Below are positions 1 through 57,519 of a stretch of 57,519 nucleotides of DNA, one piece after another (position 1 is the first letter of the stretch; the number at the start of each line of letters is the position of its first letter). This DNA comes from an uncultured Nitrospira sp. (GTDB lineage: Bacteria > Nitrospirota > Nitrospiria > Nitrospirales > Nitrospiraceae). The notes beneath the pieces were generated by a model, which worked only from the letters and a program-made list of their open reading frames with translations, searched no databases and was not told where the DNA came from. Both the position numbers and the translations under genes were made by a program. Where the stretch lies: positions 1-57,519 of the forward strand of contig CABVRW010000020.1 in assembly GCA_902500785.1 (NCBI GenBank), read 5' to 3'.

Positions 1-115
1 CGTTCACATCGCGTGTATCCGTCGAGCACATCGACTGGACTGAAATCGGCGCATCCCCGCCGATCTTCACCGACCCCGCCTGAATCTGCCGCGTCTTTTT
101 TCTGGTGATATGCAT
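1..115 (-). CDS. ispG: 4-hydroxy-3-methylbut-2-enyl diphosphate synthase, N-terminus (partial)
   Basis: IspG (GcpE) is the 4Fe-4S enzyme that converts the cyclic diphosphate MEcPP to HMBPP, the penultimate step of the MEP isoprenoid pathway. Only the first 38 codons are inside the window; the gene continues past base 1. Starting at ATG 115-113 the protein reads [14 protein letters not shown], then [15 protein letters not shown] and CSTDTRDVN, which match the conserved IspG N-terminus ([11 protein letters not shown]...TdT.D). It begins 41 bases after the dxs stop on the same strand, so the two MEP genes are probably co-transcribed. No strong Shine-Dalgarno is visible; an AGGA lies about 17 bases upstream. 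Confidence 0.88.
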
Positions 116-156
116 CAGTGTCTCGGCTTGTCCTGTTTACGTGGTGTCCGTCTCAG

Positions 157-2103
157 CTAGCTACCCTGTTCATCTCCGTGCGGCAAACTCCCCACGAGCG
201 ACGCCAACCGGGCGGCGTCGTCCGTAGCCACACTGGCCCCGAACAAGGCTTTCACGCTGTTATACATGCCGTCCGCGGTCAGGCCATATCGTTCACGCAG
301 CAGGTCCTGCGGCCCCTGCTCAATGTACCAATCGGGAAGGCCGATGAGCTTTGTCCGCAGATGCGTGAGTCCCTCTTCCGATAGGGCTTCCAAGACCGCG
401 GATCCGAATCCGCCCATCTTGCAGCCTTCTTCGACAGTCACCAGGCAACGAACATTCTTCGCAGTCTTGCTGATCAGTTCGGTGTCCAACGGCTTCACGA
501 ACCGGGCGTTGACCACTGCAGCGGAGATGCCTTCCTGGGCCAATCGTTCGGCAGCCTTCATGGCGGGCCAGACGGTCACCCCGATCGCCACGATCGCGAC
601 ATCTGTGCCCTCACGCAACAACTCGCCCTTGCCGATCGGCAGGGCCGTCGGTTCAGGATCCATCGGCACTCCAAGGCTGACGCCGCGGGCGTAACGCACC
701 GACGCGGGGCCGTCGTAACTCACGCAGGTCTTCATCATGTGCTGCAGCTCGTTCTCATCCTTGGGCGCGGCGACCACCATGTTCGGCACATGCCGTAAGA
801 AGGCAAAATCAAACGCGCCGTGGTGCGTCGTGCCGTCCTCAGCCACGAGGCCTCCCCGGTCGATGCAGAAGGTCACGGGCAGGTTCTGGGTGGCCACATC
901 GTGCACCACCTGGTCGTAGGCTCGTTGCAAGAAGGTGGAATACAGCGCGACCACCGGCTTCATCCCCTGCGCGGCCATACCGGCGGCAAAGGTGACGGCA
1001 TGTTGCTCGGCGATGCCCACATCGTAAATACGGTCCGGGAAAACCTTTTCAAATGCGTTGAGGCCGGTCCCCTCGCACATCGCGGCGGTGATGGCCACGA
1101 CCCGCTTGTCCTGGTGGGCGACCTTGATCAGCGCATCAACGGCCATGCTCGTATAGCTGGGTCTCGACGCTTTCTTCGCCGGCACGCCCGTTTCGCGCAC
1201 GAACGGCGGACAGGCATGGAACCAGACAGGATTATTCATCGCCGCCTGATATCCCAAGCCCTTCTTCGTAATCACATGGAGCAGAACCGGGCCCTTCATC
1301 TTCAGCACGTTCTCCAAGGTGGGCAGAAGATGCTCAAAATTATGCCCGTCGATCGGACCCGCATACTGGAAGCCCAATTCCTCGAACAACAGACCCGGAA
1401 GAATCGCGCCCTTGGCCAATTCCTCGGCCCGTCGTGCGAATTTCTGGACTTCTAACCCGATGTGAGGGATCTTCCGCAACAATTGGCCGGTTTCCTCCCG
1501 CATGCGGGCGTAAAATTCGCCGGTGAAAGTCCGGTTCAAGTAGGCTGAAATCGCTCCGACGTTCTTGGAGATAGACATCTGGTTGTCGTTCAGGACAACG
1601 ATGAAATCCTTGTGCGTGCCTCCGGCATGGTGCAACCCTTCCAGCGTCATCCCAGCCGTCATCGCGCCATCACCGACGACACACACCACCTTGTGTTTCT
1701 CATGGCGCTGATCACGGGCTTCCACCATCCCGAACGCGGCGGAAACCCCCGTGCCGGCATGCCCGGCATTGAAGGTATCGTAAGCACTCTCCTCGCGTTT
1801 GCAGAAGCCGCTCAACCCCCCGTACTGCCGCAGCGTGTGAAACTGCTCCCGGCGTCCGGTGAGGAGCTTGTGGGTATAGGCTTGATTGCTGGTGTCCCAC
1901 ACAATCTTATCTTTCGGCGTCTCCAGAAGATATTGCAGCGCGACCGTTAGCTCGACGACTCCCAGATTGGAGGCCAGGTGCCCCCCGACATTCGACACCA
2001 CAGCAAGGATCTGCTCACGGATCTCCTGGCAGAGTTCCGGGAACTGCTCAGGGGAGAGACGTTTCAAATCAGCGGGACTGTGGATATTTTTCAACAGAGA
2101 CAT
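157..2103 (-). CDS. dxs: 1-deoxy-D-xylulose-5-phosphate synthase
   Basis: Dxs condenses pyruvate and glyceraldehyde-3-phosphate, with thiamine diphosphate, into DXP; this is the entry step of the MEP pathway and feeds hopanoid, quinone and carotenoid synthesis. The 648-residue product has the family's usual length. Visible motifs are the substrate-site SNQAYTHK near residue 72, the TPP-binding GDGAMTAG near 144 with NDNQMS near 172, and a transketolase central and C-terminal domain with DVGIAEQHAV. The start is supported by AAGGAG eight bases upstream. A promoter with a perfect -35 lies at 2218-2246, so dxs probably has its own transcript, running into ispG. It sits directly downstream of the hopanoid/Mla operon on the same strand. 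Confidence 0.97.
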   Translation of the reverse strand: MSLLKNIHSPADLKRLSPEQFPELCQEIREQILAVVSNVGGHLASNLGVVELTVALQYLLETPKDKIVWDTSNQAYTHKLLTGRREQFHTLRQYGGLSGFCKREESAYDTFNAGHAGTGVSAAFGMVEARDQRHEKHKVVCVVGDGAMTAGMTLEGLHHAGGTHKDFIVVLNDNQMSISKNVGAISAYLNRTFTGEFYARMREETGQLLRKIPHIGLEVQKFARRAEELAKGAILPGLLFEELGFQYAGPIDGHNFEHLLPTLENVLKMKGPVLLHVITKKGLGYQAAMNNPVWFHACPPFVRETGVPAKKASRPSYTSMAVDALIKVAHQDKRVVAITAAMCEGTGLNAFEKVFPDRIYDVGIAEQHAVTFAAGMAAQGMKPVVALYSTFLQRAYDQVVHDVATQNLPVTFCIDRGGLVAEDGTTHHGAFDFAFLRHVPNMVVAAPKDENELQHMMKTCVSYDGPASVRYARGVSLGVPMDPEPTALPIGKGELLREGTDVAIVAIGVTVWPAMKAAERLAQEGISAAVVNARFVKPLDTELISKTAKNVRCLVTVEEGCKMGGFGSAVLEALSEEGLTHLRTKLIGLPDWYIEQGPQDLLRERYGLTADGMYNSVKALFGASVATDDAARLASLVGSLPHGDEQGS

Positions 2104-2217
2104 TGCACAATCTCCTTGTCAAGGTATGACAATTGGACACAGGTATTCATTCAGTGGGAAACAATCGTATAGAGAAGGTCGCGACGAAGCAGCGAAGAAG
2201 TTTCGTACAATTGTCTC

Positions 2218-2246
2218 ATCCTCACATATGCCGCAGACGGTGTCAA
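2218..2246 (-). promoter_or_regulatory. putative sigma70 promoter of dxs-ispG
   Basis: Read on the minus strand, TTGACA (2246-2241, six of six) is followed by a 17-base spacer and GAGGAT (2223-2218), with a TG just upstream of the -10 as in extended -10 promoters. The predicted start near 2211 gives a leader of about 108 bases before dxs. The -10 matches only three of six positions, so confidence is moderate. Confidence 0.45.
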
Positions 2247-2248
2247 GA

Positions 2249-2271
2249 TTTCGCGTTCCGCCGAAGCGAAA
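2249..2271 (-). terminator. hairpin at the end of the hopanoid/Mla operon
   Basis: The stem TTTCGC/GCGAAA is extended inward by TTC/GAA around a GGCG loop. It lies 16 bases past the DUF3187 stop and directly before the dxs -35 box. There is no T-tract, so it may be a weak terminator or a 3'-end stabiliser. Confidence 0.35.
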
Positions 2272-2286
2272 ACCATGCGGCCGATC

Positions 2287-3285
2287 CTACGATCGAAACC
2301 GGTAGGTGAGGACGGTCGACAGGGTAAAGTCCGCCGCGCTCCCGGTGATAAAGTCCAGATTCTCCACTCCGTAGAGCTGCCACAGCAGCCCAGGAAAGAT
2401 TCGATAACTCACCCCGAGCACCGACTCCGTGACTCCCTTGTCCAAGACGCGCGTCCCTGTCCCGTGAAACGGGGGGGAATAATAGTCGAACTGTGCCGTG
2501 ATGGAGAAATTGTCCGTCCAGAGATATTCCACGGCCACCAACCCATTCACCACCGGCTGAAGTCCAAGCCCGGCAATTTTCCCCGTCGGAAAAATCCCGT
2601 TCACATTGGCATAGACGATCCAGCTTGAGGCCAGGCGTTTCTCGACGGCAACGCCGAGACCCGCGTCCGGATGGCCGCTGCCAAATACTTCTCCGGTGTC
2701 TCCAGTGGGCGCCTTCACGGCGACCCGAAGGGAGAGGGCCGGAACGGTAGAGGTTTCTTTCAACAGCTGGTACTTCCCGTAGAATGAGATGTCTCCCAGC
2801 CCTGCGGCACCCTCGGAGCCTCTGAACAACGTTCGTCCACCGTTCGAGATAGTAAACGCATAGGGGGTGCCTTCAAGCGCCTTGCGCGGCGGCGACACCC
2901 CTGTGGTCAAACTCTCCACGCCCTTGATCGGGCCGTCCATAAATCCCCCATAGCGGTGGAGCGTGGGAATCTCTGCGCCGATCTCAAACCGGTCGGTCAG
3001 TCCATATCGCAGAAAGAGGCCCGTCCGAACGGTCTCAAACTTCATCGTGACCTCTGCCTGCTCCTCACTGTCCCGAGCGATGCTGGCCGTGTTGGCCACC
3101 TCCATTCGCACGTCGAACTCTCCCTTGTGCAACACTGCGGCCCGCTCGCCGGGCATGCCGAGAACCAGTTGATCCAGGGCTTGAAAATTTCTGACGGGGA
3201 ACGGACCGAAGCCTTCCGCTCCGGCTGAACACGGTAGGCCGCACAAGAGCGCAAGGATGGAGAAAAAACGAATGGTCTGCCGCAT
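2287..3285 (-). CDS. DUF3187-like outer-membrane beta-barrel protein
   Basis: Exported protein of unknown function, about 332 residues, resembling the DUF3187 family. It has a hydrophobic signal peptide (FFSILALLCGLPCSAGAEG) followed by alternating amphipathic strands with many aromatic residues, ending in the typical barrel terminus LTYRFRS. The ATG at 3285 is preferred over upstream codons because GAGG lies six bases before it and the signal peptide then begins properly; the alternative ATG at 3309 and GTG at 3315 would add a charged leader. It is the last gene of the shc-hpnG-mla operon and starts right after the Omp85-like gene, so a role in outer-membrane lipid or protein handling is inferred from context only. 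Confidence 0.7.
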   Translation of the reverse strand: MRQTIRFFSILALLCGLPCSAGAEGFGPFPVRNFQALDQLVLGMPGERAAVLHKGEFDVRMEVANTASIARDSEEQAEVTMKFETVRTGLFLRYGLTDRFEIGAEIPTLHRYGGFMDGPIKGVESLTTGVSPPRKALEGTPYAFTISNGGRTLFRGSEGAAGLGDISFYGKYQLLKETSTVPALSLRVAVKAPTGDTGEVFGSGHPDAGLGVAVEKRLASSWIVYANVNGIFPTGKIAGLGLQPVVNGLVAVEYLWTDNFSITAQFDYYSPPFHGTGTRVLDKGVTESVLGVSYRIFPGLLWQLYGVENLDFITGSAADFTLSTVLTYRFRS

Positions 3286-3315
3286 GAGTAACCTCGGCCG
3301 TTCACTCATTGGCAC

Positions 3316-4521
3316 TTAATAGGGAAAATCCAACCCAGCGAAGACGGCCCCGCCTTCGCGGCTATATCCATAGTCGATGCGACCGACAACGTTCGGCCGC
3401 ACAATCGCCCGAAACCCGACCCCGGGGGTCATCCGATAGTCTTGAAAACTTACATCCTTAAATGAGTTGAACACCTGCCCCGTGTCCAGAAACGGTGCCA
3501 CCTCAAAATCGGCCGTCACCCCCGCCAATTTCGTCCGCATGACGTGAATGCGCTCTTCGATGCTGAAGGCGATCAAATGCTTGTCGATGTACCGGTCCTG
3601 CCCGAACCCGCGCAGATTGTTCTGCCCTCCCAGCGAAGACTGTTCGAAGAACGGTACTTGCGACCCGATCGTCGCTTGCAGGTCGGCACGAATGACGAGA
3701 ATGGCGCGCTTGGATTCGCTGGGGAACAACTTTTTGACTTCCAGTTCATAACGCGAATAGACCGGGTGGTCGCCGTTTTTCACATTTTGATTCAGTTCAG
3801 CATAGGCCGTCACGGCCACGCCGTCGGTCGGGGTGACGAGGCTGTCCCGCGTGTCGTAGTAAAACGAGGCGCGATGGCCCACGATGATCGACTCGCCTTG
3901 AATGCCGTCGACAGTGGGGAATTGCTCGACCGAAAAGGGCAGATCTGTCGCGCCGCGCTGGAGCTGTACCTGCCGGACCCGCTGCCCGACCGAAATCTGC
4001 GTCACTTCATTCGCGTAGAGCCCGAGCCGCCAGTAGGCGCGCGCTTCCCTGGCCGTATAGTTGGACTCATCCGCCTGGGTGGTCGCCTGCCCGAGCCCGA
4101 AGAACCGCGAGGTGGCATTCTTAAAAAAGGTGCCGCCGAAGTTGAGTGAGTATTGTCCATTGCCGAACGCCGGATCGACATAGTCGAATAAGACCTTGCG
4201 TTCGATCCGCTCGGTCAGCGAGGCGATGAATCGCATCTGACGGCCACCTGGGTCGTACTTAAAGAGATTAAAGACCGCACGACTGCCCACGATCGAATTC
4301 TGAATGAGCATCGGCGCCATGAGATATTTGAGCTCGCCGTCGGGGTCCGAAATGAGGATCGGCGTGATCAACCCGGCATCGTTCCCGTCGTTTTTGCTGG
4401 TCGAGACCGACGGGACGGGAAAGATTTGCGTGTCCGCGCGGATCGGAGCCGGAAGACTCAGGAACAAGAGTCCGGAGAGCGCCAGAAGAAAACGAATCGA
4501 CAACAAATAATTACACTGCAT
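3316..4521 (-). CDS. BamA/TamA-like Omp85 beta-barrel protein without POTRA domains
   Basis: Predicted outer-membrane barrel of the bacterial surface antigen (D15/Omp85) family, 401 residues. A signal peptide (residues about 7-29) precedes a barrel with the family's features: FYYDTRDS near the middle, a LGGQNNLRGFGQDRY stretch like the conserved (V/L)RG(Y/F) loop-6 motif, and a C-terminus ending in aromatic residues (GLDFPY). It is half the length of BamA, and no POTRA repeats are visible. It lies 34 bases downstream of mlaC in the same operon. No mlaA gene is present here, so this barrel is a candidate outer-membrane partner for the Mla machinery; that is inference. Confidence 0.75.
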   Translation of the reverse strand: MQCNYLLSIRFLLALSGLLFLSLPAPIRADTQIFPVPSVSTSKNDGNDAGLITPILISDPDGELKYLMAPMLIQNSIVGSRAVFNLFKYDPGGRQMRFIASLTERIERKVLFDYVDPAFGNGQYSLNFGGTFFKNATSRFFGLGQATTQADESNYTAREARAYWRLGLYANEVTQISVGQRVRQVQLQRGATDLPFSVEQFPTVDGIQGESIIVGHRASFYYDTRDSLVTPTDGVAVTAYAELNQNVKNGDHPVYSRYELEVKKLFPSESKRAILVIRADLQATIGSQVPFFEQSSLGGQNNLRGFGQDRYIDKHLIAFSIEERIHVMRTKLAGVTADFEVAPFLDTGQVFNSFKDVSFQDYRMTPGVGFRAIVRPNVVGRIDYGYSREGGAVFAGLDFPY

Positions 4522-4555
4522 GGCGCTCGCCGGAATCGGTCGCCCCCTCCCGGAA

Positions 4556-5170
4556 CTACGGAGCTTTGATCTTATTGGATTTCTTGCGAAGTTGGTCGAC
4601 GAGGTCGGAGTACGAGGAGGTGTGGAGGATCTTTGTAAATTGCCCGCGGTAATTATTCACCAGACTGACGCCATCGACCACAACATCGTACACATGCCAG
4701 TCGTTACTCTTGTTCAACAACCGGTAATCCATGGGGATCTCGGTTTTTCCGGACAGCACTTTGGTGCGCACCTCCGCATATTCTTTTTCAGTCCGCTCAT
4801 TGAGATACTGCACACCTTCGCCGGAATACGTCTCCACCCGATCGGCATAGGTATTGGTCAACAGGGTTCGAAAGAGTTCGACGAATTCTTTCTTTTCCTT
4901 GTCGGACAACTGATTCCACTGTGCTCCCAGCGACCGCCTGGACATTTCGGGATAATCGAACCTCGCTGCCACGACGGTCTCCAAGCGCTGCCGGCGGTCC
5001 TCCTGACGTGCGGGCGCTTTCAATTCTTGATCGTTCAAGATCTTGAGCACTTCATCGATGGTCCCCTTGACCGAATCAGTCGCGCCACCGGCCATGACGG
5101 ACGCAATCCCGCCCATACACAGCTGCAGAGCCACGAGGGCTCCTATGATGATCCATCGCCTTGCATGCAT
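4556..5170 (-). CDS. mlaC: MlaC/Ttg2D (HpnM-like) periplasmic lipid-binding protein
   Basis: MlaC-type proteins carry phospholipid through the periplasm between the inner-membrane MlaFEDB complex and the outer membrane; the hopanoid-associated protein HpnM belongs to the same toluene-tolerance (Ttg2D) family. The 204-residue product has a signal peptide (IIIGALVALQLCMGG...) and family signatures such as RFDYPEMSRRSLG, EFVELFRTLLTNTYADR and the C-terminal VDGVSLVNNYRGQF. It follows mlaE, mlaF and mlaD on the same strand, 87 bases after mlaD. Whether its cargo is phospholipid or hopanoid cannot be read from the sequence. Confidence 0.9.
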   Translation of the reverse strand: MHARRWIIIGALVALQLCMGGIASVMAGGATDSVKGTIDEVLKILNDQELKAPARQEDRRQRLETVVAARFDYPEMSRRSLGAQWNQLSDKEKKEFVELFRTLLTNTYADRVETYSGEGVQYLNERTEKEYAEVRTKVLSGKTEIPMDYRLLNKSNDWHVYDVVVDGVSLVNNYRGQFTKILHTSSYSDLVDQLRKKSNKIKAP

Positions 5171-5257
5171 CCCTACACCTCTCCGTTGAGTGGTGATTCT
5201 CTCACACCACCGGCCTGGCTTATTGATTCTCCTACCCCAACGCTGTAATCGATTGAG

Positions 5258-5701
5258 TTAGTTCACCTTGCCGTGCACATACTGGCTGACCAATTCCTCG
5301 AGATCAAGTCCGGACTCGGTATCACGGATTTTGTCACCGGGCTTCAACGGATCGCCCCCGCCCCCCACCGACAGGGCAAGATACTTGTCTCCGATAATCC
5401 CGCGGGTCTTGATTGAGGCGATCGTATCTGAATACAGCTTCACGCCGTCTTGAATCGCCAGGGCCACCACCGCACGGTCGCTGTTCAGACCGATGTTCCG
5501 GACACGCCCGACCTCGACCCCGGCGATTTCCACCGACGCGCCGGGCTTGAGTCCCGATGCGGAAGTAAACTCCGCGTCGACCGCGTAGTTATTCCCTCCG
5601 ATCACTTCCAGCTTCCCCAGCTTGATGGACAGATATCCCAGGCATGCCACCCCGACGAGCACGAAGATGCCCACCATCAATTCCAGTTTTGCACGTTCCA
5701 T
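5258..5701 (-). CDS. mlaD: MlaD-type MCE-domain lipid transport protein
   Basis: MlaD anchors to the inner membrane and forms a hexameric MCE ring that passes lipids between the ABC transporter and MlaC. The 147-residue protein has one N-terminal transmembrane segment (LMVGIFVLVGVACLGYLSI) followed by an MCE domain (YAVDAEFTSASGLKPGASVE, then IAGVEVGRVRNI and GIIGDKYLAL). AGGAG five bases upstream supports the start. It lies 11 bases after mlaF. The length is typical of the short MlaD type, as opposed to multi-MCE YebT/PqiB proteins. Confidence 0.93.
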   Translation of the reverse strand: MERAKLELMVGIFVLVGVACLGYLSIKLGKLEVIGGNNYAVDAEFTSASGLKPGASVEIAGVEVGRVRNIGLNSDRAVVALAIQDGVKLYSDTIASIKTRGIIGDKYLALSVGGGGDPLKPGDKIRDTESGLDLEELVSQYVHGKVN

Positions 5702-5712
5702 GTGGTCTCCTA

Positions 5713-6474
5713 TCAGAGGGACGCGGTCGGCAGCCCCTTCGCCATGACGGTCCCTGCGACAAAAATAAACTCCCGAATTTCCTCATCCGTCGTCTTCACA
5801 AACTCACTCGATGTCGCCATCTCCGCAATCCGTCCCTCCTTGAGCATCGCCACATAATCGGAGATCCCAAAAATCTCCGGGATCTCGTGGCTGACCATGA
5901 CGGCGGTAAACCCGAACTGGCGCTGCATGTCGAGAATCAGATCGTGAATGGATTTCGCCATCAACGGATCCAGCCCGGTCGTCGGTTCATCAAACAGAAT
6001 GATCTCCGGCTCCATCACCAATGCGCGAGCCAACCCCGCCCGCTTGCGCATACCTCCGCTGAGTTCCGCGGGAAATTTGTGCCCCATGCCGGAGAGTCCC
6101 ACCTGTTCCAATTTCTCCTCGACCCGACGCGTGACCGTCTCTCCTTTGAGACGAAGCTTTTCTCGGAGGGGAAAGGCCACATTGTCGAAGACGGTCATTG
6201 AATCGAACAGCGCGGCGCTTTGAAACAACATGGCGAATTTCTTGCGCACCTCGTTGAGCGCCTGCCCCTTCATGGGGGCGATATCGGTCCCGTCGATCAA
6301 GACCTGGCCCCGATCAGGCTGCATGAGACCGATCATGTGTTTCAGCAACACGCTCTTTCCCGAGCCGCTTCGACCGATGATCGTGGTGAGCTTTCCCGCA
6401 GGGATCGACAAGTCCACTCCTCGCAAGACCTGTTGCCCGCCCAAGTTCTTTTCGACACCGACCAGCTCAATCAC
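5713..6474 (-). CDS. mlaF: MlaF-type ABC transporter ATP-binding protein
   Basis: ATPase of the Mla lipid transporter. Walker A (GRSGSGKSVLLKH), the Q-loop (FAMLFQSAALFDSMTVFDN), the signature LSGGMRKRAGLARAL and Walker B (EIILFDEPTTGLDP) with the switch histidine (VMVSHEIPE) are all present; SGGMRKR is characteristic of MlaF and MCE-associated ATPases. I chose the GTG at 6474 because GGAG lies five bases before it and the protein then opens like other ATPases (IELVGVEKNL). An upstream GTG at 6537 in the same frame would add 21 residues. Located between mlaE and mlaD with almost no spacing. Confidence 0.93.
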   Translation of the reverse strand: MIELVGVEKNLGGQQVLRGVDLSIPAGKLTTIIGRSGSGKSVLLKHMIGLMQPDRGQVLIDGTDIAPMKGQALNEVRKKFAMLFQSAALFDSMTVFDNVAFPLREKLRLKGETVTRRVEEKLEQVGLSGMGHKFPAELSGGMRKRAGLARALVMEPEIILFDEPTTGLDPLMAKSIHDLILDMQRQFGFTAVMVSHEIPEIFGISDYVAMLKEGRIAEMATSSEFVKTTDEEIREFIFVAGTVMAKGLPTASL

Positions 6475-6540
6475 GATGACTCCGCCGTTCGCGTCATGCG
6501 CTTCCCCCTGCTTTCCCGTCCGCCCCGCGCCGACCACGCA

Positions 6541-7308
6541 TCAGAGCAACACGGACGTCAGAAAATAGTCCCACACCAGAATCAAGACCGCCGACAGCAC
6601 GACGGCTTCGGTGGTCGCCGTCCCCAGCCCTTCAGCGCTGTGCTTGGTGTGAAACCCTTTGTAGCAGCAGATCCAACTGATCAACAAACCAAAGCTGATG
6701 GATTTCAGAATGCCTCCGTAGACATCCTTCCACTCCACGGCCGATTCAATCGAGCTCCAATACGCGCCCTCGTTGCCGTTCAACAGCTGCACGCCGACGA
6801 CGTATCCGCCATAGATCCCCACCACGTCGAACAGCGCGACCAGCAGCGGGACGGCGATCACACTAGCGACGAGCTTGGGCCCGATCAGATATTGCAGCGG
6901 ATTGATCGCCATCGTGTCCAAGGCATCGATCTGCTCCGTTATCCGCATAATGCCGATCTCCGCCGTCATGGCCGATCCGGCCCGAGCCGTCACCATCAAC
7001 GCCGCTAGGACGGGGCCCAATTCCCGGATAATGCTGAGCGCCACGGCGGAGCCCAGCACCGCTTCGGAACCGAACTTCCGGAGCGTATAATGCCCTTGAA
7101 GCGCCAGCACCATCCCCGTAAACACGGCCGTGAGGACCACGACGAAGGTGGACTTATAGCCGATAAAATTCAGCTGTTTGACGATTTGGTAGATCCGGAA
7201 CGGCGGACGCGTCAACCAGGCAAAGGAGGACAGGAGAAACAACATCATCCGTCCCATCTGCTCTGTCAGATCGATGGTGTACCGTCCGATACGCGCAATG
7301 CCTTCCAT
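6541..7308 (-). CDS. mlaE: MlaE-type ABC transporter permease
   Basis: Integral membrane permease of the Mla system (MlaE/Ttg2B family). The 255-residue product has about five to six hydrophobic segments and the family signature ELGPVLAALMVTARAGSAMTAE, followed by GTMRITEQIDAL-like residues (here GIMRITEQIDALDTM) and NPLQYLIGPK. The ATG at 7308 is chosen because AGGAGGG lies six bases upstream; the longer frame from 7362 lacks this. It is 60 bases downstream of hpnG and upstream of mlaF, placing the Mla genes in the same transcript as the hopanoid genes. Confidence 0.93.
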   Translation of the reverse strand: MEGIARIGRYTIDLTEQMGRMMLFLLSSFAWLTRPPFRIYQIVKQLNFIGYKSTFVVVLTAVFTGMVLALQGHYTLRKFGSEAVLGSAVALSIIRELGPVLAALMVTARAGSAMTAEIGIMRITEQIDALDTMAINPLQYLIGPKLVASVIAVPLLVALFDVVGIYGGYVVGVQLLNGNEGAYWSSIESAVEWKDVYGGILKSISFGLLISWICCYKGFHTKHSAEGLGTATTEAVVLSAVLILVWDYFLTSVLL

Positions 7309-7368
7309 GCCACGCCCTCCTGTGGTCCACCTGCCGAAAACCCAGTCTCCGCAACGCGTCAATCCCCG

Positions 7369-8124
7369 TCAGGCAAACCCATCCCGTAACGCCTTCTGGG
7401 CACAGGCTCGATATAGGGCCGTCAACTGTGCCCCGGCGACCCGGCTTTGCACGCGAAGCCGATGGAGTCCGATGACACTCGTCGGATGCGCCAGGCACGC
7501 GGCAACACCCTTGACCCAACCAGATGGCCTGAGAAACAGATTGAAGTCAAGCGGAAGGCTTTCATCGACGAGATCCGACGTAGTCCGAACGATCACAAAC
7601 GGAATCCGGCACTCTACGGCTACCAGACCCAATGCCGCACTTTCCATGTCGAGACCGACGCCTCCCAACCGATTGGCGATGTCCTGTTTTTCTTCCGCTC
7701 GACAGAGCACTCGTGGAACCGTGACGAATCGTCCGGTCTGCATCGGCAGGCATTGCTGCTGCACCGCGAGCCGTACCCAGTCGACCATCGTTGTGGCACA
7801 GGGAACGGATCGGCCCGCCTCCCTCCCACCTTCCATCATGACCTGGGTTCCGATCAGCACCTCACCAATCCCGGCTGGTCCCAGCGCACAAGCAAATCCA
7901 GTCGACCACACCGCGGTGAATGGTTGCGCCGCAAGTACCGCCCGCGCGGTCGCGGCCGCCCGGTCTGGACCGACGCCCATCGGAATGATCCACCACTCGA
8001 CCTGAGCTTGCCGCGCGACTAAGCTGCTGATTCCGCCGACCATCTGCACCTCGGTCGTGACAAACGCCTGTCGTACGGCAGCCAGTTCCCATCTGGTTGC
8101 CACGAAGACGCCGATCGCGGTCAC
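7369..8124 (-). CDS. hpnG: hopanoid-associated nucleoside phosphorylase HpnG-like
   Basis: Member of the MTA/SAH nucleosidase and purine phosphorylase fold. In hopanoid clusters HpnG removes adenine from adenosylhopane to give phosphoribosylhopane, leading to side-chain-extended hopanoids. Visible features are the N-terminal strand with ATRWELAAVR, a glycine-rich MGVGPDRAA, the GFACALGP segment, and the substrate-binding GLDMESAALG plus RTTSDLVDE near the C-terminus. It lies six bases after the shc stop, which is the main reason for the HpnG call. The GTG at 8124 has GGGAG five bases before it; an in-frame GTG at 8172 is the alternative. hpnH is not in this window. Confidence 0.8.
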   Translation of the reverse strand: MTAIGVFVATRWELAAVRQAFVTTEVQMVGGISSLVARQAQVEWWIIPMGVGPDRAAATARAVLAAQPFTAVWSTGFACALGPAGIGEVLIGTQVMMEGGREAGRSVPCATTMVDWVRLAVQQQCLPMQTGRFVTVPRVLCRAEEKQDIANRLGGVGLDMESAALGLVAVECRIPFVIVRTTSDLVDESLPLDFNLFLRPSGWVKGVAACLAHPTSVIGLHRLRVQSRVAGAQLTALYRACAQKALRDGFA

Positions 8125-8178
8125 AGAGACTCCCGCGGAACAATGACAAGAAGAGCTGAACTCGCTGGACACCCACGG

Positions 8179-10413
8179 TCAGCGTGGCGACCGGAACTGT
8201 CCTGATTGATAGGCCTGCTGGCGCAATTCATCAGCCCTCGTCGTTCCACGAGTCTTGAGATTGCGGTACATGGCCAGCGCCCAGAGGGGGAAGTATTGGC
8301 AATACCAATGATACCGAAGATAGAACACCCGCGGGAAACCCGTTCCGGTATGGCGTACCTCTTCCCATGACCCATCCTTCCGCTGATTTCGAATGAGGTA
8401 ATGGATACCCCTGGCCAGGCTGAAGGAATCGGTCACTCCGCCTGTCATGAGGGCCAACAGCGCCCATGCGGTCTGTGACGGGGTACTCTCACCACGACCG
8501 CTCTGCGACACATCCCCATAGGAGAGGCAGGACTCGCCCCACCCGCCATCGGGATTCTGCTTGGACTCGACCCAATTGACGGCCCGGCGAATATAGGGCG
8601 AAGAGACGTCCTCGCCGATGGCTCGGAGTCCGGACAGAACCGACCAGGTACCGTAAATGTAATTCACTCCCCAGCGGCCGTACCAACTGCCGTCCTGCTC
8701 CTGATCGTTTTTCACAAACGCCAGCGCCGACGCCACTGCGGGATGCGTCCAGTCATAACCCAACGTCGCGAGCATTTCCAGACAACGACCGGCAAGGTCG
8801 GCCGTGCTGGGATCCAGCAACGCTCGATGATCGGCGAACGGTATGTAATTGAACACGATTCGGTTGTTGTCGACGTCATAGGCGCCCCAACCCCCGTCTG
8901 AACCCTGCATGGACGTCACCCACCGGCATCCACGACGAATCGCCAACCGCTGCGGCTCTTCGTCAGGCAGGTGCACTTTGGCTAAGGCCATCAGCACCAC
9001 CGCCGAATCGTCCACATCGGGAAACTGTTCGTTCTCAAATTGGAAATACCATCCGCCCGGTTCCGCACCCGGCTTAGAAATAATCCAATCGCCCACGGTC
9101 TTGGTCTGCTTCGACAGCAACCATCTCGCGGCCTTTTGCAGCGCCGGATGATCCTGCGGCATGCCTGCTTCGATGAGCGCATTGATGAGCAGTGCCGTGT
9201 CCCAGACCGGAGAGTGACAGGGCTGCAAATGCATCGCGTCGAGGCATTGTCCGCTGTCCTGCACCGTGTCGTGGACCTCAAGCTCCTCAATCTCTTGCAT
9301 CGCCTTGACCAAGAGAGGATCGTCGTTCTGATACCCGAGGCAATGCAGCGCCATCACGGAGTTGGCCATGGCGGGATAAATCGCACCGAGGCCACCGCTC
9401 CCCTTCATGTGATCGAGCATCCAGTTGGCGGCGCACTTGAGGGCTTTCTGTCGGACCCACTCAACGGGCGAACGATCATAGATCTTGAGGAGCGCATCGA
9501 GGTTGATAAAGAAGTTTCTGGCCGTAAACCAGGCCCGATCCTTCTTGAACGGAGGCACCGTACCATAGTCGATCTCGGCCGGAGGTTCCGTATAAAGCTC
9601 GTCGATACCCTGCTCGGACGGAACAGGGCACAAGGGTCGTTTCGCGAAAATGATCAGCAGCGGAATCAGTACCGCACGCGACCAGTAGGAAATCGCATAG
9701 ATGCTGAAATAGAACCGCTTCGGCAGCAGCATGATCTCCGGAGGCATGCTGGGAACGCCGCGCCAATCGTATTGGCCGAACAAGGCCAAGGCGATCTTCG
9801 TGAACACATTCGCCGCCACAACCCCGCCTTTGGCCAGGACGCAGGTTCTCGCGTTCACCATGAACGGTTCGTCGGCTGACACGCCGGAAAGCTTCAACGC
9901 GAAGTAGGTCTTCACCGATGCGCTGATCTCGGCTGGTCCTCCATGATAAATCGGCCAGCCGCCGTCCGGTAACTGCGCGGACTTCAAATAATGAACCGCT
10001 TTGCGTTCACGCTCAGGATCGACGCAGTTCAAGAAGCGGCGCAACATCAAATATTCCGATGTCAGCGTCGTGTCGGCTTCGAGTTCGGCAACCCAATAGC
10101 CTTCGGACGCGTCCTGTCGCGCCAGAAACCAGGCCTGGCTTCTCCGAAGCGCCTCGTCCAGCGCTTCCAGGTAGCCTGTCGAATGGGACGGGACCCGCTT
10201 AGCCGCACTGTCGCCGAACACCACTGCAGCAGGTTTGTTGGAGACAAGCCGGAGCACCGGGGCAGCCGCAAATTCGCGCGCCGCCCTGATTCGGCTCGGC
10301 ACCGACACCAGCAGACTATCGGACAAACGATTGAACAGGTTCTTGAGAAGTCGCATAACGTGATGCCGTGAATCTGAATGAGACGGCGGGAGCGATAGTC
10401 GAGACGGTTCCAT
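8179..10413 (-). CDS. shc: squalene-hopene cyclase
   Basis: Cyclises squalene to hopene/diplopterol, the committing step of hopanoid synthesis, as a monotopic inner-membrane enzyme. The 744-residue protein carries the catalytic DxDD acid motif as DVDD near residue 467, and repeated QW motifs through both halves (e.g. SAQLPDGGWP, QNPDGGWGES, QRKDGSWEE, DQEQDGSWYGRWG). The N-terminus has about 80 extra basic and hydrophobic residues before the first homologous block. The start could be TTG 10416 or ATG 10413; neither has a clear ribosome-binding site. It is the first gene of an operon running through hpnG and the mla genes, behind the promoter at 10471-10499. Confidence 0.96.
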   Translation of the reverse strand: MEPSRLSLPPSHSDSRHHVMRLLKNLFNRLSDSLLVSVPSRIRAAREFAAAPVLRLVSNKPAAVVFGDSAAKRVPSHSTGYLEALDEALRRSQAWFLARQDASEGYWVAELEADTTLTSEYLMLRRFLNCVDPERERKAVHYLKSAQLPDGGWPIYHGGPAEISASVKTYFALKLSGVSADEPFMVNARTCVLAKGGVVAANVFTKIALALFGQYDWRGVPSMPPEIMLLPKRFYFSIYAISYWSRAVLIPLLIIFAKRPLCPVPSEQGIDELYTEPPAEIDYGTVPPFKKDRAWFTARNFFINLDALLKIYDRSPVEWVRQKALKCAANWMLDHMKGSGGLGAIYPAMANSVMALHCLGYQNDDPLLVKAMQEIEELEVHDTVQDSGQCLDAMHLQPCHSPVWDTALLINALIEAGMPQDHPALQKAARWLLSKQTKTVGDWIISKPGAEPGGWYFQFENEQFPDVDDSAVVLMALAKVHLPDEEPQRLAIRRGCRWVTSMQGSDGGWGAYDVDNNRIVFNYIPFADHRALLDPSTADLAGRCLEMLATLGYDWTHPAVASALAFVKNDQEQDGSWYGRWGVNYIYGTWSVLSGLRAIGEDVSSPYIRRAVNWVESKQNPDGGWGESCLSYGDVSQSGRGESTPSQTAWALLALMTGGVTDSFSLARGIHYLIRNQRKDGSWEEVRHTGTGFPRVFYLRYHWYCQYFPLWALAMYRNLKTRGTTRADELRQQAYQSGQFRSPR

Positions 10414-10470
10414 CAATCAGGCTGAGACCACATGAAACCGCACAGTACCAGTTATTACCATTAGCAGAAC

Positions 10471-10499
10471 TGTATAACAAACTGTCTCGGACCAGTCAA
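10471..10499 (-). promoter_or_regulatory. putative sigma70 promoter of the shc-hpnG-mla operon
   Basis: On the minus strand TTGACT (10499-10494) and TATACA (10476-10471) are separated by exactly 17 bases. The predicted start near 10464 leaves about 50 bases of leader before shc. This is the only convincing promoter I see between smc and the DUF3187 gene. Confidence 0.6.
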
Positions 10500-10581
10500 G
10501 GGAAGCAGACGCCCAAGCTGCGCCAGTACTGCCGTTTCCTCCCATCGAGAGGTGCCCATTCGCAGGCACGACTGGTCCGGA

Positions 10582-13500
10582 CTAGGCCGGCTGGAGGTCG
10601 CCGAGCTTGACCGAAATCAACGTCGACACGCCGGGCTCTTCCATGGTCACCCCGAACAGGGAATCCGCCATCGCCATCGTGCGCTTGTTGTGAGTAATGA
10701 CTAGAAATTGCGCCGTGACCGACAGGCTGCGCAGCACGGTGGTGAAGCGCCCGATATTTTCCTCATCGAGCGGCGCGTCGATCTCGTCTAAGATACAGAA
10801 CGGGGTCGGGCGAATCAAGAAACTGGCGATCAACAAGGCCATCGCGGTCAGCGTTTTCTCCCCGCCGGACAACATGGTAATGCTCTTCAGTCGCTTCCCC
10901 GGCGGCTGCGCCACGATCTCGACACCCGGCTCGCGCGCCCCGTTGTCCTCCACGCCTTCTTCCAGCGGCTCCTCGATTAATTGTAATTCGGCACGGCCGC
11001 CGGGAAAGAACTGGGCGAACACATCCCGGAATTTTTGCTGCAACTCGTTGAAGGTCTCCACGAACATATCCTTGGTGGTGCGGTTAATGCGCTGGATGAT
11101 TTCCCTGAGCGACGCAATGGAGGCGGACAAGTCCTGCTCCTGCGTCGTGAGGAACTGGTACCGCTCCTCCAACTCACGATGTTCGTCGATAGCCGCCAGA
11201 TTGATCGCGCCCATCCGATCCAGCCGTTCGCGAATTTTCTGAATCTGCTCCCGCAACTGAGGTGTCTCGAGGATCGAGACCGGAGCCGGCGGCTCTTCGC
11301 CTTCCGTTACCGGCTGAGCATTCGCCGACGGCATGAGCAGTCCCTCCGGATCGATTTGATAGGTGCCGATGAGCGTGCTTTCAATCGTCGAAAGGTGCGC
11401 CTTCACTTCTGCTTTTCGTACTTCAGCCGTCATCCGTCGATCGTGCAACGCGGACAGGCTCTGCCGCACCGCGCTGAGGGACGCCTCCACCGCATGCAGG
11501 CCCGCCATTTCTTGCGCCTGCCGCTCCTGGGCCGCCACCAACTCGGTCTTGATCCCGTCAACCTCTGCCCCCAATTCGCGGCACAACGCCTCTTGCCTGG
11601 TCTGCTCGGCACGACTGTTTTCAGTGGACTCCACCAACCCAGCCACCTGCTCGTTCAGGTCGACCGCGCGGCGTTGCGCCGCATCGAGCCGTTGCGTCAA
11701 CCGCGCAATGTCGTTCGAGGCATGGTCCCGCCGCCCGCGCATACTCTCCAGGGACAAGCGGACTTCGGTCAGCCGTTGTTGGAGCGCGAGGCTTTGACTT
11801 TCGATCACCACCAACCGTTCCCTGACGTGCAGCAATCCGGTTTCCTGTCCGACTCTTTCCGCCACCCATTGCCCCAGTTGCGCCTCGCTGGATTGAAACT
11901 CTTCCTGGAGCCGCGCCTGTTCAGCCATGCTCCGCTGCAGCTCTTCCGCCAACCCCTCCATCCGTCGGTGCAATTCTCCGCGCTGGCGCTCCACGCCGGC
12001 ATCGTCTTTCTGCAGCGACAATTCCAGCATCTCTGCCTCGCGGATCGCCCTCCCGAGGCGCTGTTCATCCTCACGCCCAAGCCCCAATTCGGCCGCAGCC
12101 TCTTCACGCGCAACCCGTGCCTGCTCCAGCGCTTGCGCCGCCTCGGTCTTGCGGGCTTCCAGCTCCAACACTTCGCGCCGACGCTGAAGCAACCCGCCGC
12201 TGGTGCTGCTCCCGCCCCCAGTCATCACACCTGCGGCATCCAGCGTCTCGCCGGCCAACGTCACATAGGTGGGGCCGGCGGGCGCCGCCCACTGGTGCTG
12301 CTGCCAGAGAGTCAAGGCCACGTCGAGGGATTCCACGATGACGATCCCGTCGAACAAATAGGTCAACGTGGATGCGGACGAGCCTGTCGCACGAATCACA
12401 TCCATCGCGCGGCCCACGACGCCCGGCTGTCCGTTGAGGGCCGGCCACCAGGCACCCGATGTGTCACTCGCCGCCTGATCAGGCGCCCAGCGTAATTGCT
12501 GCGGAATAAAGGCTCCCCGCCCCAAATCTTTTCCCTTCAAAAACTCTATGGCGCGACTGGCGGCCGACGGTTCTTCCACCAACCAGCCACGAACACGTTC
12601 CCCGAGGATGGTCTCCACCGCGCGGTCCAGCCCCGGCGGGATCACGAGCCACTCGGCGAGCGCCTCGCGCACGCCGTCGCACATTTTCAGCGCCGTGCCT
12701 TCTTCGTCACCTTCCCTGCCATACCCCATTTCCTCACGCACGACTCCCTGCAGCGCGCCGAGACGCGATTCCACACCGGCGACGTCTTCCGAAAGCTTGA
12801 CGATATCGCGATCCAGCCCGGTGATCTGGCCGCCCAGCCCTTCAATGCGCTCGATCGCCGCCTGCCGTTCGGCCATGAGCCCTTGAATTCGCTGGCTCGC
12901 TTCTTCCCGTTGCGCCGTAAGGAGATCGCGCTGCTCATCCAACCCGGCCCCCTGCGCCACCAACTGTTCTTGATCGCGCGAGACCCGCTCTGCCCGGGCG
13001 GCGGTTTCCTGCTGCCGAGCCGTCACCTGCGTGAGACTCTGCTCCGTATTGGCGACGAGCACCGCCAGGTTCAACACATCCCGCCGGGCGCGCTCTTCCT
13101 CCGCCACCGCTGCGGCCCGATGTCCGGCCAACGATTTCGCCTCGACATCCGCCTGCTGGAATTGCGCCTCCTGCTCGACGATATCCCCTTCCAGCTGAAG
13201 CAGCATCGCCCGAAGCGCTTCGATCTCCGCCTGCGCCTGTTCCTGATCCGCCGCCAGTCGGTCCATCTCCTGCGCAGCCTGCCCCCGTTGCCGCTCAAAC
13301 AATTCGGTCCGGTTCCGCTCGACCTCCGCGGCCGTCAATGCCTGGGACTGTCGCTGTTCGGTGCCGGCCAGCGTGTCCCGCACCCGCGCAATCGCCTCAG
13401 CCGCGTCGTTCATGCGAAGCCGGATGGCCTCCTGCTCCGAATCCAGGCGGGCTTGTTCGGCTACCTGTTCGGCTTCCTGCGACTCCACCTCGCGCGCTTC

Positions 13501-14265
13501 GCGATCGACGGACTCAAGGTCGGCATGCATGGTCCGGTAGTCGCGGGACAGCAGTTCGATCTCGAGCCCGCGGGCTTCCTGCTGCAATGTTTGATACGAA
13601 CGCGCTTGGCGGGCCTGGCGCTCCAGCGAATTCAGTTGCTTCTTGACCTCCGCCACAATGTCGTGCACCCGCACCAGGTTCTGCTGAGTCGCCTCAAGCT
13701 TGCGGAGGGCTTCGGCCTTTTGTTTCTTATACCGGACGATGCCCGCGGTCTCCTCGATCAATTCCCGGCGATCCTGCGGTGAAGCCTGCAGGATCTGCTC
13801 AATCCGGCCCTGCTCAATGACGGTATGGCCCTTGGATCCCGCCCTGGTTTCGATCAAGACGTTTCGGATGTCCTTCAGCCGACAAGGCGTCTTATTGATG
13901 AGATATTCACTGTCGCCGTTTCGATAGAGACGACGAGTGATCATCAGTTCCTGATACTCGCTCAGCTGGCTCGGCAGCCCGGCAACCGCATCCAACCGCA
14001 ACTCACCCAACCCGCCGATGACCAGCGAGACCTCCACCAACCCCAACGGTTTGCGAACTTCCGTGCCGTTGAAGATGACGTCTTCCATCTTCTCGCTCCG
14101 AAGCGTTTTAGTGCTTTGCTCGCCCAAGACCCACAGGATGGAATCCACGACATTGCTTTTGCCGCTGCCGTTCGGGCCCACGATGGCCGTTATGCCTTTC
14201 GGAAATTGGATCTTCGCCTCTGCAAACGACTTGAAGCCGAGCATGTCCAATGACTTCAGATACAC
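10582..14265 (-). CDS. smc: chromosome segregation protein SMC
   Basis: Condensin ATPase that organises and segregates the chromosome as a dimer with ScpA/ScpB. The 1227-residue protein has the head Walker A ([13 protein letters not shown], near residue 30), long coiled coils rich in Q/E/R, a hinge domain around residues 510-650 ([12 protein letters not shown] ... [17 protein letters not shown]) and the C-terminal head with [14 protein letters not shown] and Walker [16 protein letters not shown]. The GTG at 14265 is preferred: GGAGGT lies five bases upstream and the protein then opens with the family's [18 protein letters not shown] at 14283 is the upstream alternative. Length and domain order are normal for bacterial SMC. 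Confidence 0.97.
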
Positions 14266-14385
14266 CGGCGACCTCCAAAGCAAGAAGGTTGAGATGGGAC
14301 GGATTGTAAGGAGTTAAACGAAAATCTTCTATCACAGCGATAGCATCAATGCAAAGAAAAACACTTGATATGGGGGAAGAATGAA

Positions 14386-14414
14386 GCCACTCCCCCAACA
14401 TATGGAGGAGTGGC
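14386..14414 (-). terminator. hairpin downstream of ispH
   Basis: A stem of GCCACTCC/GGAGTGGC closes a 13-base loop, 41 bases after the ispH stop. On the minus strand it is followed by TTCATTCTT, a weak T-rich tract. It separates ispH from smc on the same strand. Confidence 0.5.
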
Positions 14415-14454
14415 AAAAACGGAACGCAGGAAGGGTGAACGATGCTCCGCGAAC

Positions 14455-15417
14455 CTAGTTCGCCGAGGCAGAGGCCCGCGAAGCCGACTCGATCGTGACC
14501 AGTTCTTTCGGAAGGAGAAACTCGACATCCTCTTCGATGACCGTCAGTTCCTCGACCTCTTCCGAAGACCCAAGACGCTTCAGATAGGCCACCACTTCGG
14601 TGACCAGGACTTCGGGGGCGGAGGCCCCGGCGGACAGTCCCACGCTCTTGGCATCTTTGAGCCAATCCGGATTGATGTCCGAAGCCGCGTCGATGAGATA
14701 GGACGGAATGCCGCAGTGTTCGCCCAGCTCGCGAAGGCGATTCGAGTTCGAACTGTTCGGCGACCCGATGACCAGAATCACATCGACCAGTTTCGACAGG
14801 GATTTCACCGCGTTCTGGCGATTCTGCGTGGCATAACAAATATCTTCCTGATGGGGCCCTTTGATATTGGGGAACCGCAGATGTAAGGCATCGACAATGT
14901 CTCGACATTCATCGACGCTCAACGTGGTCTGGGTCACATAGGACAAGTTCGGCGTCTTTTCGACATGCAACTTCTCCACATCCTCCACCGAGGAGACCAG
15001 ATGGAATTTGTCCGGGATCTGTCCCAATGTTCCGATGACCTCCGGATGTCCCGCATGGCCGATGAGGATCAGTTCATAGCCCTGCGTATAGTCGCGGTTC
15101 ACTTCATTGTGAACCTTGATGACCAGCGGACAGGTGGCATCGATCACGTGCAACCGCCGGCTCTGCGCCTCTTCCCACACCGACTTGGCCACGCCGTGGG
15201 CGCTAAAAATGACGACCGACCCTTCCGGCACTTCGTTCAACTCCTCCACGAACACGGCACCTTTATGCCTCAGCGAGTTCACGACATGCCGGCTATGGAC
15301 GATTTCATGGCGCACATAAATCGGCGCCCCATATTTCTTCAGCGACAAATCGACAATATCGATGGCACGGTCGACGCCCGCGCAGAATCCACGAGGATTC
15401 GCTAAATAAATCTTCAT
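14455..15417 (-). CDS. ispH: 4-hydroxy-3-methylbut-2-enyl diphosphate reductase
   Basis: IspH (LytB) is the 4Fe-4S enzyme that reduces HMBPP to IPP and DMAPP, the last step of the MEP pathway. The 320-residue protein begins [18 protein letters not shown] with the first cluster cysteine in GFCAGV; the other cluster cysteines are visible in DATCPLV and, further on, in the ICYATQNRQ region. SAGASAPE near the C-terminus is also conserved. The ATG at 15417 has GAGGGG seven bases upstream; the longer frame from 15441 adds only eight residues and is less likely. dxs and ispG are at the left end of the window, so three MEP genes lie within 15 kb. Confidence 0.96.
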
Positions 15418-15588
15418 ATATCGTTTCCCCCTCACGCTCATGAAGGACCGCTCACCCCGCTGGGAAAGCGCGCAGTGTCACTCAACGGTCACCTTACGTC
15501 AGACCCGCCCTTGTCGTCAACCGGATCACCCCCGCCCCTCTCGCCGAAACAAGTTGAGGCGGCGGAACCGTTGTGGGAGAATTCCGCC

Positions 15589-16305
15589 ATGCCCGTCCCC
15601 GCCACCGCCCATAAGAAAATTCTGATCGTCGAAGATGAGAAGGATATTCTCCAACTCGTCAAGCTCTATCTGGAGAAGGAAGGGTTTCGCACGGTCTCTG
15701 CGATGACCGGCACGGAGGGACTTCGCCAGGCCAAGACCGAACATCCGGATCTGATCATTCTCGACCTCATGCTGCCTGAGCTGGACGGGCTGGAAGTCTG
15801 CAAACGGATTCGGCTGAATCAAGAGACCGCGCTGCTTCCCATTCTCATGCTGACCGCCAAGGCGGAAGAGTCCGACACGGTCATCGGCCTTGAACTGGGC
15901 GCGGACGACTACGTGACCAAACCCTTCAGCCCCAAAGCGTTGGTGGCGAGGGTCAAGGCCTTGCTTCGCCGAATGGAACGCAACGCGAACCACCCCCAGA
16001 CACAATATCGCTATGGCCCCTTGGTCGTCGATCTCTCACGGCATGAAGTCCGGCTGCAGGACAAGGAAGTGGCGCTCACGGCGAAAGAGTTCGGTTTGCT
16101 GGAACACTTGCTGCGCAACGTCGGACGTGTGCTCACGCGCGACGTATTGCTCAGCGCTGTCTGGGGCTACGATTATTACGGCACCACCCGCACGGTCGAT
16201 GTCCACGTGCGCCGGCTCAAGCAAAAACTTCCGCTGTTGAACGACGCCATCATTTCGATCAAATCACTCGGATACAAACTGCGCGAATCCGACTTACCTG
16301 CATGA
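15589..16305 (+). CDS. PhoB/OmpR-family response regulator
   Basis: Transcriptional regulator with an N-terminal receiver domain ([11 protein letters not shown]; phospho-acceptor Asp near residue 59 in [22 protein letters not shown]) and a C-terminal winged-helix DNA-binding domain ([20 protein letters not shown], then [20 protein letters not shown]-like sequence). The chosen ATG at 15589 gives a normal 238 residues; the frame is open upstream to 15475 but the extra residues look like non-coding sequence. Its stop overlaps the kinase start as ATGA (16302-16305), so the pair is translationally coupled. The target is unknown; PhoB is the closest type, and a phosphate transporter lies next to the pair. 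Confidence 0.9.
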   Translation: [238 protein letters not shown]

Positions 16306-18161
16306 AGCTCGGCATCCGGTGGAAAGTCGCCCTGGGCACCCTCGCCGCCGTCTTCGCCGGCCTTGTCGTCGCGGGCTGGCTGGTGATCCGCTCGGTGGAA
16401 CAGACCGAACTCAGCCGGATGGCTGAGATGCTGGAGACCAATAGTGGGCTCGCCGCCATGGCGCTCCGACCCTTGTTCGAGCAGTCCGGGGCACCCGTAT
16501 CCGAGGCCCTCCTCCATTCCACCGTCCGTGAGCTCAGCCAGCAGGCCCACCTTCGCCTCACCGTCATCCAGCAGAATGGGGCCGTCTTAGCCGACAGCGC
16601 CGTTCCTGCTGAGGGGCTGCCTCAGGTCGAAAACCATCTCTCCCGCCCCGAAGTGGCACAAGCGCTGACATCGGGACGCGGCATCGATATCCGGGCCAGC
16701 CAGACCACCGGAGAACGCACCTACTATGTCGCCCGTCTGTTGTCGGCCCAGGCCCCGGCGCAGCCAGGGATTCCGGTCATCAGACTTGGGCTTCCACTGA
16801 CGGCGATCGATGACCGCGTGCGGCATATCCAGCAGGATTTGATAACCGCCTTTGGCGCAGCCTTTCTCCTCGCGATGGCGCTGAGCCTCTGGGTGTCGCG
16901 CAATCTTACGAAACCGCTCGCAGAGATGGCCGCGGCCGCCCGTCAGCTCGCCGGTGGAACGCCGGGAGTTCGCTTGCTGGTCTCCTCCACGGACGAAGTC
17001 GGCCTGCTCGCGCAAACCCTCAACCAGATGACCGACCAGCTGGAGATGAAAATCAAAGAAGTCTCCGACGACCGCGCCCAACTCTTGGCCATGTTGATCG
17101 CCATGGTCGAGGGCGTGATGGTGTTGGATTATCGCGGCACGGTGGTTCAGGTCAATCCGGCGTTGGAACGGATGTTCGCCCTGGGACTGACGGAATCGCG
17201 GGGCCGGCACTATGCCGAGCTCATTCGCCACGAAGGGCTCACGGCGATTGTCTCTTCGGTGCTACGGACCGGCTCAGGCCAAGGCGGCGAAATTACGCTG
17301 TCTCCCAGCGGACGATGCCTGCGCGTCGAGGCCTCGATCGCCGGAGGCGGCCGCGAACAGGAAGCCTGCGCGGTATTTGTGTTTCACGACATCACCGAAC
17401 TGCGCCGGTTGGAGAAAATCCGCAAAGATTTCGTCGCCAATGTCTCACACGAACTCCGCACGCCGCTGACGTCCATCAAGGGGTATGTGGAGGCGCTGCT
17501 GGATGGAGGGAAAGACGACCCCGCGACGGCCGCGGCGTTCCTGGAAATCATCATGCGCCAGAGCAACCGCCTCAATCTGATTCTGGATGACCTGTTGCAG
17601 CTGTCGCAAATCGAATCCGGGCAGGTACTGTTCCGCCGTGAGCCGGTTGATTTACGCGCCTTGCTGGAACGGACGGTCGCGGTCATCAAACCACTGGCGG
17701 ACAAGAAACATCACACAATCGAGCTCTCACTTCCGGACGCGTATTGGGTGGTCGAGGGCGATGAGGAGCGTCTGGCCCAGGTGTTCATCAATCTGCTCGA
17801 AAACGCCGTGAAGTACACCCCGGATCACGGCCAGATCTCCATGGCCCTCCGCACCACGGCACAGAGCCGAGCAGCCTCACCCCGCCCGATGATCGAGATT
17901 GTGGTGGCCGACTCAGGAATCGGCATCCCGGAGGCGGATCGGCCGCGTGTGTTCGAGCGGTTTTATCGGGTCGACAAAGCCCGCTCGCGCGAACTCGGCG
18001 GGACCGGTCTGGGCCTCGCGATCGTGAAACATATCGTGGAAGCCCACAGCGGACATGTCTGGGTGGAAGGCCATACGCCTCGAGGCAGCAGGTTTGTGGT
18101 CCATCTCCCCGTCGCGCAAGAATCGCCTACAGCAGTCTCGACAGCAGCAGGTAACACATAG
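16302..18161 (+). CDS. PhoR-like sensor histidine kinase (HAMP-PAS-HisKA-HATPase)
   Basis: Inner-membrane sensor kinase of 619 residues. Domains in order: TM1 (about 10-30), a periplasmic sensor domain (about 32-178), TM2 (about 180-198), HAMP (about 199-252), PAS (about 258-365), HisKA with the phospho-acceptor His near residue 383 (FVANVSHELRTPLTSIKGY), and HATPase with N box NLLENAVKYTP, G1 DSGIGIP and G2 GTGLGLAIVKH. The start overlaps the regulator stop. Its 3' end overlaps the convergent Pit gene by 35 bases. The architecture is that of PhoR-type kinases; a phosphate signal is suggested by the neighbour but not shown. Confidence 0.93.
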   Translation: MKLGIRWKVALGTLAAVFAGLVVAGWLVIRSVEQTELSRMAEMLETNSGLAAMALRPLFEQSGAPVSEALLHSTVRELSQQAHLRLTVIQQNGAVLADSAVPAEGLPQVENHLSRPEVAQALTSGRGIDIRASQTTGERTYYVARLLSAQAPAQPGIPVIRLGLPLTAIDDRVRHIQQDLITAFGAAFLLAMALSLWVSRNLTKPLAEMAAAARQLAGGTPGVRLLVSSTDEVGLLAQTLNQMTDQLEMKIKEVSDDRAQLLAMLIAMVEGVMVLDYRGTVVQVNPALERMFALGLTESRGRHYAELIRHEGLTAIVSSVLRTGSGQGGEITLSPSGRCLRVEASIAGGGREQEACAVFVFHDITELRRLEKIRKDFVANVSHELRTPLTSIKGYVEALLDGGKDDPATAAAFLEIIMRQSNRLNLILDDLLQLSQIESGQVLFRREPVDLRALLERTVAVIKPLADKKHHTIELSLPDAYWVVEGDEERLAQVFINLLENAVKYTPDHGQISMALRTTAQSRAASPRPMIEIVVADSGIGIPEADRPRVFERFYRVDKARSRELGGTGLGLAIVKHIVEAHSGHVWVEGHTPRGSRFVVHLPVAQESPTAVSTAAGNT

Positions 18162-19119
18162 TCGAGAGCAGCGCAGCTCCGGGCAGGGTGAAGAGCCACG
18201 CCGACAAAATCCGCCGGGTCACCCCCCACCGCACCGCCGATAACCGCTTCACCGCACCCACCCCCATGACGGTGGAGGTGATGGTGTGGGTCGTGCTGAC
18301 CGGAAGCCCGATATGGGCCGTTGCCAGCAGCACAACTGCGGCGCCGGTCTCAGCAGCGAACCCATGGACCGGCTCCAATTTCACGATTCGCATGCCCAGG
18401 GTTCGGACGATTCGCCACCCACCCACGGCCGTGCCGAGCCCCATCGCAAGGGCGCACGAGCCGATCACCCAAGTCGGTACCTCTGCGGTGGGAATCACAC
18501 CGGCCGACACGAGCGCCAGCGTGATGATGCCCATCGCTTTCTGCGCATCGTTCGCCCCGTGGCTGAACGCCATAAAACTGGCGGAGACCAGCTGCAGGCG
18601 CGAGAACAGCCGTAGGGCCAGGGCGCGCGGGACTCGAAAAAACATCCAACTCAGGCCGATCATCAACACCAGACCGATGGCAAACCCGAAAAACGGCGAC
18701 AAGACCATCGCCTCAAGGACCGACCGCAAGCCTGAAAATTTTACGGCCGCCATGCCTCCGTGGGTAAGCGCCGCGCCGACTAACCCTCCGATGAGGGCAT
18801 GGGAGGAGCTGGTCGGAAGCCCCAACAGCAAAGTCATGAAATTCCACATGATCGCCCCGGCCAGCGCCGAGGCCACGACCGTCTGAGTCACCGACTGGGG
18901 ATCGACGATCCCCGTCCCGACCATCTTGGCGACTGCAGTGGACATGAACGCCCCGGCCACATTGAGGACACCGGCCACGAGGACCGCCGTGGACGGACTC
19001 ACCACGCGGGTGGACACCACGGTCGCAATGGCATTGGCACTGTCGTGCCAGCCATTGGAGAAATCAAAGAGCAATGCCAGAATCACGACGACCAACAACA
19101 ACCCACTCAGTTCAACCAT
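18127..19119 (-). CDS. pit: Pit-family inorganic phosphate transporter
   Basis: Low-affinity, ion-coupled phosphate permease of the inner membrane. The 330-residue protein is almost entirely hydrophobic helices and shows the two inverted Pit signature repeats: GWHDSANAIATVVSTRVV near the N-terminus and FSHGANDAQKAMGIITLAL in the second half, with the STTHTITS stretch near the C-terminus. AGGAAG eight bases upstream supports the start. The DUF47 gene lies 62 bases upstream on the same strand, the usual partner arrangement. Convergent with and overlapping the sensor kinase gene. Confidence 0.94.
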   Translation of the reverse strand: MVELSGLLLVVVILALLFDFSNGWHDSANAIATVVSTRVVSPSTAVLVAGVLNVAGAFMSTAVAKMVGTGIVDPQSVTQTVVASALAGAIMWNFMTLLLGLPTSSSHALIGGLVGAALTHGGMAAVKFSGLRSVLEAMVLSPFFGFAIGLVLMIGLSWMFFRVPRALALRLFSRLQLVSASFMAFSHGANDAQKAMGIITLALVSAGVIPTAEVPTWVIGSCALAMGLGTAVGGWRIVRTLGMRIVKLEPVHGFAAETGAAVVLLATAHIGLPVSTTHTITSTVMGVGAVKRLSAVRWGVTRRILSAWLFTLPGAALLSTMCYLLLSRLL

Positions 19120-19181
19120 GAATGCCGCTTCCTACCCTTGGAGTTTGATCAGGATTGGTGTCGAAGAGACGCAGGAGGCGC

Positions 19182-19799
19182 TCACGTGTGCTTGAGGGCG
19201 ATGCGCTCAAGAATGTTGGCGACATCTTCGCACCGATCGGTCCCCGCTTCGAAATTTTCGTAGATCTCTTTCCATTTGATGACGGCAATCGGATCCGTCT
19301 CCTTCTCGAACAACAAGGAGATGGCGTCACGGGAGATGCGGTCGGCTTCGTTCTCGAGGCTATTGACCCGCACGCTACATTCCGTGACCGCCTGATGCGA
19401 CTTGCCGAGCAAATCGACTGTCGCCCCGACTTCCACTGCCGCCTGATACAACACATTCGCGAGCTTGATCGCCGAATCCGTGGGCGCCGTCACCTTGTAG
19501 AGGACAAATCGGTCGGCGATGGCCTCGACCACATCCAGGATGTCGTCGAGCGCGCTCGCCAGATCGTGAATATCCTCTCGATCGATGGGCGTGATGAATG
19601 TCTGATTGAGTTTTCTGGCGATGTCGTGGGTAATGCCATCCCCCACATGTTCGACATCCTTGATGCGCTTGGCCTTCTCGACCGGGTTCCGGAAATCCTC
19701 CGTCATGTCTTTTAGAAGACGACTCCCCTCAATCATGTTGTGCGCCGCATTCTTGAATAGGTCGAAAAACGCTTCTTCCCGAGGGATGAGACCGAACAT
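19182..19799 (-). CDS. DUF47 / PhoU-like accessory protein of Pit
   Basis: All-helical, PhoU-like protein of 205 residues (DUF47, TIGR00153 type) commonly encoded beside Pit transporters and thought to modulate their activity. It opens MFGLIPREEAFFDLFKNAA, typical for the family, and has repeated metal-ligand-like patterns (KDVEHVGDGITHDI; NSLENEADRISRDA). AAAGGA four bases before the ATG supports the start. It is transcribed ahead of pit. Confidence 0.9.
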   Translation of the reverse strand: MFGLIPREEAFFDLFKNAAHNMIEGSRLLKDMTEDFRNPVEKAKRIKDVEHVGDGITHDIARKLNQTFITPIDREDIHDLASALDDILDVVEAIADRFVLYKVTAPTDSAIKLANVLYQAAVEVGATVDLLGKSHQAVTECSVRVNSLENEADRISRDAISLLFEKETDPIAVIKWKEIYENFEAGTDRCEDVANILERIALKHT

Positions 19800-19823
19800 A
19801 ACGTCCTTTCTAGCCGCGAGGGG

Positions 19824-20816
19824 TTACCAGCGCACCAATCCTGTAGCCCAAGTCAAGCCCCCGCCGAATGCGCCCAACAACACCAGATCTCCCGCCGCCA
19901 CTCGCTGCGCCCGCACCGCGTGGTCCAATGCGATGGGCAAGGAAGCCGACGAGGTGTTCCCATATCGGTCAATGACTGAATACAACACGTCCGACGAAAG
20001 CCCAAGACGACGCCGGAGCTGCTCTAAAATTCTGGCATTGGCCTGATGAGCAATCACCCGGGTCAGGTCGCCGGCTTCGAGGCCGAATTCCTTCAACAGA
20101 TCCCCGACCGCCTGCTCCAAATGACGCACGGCCGAACGAAACACCGCGCTGCCTCGCAGACGCAGCATGTGTTCATTCGCACGGATGGTCTCCACCCGAG
20201 TAGGGTTTCGGGAGCCTCCGGCCGGGATGGTGATCAGCCCATGGCCAGACCCGTCGGCATAGAGTCGCACGCCGAGGATGCCGGAGGCGTCCGGTCGAAC
20301 CGAGTCATCCTGCACGACCACCACTGCGCCGGCTCCATCGCCGAACAGCATGGCCGTCTCTTTGTCCGCAACGTTGAGTGATTGTGATTTTACCTCGGCG
20401 GCAATGACCAAACAGGACCGAATGTGTCCGCTCCGGATCATGACATCCGCCGTCGACAAACCGTAGAGAAACCCCGAGCAGGAGGCTGACAGGTCGAAGG
20501 CCATGATCGAGTCGGCGCCCAAGGCGCGCTGGACATGACAGGCCGTGGAAGGAAACGCGCTGTCCGGCGAGGTCGTTGAGACCAGAATCGCTTCGACAGA
20601 CTTTGGAGCCAGCCCAGCCGCCTCACAAGCTCGCTGTCCGGCCACCACCGCCAAGTCTGAAGACGCTTGCCCCGGCTCCACCCAATGCCTGGTCCGAATG
20701 CCGGTCAAGGCCACGATCTGGTCCGGATCCAGCTCAAGCGTAGCCGCCACCTCCTCGTTGCCGACAACGCGAGAAGGCACGTACGAACCAGTTCCGACAA
20801 TGCGACTGCGTTTCAC
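19824..20816 (-). CDS. fabH: 3-oxoacyl-ACP synthase III (KASIII)
   Basis: Condenses acetyl-CoA with malonyl-ACP to start fatty-acid synthesis. The 330-residue thiolase-fold protein has the full FabH triad: Cys in LSASCSGFLYG, His in VIAHQANARI and Asn in RYGNTSSASLP, plus GAFGGGLTWATGL at the C-terminus. The GTG at 20816 is preferred because TAGGA lies five bases before it, the protein then opens RIVGTGSYVPSRVV like other FabH proteins, and a strong promoter ends at 20890; longer starts at 20873 or 20918 are much less likely. It is not next to other fab genes; DUF47 and pit follow 24 bases downstream. Confidence 0.93.
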   Translation of the reverse strand: MKRSRIVGTGSYVPSRVVGNEEVAATLELDPDQIVALTGIRTRHWVEPGQASSDLAVVAGQRACEAAGLAPKSVEAILVSTTSPDSAFPSTACHVQRALGADSIMAFDLSASCSGFLYGLSTADVMIRSGHIRSCLVIAAEVKSQSLNVADKETAMLFGDGAGAVVVVQDDSVRPDASGILGVRLYADGSGHGLITIPAGGSRNPTRVETIRANEHMLRLRGSAVFRSAVRHLEQAVGDLLKEFGLEAGDLTRVIAHQANARILEQLRRRLGLSSDVLYSVIDRYGNTSSASLPIALDHAVRAQRVAAGDLVLLGAFGGGLTWATGLVRW

Positions 20817-20889
20817 GGGGGTCCTACTTGAAGCATCCTTGGGGACCGTCTGCGACGACGTGCCATGCGACATCACGAGGTGCGGCGAG

Positions 20890-20918
20890 ATTATAGGACC
20901 CGGGCCCAAGTGGGTCAA
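20890..20918 (-). promoter_or_regulatory. strong sigma70-type promoter of fabH
   Basis: On the minus strand TTGACC (20918-20913) and a perfect TATAAT (20895-20890) are separated by 17 bases. The predicted start near 20883 gives a 67-base leader before the GTG start of fabH. It is the best-matching promoter in the window. Confidence 0.75.
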
Positions 20919-21023
20919 CCGTCACAAGCCGAATTCGTTGCTTTTCGCTTCCCGATCTGCTAGAAAAATTGTGTAGTTACGATCGGATAATGTTCTAAAC
21001 TATTTGCTAGGAGGAGTCGCTGG

Positions 21024-21944
21024 ATGCCTAGGCGTTCAAGGGGGTGGTGTGTCGGTTTGACCATTGTGCTGGGGTTACTATGGTGTACGGGCGGATGCTC
21101 CAGCAAACCGAAAACAACTGCCGGCGCCAAACCCGTGAGCGGCACCGATGAGCAGATTTTCCTCGGCGACACCATTGAGAAGAACTACGATCCCAATGTG
21201 ATCATGAAGCGTGGCGAAGCTTTTTTTGAGAAGGAAGAGTTTGCCGAGGCGATCGTCGAATACCAGCATTTCCTGGAACTGCATCGATCCCATCAACTGG
21301 CGGCCTATGCCCAGTTCCGCCTCGCCGAGAGCCATCTCCGGATGGCCAAGTCAATCGACCGCGACCCGGAACCGATCCAGAAGGCCATCGCCGCGTTTGA
21401 AAAATTGCGCAAGGAATTCCCCGGAAGCAAGTACGAAGGCCAGGCGCTGCAGCGTATCGCCGATTGCCACGACTGGCTCGCGCAGACGCACTTGTTCGTC
21501 GGTCAGTTCTACTATCGCCGGTCCTCTTATCTTGCCGCCGCGCATCGATTCGATCAGATCATGAAAGACTATCCTGATAAGAAGGTCGCACCGGAGGCGC
21601 TCTATTACCTGGCCATGACCTATCAGGAACTCGGCGCCAATGACTGGGCGACGGAAAAACTGCAGCTTCTGGCCGAAAAGTATCCCAACAGCGAGGCTGC
21701 AGGAAGTGGTCGCCGCTTGCTGACCAAGCTTGAGAAGAAATCGCCGTTACCTGCGCCGGCGGTGGTGGCACAAACTGATTCGTCTTTCTCTGAAACCCAG
21801 CCTTCTACCACGCGGCTTGCCGTCCCGGTTCCGTCGTCGAGCTTCAACGCGTCTGCTTCTCCGACCATTCCCAACGTCAAGAACCCAACGGCAGTGTCTC
21901 TTGGGCGACCGTTCGTCTCCTGCCGACTCGGCGCATGGTGCTGA
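21024..21944 (+). CDS. bamD: outer-membrane assembly lipoprotein BamD
   Basis: BamD (YfiO/ComL) is the TPR lipoprotein of the BAM complex that inserts barrels into the outer membrane. A lipoprotein signal peptide ends in LLWCTGGC|SSKP (lipobox cysteine near residue 26), followed by TPR-like repeats (EEFAEAIVEYQHFLELHRSH; AYAQFRLAESHLRMA; APEALYYLAMTYQELGANDWA). At 306 residues it is longer than E. coli BamD because of a Ser/Pro/Thr-rich, low-complexity tail after about residue 235. AGGAGGA eight bases upstream supports the start. It diverges from fabH; a GATAAT at 20985-20990 could be its -10 but has no good -35. Confidence 0.88.
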   Translation: MPRRSRGWCVGLTIVLGLLWCTGGCSSKPKTTAGAKPVSGTDEQIFLGDTIEKNYDPNVIMKRGEAFFEKEEFAEAIVEYQHFLELHRSHQLAAYAQFRLAESHLRMAKSIDRDPEPIQKAIAAFEKLRKEFPGSKYEGQALQRIADCHDWLAQTHLFVGQFYYRRSSYLAAAHRFDQIMKDYPDKKVAPEALYYLAMTYQELGANDWATEKLQLLAEKYPNSEAAGSGRRLLTKLEKKSPLPAPAVVAQTDSSFSETQPSTTRLAVPVPSSSFNASASPTIPNVKNPTAVSLGRPFVSCRLGAWC

Positions 21945-21960
21945 CAGGCCGCGAGGCCTG
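21945..21960. terminator. hairpin between convergent bamD and the reductase gene
   Basis: CAGGCC-GCGA-GGCCTG forms a perfect six-base-pair stem with a GNRA-type tetraloop, starting at the first base after the bamD stop. It lies between two convergent genes and has no T-tract, so it is a possible bidirectional 3'-end structure. Confidence 0.4.
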
Positions 21961-21972
21961 CCCTCTTCCACC

Positions 21973-23181
21973 TTATCGCAGATGTAATGCTTCGAGCAGC
22001 AGGTCGTTGACCGATGCCTTGAGGCGCTTCTTCGCATCAGGCAGAAATTGTGCGGCCGTGGTGCGTCCCTGCAGGACTTCGAAATAGGACTGCACCACAT
22101 CCTGATACCGGCGGAGAAGCCTGAAGCCCAGCCTGGGAAAGGCATAGATGACCCGCGCGATCCTGGCCGTAATTCTGAACTCCGGCAGGATGTCACGCTC
22201 CAGCGTGGCCTCGTAGGCGACCAACGACTCACGGTAGTCGTGGCGGTTCTCAAGAATCGCCCGAGCAATCAGCTGGCCCGAACGCACCGCATAATAAATG
22301 CCCTCTCCGAACAGCGGGTCGACCAAATGGCCCGCATCACCAATCAGGGCCGCTCGACCATTGACGAACTGAGAGTTCCCTCCAGCGTCAGGCCCTCCCC
22401 CAGAGTCAGAATAGGCAGGAATCGGATGTCCCACCGGGCGTGGCACCGTCCAACCGGTCAACCCTCGCTCCTCCTTGACAAATCGGTCAAATGTCGTGCG
22501 CAAGCTCGTCGATTTGCGGCAAAATTCTCCTACACCCACGGACAGGTTTTCACGCTTGGGGAAAATCCAACCATACCCCTGACGAGCCGCGCCCACATCC
22601 ACAAGGATCGTCGTGGCGCTAGGATAGTGTCGGCCGTTCCCAAGTCCCACCTCACTTTCAAGGGCGGGGGCTCGATAGAGAGAGCGGTTGGGGAACAGCT
22701 GCCGCGCGACGAGACTATTGGCTCCGTCCGCGCCGATCACCAGCTTCGCGCGATAGCGTCTCTCCCCGGTAACAATCTCGACGCCGTCGGAATCCTGGGT
22801 CACCTCGATCACTCCCTCGCCGGTCCGAATCTCGGTTCCGGCTTGAATCGCTTGTTGAACCAGAAAGTGATCGAAACGATCCCGCATGACCATGTAGGCG
22901 ATCGGCCGTGAGGACTCGATGAGCAGAGGATCCTGGCCACGATAGACGAACTGGACCCCGTTGACAGTCTGTTCGATAACCGATCGGAAGCCTGGGTCTA
23001 ACAACTGGTCGATGCGCGCCGACAGCCCGCCGCCGCACACCTTATAACGGGGATGTGGCTCTTTGTCGAAAGCAAGCACGTCTATACCGCCGCGACTGAG
23101 GGCAGCGGCAGCGGATGCTCCCGCCGGTCCCATTCCGACAATGACCACATCGTAAGTTGTGCCCACTTGCCCATCCGCCAT
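21973..23181 (-). CDS. geranylgeranyl reductase family FAD-dependent oxidoreductase
   Basis: Flavoprotein of the geranylgeranyl reductase family (402 residues), which saturates double bonds of isoprenoid chains. It has an N-terminal FAD-binding Rossmann motif (VVIVGMGPAGASAAAALSRG), the family's PRYKVCGGGLS stretch near residue 45, the VIGADGANSLVAR motif and the second FAD contact ALIGDAGHLVDPLFGEGI. It lies 117 bases after ccdA on the same strand, at the end of the cytochrome c maturation block. The substrate (lipid, quinone or other prenyl chain) cannot be read from the sequence. Confidence 0.85.
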   Translation of the reverse strand: MADGQVGTTYDVVIVGMGPAGASAAAALSRGGIDVLAFDKEPHPRYKVCGGGLSARIDQLLDPGFRSVIEQTVNGVQFVYRGQDPLLIESSRPIAYMVMRDRFDHFLVQQAIQAGTEIRTGEGVIEVTQDSDGVEIVTGERRYRAKLVIGADGANSLVARQLFPNRSLYRAPALESEVGLGNGRHYPSATTILVDVGAARQGYGWIFPKRENLSVGVGEFCRKSTSLRTTFDRFVKEERGLTGWTVPRPVGHPIPAYSDSGGGPDAGGNSQFVNGRAALIGDAGHLVDPLFGEGIYYAVRSGQLIARAILENRHDYRESLVAYEATLERDILPEFRITARIARVIYAFPRLGFRLLRRYQDVVQSYFEVLQGRTTAAQFLPDAKKRLKASVNDLLLEALHLR

Positions 23182-23298
23182 GTGTCGTCAACCAATTGAG
23201 GAACAGACATCTCCAACCCGGTCTGACCGGTTTGGAGCACGCAATGCGGCGTGAACCTTCAGGGAAAGTCCGACAGGGCAGAAGAACAGGAGACCACG

Positions 23299-24045
23299 CT
23301 ACTGACCGAGGTACCAGCCGATCCCATATCGTTCGAGAAAGCTCGTGATCATGGTCAGCGAATTGGCATAGATCATCACGCCCACCACAATGAGCAGCAC
23401 CCCACTGACCGTTGAAACACCCCAAAGGTACGCGCGCACTTCTTTAAAGTAGCTGAGAAATCGATCGACGCCGAGCGCGGTCAGAAACAACGGCAGGCCC
23501 AATCCCAGCGAATAAAACGTGAGCAGGACCACCCCACTGAACATCGACTCGGTCGTGCTGGCATAGAGCAGGATCGTCCCCAAGACAGGCCCCACGCAGG
23601 GAGTCCACCCAGCAGCAAACGCGATGCCGATCAAGAAGGATCCCAAAAACCCGGCCGGACGGTTCCGAAACTGGAAGCGATGCTCCATTTTCAGAAAGTT
23701 CAAATTTAAGATACCGAGCAGGTAGAGACCGAAGAGAATCACGACGATCCCCCCGAACCGTCGTAGATGCTCCTGGTAGGTCATCAAGGCCTGGCCCAAC
23801 AAGCTGGCCGATGCTCCGAACGCCACAAATACTGTTGAAAACCCTGCGATGAAGAGCAGGGAATTCAGAATGATCGCCTTGCGGAATCGGGTCCGCGCAG
23901 ACACATCGGTGAGCTGTTCGATCGAGAGCCCGGTGATATAGGAGATGTACGATGGAACCAGCGGCAGCACGCAAGGCGACACGAACGACAGCAGCCCAGC
24001 GGAAAACGCAGCGACGAATGAAATCGACTGCACCGAGTCGGTCAT
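23299..24045 (-). CDS. ccdA: CcdA-type thiol-disulfide transport protein
   Basis: Membrane protein that passes reducing equivalents from cytoplasmic thioredoxin to periplasmic thiol proteins, keeping apocytochrome c haem-binding cysteines reduced. The 248-residue protein has six hydrophobic segments and the two membrane cysteines in FVSPCVLPLVPSY and GWTPCVGPVLG. The ATG at 24045 has AGGAG eight bases upstream and starts two bases after the preceding TlpA-like gene ends; a longer frame from 24102 would overlap that gene. It belongs to the System II cytochrome c biogenesis block. Confidence 0.93.
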   Translation of the reverse strand: MTDSVQSISFVAAFSAGLLSFVSPCVLPLVPSYISYITGLSIEQLTDVSARTRFRKAIILNSLLFIAGFSTVFVAFGASASLLGQALMTYQEHLRRFGGIVVILFGLYLLGILNLNFLKMEHRFQFRNRPAGFLGSFLIGIAFAAGWTPCVGPVLGTILLYASTTESMFSGVVLLTFYSLGLGLPLFLTALGVDRFLSYFKEVRAYLWGVSTVSGVLLIVVGVMIYANSLTMITSFLERYGIGWYLGQ

Positions 24046-24047
24046 GC

Positions 24048-24611
24048 TTAGGACTCCTGCAGCAGCGATTCGACCAGGCGCTTCCCTGCGGGCGCGCTCC
24101 AATCACGGGCCCCGGGAATCCGGTTGCGAATGATGCCCTTGCGGTCGATGAGAAATGTCATCGGCAACTGACGTGCACCATACTGAAGCCCAATGCGGAA
24201 ATCGGCGTCGTGGAGGATGGGAAAGGTAAAGCCGACCTCCTGCTGAAAGGGACGGGTGACGGCCGCGCCTTGGGCGTCGGTTGAAACCGCCAGAATCTCA
24301 AACTCCTTACGGCTGAACGATTGATACAGTCGCTCCATGGCCGGCATCTCGATCTTGCAGGGACCGCACCACGTCGCCCAGAAATTCAAGAGGACGACTT
24401 TCCCACGGAACTGATCGAGCGTGACGTTGAACCCCTCGGAGTCTTTCAGTAAAAAATTCGGCGCCTCTTCATCGACTTGTGGAATGCGCGCGGCTACAAG
24501 CAGCGGACCGCGGGACGACAAGGACGAGGCCTCCCGGGCATCGGCAGTGAAGCCTCCGCCGATCATCAGTCCTGCACCGAACATGAAGAGTACCGACCAG
24601 CGATTCATCAT
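24048..24611 (-). CDS. TlpA/ResA-like periplasmic thioredoxin (first of two)
   Basis: Thiol-disulfide oxidoreductase with an N-terminal signal sequence or anchor (SVLFMFGAGLMIGGGF) and a thioredoxin fold of the TlpA/ResA type. The active site is WCGPCK in the context VVLLNFWATWCGPC, and the cis-proline loop is QLPMTFLID. In System II cytochrome c maturation such proteins reduce the CXXCH cysteines before haem attachment. It is 187 residues and is directly followed by ccdA, its likely reductant supplier. Confidence 0.9.
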   Translation of the reverse strand: MMNRWSVLFMFGAGLMIGGGFTADAREASSLSSRGPLLVAARIPQVDEEAPNFLLKDSEGFNVTLDQFRGKVVLLNFWATWCGPCKIEMPAMERLYQSFSRKEFEILAVSTDAQGAAVTRPFQQEVGFTFPILHDADFRIGLQYGARQLPMTFLIDRKGIIRNRIPGARDWSAPAGKRLVESLLQES

Positions 24612-24616
24612 GGCAC

Positions 24617-25240
24617 TTATGACCTGGGGAGCGCCTGAACGGAGGTCGCGCGCGCAGCTTTCTCCGCCGGCTTGAGGAGTTGCGTCAACACTTTGAGGTT
24701 ATCCAAGCGTGTCCAATCGCGAGGTCCGATTACTTTTTCACGCAGGAGACCTTGCTGATCGATGATATAGGTTTCAGGAACCCCCATCAATTTGTAGCGC
24801 TTATCCGTCTGGCCCCAGGAATCCACCAACACCGGGAACGTGAGATTCATGCCCTTGACGAACGGTGGGATGTCTTTCTTGGTTGTGACCCGGTCGATGC
24901 TGACCGCGAGAATCACCAACCCATCCTTTTCAAAATTCTTGTACAAGACCTCCATCGAAGGCATTTCTTCACGGCACGGCTTGCACCAGGTCGCCCAAAA
25001 ATTCAAAAAGACCACCTTGCCGCGGTAATCCGACAGCCGGAGCTGTTTGTCGTTAAGATCGGGCAACTGAAAATCCGGTGCCTCTTTTCCCACTACCAAC
25101 GGTTCGTACTTTGAACTCTGCAGCCACACCACGAGAAACATCACGCCGAGAATGGCGGCGGCGGCCAACACGACCACCATTCGGGACGGACCGGTCCGTG
25201 ACATGGAATGAGTGGCGCTCTGATTCATGTGATCTGTCAT
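24617..25240 (-). CDS. TlpA/ResA-like periplasmic thioredoxin (second of two)
   Basis: Second membrane-anchored thioredoxin of the block, 207 residues, with a transmembrane helix at about 21-40 (VVVLAAAAILGVMFLVVWL) and the active site WCKPCR in KVVFLNFWATWCKPC. The cis-proline loop reads GVPETYIID. The first 12 residues contain a second in-frame Met. It lies three bases after the ccsA stop and five bases before the other thioredoxin gene, so the genes are translationally close. The different residues between the active-site cysteines suggest different redox potentials or partners. Confidence 0.9.
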   Translation of the reverse strand: MTDHMNQSATHSMSRTGPSRMVVVLAAAAILGVMFLVVWLQSSKYEPLVVGKEAPDFQLPDLNDKQLRLSDYRGKVVFLNFWATWCKPCREEMPSMEVLYKNFEKDGLVILAVSIDRVTTKKDIPPFVKGMNLTFPVLVDSWGQTDKRYKLMGVPETYIIDQQGLLREKVIGPRDWTRLDNLKVLTQLLKPAEKAARATSVQALPRS

Positions 25241-25243
25241 GGT

Positions 25244-26158
25244 CTAGGCGTAGGCATGCAGACCGGAGAGCAGAAAGTTCACTCCCCAGAAACAGAAAAT
25301 AACCATGAGAAACCCGAAGATCGCGTAGATCGCAGCCTTATGCCCTTCCCACCCCCGCGTCATGCGGGCATGGATATAGGCGCCATAGATCAGCCAGACA
25401 ATCAATGACCAGGTTTCTTTTGGATCCCAGCTCCAGTATCCACCCCAGGCATAATTCGCCCACATCGCCCCGAGGATGATCCCGAAGGCGAGCAGCGGGA
25501 ATCCCAGCATGATCGCCTTGTAACCAAGCTCATCAATGGTTTCGAGATCAGGAAACGCGGCATAGAACCGAGACTGGCTGCCACGATTGACGGCCCGTTC
25601 TTTGAAGAGATACATCAGCCCCAATCCTCCCGCCATGGCAAACGCCGCATAGCTGGTCAACGTGATTGAGACATGGATATAAATCCAATAACTGTTTAGG
25701 GCCGGAACAAGCGGCTCCGCCGTTTGATACCGATAGGGCAAGAGCGACGCGGCGCCCATGGCGATAAACCCGATCCCCACCACAAAGGCTCCGACAGCCT
25801 TGATCTTGTATCGGAATTCCAGCATCACATAACCCAAGATAATCGCCCAGGACACATAGGCCATCGCTTCGAACTGGTTCGACCAGGGGGCAAAGGTACC
25901 GGAATGCTCCATTCGCTCGAACGCCCGCGTCGTCAAGGCGAGGGTGTTCAGCACCCATCCAAACACGGTCACAAGGGTTGCGACCTGTCCCAGTTGCGTG
26001 GCCCAGGCGCCATCGCGCTCTTCGATGTTTTCAAGCGGATGTCCGGCCGGTGCCATCTGCATGGCAGGCCGTTTGGCGAACAAATAGGCCACATACAAAC
26101 CCAATGCGGCCAGATACAGCCAGAACGTCATATCGAACAGAAACAGTGATCGCATCAT
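25244..26158 (-). CDS. ccsA: cytochrome c biogenesis protein CcsA/ResC
   Basis: Polytopic membrane subunit of the System II cytochrome c synthase that exports haem and attaches it to apocytochromes with ResB. The 304-residue protein has about eight transmembrane helices and the haem-handling tryptophan-rich WWD motif as YAWGGYWSWDPKETWSL near residue 235, and conserved histidines in its helices (e.g. IHVSITLTSYAAFAMAGG). It follows resB with 74 bases between. Naming differs between organisms (CcsA, ResC, CcsB). Confidence 0.94.
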   Translation of the reverse strand: MMRSLFLFDMTFWLYLAALGLYVAYLFAKRPAMQMAPAGHPLENIEERDGAWATQLGQVATLVTVFGWVLNTLALTTRAFERMEHSGTFAPWSNQFEAMAYVSWAIILGYVMLEFRYKIKAVGAFVVGIGFIAMGAASLLPYRYQTAEPLVPALNSYWIYIHVSITLTSYAAFAMAGGLGLMYLFKERAVNRGSQSRFYAAFPDLETIDELGYKAIMLGFPLLAFGIILGAMWANYAWGGYWSWDPKETWSLIVWLIYGAYIHARMTRGWEGHKAAIYAIFGFLMVIFCFWGVNFLLSGLHAYA

Positions 26159-26232
26159 ACGGACCTCCGTCTATCTCTAGAATGCAGCGTTGACCGGATA
26201 GGACATTCCTCTGAGCCACGCGGCATCGATAT

Positions 26233-27669
26233 TCAGGATGGGGCCTGAGCGTTGATTTTCTCCGTGAATTTTCTGAACTCTTTCTGAAAGTCGATCTGAC
26301 TTTTGTGCGTGGTTCCTCCGAGATGGAGCGTGGCACCGAATTCGCTGGGAACGATCTTCGCCCACAGCCGCCGATGATAAATCAGCGACGACAGTGTCAT
26401 CCCTACGACTAACATCGTACACCCGATCCAGACCATGGTGATGCCTGGATTTCTAGCAATCTGCAGACCGGTGAACTTCTTCGGCTGATACCCGATGAAT
26501 TCGAATTGGTACGCGGAGTCCTTAATCTCGAACAGATCGGGATAATGATAGAACACCCAGGGGGTAGACTGCACGGCACTCCGTTCATCCACCGCCAGAC
26601 GAATCGCCGGATTCGCATGCTCGGCGGTTTTTGAAAACACTTTCTTTTCGGTCGAATTGAAGGCAAAGTCGGCCACGAAATCGGTCATCTTCATTTTCAA
26701 CGGAAGACCGTCGACGGCTTTCTCCTTGTTCCACTCCAAATCTACCGTCGCGACAATCTTGTCGCCGCCCTTTTCCTTGACATTGATTCGCGCGGCTTCG
26801 ATCTGATCCCAGGCATCACCATAACTCGACTGGTAGAACCAAATCCCCTTATATACTAACGGATCATTGACCGTAATCGTCTTGGTTGCGGTCGGAGTCC
26901 CCTGATCGATCACGGTCAGCGTGCTGTTGTACGATTTGACCGACCCGTTTTCATGGTAGTCGATCCAGAACTTGTCGACGCGAAGATCAAAATTCCCGCG
27001 CGGGATATGGTAGGTCTGCCCTTCCAGACACACCCCGAATTCCTGAAACCCGTAATAGCTACCGAGCAGTCCCCCCAGCACAATGACCGTCGCGCTAAGA
27101 TGGGCCACATGCGCACCGACCCGACCCATAATCCCTTTGGTCGCGTAGACCGTCACCTCACCCGGGTCACTCTTGGCCAGCACCCGATAGCCCTTTTCAG
27201 CAAAGAGCCTCACGAGTCGCTCTGCCACCGCTTCTTTCGACTGATTGAGCGAAAGAGTCGTCTGCTGCTTCATGCCCTGGATAAACGCCAGCGACACGCC
27301 GACCTTGTCCTGGCGCATGGAACGCCACACGCTGGGAAACCGTTTATGGAAACAGGTGAGAGAATTCACACACAGGAGTCCCAGAAGACTGGTGAACCAC
27401 CATGTGTGATAGACGTCGGTGAAACCGAGGCGGAGAAACCAGCGATACGCGTCTTCACCATATTCCTGCACATAGGTTTCCGGACGCTCGCCCTGCTGAA
27501 TAACCGTGCCGATCGTCGCAGTCATGGCGAGCACAATAAACAGGAACATCGCCAGCTTGATCGAGGCAAAGAAGTCCACGACCTCCCGCGAAAACTCTTC
27601 CCATCCCAGCCCGGACGTAGACGGGCCGGATGCACTCACCTCGGATGCTGCCTCGGGTTTATCGTTCAT
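26233..27669 (-). CDS. resB: cytochrome c biogenesis protein ResB/Ccs1
   Basis: ResB partners CcsA in the System II cytochrome c synthase. The 478-residue protein has three N-terminal helices (SIKLAMFLFIVLAMTATIGT, ending with the family's GTVIQQGE motif; WWFTSLLGLLCVNSLTC), a further helix near residue 170-200 (GAHVAHLSATVIVLGGLLGS), a large periplasmic domain and a last helix (MVWIGCTMLVVGMTLSSL). The conserved histidine in VGAHVAHLS is visible. It opens the block resB-ccsA-tlpA-tlpA-ccdA-reductase. No convincing promoter was found, although TATGAT on the minus strand about 50 bases upstream may act as a -10. Confidence 0.94.
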   Translation of the reverse strand: MNDKPEAASEVSASGPSTSGLGWEEFSREVVDFFASIKLAMFLFIVLAMTATIGTVIQQGERPETYVQEYGEDAYRWFLRLGFTDVYHTWWFTSLLGLLCVNSLTCFHKRFPSVWRSMRQDKVGVSLAFIQGMKQQTTLSLNQSKEAVAERLVRLFAEKGYRVLAKSDPGEVTVYATKGIMGRVGAHVAHLSATVIVLGGLLGSYYGFQEFGVCLEGQTYHIPRGNFDLRVDKFWIDYHENGSVKSYNSTLTVIDQGTPTATKTITVNDPLVYKGIWFYQSSYGDAWDQIEAARINVKEKGGDKIVATVDLEWNKEKAVDGLPLKMKMTDFVADFAFNSTEKKVFSKTAEHANPAIRLAVDERSAVQSTPWVFYHYPDLFEIKDSAYQFEFIGYQPKKFTGLQIARNPGITMVWIGCTMLVVGMTLSSLIYHRRLWAKIVPSEFGATLHLGGTTHKSQIDFQKEFRKFTEKINAQAPS

Positions 27670-27779
27670 GAATCAACATACCTAGCTGCTTCGACCTGGC
27701 CGTCAAACCGACCCCATCATCATAACCAATGACGAGCTGCGTGTGGGATCCTGCACCAATACAGGCTAGTACCACGAGG

Positions 27780-27809
27780 TTGGAAGTGCCAAGGCAGAGC
27801 GTTTATGAT
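27780..27809 (+). promoter_or_regulatory. putative metK promoter, far upstream
   Basis: TTGGAA (27780-27785) and TATGAT (27804-27809) are separated by 18 bases. The predicted start near 27816 would give a leader of about 250 bases before metK, which contains the stems described at 27835-27979. Confidence 0.45.
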
Positions 27810-27834
27810 GAAAAAGGTTCCAAATGCGCGAAAA

Positions 27835-27979
27835 GTAAGCTATCTTACAAGTCGTCTCGAAGGACTGTCAAGCAAGACGCTTGTCCTGGATGAGACGTGA
27901 GCAATTCCATCAGATCGGTAGACAAAAACCGCCTGGTCAGTTACTATTGCCTTAGTTTTTTTGCGGGGTTGCCTGACCA
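27835..27979 (+). ncRNA. candidate structured 5' leader of metK
   Basis: The 400-base gap between resB and metK holds three consecutive foldable elements on the metK strand. Stem 1 is GTAAG/CTTAC with a four-base loop (27835-27848). Element 2 (27853-27897) is nested: CGTCTC/GAGACG outside, AGGAC/GTCCT inside, AAGC/GCTT closing an AAGAC loop. Element 3 pairs TGGTCAG (27934-27940) with CTGACCA (27973-27979) and spans a run of seven T; an alternative pairing of AACCGC (27927-27932) with GCGG..TT (27963-27970) would cross it. It does not match the SAM or SAH riboswitch consensus sequences I know. A regulatory role is inferred only from its position before metK. Confidence 0.35.
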
Positions 27980-28069
27980 TTCTCAGCGCAGCATCTTCCA
28001 CATTTCAGTCGTCGTGCCATCTGACTTTAATCACTGAATCCTCGAATCACTTCAATTCCAGGGGGAACA

Positions 28070-30582
<2,513 letters not shown>

Positions 30583-30595
30583 CCGCAGAGGAACG

Positions 30596-30625
30596 GCCGG
30601 AGCTGCCTTCTACGGCTGCTCCGGC
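30596..30625 (+). terminator. hairpin after ahcY
   Basis: GCCGGAGC/GCTCCGGC pairs perfectly, with an inner GCC/GGC extension, 13 bases after the ahcY stop. It has no T-tract. The rest of the gap to the insertion sequence (30626-30795) shows no gene I can support. Confidence 0.45.
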
Positions 30626-30797
30626 TGAACCATCCCGGCCTTGCGGCACCCCCGCAGATACCCGCCCTTCACTCTCCCCCATCATGTAGTGCGCTTCCAG
30701 TCTCCGTCGACCCGGGCTTCATTGCGGGTGCCCTACACAGCAAGCACCTGCGGGAAGGCATGCGTAGACCTCGCCTTGGACCGCGCACAATATGACT

Positions 30798-31633
30798 AGA
30801 ACCTATCTCAAAATTGCTTGAGCAGCATGGTGATCGATGCCAGTTGCACCAAACCCCGAAAGTTGGTGGCGTAATATTCCCATCGCACCAGTAGCCGACG
30901 CTTCCATTGGAGACACGCAAAGAACCGCTCCACGAGCCAGCGGCGTTGGTAGCGCCGCAAGTGGCGACCATCTTGCGTCTTGAGTTTCCGCGTGGACCGG
31001 TGTGGCGCAATCATGTTGATGCCATCCTGCTTGCGGTCGTCATCCAGTCCGTCACTGTCGTAGGCGCGATCGCCGATGAGGGGTTCGGGTTTGGCCTCCA
31101 GCATGTAGAAGTTGAAACTGAGTTGCACCAACGTCACCTCATGATGATTCGCCGCATGTGTGCTCACGGAGAGCGGCAGCCCATGGCGATCCACAATCGC
31201 GAGAATCTTCACGCCTTTGCCCCGGCGGGTCAGCCCGATGCCGTCGCCCCCACCCTTGGCGGCGGCAAACGTCGCATCGATGAAGCTCTCGCGCTCATCG
31301 AGTGCGCCTTCCTCACGCAGCGTATTCGCGAGCTGTGTCAGGCTGCCTCGCAGCACCTCGCGTTCGCACCACTGTTGAAATCGACGATGCACCGTCTTGT
31401 AGTTGGGATAGCACTGCGGGAGCATGTGCCACGGTGCGCCGGTGTTCAGTATCCACAGGACGGCCTCCAAGATGGCCCGCGCCGGCACGGGCTTGCGGCC
31501 AGGACGGCTTTCCGGGATGTGTCCCTCAGGTAACTGTTTCCGAATGCGTTCCCATTGGTCATCGCGCAATCGCAGCATGCAGTCGCATTATCGGCACTTC
31601 GTTCCTCGACACAACTATTTTGAGATAGGTTCT
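30798..31633 (-). mobile_element. IS5-family insertion sequence
   Basis: An intact-looking element of about 836 bases with a single transposase gene. The two ends carry an 18-base perfect inverted match, CTAGAACCTATCTCAAAA (30796-30813) and its complement (31618-31635). The outermost CTAG or TA is probably the target duplication, which fits the preference of IS5 relatives for CTAG/TNA sites; the inverted repeat proper then starts GAACCTATC. The exact boundary within CTAG cannot be fixed from one copy. It sits between ahcY and the radical SAM gene and interrupts no recognisable gene. Confidence 0.9.
30808..31578 (-). CDS. IS5-family transposase
   Basis: DDE transposase of 256 residues that catalyses movement of the surrounding element. 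The N-terminal domain (LRLRDDQWERIRKQLP; LWILNTGAPWHMLP; RRFQQWCERE) is the DUF4096-type region of IS5 relatives. The catalytic core shows Asp in ESFIDATFAAAKGG, Asp in LIGDRAYDSDGL and Glu in the WLVERFFACLQWKRRL motif with the expected downstream R/K. It is one continuous frame with no frameshift, so the element may be active. The stop codon lies within the terminal repeat. Confidence 0.95.
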   Translation of the reverse strand: MLRLRDDQWERIRKQLPEGHIPESRPGRKPVPARAILEAVLWILNTGAPWHMLPQCYPNYKTVHRRFQQWCEREVLRGSLTQLANTLREEGALDERESFIDATFAAAKGGGDGIGLTRRGKGVKILAIVDRHGLPLSVSTHAANHHEVTLVQLSFNFYMLEAKPEPLIGDRAYDSDGLDDDRKQDGINMIAPHRSTRKLKTQDGRHLRRYQRRWLVERFFACLQWKRRLLVRWEYYATNFRGLVQLASITMLLKQF

Positions 31634-31717
31634 AGACAGGCGTGCACTCTCAGCAGCAGTGGAACGAAGACTAACTCAGATACTGGGAAAGAGGCGGGGT
31701 AATGTTGCGGCTACGGA

Positions 31718-31747
31718 GGTGAGAGGATAGCGCTTATCCTCTCCACC
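31718..31747 (-). terminator. hairpin downstream of the radical SAM gene
   Basis: GGTGAGAGGATA pairs with TATCCTCTCCACC with one bulged base, about 90 bases past the radical SAM stop. There is no T-tract. The remaining 31636-31837 sequence shows no gene. Confidence 0.4.
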
Positions 31748-31837
31748 AGACACGATACGACTTCTGATTCAGGAAGTCTCAGGCCTCGCTGCGCGTCATC
31801 CGGAATGTCTCTCGGAACCTACCGAACCAATGATTGA

Positions 31838-33472
31838 CTAACGCGTATTGACCATAGGGAGTTCGCGAGAGCCTTCGGCTTCCTGCTGAATTCGCTGACG
31901 CTCGGCTTTCGACTCTTCCAACACACTGTGCAGCAACTCATCGCTGAGCTGAGTCAATTGCGCCGCAGCATCTTTCATCTCCGCATGTTCCACTGCCCGT
32001 GACAGTACCTCGGCCTTGGTCGCGCCCTTCTTCTGGCCCAAAAACGGCTTGATGATGAGATACGCCACATCGCGGAACGGCATGTACCGCAAGAACCGGC
32101 GCAGCAACTTGAACGTCTGAATCGGGTAACGGGTGAGCTTGTAAAGAAACAGTTTCTTGAGGCCCTCTTGGCGGACCGAATTGATCACCGCCCCCGGCAA
32201 ACACGTCGGATCAATCTCCGAGCATTTAAAATACTTGTACCAATCCTTGGCGTCGCTGACCAATCCTCGCTTGATATATTCCTGCCACAGCGGCGTTCCT
32301 CTGTAGACACAGAGGCGGTTGAATCCAAACGTATCCAACGGCAGTTTCGATGCGAAATCGAATGTCTTCTGCATGTCCTCGACCGTCTCGTCAGGATTAC
32401 CCACGGTGAAGAAACCGTGAACAATTTCGATGCCTGCCTTCTTGGCGTTTCTTACTGCGGTCTCAACCTCTGCCAGCGTCTGTTCCTTCTGGAGACGATC
32501 CAGGATTTTTTGGCTGCCGCTTTCAATGCCGAACATCACCGTCCGGCAATGCGCTTTAGCCATGGCAGGAAAGAGGTGCTGCGCCACGGAGTCGACGCGG
32601 CCTTCAATCCCCCACTGGATCGTGAGTTTGGCGTCAATGACCCCGTTACAAATGGCATCGATACGCTTCGGCTGCAACAAGAAGTGATCATCGACGAAGT
32701 AGACTGACCCGTACCCGTTCGCCTCAAGATACTTCAGTTCATCGACGACGTGCTGCGCGCTACGCGCACGCCACTTCCCCTCATTGAAAATCGGGATGTC
32801 ACAGAACACGCAGGGCCAAGGACAGCCCCGGGAGGTCTGCATAGTCGTAAACCGCTCCATCGAAAGCACCGCCGGCACATCTAACGGCATGGACTCGACA
32901 AAATCTAATTCCAAACTTTCCCGGTCTGGGAAAGGCCATTGGTCCAAATGGCGCTCCATGGTACGATTGGGGTTGTTGATTACTTTGCCGTCTTTGGCCC
33001 AAGTCACCCCGCCTACGTCCTGAGGATCATCGATGCGATCGAGCAGATCTAGCAGGAGCTGTTCACCATCACCCCGGCATACAAAATCGATCTCCGGACA
33101 TTGCAGTTTCACCAACCCGGCATTGAGACTGGCGAATACCCCACCAAAAGCCAGCTTGACGGTGCTGTCGGCAGCCCGTATCTGGCGGGCAAGAATTTTT
33201 GCGTACGGATAGCTGGTGGTACTGAGAAAGCTCAGCCCGACCAAGCCCGGCTTTTGCCGTTTGATCTCGGCGATGATGAAGTCATTTGGTGTTTCAGGAT
33301 GCGCCTGATCGAACATCACACATTCATGGCCTGCCCGCTTTAAAACCGACGACAAAGACATAATACCGATGGGCGGAAACCCCATAACCCGGATGCGCCC
33401 ATTCTTGGCTCGAGTCTTGGCGGGAAGGGCATAGAACTGGGGATCACGCACATGGATAAGAAACACGAGCAT
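31838..33472 (-). CDS. B12-binding-domain radical SAM protein, function unknown
   Basis: A 544-residue protein with an N-terminal cobalamin-binding-like domain (about 1-145; PIGIMSLSSVLKRAGHECVMFD; GLSFLSTTSYPYA) and a radical SAM core whose cluster motif is CPWPCVFC at residues 217-224. Later core elements are VYFVDDHFLLQ, FGIESGSQKILDRLQK and FTVGNPDETVEDM. The C-terminal 120 residues are basic and then charged and helical. Relatives methylate or rearrange diverse carbon skeletons, including BchE and the hopanoid methylases HpnP/HpnR; I cannot assign it to one of them. AAGGA seven bases upstream supports the start. An insertion sequence lies downstream and a structured leader upstream. Confidence 0.85.
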   Translation of the reverse strand: MLVFLIHVRDPQFYALPAKTRAKNGRIRVMGFPPIGIMSLSSVLKRAGHECVMFDQAHPETPNDFIIAEIKRQKPGLVGLSFLSTTSYPYAKILARQIRAADSTVKLAFGGVFASLNAGLVKLQCPEIDFVCRGDGEQLLLDLLDRIDDPQDVGGVTWAKDGKVINNPNRTMERHLDQWPFPDRESLELDFVESMPLDVPAVLSMERFTTMQTSRGCPWPCVFCDIPIFNEGKWRARSAQHVVDELKYLEANGYGSVYFVDDHFLLQPKRIDAICNGVIDAKLTIQWGIEGRVDSVAQHLFPAMAKAHCRTVMFGIESGSQKILDRLQKEQTLAEVETAVRNAKKAGIEIVHGFFTVGNPDETVEDMQKTFDFASKLPLDTFGFNRLCVYRGTPLWQEYIKRGLVSDAKDWYKYFKCSEIDPTCLPGAVINSVRQEGLKKLFLYKLTRYPIQTFKLLRRFLRYMPFRDVAYLIIKPFLGQKKGATKAEVLSRAVEHAEMKDAAAQLTQLSDELLHSVLEESKAERQRIQQEAEGSRELPMVNTR

Positions 33473-33504
33473 AGTGATGTCCTTTCATAGGGACCGTAAC
33501 GGAG

Positions 33505-33678
33505 CTCCCCAGCCTGCCTGCCGACCGTTCTACTGGGGAGGGGCGGCCTTCTCTCGAATTACAGTGAAGCCGAATCACTCAGGCTATTCGGTCCCCCTGG
33601 GGCTTTCTACAGTAGCACGTCTCGCGGGAGGGAAAAAGGGAAGATTCTGGCCCAAGATACGGAGCACTCGTGGCTCCG
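33505..33678 (-). ncRNA. candidate structured 5' leader of the radical SAM gene
   Basis: The 301-base gap 33473-33773 contains, on the minus strand, three hairpins before the radical SAM start: CGGAGC/GCTCCG (33660-33678), CCGAAT/ATTCGG (33570-33591) and CTCCCCAG/CTGGGGAG (33505-33540). I see no clear cobalamin-riboswitch B12 box and no convincing promoter. The rest of the gap holds the sucCD terminator. Function is unknown. Confidence 0.3.
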
Positions 33679-33716
33679 ATAATGTGAATTGTCTACGGAC
33701 GTACTGCGTCTAATCT

Positions 33717-33758
33717 AAAACGCAGAGCGGACATCGGACTGGATCCGACGCCCACTCT
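33717..33758 (-). terminator. Rho-independent terminator of the rTCA operon (after sucD)
   Basis: On the minus strand a 15-base-pair stem (33758-33744 with 33738-33724, three G-U pairs) closes the loop TCCAG and is followed by GCGTTTTAG. It starts 16 bases after the sucD stop, closing the whole acl-acn-icd-frd-suc block. Confidence 0.8.
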
Positions 33759-33773
33759 ACAAAAGATGTCTGC

Positions 33774-34646
33774 CTAGCGACCTAGCGCCGCCTTCACAGC
33801 ATGACCGATTTCGGCGGGATTCTTCACCACTCGAACACCAGCGGCTTCGAGAGCCTTCATTTTCTCCGTCGCCGTGCCCTTGCCACCGGAGATAATGGCG
33901 CCCGCATGGCCCATACGACGCCCCGGCGGTGCCGTGATGCCGGCGATAAAACTGATCACCGGCTTTTTGACGTGTTTCTGAATATATTCGGCCGCCTTCT
34001 CTTCCGCGTCGCCACCGATCTCTCCTATCATGACAACCGCCTGGGTTTCAGGATCCTTCTCGAACAACGGCAAGACATCCACAAAACCCGTACCGTTGAC
34101 GGGATCACCGCCGATGCCCACACAGGTGGTTTCTCCCAGACCCAATGTCGAGAGCTGATGAACCGCTTCATAGGTCAAGGTGCCGCTGCGTGATACGACG
34201 CCGACCACCCCGCGCTTATGGATGAACCCCGGCATGATGCCGATCTTGGCTTCATCGACCGTGATGACGCCAGGGCAATTGGGCCCGATCAATCGAACAT
34301 CGCGGCCATGGAGAGCCCGTTTGACCTTCACCATATCGTTCACGGGAATGCCTTCCGTGATGCAAATAATCAGTTTGACGCCTGCATCAGCGGCTTCCAG
34401 GATCGCATCCGCGCAAAACGGTGGTGGCACAAAAATCAGAGAGGTATCGCAGTCAGTTTTCTTCACGGCGTCGGCCACGGTGTTGAACACCGGAATGCCT
34501 TCGACTTCTTGACCGGCCTTTCCCGGCGTCACCCCCGCGACCACCTTCGTACCGTAAGCCTTGCACTGCGTCGCGTGGAAAGAGCCTTCTTTCCCCGTGA
34601 TTCCTTGGACTACCACCCGCGTATTCTTATTGACGAGAATGCTCAC
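33774..34646 (-). CDS. sucD: succinyl-CoA ligase, alpha subunit
   Basis: Catalytic subunit of succinyl-CoA synthetase, here expected to form succinyl-CoA in the reductive TCA cycle. The 290-residue protein binds CoA at its N-terminus ([20 protein letters not shown]), carries the [18 protein letters not shown] stretch and the phosphohistidine loop [14 protein letters not shown] near residue 247. It starts 11 bases after sucC ends. Last gene of the rTCA block, followed by a strong terminator. Confidence 0.97.
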
Positions 34647-34657
34647 GGTCTTCTCCT

Positions 34658-35836
34658 TTACGCCGCCTTGCCGGTCAGCTTCACAATTTTCTGCGCCGCT
34701 TCCCAGAGATCGTCGGCCACCTCCAACGTGAGGCCGGACGCCGCCAATAGCTTGCGGCCTTCATCTGCATTCGTGCCTTGGAGACGCACCACTAACGGCA
34801 CCGTAATTTTCACTTCCTTGGCCGCTTCAATCACGCCATGCGCGATCCGCTCGCATCGCACGATGCCACCGAAAATGTTGATGAAAATACCTTTGACGTT
34901 CGGATCTTTCAGCAGAATCCGAAAACCGGCCGCCACCGTCTCTTTTGTTGCCCCGCCGCCTACGTCCAGGAAGTTTGCCGGCTCGCTGCCCGCGAGTTTA
35001 ATCACATCCATAGTAGCCATCGCGAGGCCGGCGCCGTTCACCATGCAACCAATGTTGCCGTCAAGTTTCACATAATTGAGATTGTTCGCTGTCGCTTCAA
35101 TTTCAAGCGGGTCTTCTTCGTTGAGATCCCGCATTTTCTGAACATCTTCATGCTTGAAGATCCCATTGTCATCAAACGACACCTTGCCGTCCAATGCGAC
35201 CAAGGTTTTTTCCTTAGTGATAATCAACGGATTGATTTCAACCAGCGCTGCATGTTTTTCCATAAACAGACGATAGAGATTGCCGAGCATCTGCACGAAT
35301 GGATTTATGACGGCCGCTTCCATTGCCTGAAGACCCAACGCAAAGGCCACGTTGCGCCCATTGTGCCCCTGAAACCCCACGGCGGGATCGATCGCTTCCT
35401 TGATGATCTTCTCCGGGGTCTTTTCAGCCACCTCTTCGATTTCCATACCGCCTTCGGTACTGGCGATAAACGTCGGCCAGCCGGTATCACGATCAACTAA
35501 AATGCTCAGATACAACTCTTTAGCAATGTTAGCCCCTTCTTCAAGGAGTAACCGATGGACCTTTCTTCCTTTCGGCCCGGTCTGGTGCGTAATCAGGGTC
35601 TTCCCGATCAACTCCTTGGCGAGTCCTGCGACAGCACCCTTGTCTTTTGTAATCTTCACGCCACCGGCCTTACCACGTCCGCCAGCATGAATCTGGGCCT
35701 TGACCACGAAAACCGAGGTGTTTAGCTCGTTGGCCCATGCGGTGGCTTCCTCGGGAGAAGTGATTTCCTTGCCTCGTGGCACCGGCACCCCGAACTTCGC
35801 AAACAATTGCTTGGCCTGAAACTCATGAACGTTCAT
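34658..35836 (-). CDS. sucC: succinyl-CoA ligase, beta subunit
   Basis: Nucleotide-binding ATP-grasp subunit of succinyl-CoA synthetase, 392 residues. It opens [20 protein letters not shown], with the [10 protein letters not shown] glycine loop, [20 protein letters not shown] for metal and nucleotide binding, and [12 protein letters not shown] in the C-terminal CoA-ligase domain. It precedes sucD by 11 bases and follows frdA by 84 bases; that gap holds only a small GAGC/GCTC hairpin. Confidence 0.97.
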
Positions 35837-35920
35837 GGAATCCTCATAAGAGCTAGTGGCTCATGCCAAATGACGTAGAGCGTGTCTATCAGCGCAACTC
35901 CCTGTCCAGGACAGCCGCCA

Positions 35921-37522
35921 TCAGCCCTTCGCGATACGCTCTGGCTCCTTGCGCGTATACGCAGGGAGTATCATCGGAGAAATGACGCCGCTGGAGTGAC
36001 CGTGTTTGTTCGCTTCTGCTCGGAATCGCTGCAGATGCTTGACCGTGAGTTTCCCTTGGTGCATTGATCCGGCGCGCGACGCGGCCGTCAGACCTGACCG
36101 TTTGCCGAACACCATTAGATCGAGCAATGAATTACCCATTAAACGATTTCGTCCATGCAACCCGCCTGAAGCTTCTCCGGCAACAAACAGATTCTTGACG
36201 TTGGTCTCTGAGTTTGCGTCGATCTTGACGCCGCCGTTCTGATAGTGCAGCGTCGGGTAAATAAGTACGGGGTCCTTGCTGATGTCGATGCCGAATCGTT
36301 CGAATTGCATCATCATGGCGGGAAAGTGCTTTTCTACCGTCCCTGGCCCATGCTCGGCATCAAGCAACGGCGTATCCAGCCAGACACCGACGCGGCCCGA
36401 CATCGTACGAATACCACGGCCTTCCTCACACTCACGAATGATGGAAGAGGAGACCACATCGCGGGTATCGAGCTCATTCACAAACCGCTCGCCCTTGGCG
36501 TTCACCAGGTGGCCGCCTTCTGATCTGATGCCTTCGGTGACCAGCGCCCCGATCAATTGTTCGGGGTAAACCGCGCCTGAGGGATGATACTGAAACGTAT
36601 CGATGTGGTCGAGCTTTGCACCCATCCGGTACGAGAGGCACAAACCGTCGCCGGTTGCGCCGTAGTGATTACTCGTGGGGAACCCCTGGATATGTAGTCG
36701 ACCGATACCACCGGTCGCAAGAATAACCGACTTGGCCGCCACAACGACATGCCGCTGATTGTCGAGATCCTTAAAAATGGCTCCGGTACAATGACCATTG
36801 TCGTCGCTGAGCAACTCAACTGCGGCGCAAAACTCAAGCAGCTGGATCTTTTGATTCAGGACTTCGTCCTTAAGCACGCGCATGATTTCGAGCCCGGTGT
36901 AATCCGAGCACGTCAGAAGACGTGGCTTTGAACTTCCGCCACCCTTCTTCACATGTAGATTCCCATCCGCTTGCCGATCGAACAGAACGCCCAGTTCAAT
37001 CAACCACTTCGCAATAGATGGTCCATCCTCGACCATGACTTTGAGTAATTCGTGGTCGTTCTGCATATGACCGCCCTTGAGCGTGTCCAGAAAATGCGTG
37101 ACTGGGGAGTCTTCAGGCGCGACGGAAATTTGCATCCCGCCCTGAGCCATCACGCTATTCGAGTCGCCAAGCCGCAGCTTTGTCGCAAGAATAACCTTCG
37201 CGCCGGTTCCATGAGCATGCAACGCTGCCGCGCAGCCGGCGCCGCCTCCACCGACTACCAGTACATCCGTCGTAAAGTGCGGGGTCAGATCGATACTTTC
37301 AGCAATTGGGCTATCGCCTTCCAGCAGCGCGGCAAGTTCGACGACCGTCTTGTCATTCGCATTCGGGCCAAATCGAATCGGACGATAGGCGCTGACGCGA
37401 TAATCAGGGTGGTGCTTGTGAATGAGTTGGTCGCGATCGGCGGGAGAAAACTTGGGGAGGGTCTGCTTGCGGCGAGCATCCCGCGTTTGGTGGACGATTT
37501 GTTGAAGTGCGTGAATATCCAT
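35921..37522 (-). CDS. frdA: fumarate reductase flavoprotein subunit (non-covalent FAD type)
   Basis: Reduces fumarate to succinate in the reductive TCA cycle. The 533-residue protein has the FAD Rossmann motif VLVVGGGGAGCAAALHA near residue 90, the active-site HPSGAVYPEQLIGALVTEG and RSEGGHLVN region, and the C-terminal HGRNRLMGNSLLDLMVFG. In membrane succinate dehydrogenases and fumarate reductases a histidine (SHTVAAEGG in E. coli FrdA) holds FAD covalently; here the site reads SNSVMAQGG, with Asn near residue 122, as in enzymes with non-covalent FAD such as L-aspartate oxidase. An N-terminal extension of about 80 residues precedes the FAD domain. No membrane-anchor gene is nearby. Confidence 0.9.
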   Translation of the reverse strand: MDIHALQQIVHQTRDARRKQTLPKFSPADRDQLIHKHHPDYRVSAYRPIRFGPNANDKTVVELAALLEGDSPIAESIDLTPHFTTDVLVVGGGGAGCAAALHAHGTGAKVILATKLRLGDSNSVMAQGGMQISVAPEDSPVTHFLDTLKGGHMQNDHELLKVMVEDGPSIAKWLIELGVLFDRQADGNLHVKKGGGSSKPRLLTCSDYTGLEIMRVLKDEVLNQKIQLLEFCAAVELLSDDNGHCTGAIFKDLDNQRHVVVAAKSVILATGGIGRLHIQGFPTSNHYGATGDGLCLSYRMGAKLDHIDTFQYHPSGAVYPEQLIGALVTEGIRSEGGHLVNAKGERFVNELDTRDVVSSSIIRECEEGRGIRTMSGRVGVWLDTPLLDAEHGPGTVEKHFPAMMMQFERFGIDISKDPVLIYPTLHYQNGGVKIDANSETNVKNLFVAGEASGGLHGRNRLMGNSLLDLMVFGKRSGLTAASRAGSMHQGKLTVKHLQRFRAEANKHGHSSGVISPMILPAYTRKEPERIAKG

Positions 37523-37543
37523 GATTTGCTTTCAGCACGGAGC

Positions 37544-37572
37544 GCGGTCTCGGAGCGTATCCGTCCGAGACC
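37544..37572 (-). other. intercistronic hairpin between frdB and frdA
   Basis: CGGTCTCGGA/TCCGAGACCG is a perfect ten-base-pair stem in the 68-base gap between frdB and frdA. No T-tract follows, so it is more likely an mRNA processing or stability element than a terminator. Confidence 0.5.
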
Positions 37573-37590
37573 GGCTGACGGCACAATGCG

Positions 37591-38301
37591 TTACTTCACT
37601 GTCGCGCAGTAATCGGCCAACTCCTGTTCGTTCATCGCGAGAACTTTGTTCCACTCATCGTTAAAGCTGCCGTCCTGAATCTCTTGGATACGAGCATCGA
37701 GCCCCTGCGGCTTCTCCGTGAAATGAGCACCCTGCGCTCGACTCACATAGAGAGCTACCAGGTTGGGCGCAATGTCCGCAATACAGACCGGGGTGCACAT
37801 TCCGCACATGACGCAGTCCATGAACATTTCGGACACGCTCTTGAAATCCCCGAACACCGCTTTCCATACCCCTTCGCGCACATCGATTTTCTGAGGGCAG
37901 GCTTCCGTACAGGCATTGCAATTCCGGCAGAGTGGTGCTTCCGGATAGAGATTGAAGAGGTCTTGTTTCGGATCCTTGAGCGACTGGATGTCATACAGGG
38001 CTTTCCGGGCTGGGAACGGAGGCATGATAGTGAAAGACATGCCGTCCTCTACTGCCATCTGGCAGGCCAGGCATGTTCGAACCTTCGGATCATCTTTGGT
38101 TCGATAGTAGGTGGCACAGGCACCGCAAAACCCCCCGAGACAGCCGGCTCCTCGCACCACCTCCTGCCCTGAATACCACAGGGCTTTGATCACGGTGATG
38201 CCTTCCGGCACTTCATACTTCTTGCCGGAAATTTCAATCGTCACCATTTTATGGCGTAGCACTTCCGGCTGATCGATCACGTTGGTATCTTCTTGTGCCA
38301 T
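37591..38301 (-). CDS. frdB: fumarate reductase iron-sulfur subunit
   Basis: Electron-transfer partner of FrdA, 236 residues. The N-terminal domain has a 2Fe-2S-type cysteine pattern (GAGCLGGFCGAC near residues 54-62, then RTCLAC near 77-80). The C-terminal domain has two ferredoxin-like motifs of CxxCxxCxxxC form, CRNCNACTEACP (125-136) and CVMCGMCTPVC (163-173). Classical FrdB/SdhB has a 3Fe-4S ligand pattern at the second site, so this protein probably holds two 4Fe-4S clusters. It is transcribed before frdA; no cytochrome b subunit is seen. A start at Met19 is possible. Confidence 0.87.
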   Translation of the reverse strand: MAQEDTNVIDQPEVLRHKMVTIEISGKKYEVPEGITVIKALWYSGQEVVRGAGCLGGFCGACATYYRTKDDPKVRTCLACQMAVEDGMSFTIMPPFPARKALYDIQSLKDPKQDLFNLYPEAPLCRNCNACTEACPQKIDVREGVWKAVFGDFKSVSEMFMDCVMCGMCTPVCIADIAPNLVALYVSRAQGAHFTEKPQGLDARIQEIQDGSFNDEWNKVLAMNEQELADYCATVK

Positions 38302-38309
38302 GATTCTCT

Positions 38310-38359
38310 CGTGAAGCGTGAAACGTGAGGCGCAAGGAGGATTCTCTCCCCCTTACGCC
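38310..38359 (-). repeat. GTGAAxCGTGA-type short repeat with hairpin between icd and frdB
   Basis: The icd-frdB gap contains short near-repeats (CGTGAAGCGTGAAACGTGAG at 38310-38329) running into a hairpin: GGCGCAAGGAGGA (38329-38341) pairs with TCCCCCTTACGCC (38347-38359) with two G-U-type pairs, around a five-base loop. It has no T-tract. It may be an intergenic repeat unit or an mRNA processing site within the operon. Confidence 0.4.
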
Positions 38360-38385
38360 CGACGCCCTATCAACGAATAGGTCCT

Positions 38386-40629
<2,244 letters not shown>

Positions 40630-40641
40630 TTATGTGTCGTG

Positions 40642-42888
40642 TTAGTTCAGCGCGTTCAACGCTGAACCTGCCTTGAACCACGCGATCTGTTGCTCTGTGA
40701 TACTGTGGTTCGCCTGGATAGTGAGCGCCTTACCATCCGCTTTATGAATGGTCACTTGCACCGGCTTGCCGGGAGACAGATTGGCCAACCCCGTCACGCT
40801 GATGCGATCCTGCTGCTCGATCTTGTCGTAATCCTTCGGATCGCCGAAGGTCAACGCCAAGATCCCCTGCTTCTTCAAATTCGTCTCATGAATCCGAGCA
40901 AAACTCTTGGTAATAACGACCTTTACGTTCAAGAAGCGCGGAGACATCGCTGCATGCTCGCGACTGCTGCCTTCGCCGTAGTTCTCATCACCCACCACAA
41001 CGGAGCCAATGCCTTTGGCCTTGTAGTCGCGGGCAATTTGAGCGAGAGTGAGATTCGCTTCGCCCGTCAGCACATTCGTTCCCCTGCCGGGTTCTGAGGT
41101 AAAGGCACTGTTCGCACCCAAAAACATGTTGTCGCTGATCTTGTCGAGATGCCCACGGAACTTGAGCCAAGGACCGGCCGGTGAAATGTGATCGGTCGTG
41201 GTCTTGCCCTTGGTCTTGATGAGGAGCGGAAGCTTTTCGAAATCTTTACCGTCCCAGCGGGGAAACGGCTGTAACAACTGCAATCGTTCGCTGGTAGGAG
41301 GAATGTCGACCGTCAGCCCCTCGCCGTTTTCGGCCGGAGCGACAAACCCTTCCTCTCCCTTAGCAAATCCCTTGGCTGGCAACTCTTCGCCCACCGGCGG
41401 CTGAAGTTTGAACTCCTTCCCGTCGGCTCCCTTGAGCGTCTGATTCACCGGGTCAAATCTCAGATCTCCGGTAATGGCATACGCCGTCACGACCTCGGGA
41501 CTTGCCAGGAAGGACAACGTCTCACTGATGCCATCGTTCCGACCTGGGAAATTGCGGTTGAAGGAGCTGACGATTGAATCGGCCTTACCCTTCACACCAT
41601 CCGCCCGTTTCCACTGTCCGATACAGGGGCCGCAGGAATTCGAAAGGACCGTGCCACCGAGCTTTTCAAACGTATCCAAGAACCCATCGCGCTTCATGGT
41701 GTGATAAATACGCTCGGAGCCTGGCGACACGAGAAACGACGCCTTCGCCTTCAACCCAGCTTTCAACCCCTGCTCCGCGACATGGGCAGACCGACTGATA
41801 TCTTCATACGAAGAATTGGTGCAGCTACCGATAAGGGCCGCCTTCAACTCAACCGGATACCCCTTCGCCTTCGCTTCTGCCGCCAACTTGGAAATCGGCC
41901 TTGCGAGATCCGGCGTATGCGGGCCAACCACGTGCGGCTCCAGCATCGACAAGTCAAGCTCGACGATTTGATCGTAATATTTATCCGGCGACTGGTAGAC
42001 TTCAGGATCGGCGACGAGAAGATCCTTGTGCGATTGCGCGAAACTCGCCAAATCAGCCCGATCGGTGATGTTCATGTAGGCGACCATCTTCTGATCGAAA
42101 GGAAACACCGAAGTGGTAGCCCCAAGTTCCGCGCCCATGTTGCAGATCGTGCCCTTGCCTGTTGCGCTAATGGTTTCCGCGCCGGGGCCAAAATACTCGA
42201 CGATCTTGTTTGTGCCACCCTTCACCGTCAGCAGGCCGCACAGATAGAGAATCACATCCTTCGGAGAAGCCCAGCCGCTCAACTTCCCGGTCAAGCGCAC
42301 GCCGATTAATTTCGGATGGAGCACTTCCCACGGCAAACCCGCCATCACTTCGCCGGCGTCCGCGCCGCCGACGCCGATGGCCAGTCCTCCCAAACCCCCG
42401 CCGTTCGGCGTGTGTGAGTCCGTTCCAATTATCAAGCAGCCAGGGAATGCATAATTTTCCAAAACCACCTGGTGGATAATCCCGGCTCCGGGCTTCCAGA
42501 ATCCAATGCCGTACTTCCTCGCGGCAGAGGCGAGAAAGTTATACACTTCCCGATTCTCGTCCATCGCGCGGAGCAGGTCCTTCTCGGAGCCCATTTCAGC
42601 TCGAATGAGGTGATCGCAATGAATCGTGCTCGGTACGGCCGCTTTTTTCTTATTAGCCTGCATAAACTGCAGCATGGCCATTTGGGCCGTGGCGTCCTGC
42701 ATGGCTACACGATCCGGCCGAAGCGCTAACATGGCCTTGCCTCGCTCCCAAGTCTGCGAGTCAAAGTTGTCTGCGTGAGAGACCAAGATCTTGTCGGCTA
42801 GCGTCAGGCCGCGGCCGAATCTCTTTCTGGCCTTGGCAAACACATCCGGCATCTTGGCATACAGTTTCTTGGCGAGATCCATGGACAT
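40642..42888 (-). CDS. acn: aconitate hydratase (mitochondrial-type)
   Basis: 4Fe-4S enzyme that isomerises citrate and isocitrate. The 748-residue protein matches the shorter, mitochondrial-type aconitase. Visible are the cluster cysteine region GSCTNSSYEDISRSA and SNSCGPCIGQW (CxxC), the substrate-binding IGTDSHTPNGGGLGGLAIGVGGADA, and the swivel domain with VVVGDENYGEGSSREHAAMSP. It sits between aclA and icd, so both faces of the citrate-isocitrate step are encoded together. Confidence 0.96.
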   Translation of the reverse strand: MSMDLAKKLYAKMPDVFAKARKRFGRGLTLADKILVSHADNFDSQTWERGKAMLALRPDRVAMQDATAQMAMLQFMQANKKKAAVPSTIHCDHLIRAEMGSEKDLLRAMDENREVYNFLASAARKYGIGFWKPGAGIIHQVVLENYAFPGCLIIGTDSHTPNGGGLGGLAIGVGGADAGEVMAGLPWEVLHPKLIGVRLTGKLSGWASPKDVILYLCGLLTVKGGTNKIVEYFGPGAETISATGKGTICNMGAELGATTSVFPFDQKMVAYMNITDRADLASFAQSHKDLLVADPEVYQSPDKYYDQIVELDLSMLEPHVVGPHTPDLARPISKLAAEAKAKGYPVELKAALIGSCTNSSYEDISRSAHVAEQGLKAGLKAKASFLVSPGSERIYHTMKRDGFLDTFEKLGGTVLSNSCGPCIGQWKRADGVKGKADSIVSSFNRNFPGRNDGISETLSFLASPEVVTAYAITGDLRFDPVNQTLKGADGKEFKLQPPVGEELPAKGFAKGEEGFVAPAENGEGLTVDIPPTSERLQLLQPFPRWDGKDFEKLPLLIKTKGKTTTDHISPAGPWLKFRGHLDKISDNMFLGANSAFTSEPGRGTNVLTGEANLTLAQIARDYKAKGIGSVVVGDENYGEGSSREHAAMSPRFLNVKVVITKSFARIHETNLKKQGILALTFGDPKDYDKIEQQDRISVTGLANLSPGKPVQVTIHKADGKALTIQANHSITEQQIAWFKAGSALNALN

Positions 42889-43001
42889 GGCTTGTCTCCT
42901 TAAGGTAAGTCAGCCGTCAACTGCGAACCGTCAATCGGCCAGGAATGGGAACCCGACGACCGGATTGAGGAATCGCTTATAGATGATCGAGCAGTAGCGT
43001 C

Positions 43002-44822
43002 TTACTTCAGCGGCGGAACTTCCCGCCTCTTGGGTGCCGCGTAGTTCACAAGGTAATCAAACAAACGGATCAGGCGGCTATCCTGGCGTTTTTGATCCAC
43101 CCAGTGACCGATTAATCCAATTGTCCTCGAGAGAATGAAGAATCCGTTTAAGCTATCGACAGGGAAACCAATATCGACCAGTACGGCCGCCATCGTCCCA
43201 TCGACGTTCAGAATCAGATTGTCCTTTTTCACGGAGGTAACTTTCTCCACCTCAAGCGCGAAGTCCAAACAAGGAGTCTTAATCTTCAGACTCTTCACAT
43301 AGCCGACTAACTCTTTTACTCGCTTGTCAGGATTGCGCAGACTCTTCACGCGGTGGCCAATACCCGGTACCGGTCCATGGTTTTTCTTCATGTACGCCAA
43401 GAATTCGTCGACGGACATCTTATTATCCACGGCATATTTGAAGAAGCGGCCGGCATCAGTAACGGCACCGCCAAAACGTGGTCCAATCATAATCATGCCT
43501 GCTGCAACCGACTGCGACAACCCGATCCCGGCACAGGCGGCGAGAATTGTCGCGTAGGCGCCGCTGACGCATGGACCGTGATCAGCTGAGAGCATCATAA
43601 TCCGCTTGATGATCTCCGCCTCCTGCTTGGAGATCAGCCGCTTGTCCCACAACAGCCCGATCACATGAGGAATTTCATAGCCCTTGTTGATGAGCTCAGA
43701 AGCTGGATAGCCGTCGTAGCAGGGTTCGTCACCGCGGTCATCGCTGATGGTGGTGCGGATCAGCGGCGCGACCATGACCTCGTCGGCCTTCATGGCCTCC
43801 TCGATGGTCTTGGGCAACTTGGGCAACGTCGCCGGCTCGACCGGCTCCTTCACTTGGCCGGACTTCAAGAGATCTTGATAGGTTTCTTTAATCGCAGGGC
43901 CAAGTGCGCCAAAAGTGGGTGGCACGAGCGCGCCTGATTTCTTGAGCGCATCGGACTTGGATCGCGCCGATCCTTCCCCCTTCATGCCCTCCTTGGCTCC
44001 GGCATGACCGAACTTCATCCCCTTCGGCAAACTTTCCTGACAAAAACCAGAGACCACAGCAATCAACTTCACCCGTCGCTTCTTCGCGCCATACCATTCC
44101 GCAGCCCGCTCTTCGAGATCACCACCCATCTCGCCGACGATGACGACCGCCTTCGTTTGCGGGTCATTTTCGAACATTTCAAGATAGCTGACGTAATCAG
44201 TTCCGGGATAGGCATCGCCGCCGATACCGATGGCCGTCGTGATCCCGTCGGCAAACTGTGAGCAGATCCAGATAATTTCGTTTGAGAGACCTCCCGACTT
44301 AGTGATCACACCAAACGATCCTTCACGGTAGAGCTTGGAGAGGACGAGGTTGTCGAACGCACCGCCGATTACACCTAACCGGCAGGCACCGGCTGAAATG
44401 ATACCGATGGACGACGGACCATTAAAAACCTTACCCAACTTGCGCGCATGAGCGCCAAGCACCTTGGCATCCTTTTCCGGCACGCCCTCGGTGATCATCG
44501 AGACCACCTTAATGTGCGAATCGTCAAGCGCCTCCATGCCGCCCTTCATCGCGCGGTCGGCACCGATGTAGACGAGGCTGGTGTTCAGCGTTGGGTGATG
44601 TTTGGTGGCTTCGGTAATGGACTTATAGATTGGAATGGCGATGAGGCCGCTGCCGTATGGGATCTCATTGGTCTTACCGGCATCGGGCGGATATACGAAC
44701 GCCTCGACGTTTAGCGGACGCTTAATGAGATAACAGAACTCGGCCATGCGGCGGGCAGCGTTGACACCGGCTTGACCACCCTGGATCACCACGCGGGTGT
44801 CTTTGTTTGCCAGAATACTCAT
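43002..44822 (-). CDS. aclA: ATP-citrate lyase, large (alpha) subunit
   Basis: Cleaves citrate to acetyl-CoA and oxaloacetate with ATP and CoA, the hallmark reaction of the reductive TCA cycle. The 606-residue subunit combines a succinyl-CoA-synthetase alpha-like CoA-binding half (TRVVIQGGQAGVNAARRM; phosphohistidine loop KFGHAGAKEG with His273) and a citrate-synthase-like C-terminal half (ADHGPCVSGAYATILAACAG; GIGHRVKSLRNPDKRV). It follows aclB by 41 bases. The two-subunit arrangement resembles that of Chlorobium. Confidence 0.97.
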   Translation of the reverse strand: MSILANKDTRVVIQGGQAGVNAARRMAEFCYLIKRPLNVEAFVYPPDAGKTNEIPYGSGLIAIPIYKSITEATKHHPTLNTSLVYIGADRAMKGGMEALDDSHIKVVSMITEGVPEKDAKVLGAHARKLGKVFNGPSSIGIISAGACRLGVIGGAFDNLVLSKLYREGSFGVITKSGGLSNEIIWICSQFADGITTAIGIGGDAYPGTDYVSYLEMFENDPQTKAVVIVGEMGGDLEERAAEWYGAKKRRVKLIAVVSGFCQESLPKGMKFGHAGAKEGMKGEGSARSKSDALKKSGALVPPTFGALGPAIKETYQDLLKSGQVKEPVEPATLPKLPKTIEEAMKADEVMVAPLIRTTISDDRGDEPCYDGYPASELINKGYEIPHVIGLLWDKRLISKQEAEIIKRIMMLSADHGPCVSGAYATILAACAGIGLSQSVAAGMIMIGPRFGGAVTDAGRFFKYAVDNKMSVDEFLAYMKKNHGPVPGIGHRVKSLRNPDKRVKELVGYVKSLKIKTPCLDFALEVEKVTSVKKDNLILNVDGTMAAVLVDIGFPVDSLNGFFILSRTIGLIGHWVDQKRQDSRLIRLFDYLVNYAAPKRREVPPLK

Positions 44823-44863
44823 CTCGGGATCTCCCCTATATTCAGTTGGTCATAGACGGCAGG

Positions 44864-46063
44864 CTATTTTACTTGGAGCGCCTTGTCGACAATGTCGGTG
44901 AGTGGTGTGTTGCGGTCGAAGACATTGATGTCAAAGCCTTCGTCTTTCAGGGCGCGCATCGCATCAAGGCCCTCTTTCTCACGCGGTCCCCCGCGACGGA
45001 CCCAAATCTTGACGTTCCTCAACTTGCCCTCGGACTTGGCCTTCCGAAAGCCGTTGATGATCCCGCCGAACGTCTTTTTGACATCGGTGAAATTTGCAAT
45101 CGCACCACCAACAATGATGTTTTTGATTCCCGGCAGAGAACACACTTTTTCCGTGAGGACTTCGACGGCCCAATCCGGTGGATCGCCGGAATATTCGGCA
45201 TAGTTGGCTAACTTGCCGCCACGCGCGACGACCGCGTCCGAATAGTACACGCTGGCGCCACCGCCCGCCGGCAACATGGCTGTATCGCCACCAGGAATTT
45301 CGATGAACTTCACCGAGCCTTTAATCTTGCTGTCGACCGCCATGACTTCAAGTTCTTGCCTGGAATAGGCGCGGCCGAATTCTGCGGCAAACGCGAAGTT
45401 CCAGTCCGGATGTCTGAATTTGGCATCGCCGTCGAGCAGTGTCACGGCATCAAGCGCAACCAGCTCCTCATCGGCGGCACGAACGACGACCGGATTCACC
45501 TCGAGATATTGTGCATCTTCACTGTCGAAGCAGGCAAACATTTTTCCTGCGAACGCAGCCATCTTCTTCGCTAGAGGCCCAGTAAATCCGGCCTCTTTAG
45601 CCAGTTTCTCGAGCGATTCCTGAGAAGGAGCCTGCCCGATATCAAGACACAAACGCTTGACACGTTCCCAATTCGATTCGACTTCGATCCCGCCGCAGTT
45701 CGCAACCAGGACCTCACTGCCTTCGCGCGTTGATTTCACGGCGCAATAATATTCTTCTGTGTGAGCGATCATTTCAGAGACAATGACCTGCGTGACGGTG
45801 ATGCTGCCGACTTGTCGCCCGATCATCTCCTTGGTAGCAGCTTCCGCAGCCTTGAAGTCCAAATCAACCTTGACCAACCCAAGCTTAAACCTCGACCCGA
45901 GCGCCTCGTGCGCCTTCGCAACAAGCTTGGAATTTTTCAACCATTCATTAGCCTGACCCAGCTTGGTCAACTCATCAACGGAGGTCACGACCACATAATT
46001 GGGGACGTTGATTCCCCACTTCTTCATCAGCCCCATCCCGGGACCTTCCAGCACTTTCGCCAT
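44864..46063 (-). CDS. aclB: ATP-citrate lyase, small (beta) subunit
   Basis: ATP-grasp subunit of ATP-citrate lyase, 399 residues, related to succinyl-CoA synthetase beta and to the N-terminal part of animal ATP-citrate lyase. Features include the N-terminal grasp fold (GPGMGLMKKWGINVPNYVVV), YLEVNPVVVRAADEELVALD for nucleotide and metal binding, and the C-terminal MLPAGGGASVYYSDAVV and GGAIANFTDVKKTFGGIING. AAGGAG nine bases upstream supports the start. It is the first gene of the rTCA block; a weak promoter lies at 46110-46138. Confidence 0.96.
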   Translation of the reverse strand: MAKVLEGPGMGLMKKWGINVPNYVVVTSVDELTKLGQANEWLKNSKLVAKAHEALGSRFKLGLVKVDLDFKAAEAATKEMIGRQVGSITVTQVIVSEMIAHTEEYYCAVKSTREGSEVLVANCGGIEVESNWERVKRLCLDIGQAPSQESLEKLAKEAGFTGPLAKKMAAFAGKMFACFDSEDAQYLEVNPVVVRAADEELVALDAVTLLDGDAKFRHPDWNFAFAAEFGRAYSRQELEVMAVDSKIKGSVKFIEIPGGDTAMLPAGGGASVYYSDAVVARGGKLANYAEYSGDPPDWAVEVLTEKVCSLPGIKNIIVGGAIANFTDVKKTFGGIINGFRKAKSEGKLRNVKIWVRRGGPREKEGLDAMRALKDEGFDINVFDRNTPLTDIVDKALQVK

Positions 46064-46109
46064 GATTGACGACTCCTTGGTGTGTGATAGGGCAGAGAAA
46101 CGGAGCGGT

Positions 46110-46138
46110 AGAGTACCGAATTCTGCTGATTAGCTCAA
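46110..46138 (-). promoter_or_regulatory. possible promoter of the rTCA operon
   Basis: On the minus strand TTGAGC (46138-46133) and TACTCT (46115-46110) are 17 bases apart; the implied leader before aclB is about 40 bases. The -10 matches only three of six positions. The gap 46064-46281 otherwise shows no feature. Confidence 0.3.
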
Positions 46139-46281
46139 TCCTCCAAAGGGCCTACGCGGCGAGCTCAGAAGTCCTACCACAATGCGCACTGAAGATTCAT
46201 CACCATAAATTATTGATAACATGATGATCGTCTCCGCTGCTCGTGCCTCAATGGGCGAGAGCTTTTTCATGCCTGGATGGA

Positions 46282-47118
46282 TCACGGACGCGCTCTGCGT
46301 TGGCATGTAGGACAGAAAAATGAACTTCGCTCACCGACGGAGCGTCGAATCACGGTACCGCAGGCATTGGGGCAGGGCTGCCCAGCCTTGGCATACACTA
46401 GGTGCCTGCGCTTGTACTGGCCCTCGGTTCCATCCGGCGCAAAATAATCCCGCACACTGGACCCTCCCATGACAATGGCTTCATGTAATACATCCCTCAT
46501 CACTTCATAGAGACGAGTCACCAGTCCCTCTCTGACCTTGTTCGCCGCCTGATCGGGATGAAGCTTGGCACGGAAGAGAATCTCATTGGCGTAAATGTTG
46601 CCGATTCCCGCGATGACCTGTTGATGCATCAAAAGAGACTTCAGCCTGGTACGCGTAGCCCCAAGCATACGCAGGAATTGATCGGAACTGATCGTGAGGG
46701 GATCATAACCGAACCGGCGAGCCGTATATTGATCCAACCCTGCTTGGTCAAGCAACGACAAGCGACCGAATCGTCTGGGATTCCAATATCTGATTTCAGG
46801 TTCGGCACAGTCCTCAAGATGCAGAACAAAATGGATATGTTGTGGATACTTGGTTGGCGTAGACCTGAACAGCAACAGTCCGGTCATGCCCAACTCTGCG
46901 GCAAGAAATCTCGCCTCCTCCCCGCAACGAAAGGTGAGGATGACGCTCTTCCCCCTTCGCTCCACCCCCGTGATCGTGGTCTGACGATACCATTCCAGAG
47001 AAGGTAGTCCTTCCCGCACGATGTCACCACGGCCCACCCAACAATCGCGCACCCTGGCTCCTACGACTCGCGCGCGCAACTGACGGGCAGCAACTTCTGC
47101 TTCCGGCAATTCAGGCAT
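46282..47118 (-). CDS. mutM: formamidopyrimidine-DNA glycosylase
   Basis: MutM (Fpg) removes 8-oxoguanine and ring-opened purines from DNA in base-excision repair. The 278-residue protein starts PELPEAEVAARQL after Met, giving the catalytic Pro2 and Glu3, which fixes the ATG at 47118 over the longer frame from 47232. A helix-two-turn-helix (AGIGNIYANEILFRAKLHPD) and a C-terminal zinc finger (AKAGQPCPNACGT; SSFFCPTCQ) are present. It lies upstream of the rTCA operon on the same strand, with no clear link in function. Confidence 0.95.
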   Translation of the reverse strand: MPELPEAEVAARQLRARVVGARVRDCWVGRGDIVREGLPSLEWYRQTTITGVERRGKSVILTFRCGEEARFLAAELGMTGLLLFRSTPTKYPQHIHFVLHLEDCAEPEIRYWNPRRFGRLSLLDQAGLDQYTARRFGYDPLTISSDQFLRMLGATRTRLKSLLMHQQVIAGIGNIYANEILFRAKLHPDQAANKVREGLVTRLYEVMRDVLHEAIVMGGSSVRDYFAPDGTEGQYKRRHLVYAKAGQPCPNACGTVIRRSVGERSSFFCPTCQRRARP

Positions 47119-47329
47119 TGAATTATTCCCGAGGTGATGGATGTGAACCCTATCTGACGACAAATTACGCCATGGCGCGGAAGCAAAATGCAACTCCGTC
47201 GAGAGATCACCCCTCAAGCGTAAAGTTGGCATGGATACGGCGAGATAAGCCAGGGGAGGGATGGCGAACGGAAAAAGACGAGCTAATATTCAGGATGGTC
47301 TGATGGTCTATGGGGGCCCCGGGCTTCCA

Positions 47330-47520
47330 GCAGGATGCGGAAACAGTCTGCCAGCGGAGGGCCCGCAAGGCACTGCCACTTCACCATCTTGGCGGCGTTC
47401 ACACGCGCGACCCACATTCTTCAGCGCGTCATGAACCTCGGCGGATCACCGTGCGGATTGAGTAGTATGAGCCGATTCGCTCGCTGCGGCGTTGCTGGAC
47501 GACCTCGTCGCGCATGCTGC
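47330..47520. repeat. degenerate inverted-repeat element (about 190 bases)
   Basis: The non-coding gap 47119-47594 contains an element whose ends are imperfect inverted copies: GCAGGATGCGGAAACAGTCT then GCCAGC on the left (47330 onward) and, reading inward from 47520 on the other strand, GCAGCATGCGCGACGAGGTC then GTCCAGC. The interior includes CGCTCGCTGCGGCGTTGCTG near the right end. This resembles the palindromic intergenic repeats starting GCAGGATGCTGAAAAAG that I recall from Nitrospira genomes, but degraded. No gene is supported in the gap. Confidence 0.45.
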
Positions 47521-47594
47521 AGACGTTTCTGATGCCGACACGGCACATGATTGATCAGAGCGTATTGAGCGGAATCGGATATCTCTACTGTCTG

Positions 47595-48023
47595 CTAGGC
47601 ATTTGGCGAATTGTGTCGACCCTGGCGTCGACAACGAACGTCTTCGATAATTTCTTGGAGACGCGGCAAAGGCGTGCCACCGGGACGCCTCGTCAGCACA
47701 AGCTTTACCGCATCCGGATACGCCATCCCTTCAACACAACAAAGATAGGCAATCACCACCGAAACCGAACGTCCCATGCCGACCCTGCAACACACCATCA
47801 GCCGATTGTCCGCCACATGTGCCGCGATCCATTCCACAGCCTCGTACAATGACGCAGCGGCCGGCTCACCGAATTCCTTCAATGGAATCTTGGCATAGAC
47901 AATCCGTGATGGAACCGTCACATTCTGCTCTTCAGCGACCATGAGGACGGCGCTTACTTGCGGCGGGGGATTCTTGGCATCTTCGACGTTGCCGACGAGC
48001 AGACGCTTGTTGATCATGTGCAT
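47595..48023 (-). CDS. dual-specificity phosphatase-like protein
   Basis: Small protein of 142 residues with the fold of dual-specificity protein phosphatases. The P-loop reads VCCRVGMGRSVSVVIAYL: the catalytic CX5R motif (CRVGMGR) is intact, but the histidine that normally precedes the cysteine is replaced by cysteine. The upstream general-acid loop (KIPLKEFGE) is also not a typical Asp loop. The substrate is unknown. A strong promoter at 48033-48060 ends only about nine bases before the ATG, so the mRNA may be leaderless; a second ATG follows at 48017. Confidence 0.75.
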   Translation of the reverse strand: MHMINKRLLVGNVEDAKNPPPQVSAVLMVAEEQNVTVPSRIVYAKIPLKEFGEPAAASLYEAVEWIAAHVADNRLMVCCRVGMGRSVSVVIAYLCCVEGMAYPDAVKLVLTRRPGGTPLPRLQEIIEDVRCRRQGRHNSPNA

Positions 48024-48032
48024 CGTGTCGCT

Positions 48033-48060
48033 AGTATAGGGGGTGTAAACTTTCGGTCAA
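48033..48060 (-). promoter_or_regulatory. promoter of the phosphatase gene, leaderless arrangement
   Basis: On the minus strand TTGACC (48060-48055) and TATACT (48038-48033) are 16 bases apart. The predicted start near 48026 is about three bases before the first ATG at 48023. Confidence 0.6.
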
Positions 48061-48096
48061 GGTAATCCATTAAATCCATAAACCCAGGAAGGGCGA

Positions 48097-48126
48097 TTGA
48101 ACATCCCTCACATTGATGCGTATACT
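48097..48126 (+). promoter_or_regulatory. promoter of the zinc-ribbon gene
   Basis: TTGAAC (48097-48102) and TATACT (48121-48126) are 18 bases apart. The predicted start near 48133 leaves a 20-base leader containing the GGGGGA ribosome-binding site. Confidence 0.55.
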
Positions 48127-48153
48127 CAACCCATCTATGCTTAGGGGGAACTA

Positions 48154-48513
48154 ATGTCCTTGACTCCGCTCGAAGTGGCAGAAAAACGGCTGTCAAGCGT
48201 GCAGTGCGCAATCTGCAAGACGAATACGTTTGGCATCGACCGGCGGACACTGCAGTCAGATGGAGAATGCCGCGGGGTGTGCCTGAAATGCCGGTATAAT
48301 TTCCCCGTATACACTGATATGGATTTTTACCTGCGAACTCAACCGGATATACCCTATCGGCTGAAAGAAATTTCCTGCCCAAGCTGCCAACATCGAGGGG
48401 TGACCCTTGATTTTCGCATCACGATGTCCGTTAGGGAGTCGGTCTATTTCGTTACTTGCGTGGCTTGCAAAACTCAGTTTCCTGAACGCTCCTCATTGGA
48501 AGCATTCGAGTAG
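48154..48513 (+). CDS. unknown protein with four CxxC pairs (double zinc ribbon)
   Basis: I do not recognise a named family. The 119-residue protein has four CxxC pairs, CAIC (18-21), CLKC, CPSC and CVAC, spaced as two zinc-ribbon modules. No signal peptide or membrane segment is visible, so a cytoplasmic zinc-binding or nucleic-acid/protein-binding role is possible. GGGGGA precedes the ATG and a promoter lies at 48097-48126. A small unknown gene follows 38 bases downstream. Confidence 0.75.
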   Translation: MSLTPLEVAEKRLSSVQCAICKTNTFGIDRRTLQSDGECRGVCLKCRYNFPVYTDMDFYLRTQPDIPYRLKEISCPSCQHRGVTLDFRITMSVRESVYFVTCVACKTQFPERSSLEAFE

Positions 48514-48536
48514 CCTTTCACGCCACCGTTTCATGT

Positions 48537-48542
48537 TATACT
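48537..48542 (+). promoter_or_regulatory. -10-like element just before the 64-residue gene
   Basis: TATACT ends nine bases before the ATG at 48552. No good -35 is visible and there is no ribosome-binding site, which would suit a leaderless or near-leaderless mRNA. Confidence 0.3.
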
Positions 48543-48551
48543 GACCCTATT

Positions 48552-48746
48552 ATGAGCGATACTCCAACTCCAAAGCCCCAACAAGCACCCCCGCCTGCCG
48601 CCGAGGCTGAAACGAAGCCCCGCAAGGAAATCCCGCTCATTTCCGTGCCCAACGATCGGGATATGATTGCGGCAGAAATGGCCGAACTCTTCGATGAAGA
48701 TCGAGTGTCCCATCAGCACGGCTCCTCTGAGCCCGAAGCGGACTAG
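48552..48746 (+). CDS. small proline-rich/acidic unknown protein
   Basis: Unrecognised 64-residue protein. The first half is Pro/Ala/Glu-rich and looks disordered (TPKPQQAPPPAAEAE); the second half has a short predicted helix (DRDMIAAEMAELFDEDR). There is no signal peptide. Codon use resembles neighbouring genes, and a TATACT lies nine bases upstream. It could be translated from a leaderless mRNA or by coupling with the zinc-ribbon gene. It is short, so the call rests on composition and context only. Confidence 0.5.
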   Translation: MSDTPTPKPQQAPPPAAEAETKPRKEIPLISVPNDRDMIAAEMAELFDEDRVSHQHGSSEPEAD

Positions 48747-49049
48747 CAGGTTGCAGAATAACTTCCTTGTTGTGCCTGCGGCAAAAACTCTGCTGGGATC
48801 AGAGCCATTCGCAGGACTCGAAGCAACAGAGCCATCCGCCCATACCGCATCGCGACACCTCCTGAACATCAAGACTGCAGACGCGCGCCAGTTGATTAGC
48901 GCCCAGTCTCGCAGAAGGGACTCCGACTTCTTCAGCCCGGGCCGCCTCCCATAGACTACAGTGACCGTGCTTCTCCTGGGACCGTACGATGAGCCGCTAA
49001 GGGATACGAGAGCGCTGCTGACGGAATATTTTCGCAATTCGTTCCGTCC
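48747..49049. other. gene-free gap of about 300 bases
   Basis: No convincing coding frame, terminator or promoter is visible. GCAGGTTGCAGAATAAC at its left end resembles the outer edge of the inverted-repeat element at 47330 and may be a solitary remnant. Confidence 0.4.
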
Positions 49050-50255
49050 TCACGCAGGACGAACAATTTCCGCTGTGCCGGATGAGAGAATGCGGCCGAC
49101 CATTGCGGGCCTGCCTTTTCGCTCCTTCCTGACGATCTCGCTGACCCGGATAATAGCCCCACGATGCCAGTCCTCGAACCCAGCGTTCGCGGACGATCGT
49201 TCCTTGTCCTGGCGTCCAAGTTCGAACCTCCCTGTCTGATCACATAACCAGACCCTCTTCTCGCCCTTCATAACCCGCAACTCACTCACCACTCGATGGT
49301 AGTCCGTGTTTCGTGACACCAGCGTTTTCCCGTCCTTTCGCAGAATCACATAGGAAAACTTAAGTGCATCTTTGATAAACCCGACTTCTCGATCCACCTG
49401 AGCAATCCAGGCCGGAATCTCCCACTTCCGCTCTTCATGACACCAATCATCCGGCTTTACGAGTGCCGGACATGGCGTATCGTGGAGACAGGGGCTATAA
49501 ACCGAGCAATGCTGCTCCGCGAGCAGGTTATCCCGTACCTGATGCAGGTCCCGTGAAGCCGATCGTAGGGCCGGCTCAATAATCATCAGACTCCCTTCTG
49601 GAGACAGACAGCTCAGCAATTCCCCAATCAACGCCGTCCGCTGCTTGATGGGGTCTGCATTCCCAACGAATAGCTCCGAGAGAATATTCTGAACAATAAT
49701 AAGGTGATACCCGTTCTCTAGCCGGGCCTGACGAAGAACTGATGGGAGTGAGCGTTCGAGATTGCATTCGGTTGTCCGCAAGGGCGAACTCGACTGATTC
49801 TGCCGCTGTGCATTGTAAGTCTGCCACAGTTCAGCACACAGCCTCAGAGCCTGCGGAGAGCGGTCAACTACCGTCATGCGAAGGGACGAAGGAAACGGCC
49901 ACTCCTTCTCATGGCACCAATCGAGCACAGCGAGAGCTCCGGTTCCAGGGCCACCACCGACATCCAACACTCGAAACTCTTCACCCGGCACGGCAGGAGA
50001 CACCGGCTGCAGTTCGTCTAAGAGGAGCTGCACTTTTGCGAGATTCACGGGCACATAATAAGCTAGATAGCTGATACCTAGCTGAGGCTCTTCGAAATAA
50101 GCCCTTCCGACTCCATCACTGCTCCGGGTAAATATTTCGGAGAGCCTGGAGACTCCACCAATAACCGATTGTGGAGTATTGCGGTCGTGATCCAGAATGT
50201 TTATCCTCGCCACCGTGGCGATGGCATTCAACACTGCCGGCGACAATTGGTACAT
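49050..50255 (-). CDS. Rsm22/METTL17-family methyltransferase-like protein
   Basis: A 401-residue member of the Rsm22 family (small ribosomal subunit assembly factors with a SAM-methyltransferase fold). The SAM-binding motif is FRVLDVGGGPGTGALAVLD near residue 94, followed by VVDRSPQALRLC. After the fold comes a cysteine-rich block, C-x5-C-x5-C-x9-C (ending CPALVKPDDWCHEERKW), the position where family members such as METTL17 are reported to hold an Fe-S cluster. GAGAGG eight bases upstream supports the ATG. It diverges from the 82-residue gene; target RNA and catalytic activity are unknown. Confidence 0.85.
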   Translation of the reverse strand: MYQLSPAVLNAIATVARINILDHDRNTPQSVIGGVSRLSEIFTRSSDGVGRAYFEEPQLGISYLAYYVPVNLAKVQLLLDELQPVSPAVPGEEFRVLDVGGGPGTGALAVLDWCHEKEWPFPSSLRMTVVDRSPQALRLCAELWQTYNAQRQNQSSSPLRTTECNLERSLPSVLRQARLENGYHLIIVQNILSELFVGNADPIKQRTALIGELLSCLSPEGSLMIIEPALRSASRDLHQVRDNLLAEQHCSVYSPCLHDTPCPALVKPDDWCHEERKWEIPAWIAQVDREVGFIKDALKFSYVILRKDGKTLVSRNTDYHRVVSELRVMKGEKRVWLCDQTGRFELGRQDKERSSANAGFEDWHRGAIIRVSEIVRKERKGRPAMVGRILSSGTAEIVRPA

Positions 50256-50271
50256 AGAATCGGCCTCTCGG

Positions 50272-50301
50272 TTGACCCTCCAAAGCGTGCTGCGGTATTC
50301 T
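50272..50301 (+). promoter_or_regulatory. promoter of the 82-residue gene
   Basis: TTGACC (50272-50277) and TATTCT (50296-50301) are 18 bases apart. The predicted start near 50308 gives a leader of about 15 bases with AAGGAG. Confidence 0.55.
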
Positions 50302-50322
50302 GCTCATGAAGGAGTACTTCAC

Positions 50323-50571
50323 ATGACTGACCCTATTTTACAAGCCTATCGAGAGGTGGAAATGGCCATGGAGCGCTTTACGCTCGTTCTGCATGACCAT
50401 GTCGATCATCTCCGCAAGACCGAAGCCCCTGGCTCCGACAAGCTGCACCGTATGGCCAATGGCACCAAAGCTATGCGTGATAGCGCATCAATCTATTTGT
50501 CCTATGCCAAATACGTCGCTCACGGGATGCCGGAAAGCCCTGATCTGGTCGAGGAAGATCTTCAAGGCTAA
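50323..50571 (+). CDS. small helical unknown protein (82 residues)
   Basis: I do not recognise the family. The 82-residue product is predicted to be mostly alpha-helical and charged (LQAYREVEMAMERFTLVLHD; SDKLHRMANGTKAMRDSASI), without a signal peptide. The ATG at 50323 has AAGGAG eight bases upstream and a promoter at 50272-50301; the frame is open upstream to 50197 but that part overlaps the divergent gene. A strong bidirectional terminator follows at 50604. Confidence 0.7.
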   Translation: MTDPILQAYREVEMAMERFTLVLHDHVDHLRKTEAPGSDKLHRMANGTKAMRDSASIYLSYAKYVAHGMPESPDLVEEDLQG

Positions 50572-50603
50572 GACGGCCACATTCAAGCATCTCTCCAAAC
50601 GCA

Positions 50604-50646
50604 CAGGGCCCGTTCGGTTATACCGAACGGGCCCTGCTGTTTTGGT
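50604..50646. terminator. strong terminator between the small gene and the oxidoreductase operon
   Basis: A perfect 15-base-pair stem (50604-50618 with 50622-50636, GC-rich) closes a three-base loop and is followed by CTGTTTTGG on the plus strand. It lies 33 bases from the small gene's stop and 29 bases from the convergent alpha-subunit stop, so it can serve both. Confidence 0.88.
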
Positions 50647-50664
50647 TCAAACGTGCTTCTCAGC

Positions 50665-52011
50665 CTAAATACTACGCATAAAATGCCCCATGGCTTCATG
50701 GTCAGCGGCTGATGCACCCATGACCTGTGACATCGCAACGTTTGTCGACTTCTTCCCTGTCAAACCAGACTCGACTTCATCCACAATCAATTCCACCGGC
50801 ATCGACTGGCCACCATAAACTCTTGGACCACCGATGATTTTTGCGTTCGAGAAACCGTAAATGGCTGTGGCCACTTCTTTGGCCAGCCATCCAACGTAGT
50901 TGAATTCCGGGACGACAATCAACTTGGCTTTTCCACAGAGTTTGCGCAACTCCTGAGTTGGGAATGGACGAAGCGATCGAATCTTGATCAAGCCAATCTT
51001 GATGCCCTTCTCTGCACAAATGCGCACTGCCTCACGCGACTGAGCAGCTGCACTACCCGAAGCGATAATGACCGCCTCGGCATCATCCACGTTCTCAGCC
51101 GTGAGCAAGCCACCCATGTACTGGTTGATGTATTTACGAGAACGCTCGACGGCCGCCCAGACCTCCTGTTGCCACACCGCGTGGATGTTGTAGGCCATAA
51201 AATTTGACTTCTGAACCGGGGCGTCACGGGAGAGTCTGGCCGGAGGATTCTCAGCATCAAGGACGGGTACCGCTCCTCGCCATGGCTCCCGAGGAGGGAG
51301 CTTCATCCCACGATCTTGCATGCGGACATAGCCTCTGGCGTGGGTAACGAAAAATCCATCGCAACACACACCGACAGGTAGAGTGACATCATTCTTCTCA
51401 CTAATGACAAACCCGGCCAACGTGAAGTCATACATGTCTTGCTGATTCTCAGCATGGAATACAATCATCCCACAATTGAGCAGATACGATACTTCAATAT
51501 TATCGGGCTGAATCGCCAGCGGCGCATTCACCACACGACAGGTAAACATGGCCACCACCGGTAGCCGGTGCCCTGGCCAAGAAGCAATCCCTTCCAGCCC
51601 TCTCAAAGTCCCCGGACCGGCGGTCGCAGTATAACAACGAACTCCCGCTCGAGACCCACCGGCAATAGCCGCCATGACGCCGACTTCTTCTTCTCCGCGG
51701 TAATATTCTTTTACATAGCCTTCACCGTACAACACACCCACTAGCTGCATGGTTTCGCTTTGTGGGGTAATGGGATAGGCAATGGCAAGATCGACGTTCG
51801 ACCGGCGGATCGCTTCTTTTGCAGCCTCGCTGCCCGTTATAAACTCCTTGGTACGAGGGGCTTCCAGAAACATATATTCAGGTGTTACGACCTTCTGCTG
51901 CTTTGCATCCGCGTGCGGATCCTTCTTCGCCTCAACCTTAGGAGCAGACACGCTCGTGATAGGATCGCCCTGAGGATTGGTTTTTTGTTGGGGCTCCAAT
52001 GCTTCGCTCAT
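50665..52011 (-). CDS. 2-oxoacid:ferredoxin oxidoreductase, alpha subunit
   Basis: Subunit of the thiamine-dependent enzyme that carboxylates acetyl-CoA or succinyl-CoA with reduced ferredoxin, a key step in the reductive TCA cycle. The 448-residue protein has a charged N-terminal extension of about 55 residues, then the alpha-subunit core: AIAYPITPQSETMQ, YRGEEEVGVMAAIAGGSRAG, TATAGPGTLRGLEGIA and a C-terminal transketolase-like domain (LIKIRSLRPFPTQELRKL). It is the last gene of a five-gene operon. Sequence alone does not show whether the complex uses pyruvate or 2-oxoglutarate. Confidence 0.92.
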   Translation of the reverse strand: MSEALEPQQKTNPQGDPITSVSAPKVEAKKDPHADAKQQKVVTPEYMFLEAPRTKEFITGSEAAKEAIRRSNVDLAIAYPITPQSETMQLVGVLYGEGYVKEYYRGEEEVGVMAAIAGGSRAGVRCYTATAGPGTLRGLEGIASWPGHRLPVVAMFTCRVVNAPLAIQPDNIEVSYLLNCGMIVFHAENQQDMYDFTLAGFVISEKNDVTLPVGVCCDGFFVTHARGYVRMQDRGMKLPPREPWRGAVPVLDAENPPARLSRDAPVQKSNFMAYNIHAVWQQEVWAAVERSRKYINQYMGGLLTAENVDDAEAVIIASGSAAAQSREAVRICAEKGIKIGLIKIRSLRPFPTQELRKLCGKAKLIVVPEFNYVGWLAKEVATAIYGFSNAKIIGGPRVYGGQSMPVELIVDEVESGLTGKKSTNVAMSQVMGASAADHEAMGHFMRSI

Positions 52012-52050
52012 TATTGCACCTCTTGACTGTATCGCCTTAGCCTAAAACTC

Positions 52051-52836
52051 CTAACCTTCTCGCTTCATCTGCTCCGCTGAGTGGCCAAATGTAGCCGCGC
52101 TGCCAACGCCTGCAGCAGAGGGCATAAAGGTCATAGGATTTGTATGCGTCTTCCCGTTATGGACCTTGGACTGAGTTCCGGTGAACCGCACATTCTCGCC
52201 ATTGTCCGGCAACTTAATGCCCATTTCTTCGCGAACCTTCTTAAAGATCTGTGCGGTCTTCTTCAGCTTCAACGTGTCCGAGTCTCGAATCGTAAGCATG
52301 GCATCTTCATGCCCTTGCTCAGCGCAGATGGCCATGGTGCAGCAATTGGTCCCCGCACGAATCATTTTCAGCGTGAGATTGGCATAGTGACAGTGAACGC
52401 CGATGAAAACACAGGCTTCAATTTTATTTCCCCAAATCGTGAGATTGGGATGGTTCGGATTGATGACCTCTTCGGGATCGATTTTTGGATACTTGGGTCG
52501 ATAGTCCGGCATGGGAATAATCATCACATCGGGAATCTGCGCAGCAATTTCAAGAACTGCTTTCGCCTTTTCGACGGCATGGTTGTTCCAAGCCCACAAG
52601 ACGAGAGGCCCCGGGAAGATTGTCGCATTGGGGCTCGTCAGCATTTTCCGAGCCATCTCCTCAATCACTGTATCTTCATTGGGCTCCAGCAATCCATAAT
52701 ATAGCCCCTGCCCAGGGTCAGGCAGCGCCACTCCCATCTGAGCCGCTGACGGTGGATGGAACCCCGCTGGTCCCGGCACGATAATCCGCTCTCTCGTATC
52801 TTGCGTCGTTCCCACGCCCGTTCCCCTTTCGTCCAA
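52051..52836 (-). CDS. 2-oxoacid:ferredoxin oxidoreductase, epsilon-type subunit (CODH beta-like)
   Basis: A 261-residue protein of the kind found as the fifth subunit of oxidoreductases in Hydrogenobacter- and Nitrospira-type operons and sometimes annotated as carbon monoxide dehydrogenase beta-like. Recognisable stretches are GLLEPNEDTVIEEMARKML, ATIFPGPLVLWAWNNHA, ACVFIGVHCHYANLTLKMIR and CAEQGHEDAMLTIRDSDTLK. It contains Cys and His residues that could bind a metal, but no standard cluster motif. It starts directly after the delta-subunit stop. Its exact role in the complex is not known to me. Confidence 0.82.
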   Translation of the reverse strand: MDERGTGVGTTQDTRERIIVPGPAGFHPPSAAQMGVALPDPGQGLYYGLLEPNEDTVIEEMARKMLTSPNATIFPGPLVLWAWNNHAVEKAKAVLEIAAQIPDVMIIPMPDYRPKYPKIDPEEVINPNHPNLTIWGNKIEACVFIGVHCHYANLTLKMIRAGTNCCTMAICAEQGHEDAMLTIRDSDTLKLKKTAQIFKKVREEMGIKLPDNGENVRFTGTQSKVHNGKTHTNPMTFMPSAAGVGSAATFGHSAEQMKREG

Positions 52837-53160
52837 TTACCCAACTACAGGGCTGACCAATGCCGCCGTCGTGCTTTTTTCCCCATAGGTAATGTTGTCG
52901 GTCAATGCCGCCACCGGCAGCTGGTCGATCATAATCATTTTAATGGCATTATTCTTCGCCATATTGTCGCAGACCCATACGCATTGGGCGCATCCCTTGC
53001 ACCGATCCACTGCCACGTAGGCCGAACCGTACTTAAACCCTTTGTCCTTGCCCATCTCATCGCTATACAGGATGGTATTGGCTTCTGGGCAATATTGCGT
53101 GCAGAGCTTGCAACTCTTCGCGGCACAGATCTCAACGCTGATATCGGCTACGAGATACAT
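52837..53160 (-). CDS. 2-oxoacid:ferredoxin oxidoreductase, delta subunit (ferredoxin-like)
   Basis: Two-cluster ferredoxin-type subunit of 107 residues that passes electrons between the catalytic subunits and external ferredoxin. Motifs are CAAKSCKLCTQYCPEA (first cluster) and CKGCAQCVWVCDNMAK (second cluster). The second motif lacks the usual proline after the last cysteine. It lies between the gamma and epsilon genes; its stop abuts the epsilon start. Confidence 0.9.
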   Translation of the reverse strand: MYLVADISVEICAAKSCKLCTQYCPEANTILYSDEMGKDKGFKYGSAYVAVDRCKGCAQCVWVCDNMAKNNAIKMIMIDQLPVAALTDNITYGEKSTTAALVSPVVG

Positions 53161-53185
53161 GAGAACTCCTTGTCCTTGACCGGGA

Positions 53186-53905
53186 TTACGCGGTGACGCT
53201 CTCCACCGCTTCCGAACGCTTCACGGATGGGGCCGCCCATCCATTGTCCACCGCATAATTCCAGCCAGCTCGAATAACTGCCACATTCTTCTCGATCAAC
53301 TCTTGCTTCTTTTTGAATTTCCTCTCGACGACGCTGTCCAACGCGGCAGTGCCACCAGAGACGACGAAACCCTTTCCGAGGAACCGATCTTTCACGGATT
53401 GCTCCAACGCCTCGACCGAGGTCAACCCCGTGATAGCCCCAATGCAGCCCATCAAGGCCATGTTCGTGGCGAGGTCCATTCCCGCGACCTCAAGAGAAAG
53501 CTTGGTAGCCGGGAAATAGTAAAGCTTCGCATGCCGCTCTTCGAGCTCACGCGCCTGGTCTCGATGAAGCTTCATCGGGCCATCATTGTTGATCAAGGCA
53601 ATCCCGTTTTCCTTCAAGCCAAAATAGAACGGCATCGTATACGACTTGCCGTGCGTGATGACCTGCGGGTGGAAGATAATGATGATATGCGGGAAGGTGA
53701 TCTCGCCGATTTCGTATATGGGCTCGTCCGACACTCTGACATAACTCTCGACGGGCGCCATACGCTTTTCTGATCCGTAAAAAGGAACGATCGTACTTTC
53801 TCCTCCGGCATGGATGACTGCCGTACTCAGAATGTGCGAGCCGGTCACAACCCCCTGGCCGCCGACACCCGCCATACGAATATTGAACCGTGTCGCCATA
53901 CTCAA
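53186..53905 (-). CDS. 2-oxoacid:ferredoxin oxidoreductase, gamma subunit
   Basis: Gamma domain of the 2-oxoacid oxidoreductase family, 239 residues, opening with the hallmark GVGGQGVVTGSHILSTAVIH and YGSEKRMAPVESYVRVSD. The core matches the 180-residue gamma family; a C-terminal extension of about 50 residues (FKKKQELIEKNVAVIRAGWN) is extra. It lies 17 bases downstream of the beta gene and 25 upstream of delta. Confidence 0.91.
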   Translation of the reverse strand: MSMATRFNIRMAGVGGQGVVTGSHILSTAVIHAGGESTIVPFYGSEKRMAPVESYVRVSDEPIYEIGEITFPHIIIIFHPQVITHGKSYTMPFYFGLKENGIALINNDGPMKLHRDQARELEERHAKLYYFPATKLSLEVAGMDLATNMALMGCIGAITGLTSVEALEQSVKDRFLGKGFVVSGGTAALDSVVERKFKKKQELIEKNVAVIRAGWNYAVDNGWAAPSVKRSEAVESVTA

Positions 53906-53922
53906 TCCTCCTTAAACGTTGC

Positions 53923-54822
53923 TCAGGCCTTGGGGAGCCCGGGAGCGGGAGCAGCCGGCTTCGGGAGAAATTCCTTGTAGCCATACCGTTCCGTGAGAAA
54001 TTGCTTCGCTTCGTCGGTAATGTATTCGGAGAACTGATAGCGATCGTTTTCAACGTTCTTCGCATCTTCCATGACCTTATCGGTCGGGATGGCATACTCA
54101 ATGTTACATGACGTATAGGCCTGAATGTATGTTGATCCCACCTCTCTGGCGATCAACACGGCCTTCTTAATGACGCTCTCTACACGGCGAGGATTGTTCG
54201 GCACCACCGTCGCGACGTAGGCACAACCGGCAACCTTCGCCATCTGCAGCATATCCATCTTCTCAAACTTTTTCCCTAGCGGAGCCATCTTGAGTACGGC
54301 GCCGCGATTCGTCATGCCGCTCTCCTGCCCACCGGTGTTCCCATAGACTTCATTGTCCAGCATGATCGTCGTGAACCGTTCCTTGCGGAACCAGGAGTGG
54401 AGGACCTGCTGAAATCCGATATCAGCCGTGCCGCCGTCACCGGCCATGACGACCACATCCTTCGGCTTATCACCGAATCGAAGGCGCAGACCACGGGACA
54501 ACCCGCTCGCCACACCATTCTGGTCACCATAATTACCGTAGACAAAGGGAATGGCGGCTTGCGAAATCGCGAGGCGTCCGCAGCCGGCTGTCCCAACGGT
54601 GATGGTATCCTCTGGATTGGGGAATGCAATCATGGCGAGTCTGATGAAGAGGGTCATCGCACAACCAGCACACATGGGGTGCTCTTCCAGCACTTCTTTG
54701 AACGAACCCATTTGCGATACGGAAACTTTTTTTCCGAAGGGACCATGTTCAACCATGTCCCGATATTCTTTCGGCATGAACTTTTCAAAGCCACTTGAAA
54801 ACTTGACGTAATCAAGGCTCAT
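53923..54822 (-). CDS. 2-oxoacid:ferredoxin oxidoreductase, beta subunit
   Basis: Thiamine-diphosphate-binding subunit, 299 residues. It has the cluster-binding CAGCAM near residue 52, AGCGR near 81, and the TPP motif MAGDGGTADIGFQQVLHSWF followed by LDNEVYGNTGGQESG. It is the first gene of the operon beta-gamma-delta-epsilon-alpha, behind a TATAAT box at 54954-54959, and supplies the ferredoxin-dependent carboxylation that the rTCA block at 33.8-46.1 kb lacks. Confidence 0.93.
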   Translation of the reverse strand: MSLDYVKFSSGFEKFMPKEYRDMVEHGPFGKKVSVSQMGSFKEVLEEHPMCAGCAMTLFIRLAMIAFPNPEDTITVGTAGCGRLAISQAAIPFVYGNYGDQNGVASGLSRGLRLRFGDKPKDVVVMAGDGGTADIGFQQVLHSWFRKERFTTIMLDNEVYGNTGGQESGMTNRGAVLKMAPLGKKFEKMDMLQMAKVAGCAYVATVVPNNPRRVESVIKKAVLIAREVGSTYIQAYTSCNIEYAIPTDKVMEDAKNVENDRYQFSEYITDEAKQFLTERYGYKEFLPKPAAPAPGLPKA

Positions 54823-55295
54823 AAGGACTCCCTCCCTTTTATAAGCTGATGACTTTGTTCGGGCCTACGACAAGAGGACCAGAAAAAGCCAGGTGCAGAT
54901 TATATCGACGTTATTTGGCCTGAGTACTGAACTGTGTCCCTGACACGGAAAGGATTATAGCTTTCTTCTTACTTTCTTTATCTCGCCGCCAAGTGTAACA
55001 AAGCGTGAAAAAATCTGTCAATCGCAACCATCACGTCAAAAACAGAAGAGCCTGTCGCTCCGAGACAATGGCAAGTCTATAGAGTCCACAAAAGCATTGC
55101 AACTTTGCATAAGACCCACACTGGACGAAAGAAGGCCTAGTAGAAACATGTGCGCTAGGCCCTTGGCCCCAACTCCGCTCGAATGCGAAGATTTAGCCTT
55201 CGAAGAAGGAATCGTGCGCCACTCAATTCAGTTGCAGTTCACCGGAGAAGCGGGTAAAGATTGTTGCTTAATGCGTTTCGGTCTACACTGCACCT
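54823..55295. other. divergent intergenic region with promoters and hairpins
   Basis: This 473-base gap holds a perfect TATAAT on the minus strand (54959-54954) for the oxidoreductase operon, without a good -35. Next to the predicted start lies the dyad GTGTC-CCT-GACAC (54934-54946), which could be an operator or a 5'-end hairpin. A further hairpin GGCCTAG/CTAGGCC spans 55134-55161. The plus-strand promoter for the MetV-like gene is listed separately. No gene is supported. Confidence 0.45.
55261..55289 (+). promoter_or_regulatory. promoter of the MetV-like gene, leaderless arrangement
   Basis: TTGTTG (55261-55266) and TACACT (55284-55289) are exactly 17 bases apart. The ATG at 55296 lies seven bases after the -10, at the expected transcription start, and no ribosome-binding site precedes it. 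Confidence 0.45.
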
Positions 55296-55544
55296 ATGCC
55301 TATACGAGTACTTGTTCCAGGAGAAGACCATGGCGAGCAGCATGTGGGAGGGGTACACAAGCGCCCACCGATCCCGGATGGCTCGCTCAAAGCCGAATGC
55401 CCCAAATTCATGAGCCACGGCCCATGTGGAGGCGTTCGCAAAGGTGGATTCTGCGAAGTCTATCCGGAAATGACGTGTCCGTGGGTCACGCTCTACCACA
55501 AACTGAATGAACTGGACCAGTTGGAGTGGATGAAACAAGTCTGA
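55296..55544 (+). CDS. stand-alone MTHFR C-terminal (MetV-like) cysteine-motif protein
   Basis: An 82-residue protein that corresponds to the cysteine-rich module of the methylenetetrahydrofolate reductase C-terminal family (PF12225; MetV of acetogens). The motif is CPKFMSHGPCGGVRKGGFCE followed by VYPEMTCPW, giving four conserved cysteines that could bind zinc or an Fe-S cluster. Full MetV proteins are about 200 residues, so only the core motif is kept. No metF is next to it; queF follows 21 bases downstream. It diverges from the ferredoxin oxidoreductase operon. Confidence 0.72.
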   Translation: MPIRVLVPGEDHGEQHVGGVHKRPPIPDGSLKAECPKFMSHGPCGGVRKGGFCEVYPEMTCPWVTLYHKLNELDQLEWMKQV

Positions 55545-55565
55545 CTATGGAAGGTGGGGTGAACG

Positions 55566-55994
55566 GTGACAGGGAAGGACAGCAAGAAACGAACGCAAGA
55601 CAGAGCAACGACAAGGCTGGGATACAATGAGCGGCATGCCAAGAGTGGAATTTCCGCTCCTCTGCCCGACATCGAAACCTTCCCCAACCAATACAAAGGT
55701 TATGAAATTACGATCGTCATTCCCGAGTACACTGCAATTTGCCCCAAAACCAACCTGCCGGACTTCGGAACCATCACTCTTCACTACAAGCCGGACAAGT
55801 ATTGCCTCGAGCTGAAGGCTCTCAAAATGTATGTCCATGCCTACAGAAATATAGGTATTTTCTACGAAAATGCCGTCAACCGGATTCTCCAGGACGTTGT
55901 ACGCGCTTGCCGGCCGGTCATGGCCACAGTGACCGGTGAATTCGCCGCTCGTGGGGGCCTGCGTAGTGTGATCGAGGCAAAGTATCCGGCATAA
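55566..55994 (+). CDS. queF: NADPH-dependent preQ1 synthase
   Basis: QueF reduces preQ0 nitrile to preQ1 in queuosine biosynthesis. The 142-residue unimodular type has the catalytic cysteine in YTAICPKTNLPDFGTITLHY, the family's LELKALKMYVHAYRNIGIFY motif and ENAVNRILQDVV. It starts at GTG 55566 with a GGGG stretch six bases upstream; the first 30 residues are variable and a later start is possible. It follows the MetV-like gene by 21 bases and is probably co-transcribed. Confidence 0.95.
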   Translation: MTGKDSKKRTQDRATTRLGYNERHAKSGISAPLPDIETFPNQYKGYEITIVIPEYTAICPKTNLPDFGTITLHYKPDKYCLELKALKMYVHAYRNIGIFYENAVNRILQDVVRACRPVMATVTGEFAARGGLRSVIEAKYPA

Positions 55995-56284
55995 ATCGCC
56001 TGCCGGCGCATGCCAAGGAGAACCACCGCAACCACTTCTACGATACTTGCCCCGCTTCTTAGGCCTCATCTGGCCACCCAGTCGCCCTTATCCCTGAATC
56101 ACTGCGCTCCTGCCCTACCTATTCCACATTTTTCATATTCATCATGTTGCCTCCCTGAAATCGCGAACGCCTAAAGTCCTGCCGCCAATCCACCGAAATC
56201 AGATCGTCAAGGTGCAGCACGGGCGGGCACAGCTCACACGCACATCACCACTGAGTCGCTCTTGAGCAAGAAGAGGACGTCGTT
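55995..56284. other. gap of about 290 bases before the cytochrome-porin gene
   Basis: No gene, strong hairpin or clear promoter is visible. The last 20 bases carry AGAGG, the likely ribosome-binding site of the next gene. Confidence 0.4.
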
Positions 56285-57519
56285 TTGCTCACACTATCCA
56301 GAGGAGCGACCATCATCCAGGTCGCAGTGGGGCTCCTCGTTGTCATATCGGCAACATACAGCTTGTCGGTGCCGACCGCGGAGGCGATCCCTGCATTTGC
56401 GCGGAAATACGCCTTGAACTGTACGATCTGCCACACAGCGCCTCCGCGGCTCAATACCTTCGGCGAACGCTTCCTCGAAAATGGCTATCAACTCCCGGGA
56501 ACAGAGGATGGCGGGATCACGGGCAAAAAGAACCTCGGCGACCTCAGTCTGGATGATTTCGCGAATTACACCGGCGTACGGCTCCGTGGGAACGTCTTAC
56601 GCGCCCACACCTTCACACAGCAAAATCCACCGGGCGCCGAGGCCGGCACGGTCCAAAACAAGAGCGAGCTGGGATTCCCGGAAGTATTCAGCCTCTTCAC
56701 CGCCGGCACCTTGACGAAGAACATTGGGTTCTTTACCGAGTTGGAATCCAATCTCGAAGAAGGGGCAACCGGGATCGAGCGGGCATTCATCACTTTCAAC
56801 AACATCGGGGGAGAGAATATCGCCAGCATACGCATCGGAAAAATCGACCCTTCAGCGGCCTTCTCATTTTCCACGCTCCGGCAACAGCTGGAGTTCGTCG
56901 GAGAAAGCTCGAACGCCTCGACCGACAAGGTCCAACGCGCAGGGCTGTTTCCGCTTGCCACCGCGGCGAAATTCTACGGCCTGCGAAATCGGGCAGGATC
57001 CGTCATTTCCCCCTATGCCCCATCCCTCTACAACACGGTGGCGGACACCGGGATTGAGGTGCGTGGTCGTCCGTTCGGGGACTGGTTCATGTATCAGCTC
57101 GGCATGCTCAACGGCTCAAACGAGGGCTTCGGAGATTCCAACAAAGGCAAAGACTTTTATGGCGCCCTCCGCGTTGAGTACGCCCGCTCCGCCCACTTTT
57201 CCGGAAGCCTATCGGGATTTGCCTATCTCGGGAACAGCAACGCCACTGTCTTCGACGGCACCCGCAACGTGGATGTGAATTGGAACCGCTACGGCGCAGC
57301 CGCACATCTACGCTATAAGATGCTGGATCTCTATGGGATGTATACGCTCGACCGAATCAAACATGTGCCGACGGCCGCCCTGGCCAATTTCGACTCCAGC
57401 GCCAGCGGGGTGACCGTCGCGCTGGATGCCTACGTGACGAACCGAACCCTGCTCTCACTGCGCTACTATCCTGCTCCCCTTGAAATTGAGACCACCCCTA
57501 CGACATGGTCCAGAGTGGA
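56285..57519 (+). CDS. c-type cytochrome fused to outer-membrane porin-like barrel (partial)
   Basis: At least 411 codons, running past the right end of the window. The mature part opens with one haem-binding CXXCH motif (LNCTICHTAPPRLNTFGERF) and continues into about 350 residues of barrel-like, glycine- and aromatic-rich strands with porin character (e.g. GFFTELESNLEEG, YQLGMLNGSNEGFGDSNKG, FSGSLSGFAYLG). The upstream stop is at 56252; the start is probably TTG 56285, with AGAGG about eight bases before it, giving a signal peptide (VAVGLLVVISATYSL...AEA). GTG 56327 is an alternative. It may move electrons at or across the outer membrane; that is inference from the architecture. Confidence 0.75.
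   Translation, partial: MLTLSRGATIIQVAVGLLVVISATYSLSVPTAEAIPAFARKYALNCTICHTAPPRLNTFGERFLENGYQLPGTEDGGITGKKNLGDLSLDDFANYTGVRLRGNVLRAHTFTQQNPPGAEAGTVQNKSELGFPEVFSLFTAGTLTKNIGFFTELESNLEEGATGIERAFITFNNIGGENIASIRIGKIDPSAAFSFSTLRQQLEFVGESSNASTDKVQRAGLFPLATAAKFYGLRNRAGSVISPYAPSLYNTVADTGIEVRGRPFGDWFMYQLGMLNGSNEGFGDSNKGKDFYGALRVEYARSAHFSGSLSGFAYLGNSNATVFDGTRNVDVNWNRYGAAAHLRYKMLDLYGMYTLDRIKHVPTAALANFDSSASGVTVALDAYVTNRTLLSLRYYPAPLEIETTPTTWSRV

Follow-up and report, generated by a model that had tools for sequence, protein, structure and literature searches.

The reductive TCA (rTCA) operon of Nitrospira raises the question of which enzyme converts fumarate to succinate and where it obtains its electrons. 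In the window (the whole stretch of 57,519 nucleotides analysed, which is contig C20 of the 3.9 Mb genome G000 of an uncultured Nitrospira sp.), frdB and frdA lie in the operon aclA-aclB-acn-idh-frdB-frdA-sucC-sucD (Table 1). The gaps between its genes are 24 to 113 bases, that between sucC and sucD being 11. All 80 Nitrospira loci retrieved keep this order within the reach of their contigs, except that idh was undetected in one locus and aclB out of its usual place in another. Hydropathy analysis of the operon found no membrane-type gene, and the sole marginal segment was in aclB. A 2-oxoacid:ferredoxin oxidoreductase is encoded a few kb upstream on the same strand by genes for its POR_N and TPP-binding subunits (window 50665-54822), and an IS4/5-type transposase gene (window 30808-31578) lies just past the 3' end of the operon and a neighbouring B12-radical SAM gene.

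Table 1. Genes of the rTCA operon in the window, minus strand, from 46063 down to 33774.
Gene	Position	Strand	Product	Remarks
aclA	44864..46063	-	ATP-citrate lyase citrate-binding / ATP-grasp subunit	Pfam PF16114 Citrate_bind
aclB	43002..44822	-	ATP-citrate lyase subunit, CoA-ligase and citrate synthase domains	Pfam Citrate_synt, Ligase_CoA; conserved order
acn	40642..42888	-	aconitase	TIGR01340, 1062 bits
idh	38386..40617	-	monomeric NADP isocitrate dehydrogenase	TIGR00178, 1325 bits
frdB	37591..38301	-	iron-sulfur subunit	236 aa; no CCG domain
frdA	35921..37522	-	fumarate reductase flavoprotein subunit	533 aa
sucC	34658..35836	-	succinyl-CoA synthetase beta subunit, next cycle step	NF001913, 567 bits
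sucD	33774..34646	-	succinyl-CoA synthetase alpha subunit	NF004230, 473 bits

The first-pass annotation had claimed that FrdA carries SNSVMAQGG in place of the covalent-FAD histidine motif. Alignment bore this out: the motif begins at residue 121, and Asn122 is the partner of the covalent-FAD histidine of E. coli FrdA, whose motif is actually SHTVAAQGG and not SHTVAAEGG as had been written. Asn122 is invariant in the alignment of the window FrdA with 71 Nitrospira orthologues, and asparagine also occupies the FAD site in 13 representatives spanning Nitrospirota families and in the FrdA homologues of Cupriavidus, Paraburkholderia, Pseudoroseomonas, and Ilyobacter, so the residue is not there by chance. 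FrdA therefore lacks the histidine that marks a complex II flavoprotein, and its flavin is predicted to be bound non-covalently. The active-site residues for fumarate-succinate chemistry (H313, E330, R354, H426, and R460) are present in all 13 representatives. FrdA also has a conserved N-terminal extension of ~83 residues, and a Pfam search did not find in it the C-terminal domain PF02910, which is present in the SdhA of the same genome. None of the NCBIfam models passed its cut-off for FrdA, the top one being TfrA with 371 of 718 bits. FrdA Gly194 aligns with Glu121 of E. coli NadB, a substrate-site residue. Structure prediction from 20-row alignments gave a mean pLDDT of 39 for FrdB and 43 for FrdA, and these models were unusable.

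FrdB shares 97% identity with its counterpart in Candidatus Nitrospira defluvii. The protein contains a 2Fe-2S pattern (C54/C59/C62/C77) and two complete CxxCxxCxxxC 4Fe-4S patterns (C125-C128-C131-C135 and C163-C166-C169-C173). It matches the Fer2_4 and 4Fe-4S dicluster models, and the SdhB domain Fer2_3 is below cut-off (E 0.074). Domain and pattern searches of FrdB found neither PF02754 nor a CCG pattern. As judged from their sequences, FrdB and FrdA are a distinct subfamily, set off by the N-terminal extension of FrdA and the absence of PF02910; the window pair has the features by which we delimited it, namely the extension and asparagine of FrdA, and the 2Fe-2S and two 4Fe-4S motifs of FrdB.

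The same genome encodes ordinary relatives of these proteins on other contigs. Its canonical SdhA (contig C1, L084 8514-10169) reads SHSVAAQGG, with histidine at the FAD site, and a NadB-like protein (contig C19) reads SNSMYAQGG, with asparagine at the flavin site. An SdhB-type protein (contig C33, L088 8250-9224) and a stand-alone SdhE/HdrB-like protein with two CCG domains (contig C28, L328 572-1495) are encoded apart from SdhA, and Sdh_cyt gave one sub-threshold match in the genome. The SdhB-type protein likewise has two CxxCxxCxxxC motifs, which suggests that the ordinary complex II may be a type-E enzyme. Two earlier arguments for a soluble enzyme hold as observations but are not diagnostic on their own. 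The two motifs are indeed present in FrdB, but they do not separate soluble from membrane enzymes, since the SdhB-type protein has both; no anchor gene lies in the operon, but a missing neighbour says little when the parts of the ordinary complex II are themselves scattered over three contigs.

When the 395 Nitrospirota genomes sampled were searched by alignment, FrdB turned up in 185. Among 28 genomes examined more closely, 24 have FrdB, all of them with a close FrdA, and frdA adjoins frdB wherever both are on one contig. In most families of the class, the pair lies within the same rTCA block; Nitrospirota families are given here as f-numbers. Several families have frdB in tandem with a more divergent frdB' ahead of frdA (L170, L171, L173, L180, L181, L182, and L319); Nitrospira has one frdB. 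In Leptospirillum-like genomes, a gene for a PsiE-like predicted membrane protein lies between a citryl-CoA lyase-like gene and frdB (L172 9759-10367, L183 7328-7909, and L188 9919-10515), taxon and enzyme being named here by BLAST similarity. The f22 gene between citryl-CoA lyase and frdB was considered as a further subunit and rejected, its match being a weak PsiE-like one.

Genes that share an operon with homologous frdBA point to the electron donor. The plasmid collection yielded eight records with FrdB and a full-length FrdA of the subfamily. In seven of seven proteobacterial plasmid records, nuoF directly follows frdA (frdB-frdA-nuoF), with a gap of ~20 bases in the two records measured; the gene after nuoF on the Cupriavidus plasmid resembles, judged from its sequence, a C4-dicarboxylate transporter. 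The eighth record, from Ilyobacter, has the order hdrBCA-mvhD-flx-frdB-frdA. Within Nitrospirota, f14 has frdB'-frdB-frdA-sucC-sucD-flxCBA, with a FlxA-like protein containing FAD- and NAD-binding domains. The rTCA copy of f19 reads frdB-frdA-sucC-sucD-nuoF, based on one genome (G006) with sucC-sucD-nuoF on one contig and another (G025) in which an exact overlap of 76 bases links the contig with frdB-frdA-sucC-sucD to the one with nuoF. An extra frdBA copy of f19 is found in an Ilyobacter-like hdrA-flxCBA-frdB-frdA operon (L176, L318, and L320), with hdrC and hdrB also in L176. Every donor module found sharing an operon with homologous frdBA is thus predicted to bind NAD(P)H. The Nitrospira operon itself has no NAD(P)H-oxidising gene, and a related nuoF lies at another locus beside mdh.

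With the plasmid NuoF as query, the window genome gave two matches: the NuoF gene of complex I (contig C2) and a lone one of 441 aa (contig C5, L195 6784-8109). The order on C5 is mdh, a membrane protein gene, nuoF, a gene for a 2Fe-2S ferredoxin of 118 aa, and an ErpA-like gene. The linkage of mdh and nuoF is kept in f1, f2, f3, f5, f6, f7, f9, and f10; the genes between them in four families were considered as fumarase and rejected, being sigma-54 activators. A tree of 44 rows placed the stand-alone NuoFs in one clade (100/100), apart from the NuoFs of complex I and formate dehydrogenase. This clade includes the NuoFs linked to frdBA on plasmids, the sucCD-linked NuoF of f19, and that of f22, which adjoins purine genes and not rTCA genes; the frdBA-linked NuoFs are long branches and sister to the f19 NuoF (98/96). 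At the 4Fe-4S site, the aligned stand-alone NuoFs read SCGQCPPC, whereas those of complex I read SCGKCSPC or SCGWCTPC. NuoFs of the same clade also occur in genomes without FrdAB, namely those of f4, where the link to mdh is missing, those of f15, and one of f21. The presence of the two does not match one to one, and co-occurrence alone is therefore not used as proof. In f15 and f21 (L248-L251), the NuoF adjoins MvhD/HdrA-like genes, which suggests another soluble NADH-linked complex. Since the clade includes these and the f4 NuoFs, the protein may be a soluble diaphorase with possibly more than one partner.

On balance, it is probable that a soluble FrdAB with non-covalent FAD performs the conversion of fumarate to succinate in the rTCA cycle of Nitrospira, with NADH, through the stand-alone NuoF, as its likeliest donor. 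The product of frdB-frdA would catalyse this step of the cycle, and the NuoF encoded beside malate dehydrogenase would oxidise NADH. Electrons would pass from NADH to the FMN of NuoF, then to its 4Fe-4S cluster and into FrdB, whose two 4Fe-4S clusters and 2Fe-2S cluster would relay them to the FAD of FrdA and to fumarate, so that the genes of a putative FrdA-FrdB-NuoF NADH:fumarate reductase would be split over two loci. We infer the solubility, the FrdAB-NuoF complex, the direction, and the donor from genes and sequences. Against this reading, frdBA and nuoF are at separate loci in Nitrospira, and f14 has Flx instead. The NuoFs of the clade in genomes without FrdAB, the purine-gene neighbours of the f22 NuoF, the long branches of the frdBA-linked NuoFs, the energy lost with NADH compared with quinol (PMC10521678), and a published proposal that ties the lone NuoF to complex I (PMC6606698) also speak against it. 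The first-pass annotation proposed a soluble fumarate reductase of the rTCA cycle with a donor other than menaquinol; this finds support at the genomic level in the placement of the pair in an ATP-citrate lyase operon, the separate sdhA, sdhB, and nadB genes, and the predicted NAD(P)H modules beside the homologues. NADH, ferredoxin, or a thiol had been named as donors; NADH now appears the best supported, through NuoF, FlxABC, and Hdr-Flx beside the homologues, and a thiol is disfavoured, as FrdB has no CCG domain.

Transcription data from N. moscoviensis fit the FrdAB-NuoF reading. NITMOv2_0695 encodes a lone flavoprotein whose annotation is SdhA or NadB; it is transcribed far above the complex II cluster or the canonical NadB, the complex II cluster being below the median, and among the complex I-type genes of that study the lone nuoF NITMOv2_4064 has the highest transcription (PMC6606698). 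By position (948 and 945 bases per locus tag), the former appears to correspond to frdA in locus L061, and the latter to the nuoF at 3.84 Mb. The same study proposed that the lone NuoF may serve the 2M complex I, where we propose FrdAB as its partner, and left open how Nitrospira reduces ferredoxin (PMC6606698). In a flux model of N. moscoviensis, quinol reduces fumarate through succinate dehydrogenase (PMC8407350), and NADH as the donor of a fumarate reductase has been described as wasting energy relative to quinol (PMC10521678).

Other readings differ in the donor. FrdAB may receive its electrons straight from reduced ferredoxin, or from the 2Fe-2S ferredoxin encoded next to nuoF, and have no stable association with NuoF; the wealth of iron-sulfur clusters in FrdB, the ferredoxin gene that follows nuoF, and the need of the rTCA cycle for ferredoxin at other steps are consistent with this. 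We consider it unlikely, as all donor modules in the same operon as homologous frdBA bind NAD(P)H by prediction and low-potential ferredoxin is expensive for a nitrite oxidiser. It is very unlikely that FrdAB-NuoF bifurcates the electrons of NADH to fumarate and to ferredoxin: the FrdBA homologues of Ilyobacter and f19 have HdrABC-Flx genes beside them, and earlier work suggested a ferredoxin link in Pseudoclostridium thermosuccinogenes (PMC7282089) and in tubeworm symbionts (PMC6315080), but the Nitrospira NuoF has no additional ferredoxin-like domains, and neither an HdrA nor a NuoE gene adjoins frdBA or the lone nuoF.

Further readings concern the identity of the enzyme itself. FrdAB might recruit an HdrB/SdhE-like CCG subunit from elsewhere and act either with thiols, as a thiol:fumarate reductase, or with quinol, as a peripheral type-E enzyme, to which the two-CCG protein on contig C28, the TfrA model as the best NCBIfam match of FrdA, and the scattering of complex II genes would be favourable. 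This is decidedly unlikely, because FrdB lacks the CCG domain, the C28 protein fits the ordinary SdhA/SdhB equally, and no CCG gene stands next to frdBA in the rTCA operons labelled. The reading to which we give the least weight takes the flavoprotein as an L-aspartate oxidase or as an enzyme that oxidises succinate in the oxidative TCA cycle. NadB too has asparagine at the flavin site, and the annotation in N. moscoviensis alternates between SdhA and NadB (PMC6606698); on the other side stand Gly194 at the Glu121 position, the separate NadB and SdhA genes of the genome, and the partnership with FrdB at a locus beside ATP-citrate lyase and sucCD. Comparison with TfrAB and L-aspartate oxidase, as the first-pass annotation had suggested, set FrdA apart from both: membership of TfrAB was rejected on the absent CCG domain of FrdB and an assignment as L-aspartate oxidase on the glycine and the separate NadB gene.

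If an NADH-dependent FrdAB-NuoF operates in Nitrospira, the reverse-electron-transport cost of CO2 fixation would change, and fumarate reduction would be practically irreversible even with an oxidised quinone pool. The energy accounting of CO2 fixation in common nitrite-oxidising Nitrospira would be affected by a donor that is NADH and not the membrane. NITMOv2_0695 and NITMOv2_4064, highly transcribed genes without an explanation, would gain one joint function. Should bifurcation occur instead, an aerobic nitrifier would cover some of the low-potential ferredoxin demand of its rTCA cycle through fumarate reduction. Soluble NADH-linked or Flx-Hdr-linked fumarate reductases are already known as a kind; in the fraction of the literature searched, we found no description of the FrdBA-NuoF form of the Nitrospira rTCA operon.

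Compared with complex II (SdhABCD / FrdABCD), the window pair shares the FAD_binding_2 catalytic domain and the active-site residues, and differs in FrdA by the missing covalent-FAD histidine and PF02910, and in FrdB by a 4Fe-4S in place of the 3Fe-4S pattern, and a sub-threshold Fer2_3; no anchor gene adjoins the pair. The likeness to TfrAB of methanogens lies in the top score of the TfrA model on FrdA, although this score reaches about half of the cut-off and the thiol domain of TfrB has no counterpart in the window FrdB. The fumarate reductase of Hydrogenobacter has five subunits encoded by scattered genes. As cited in two later papers, FrdABCDE of Hydrogenobacter thermophilus is a soluble NADH-dependent enzyme (Miura et al. 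2008, cited in PMC12743299, PMC10521678); by description, the Nitrospira enzyme would resemble it in solubility, NADH as donor, and fumarate reduction in the rTCA cycle. Published examples of a Flx-Hdr link are the FrdAB of Pseudoclostridium thermosuccinogenes (PMC7282089) and the tfrAB genes that accompany flxABCD-hdrABC in tubeworm symbionts (PMC6315080). By their descriptions, these are of the operon type of Ilyobacter and f19, both of which have FrdBA homologous to that of the window, with 50% identity for the Ilyobacter FrdA; flx and hdr genes are absent from the window operon. The FrdA proteins of Cupriavidus, Paraburkholderia, Caballeronia, and Pseudoroseomonas plasmids are 46-48% identical to the window FrdA over ~95%, extension included. 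Their frdB-frdA-nuoF operons, of putative function, differ in that nuoF is adjacent and not distant and that no rTCA genes stand beside them, and their NuoF belongs to the same clade as the lone NuoF of Nitrospira.
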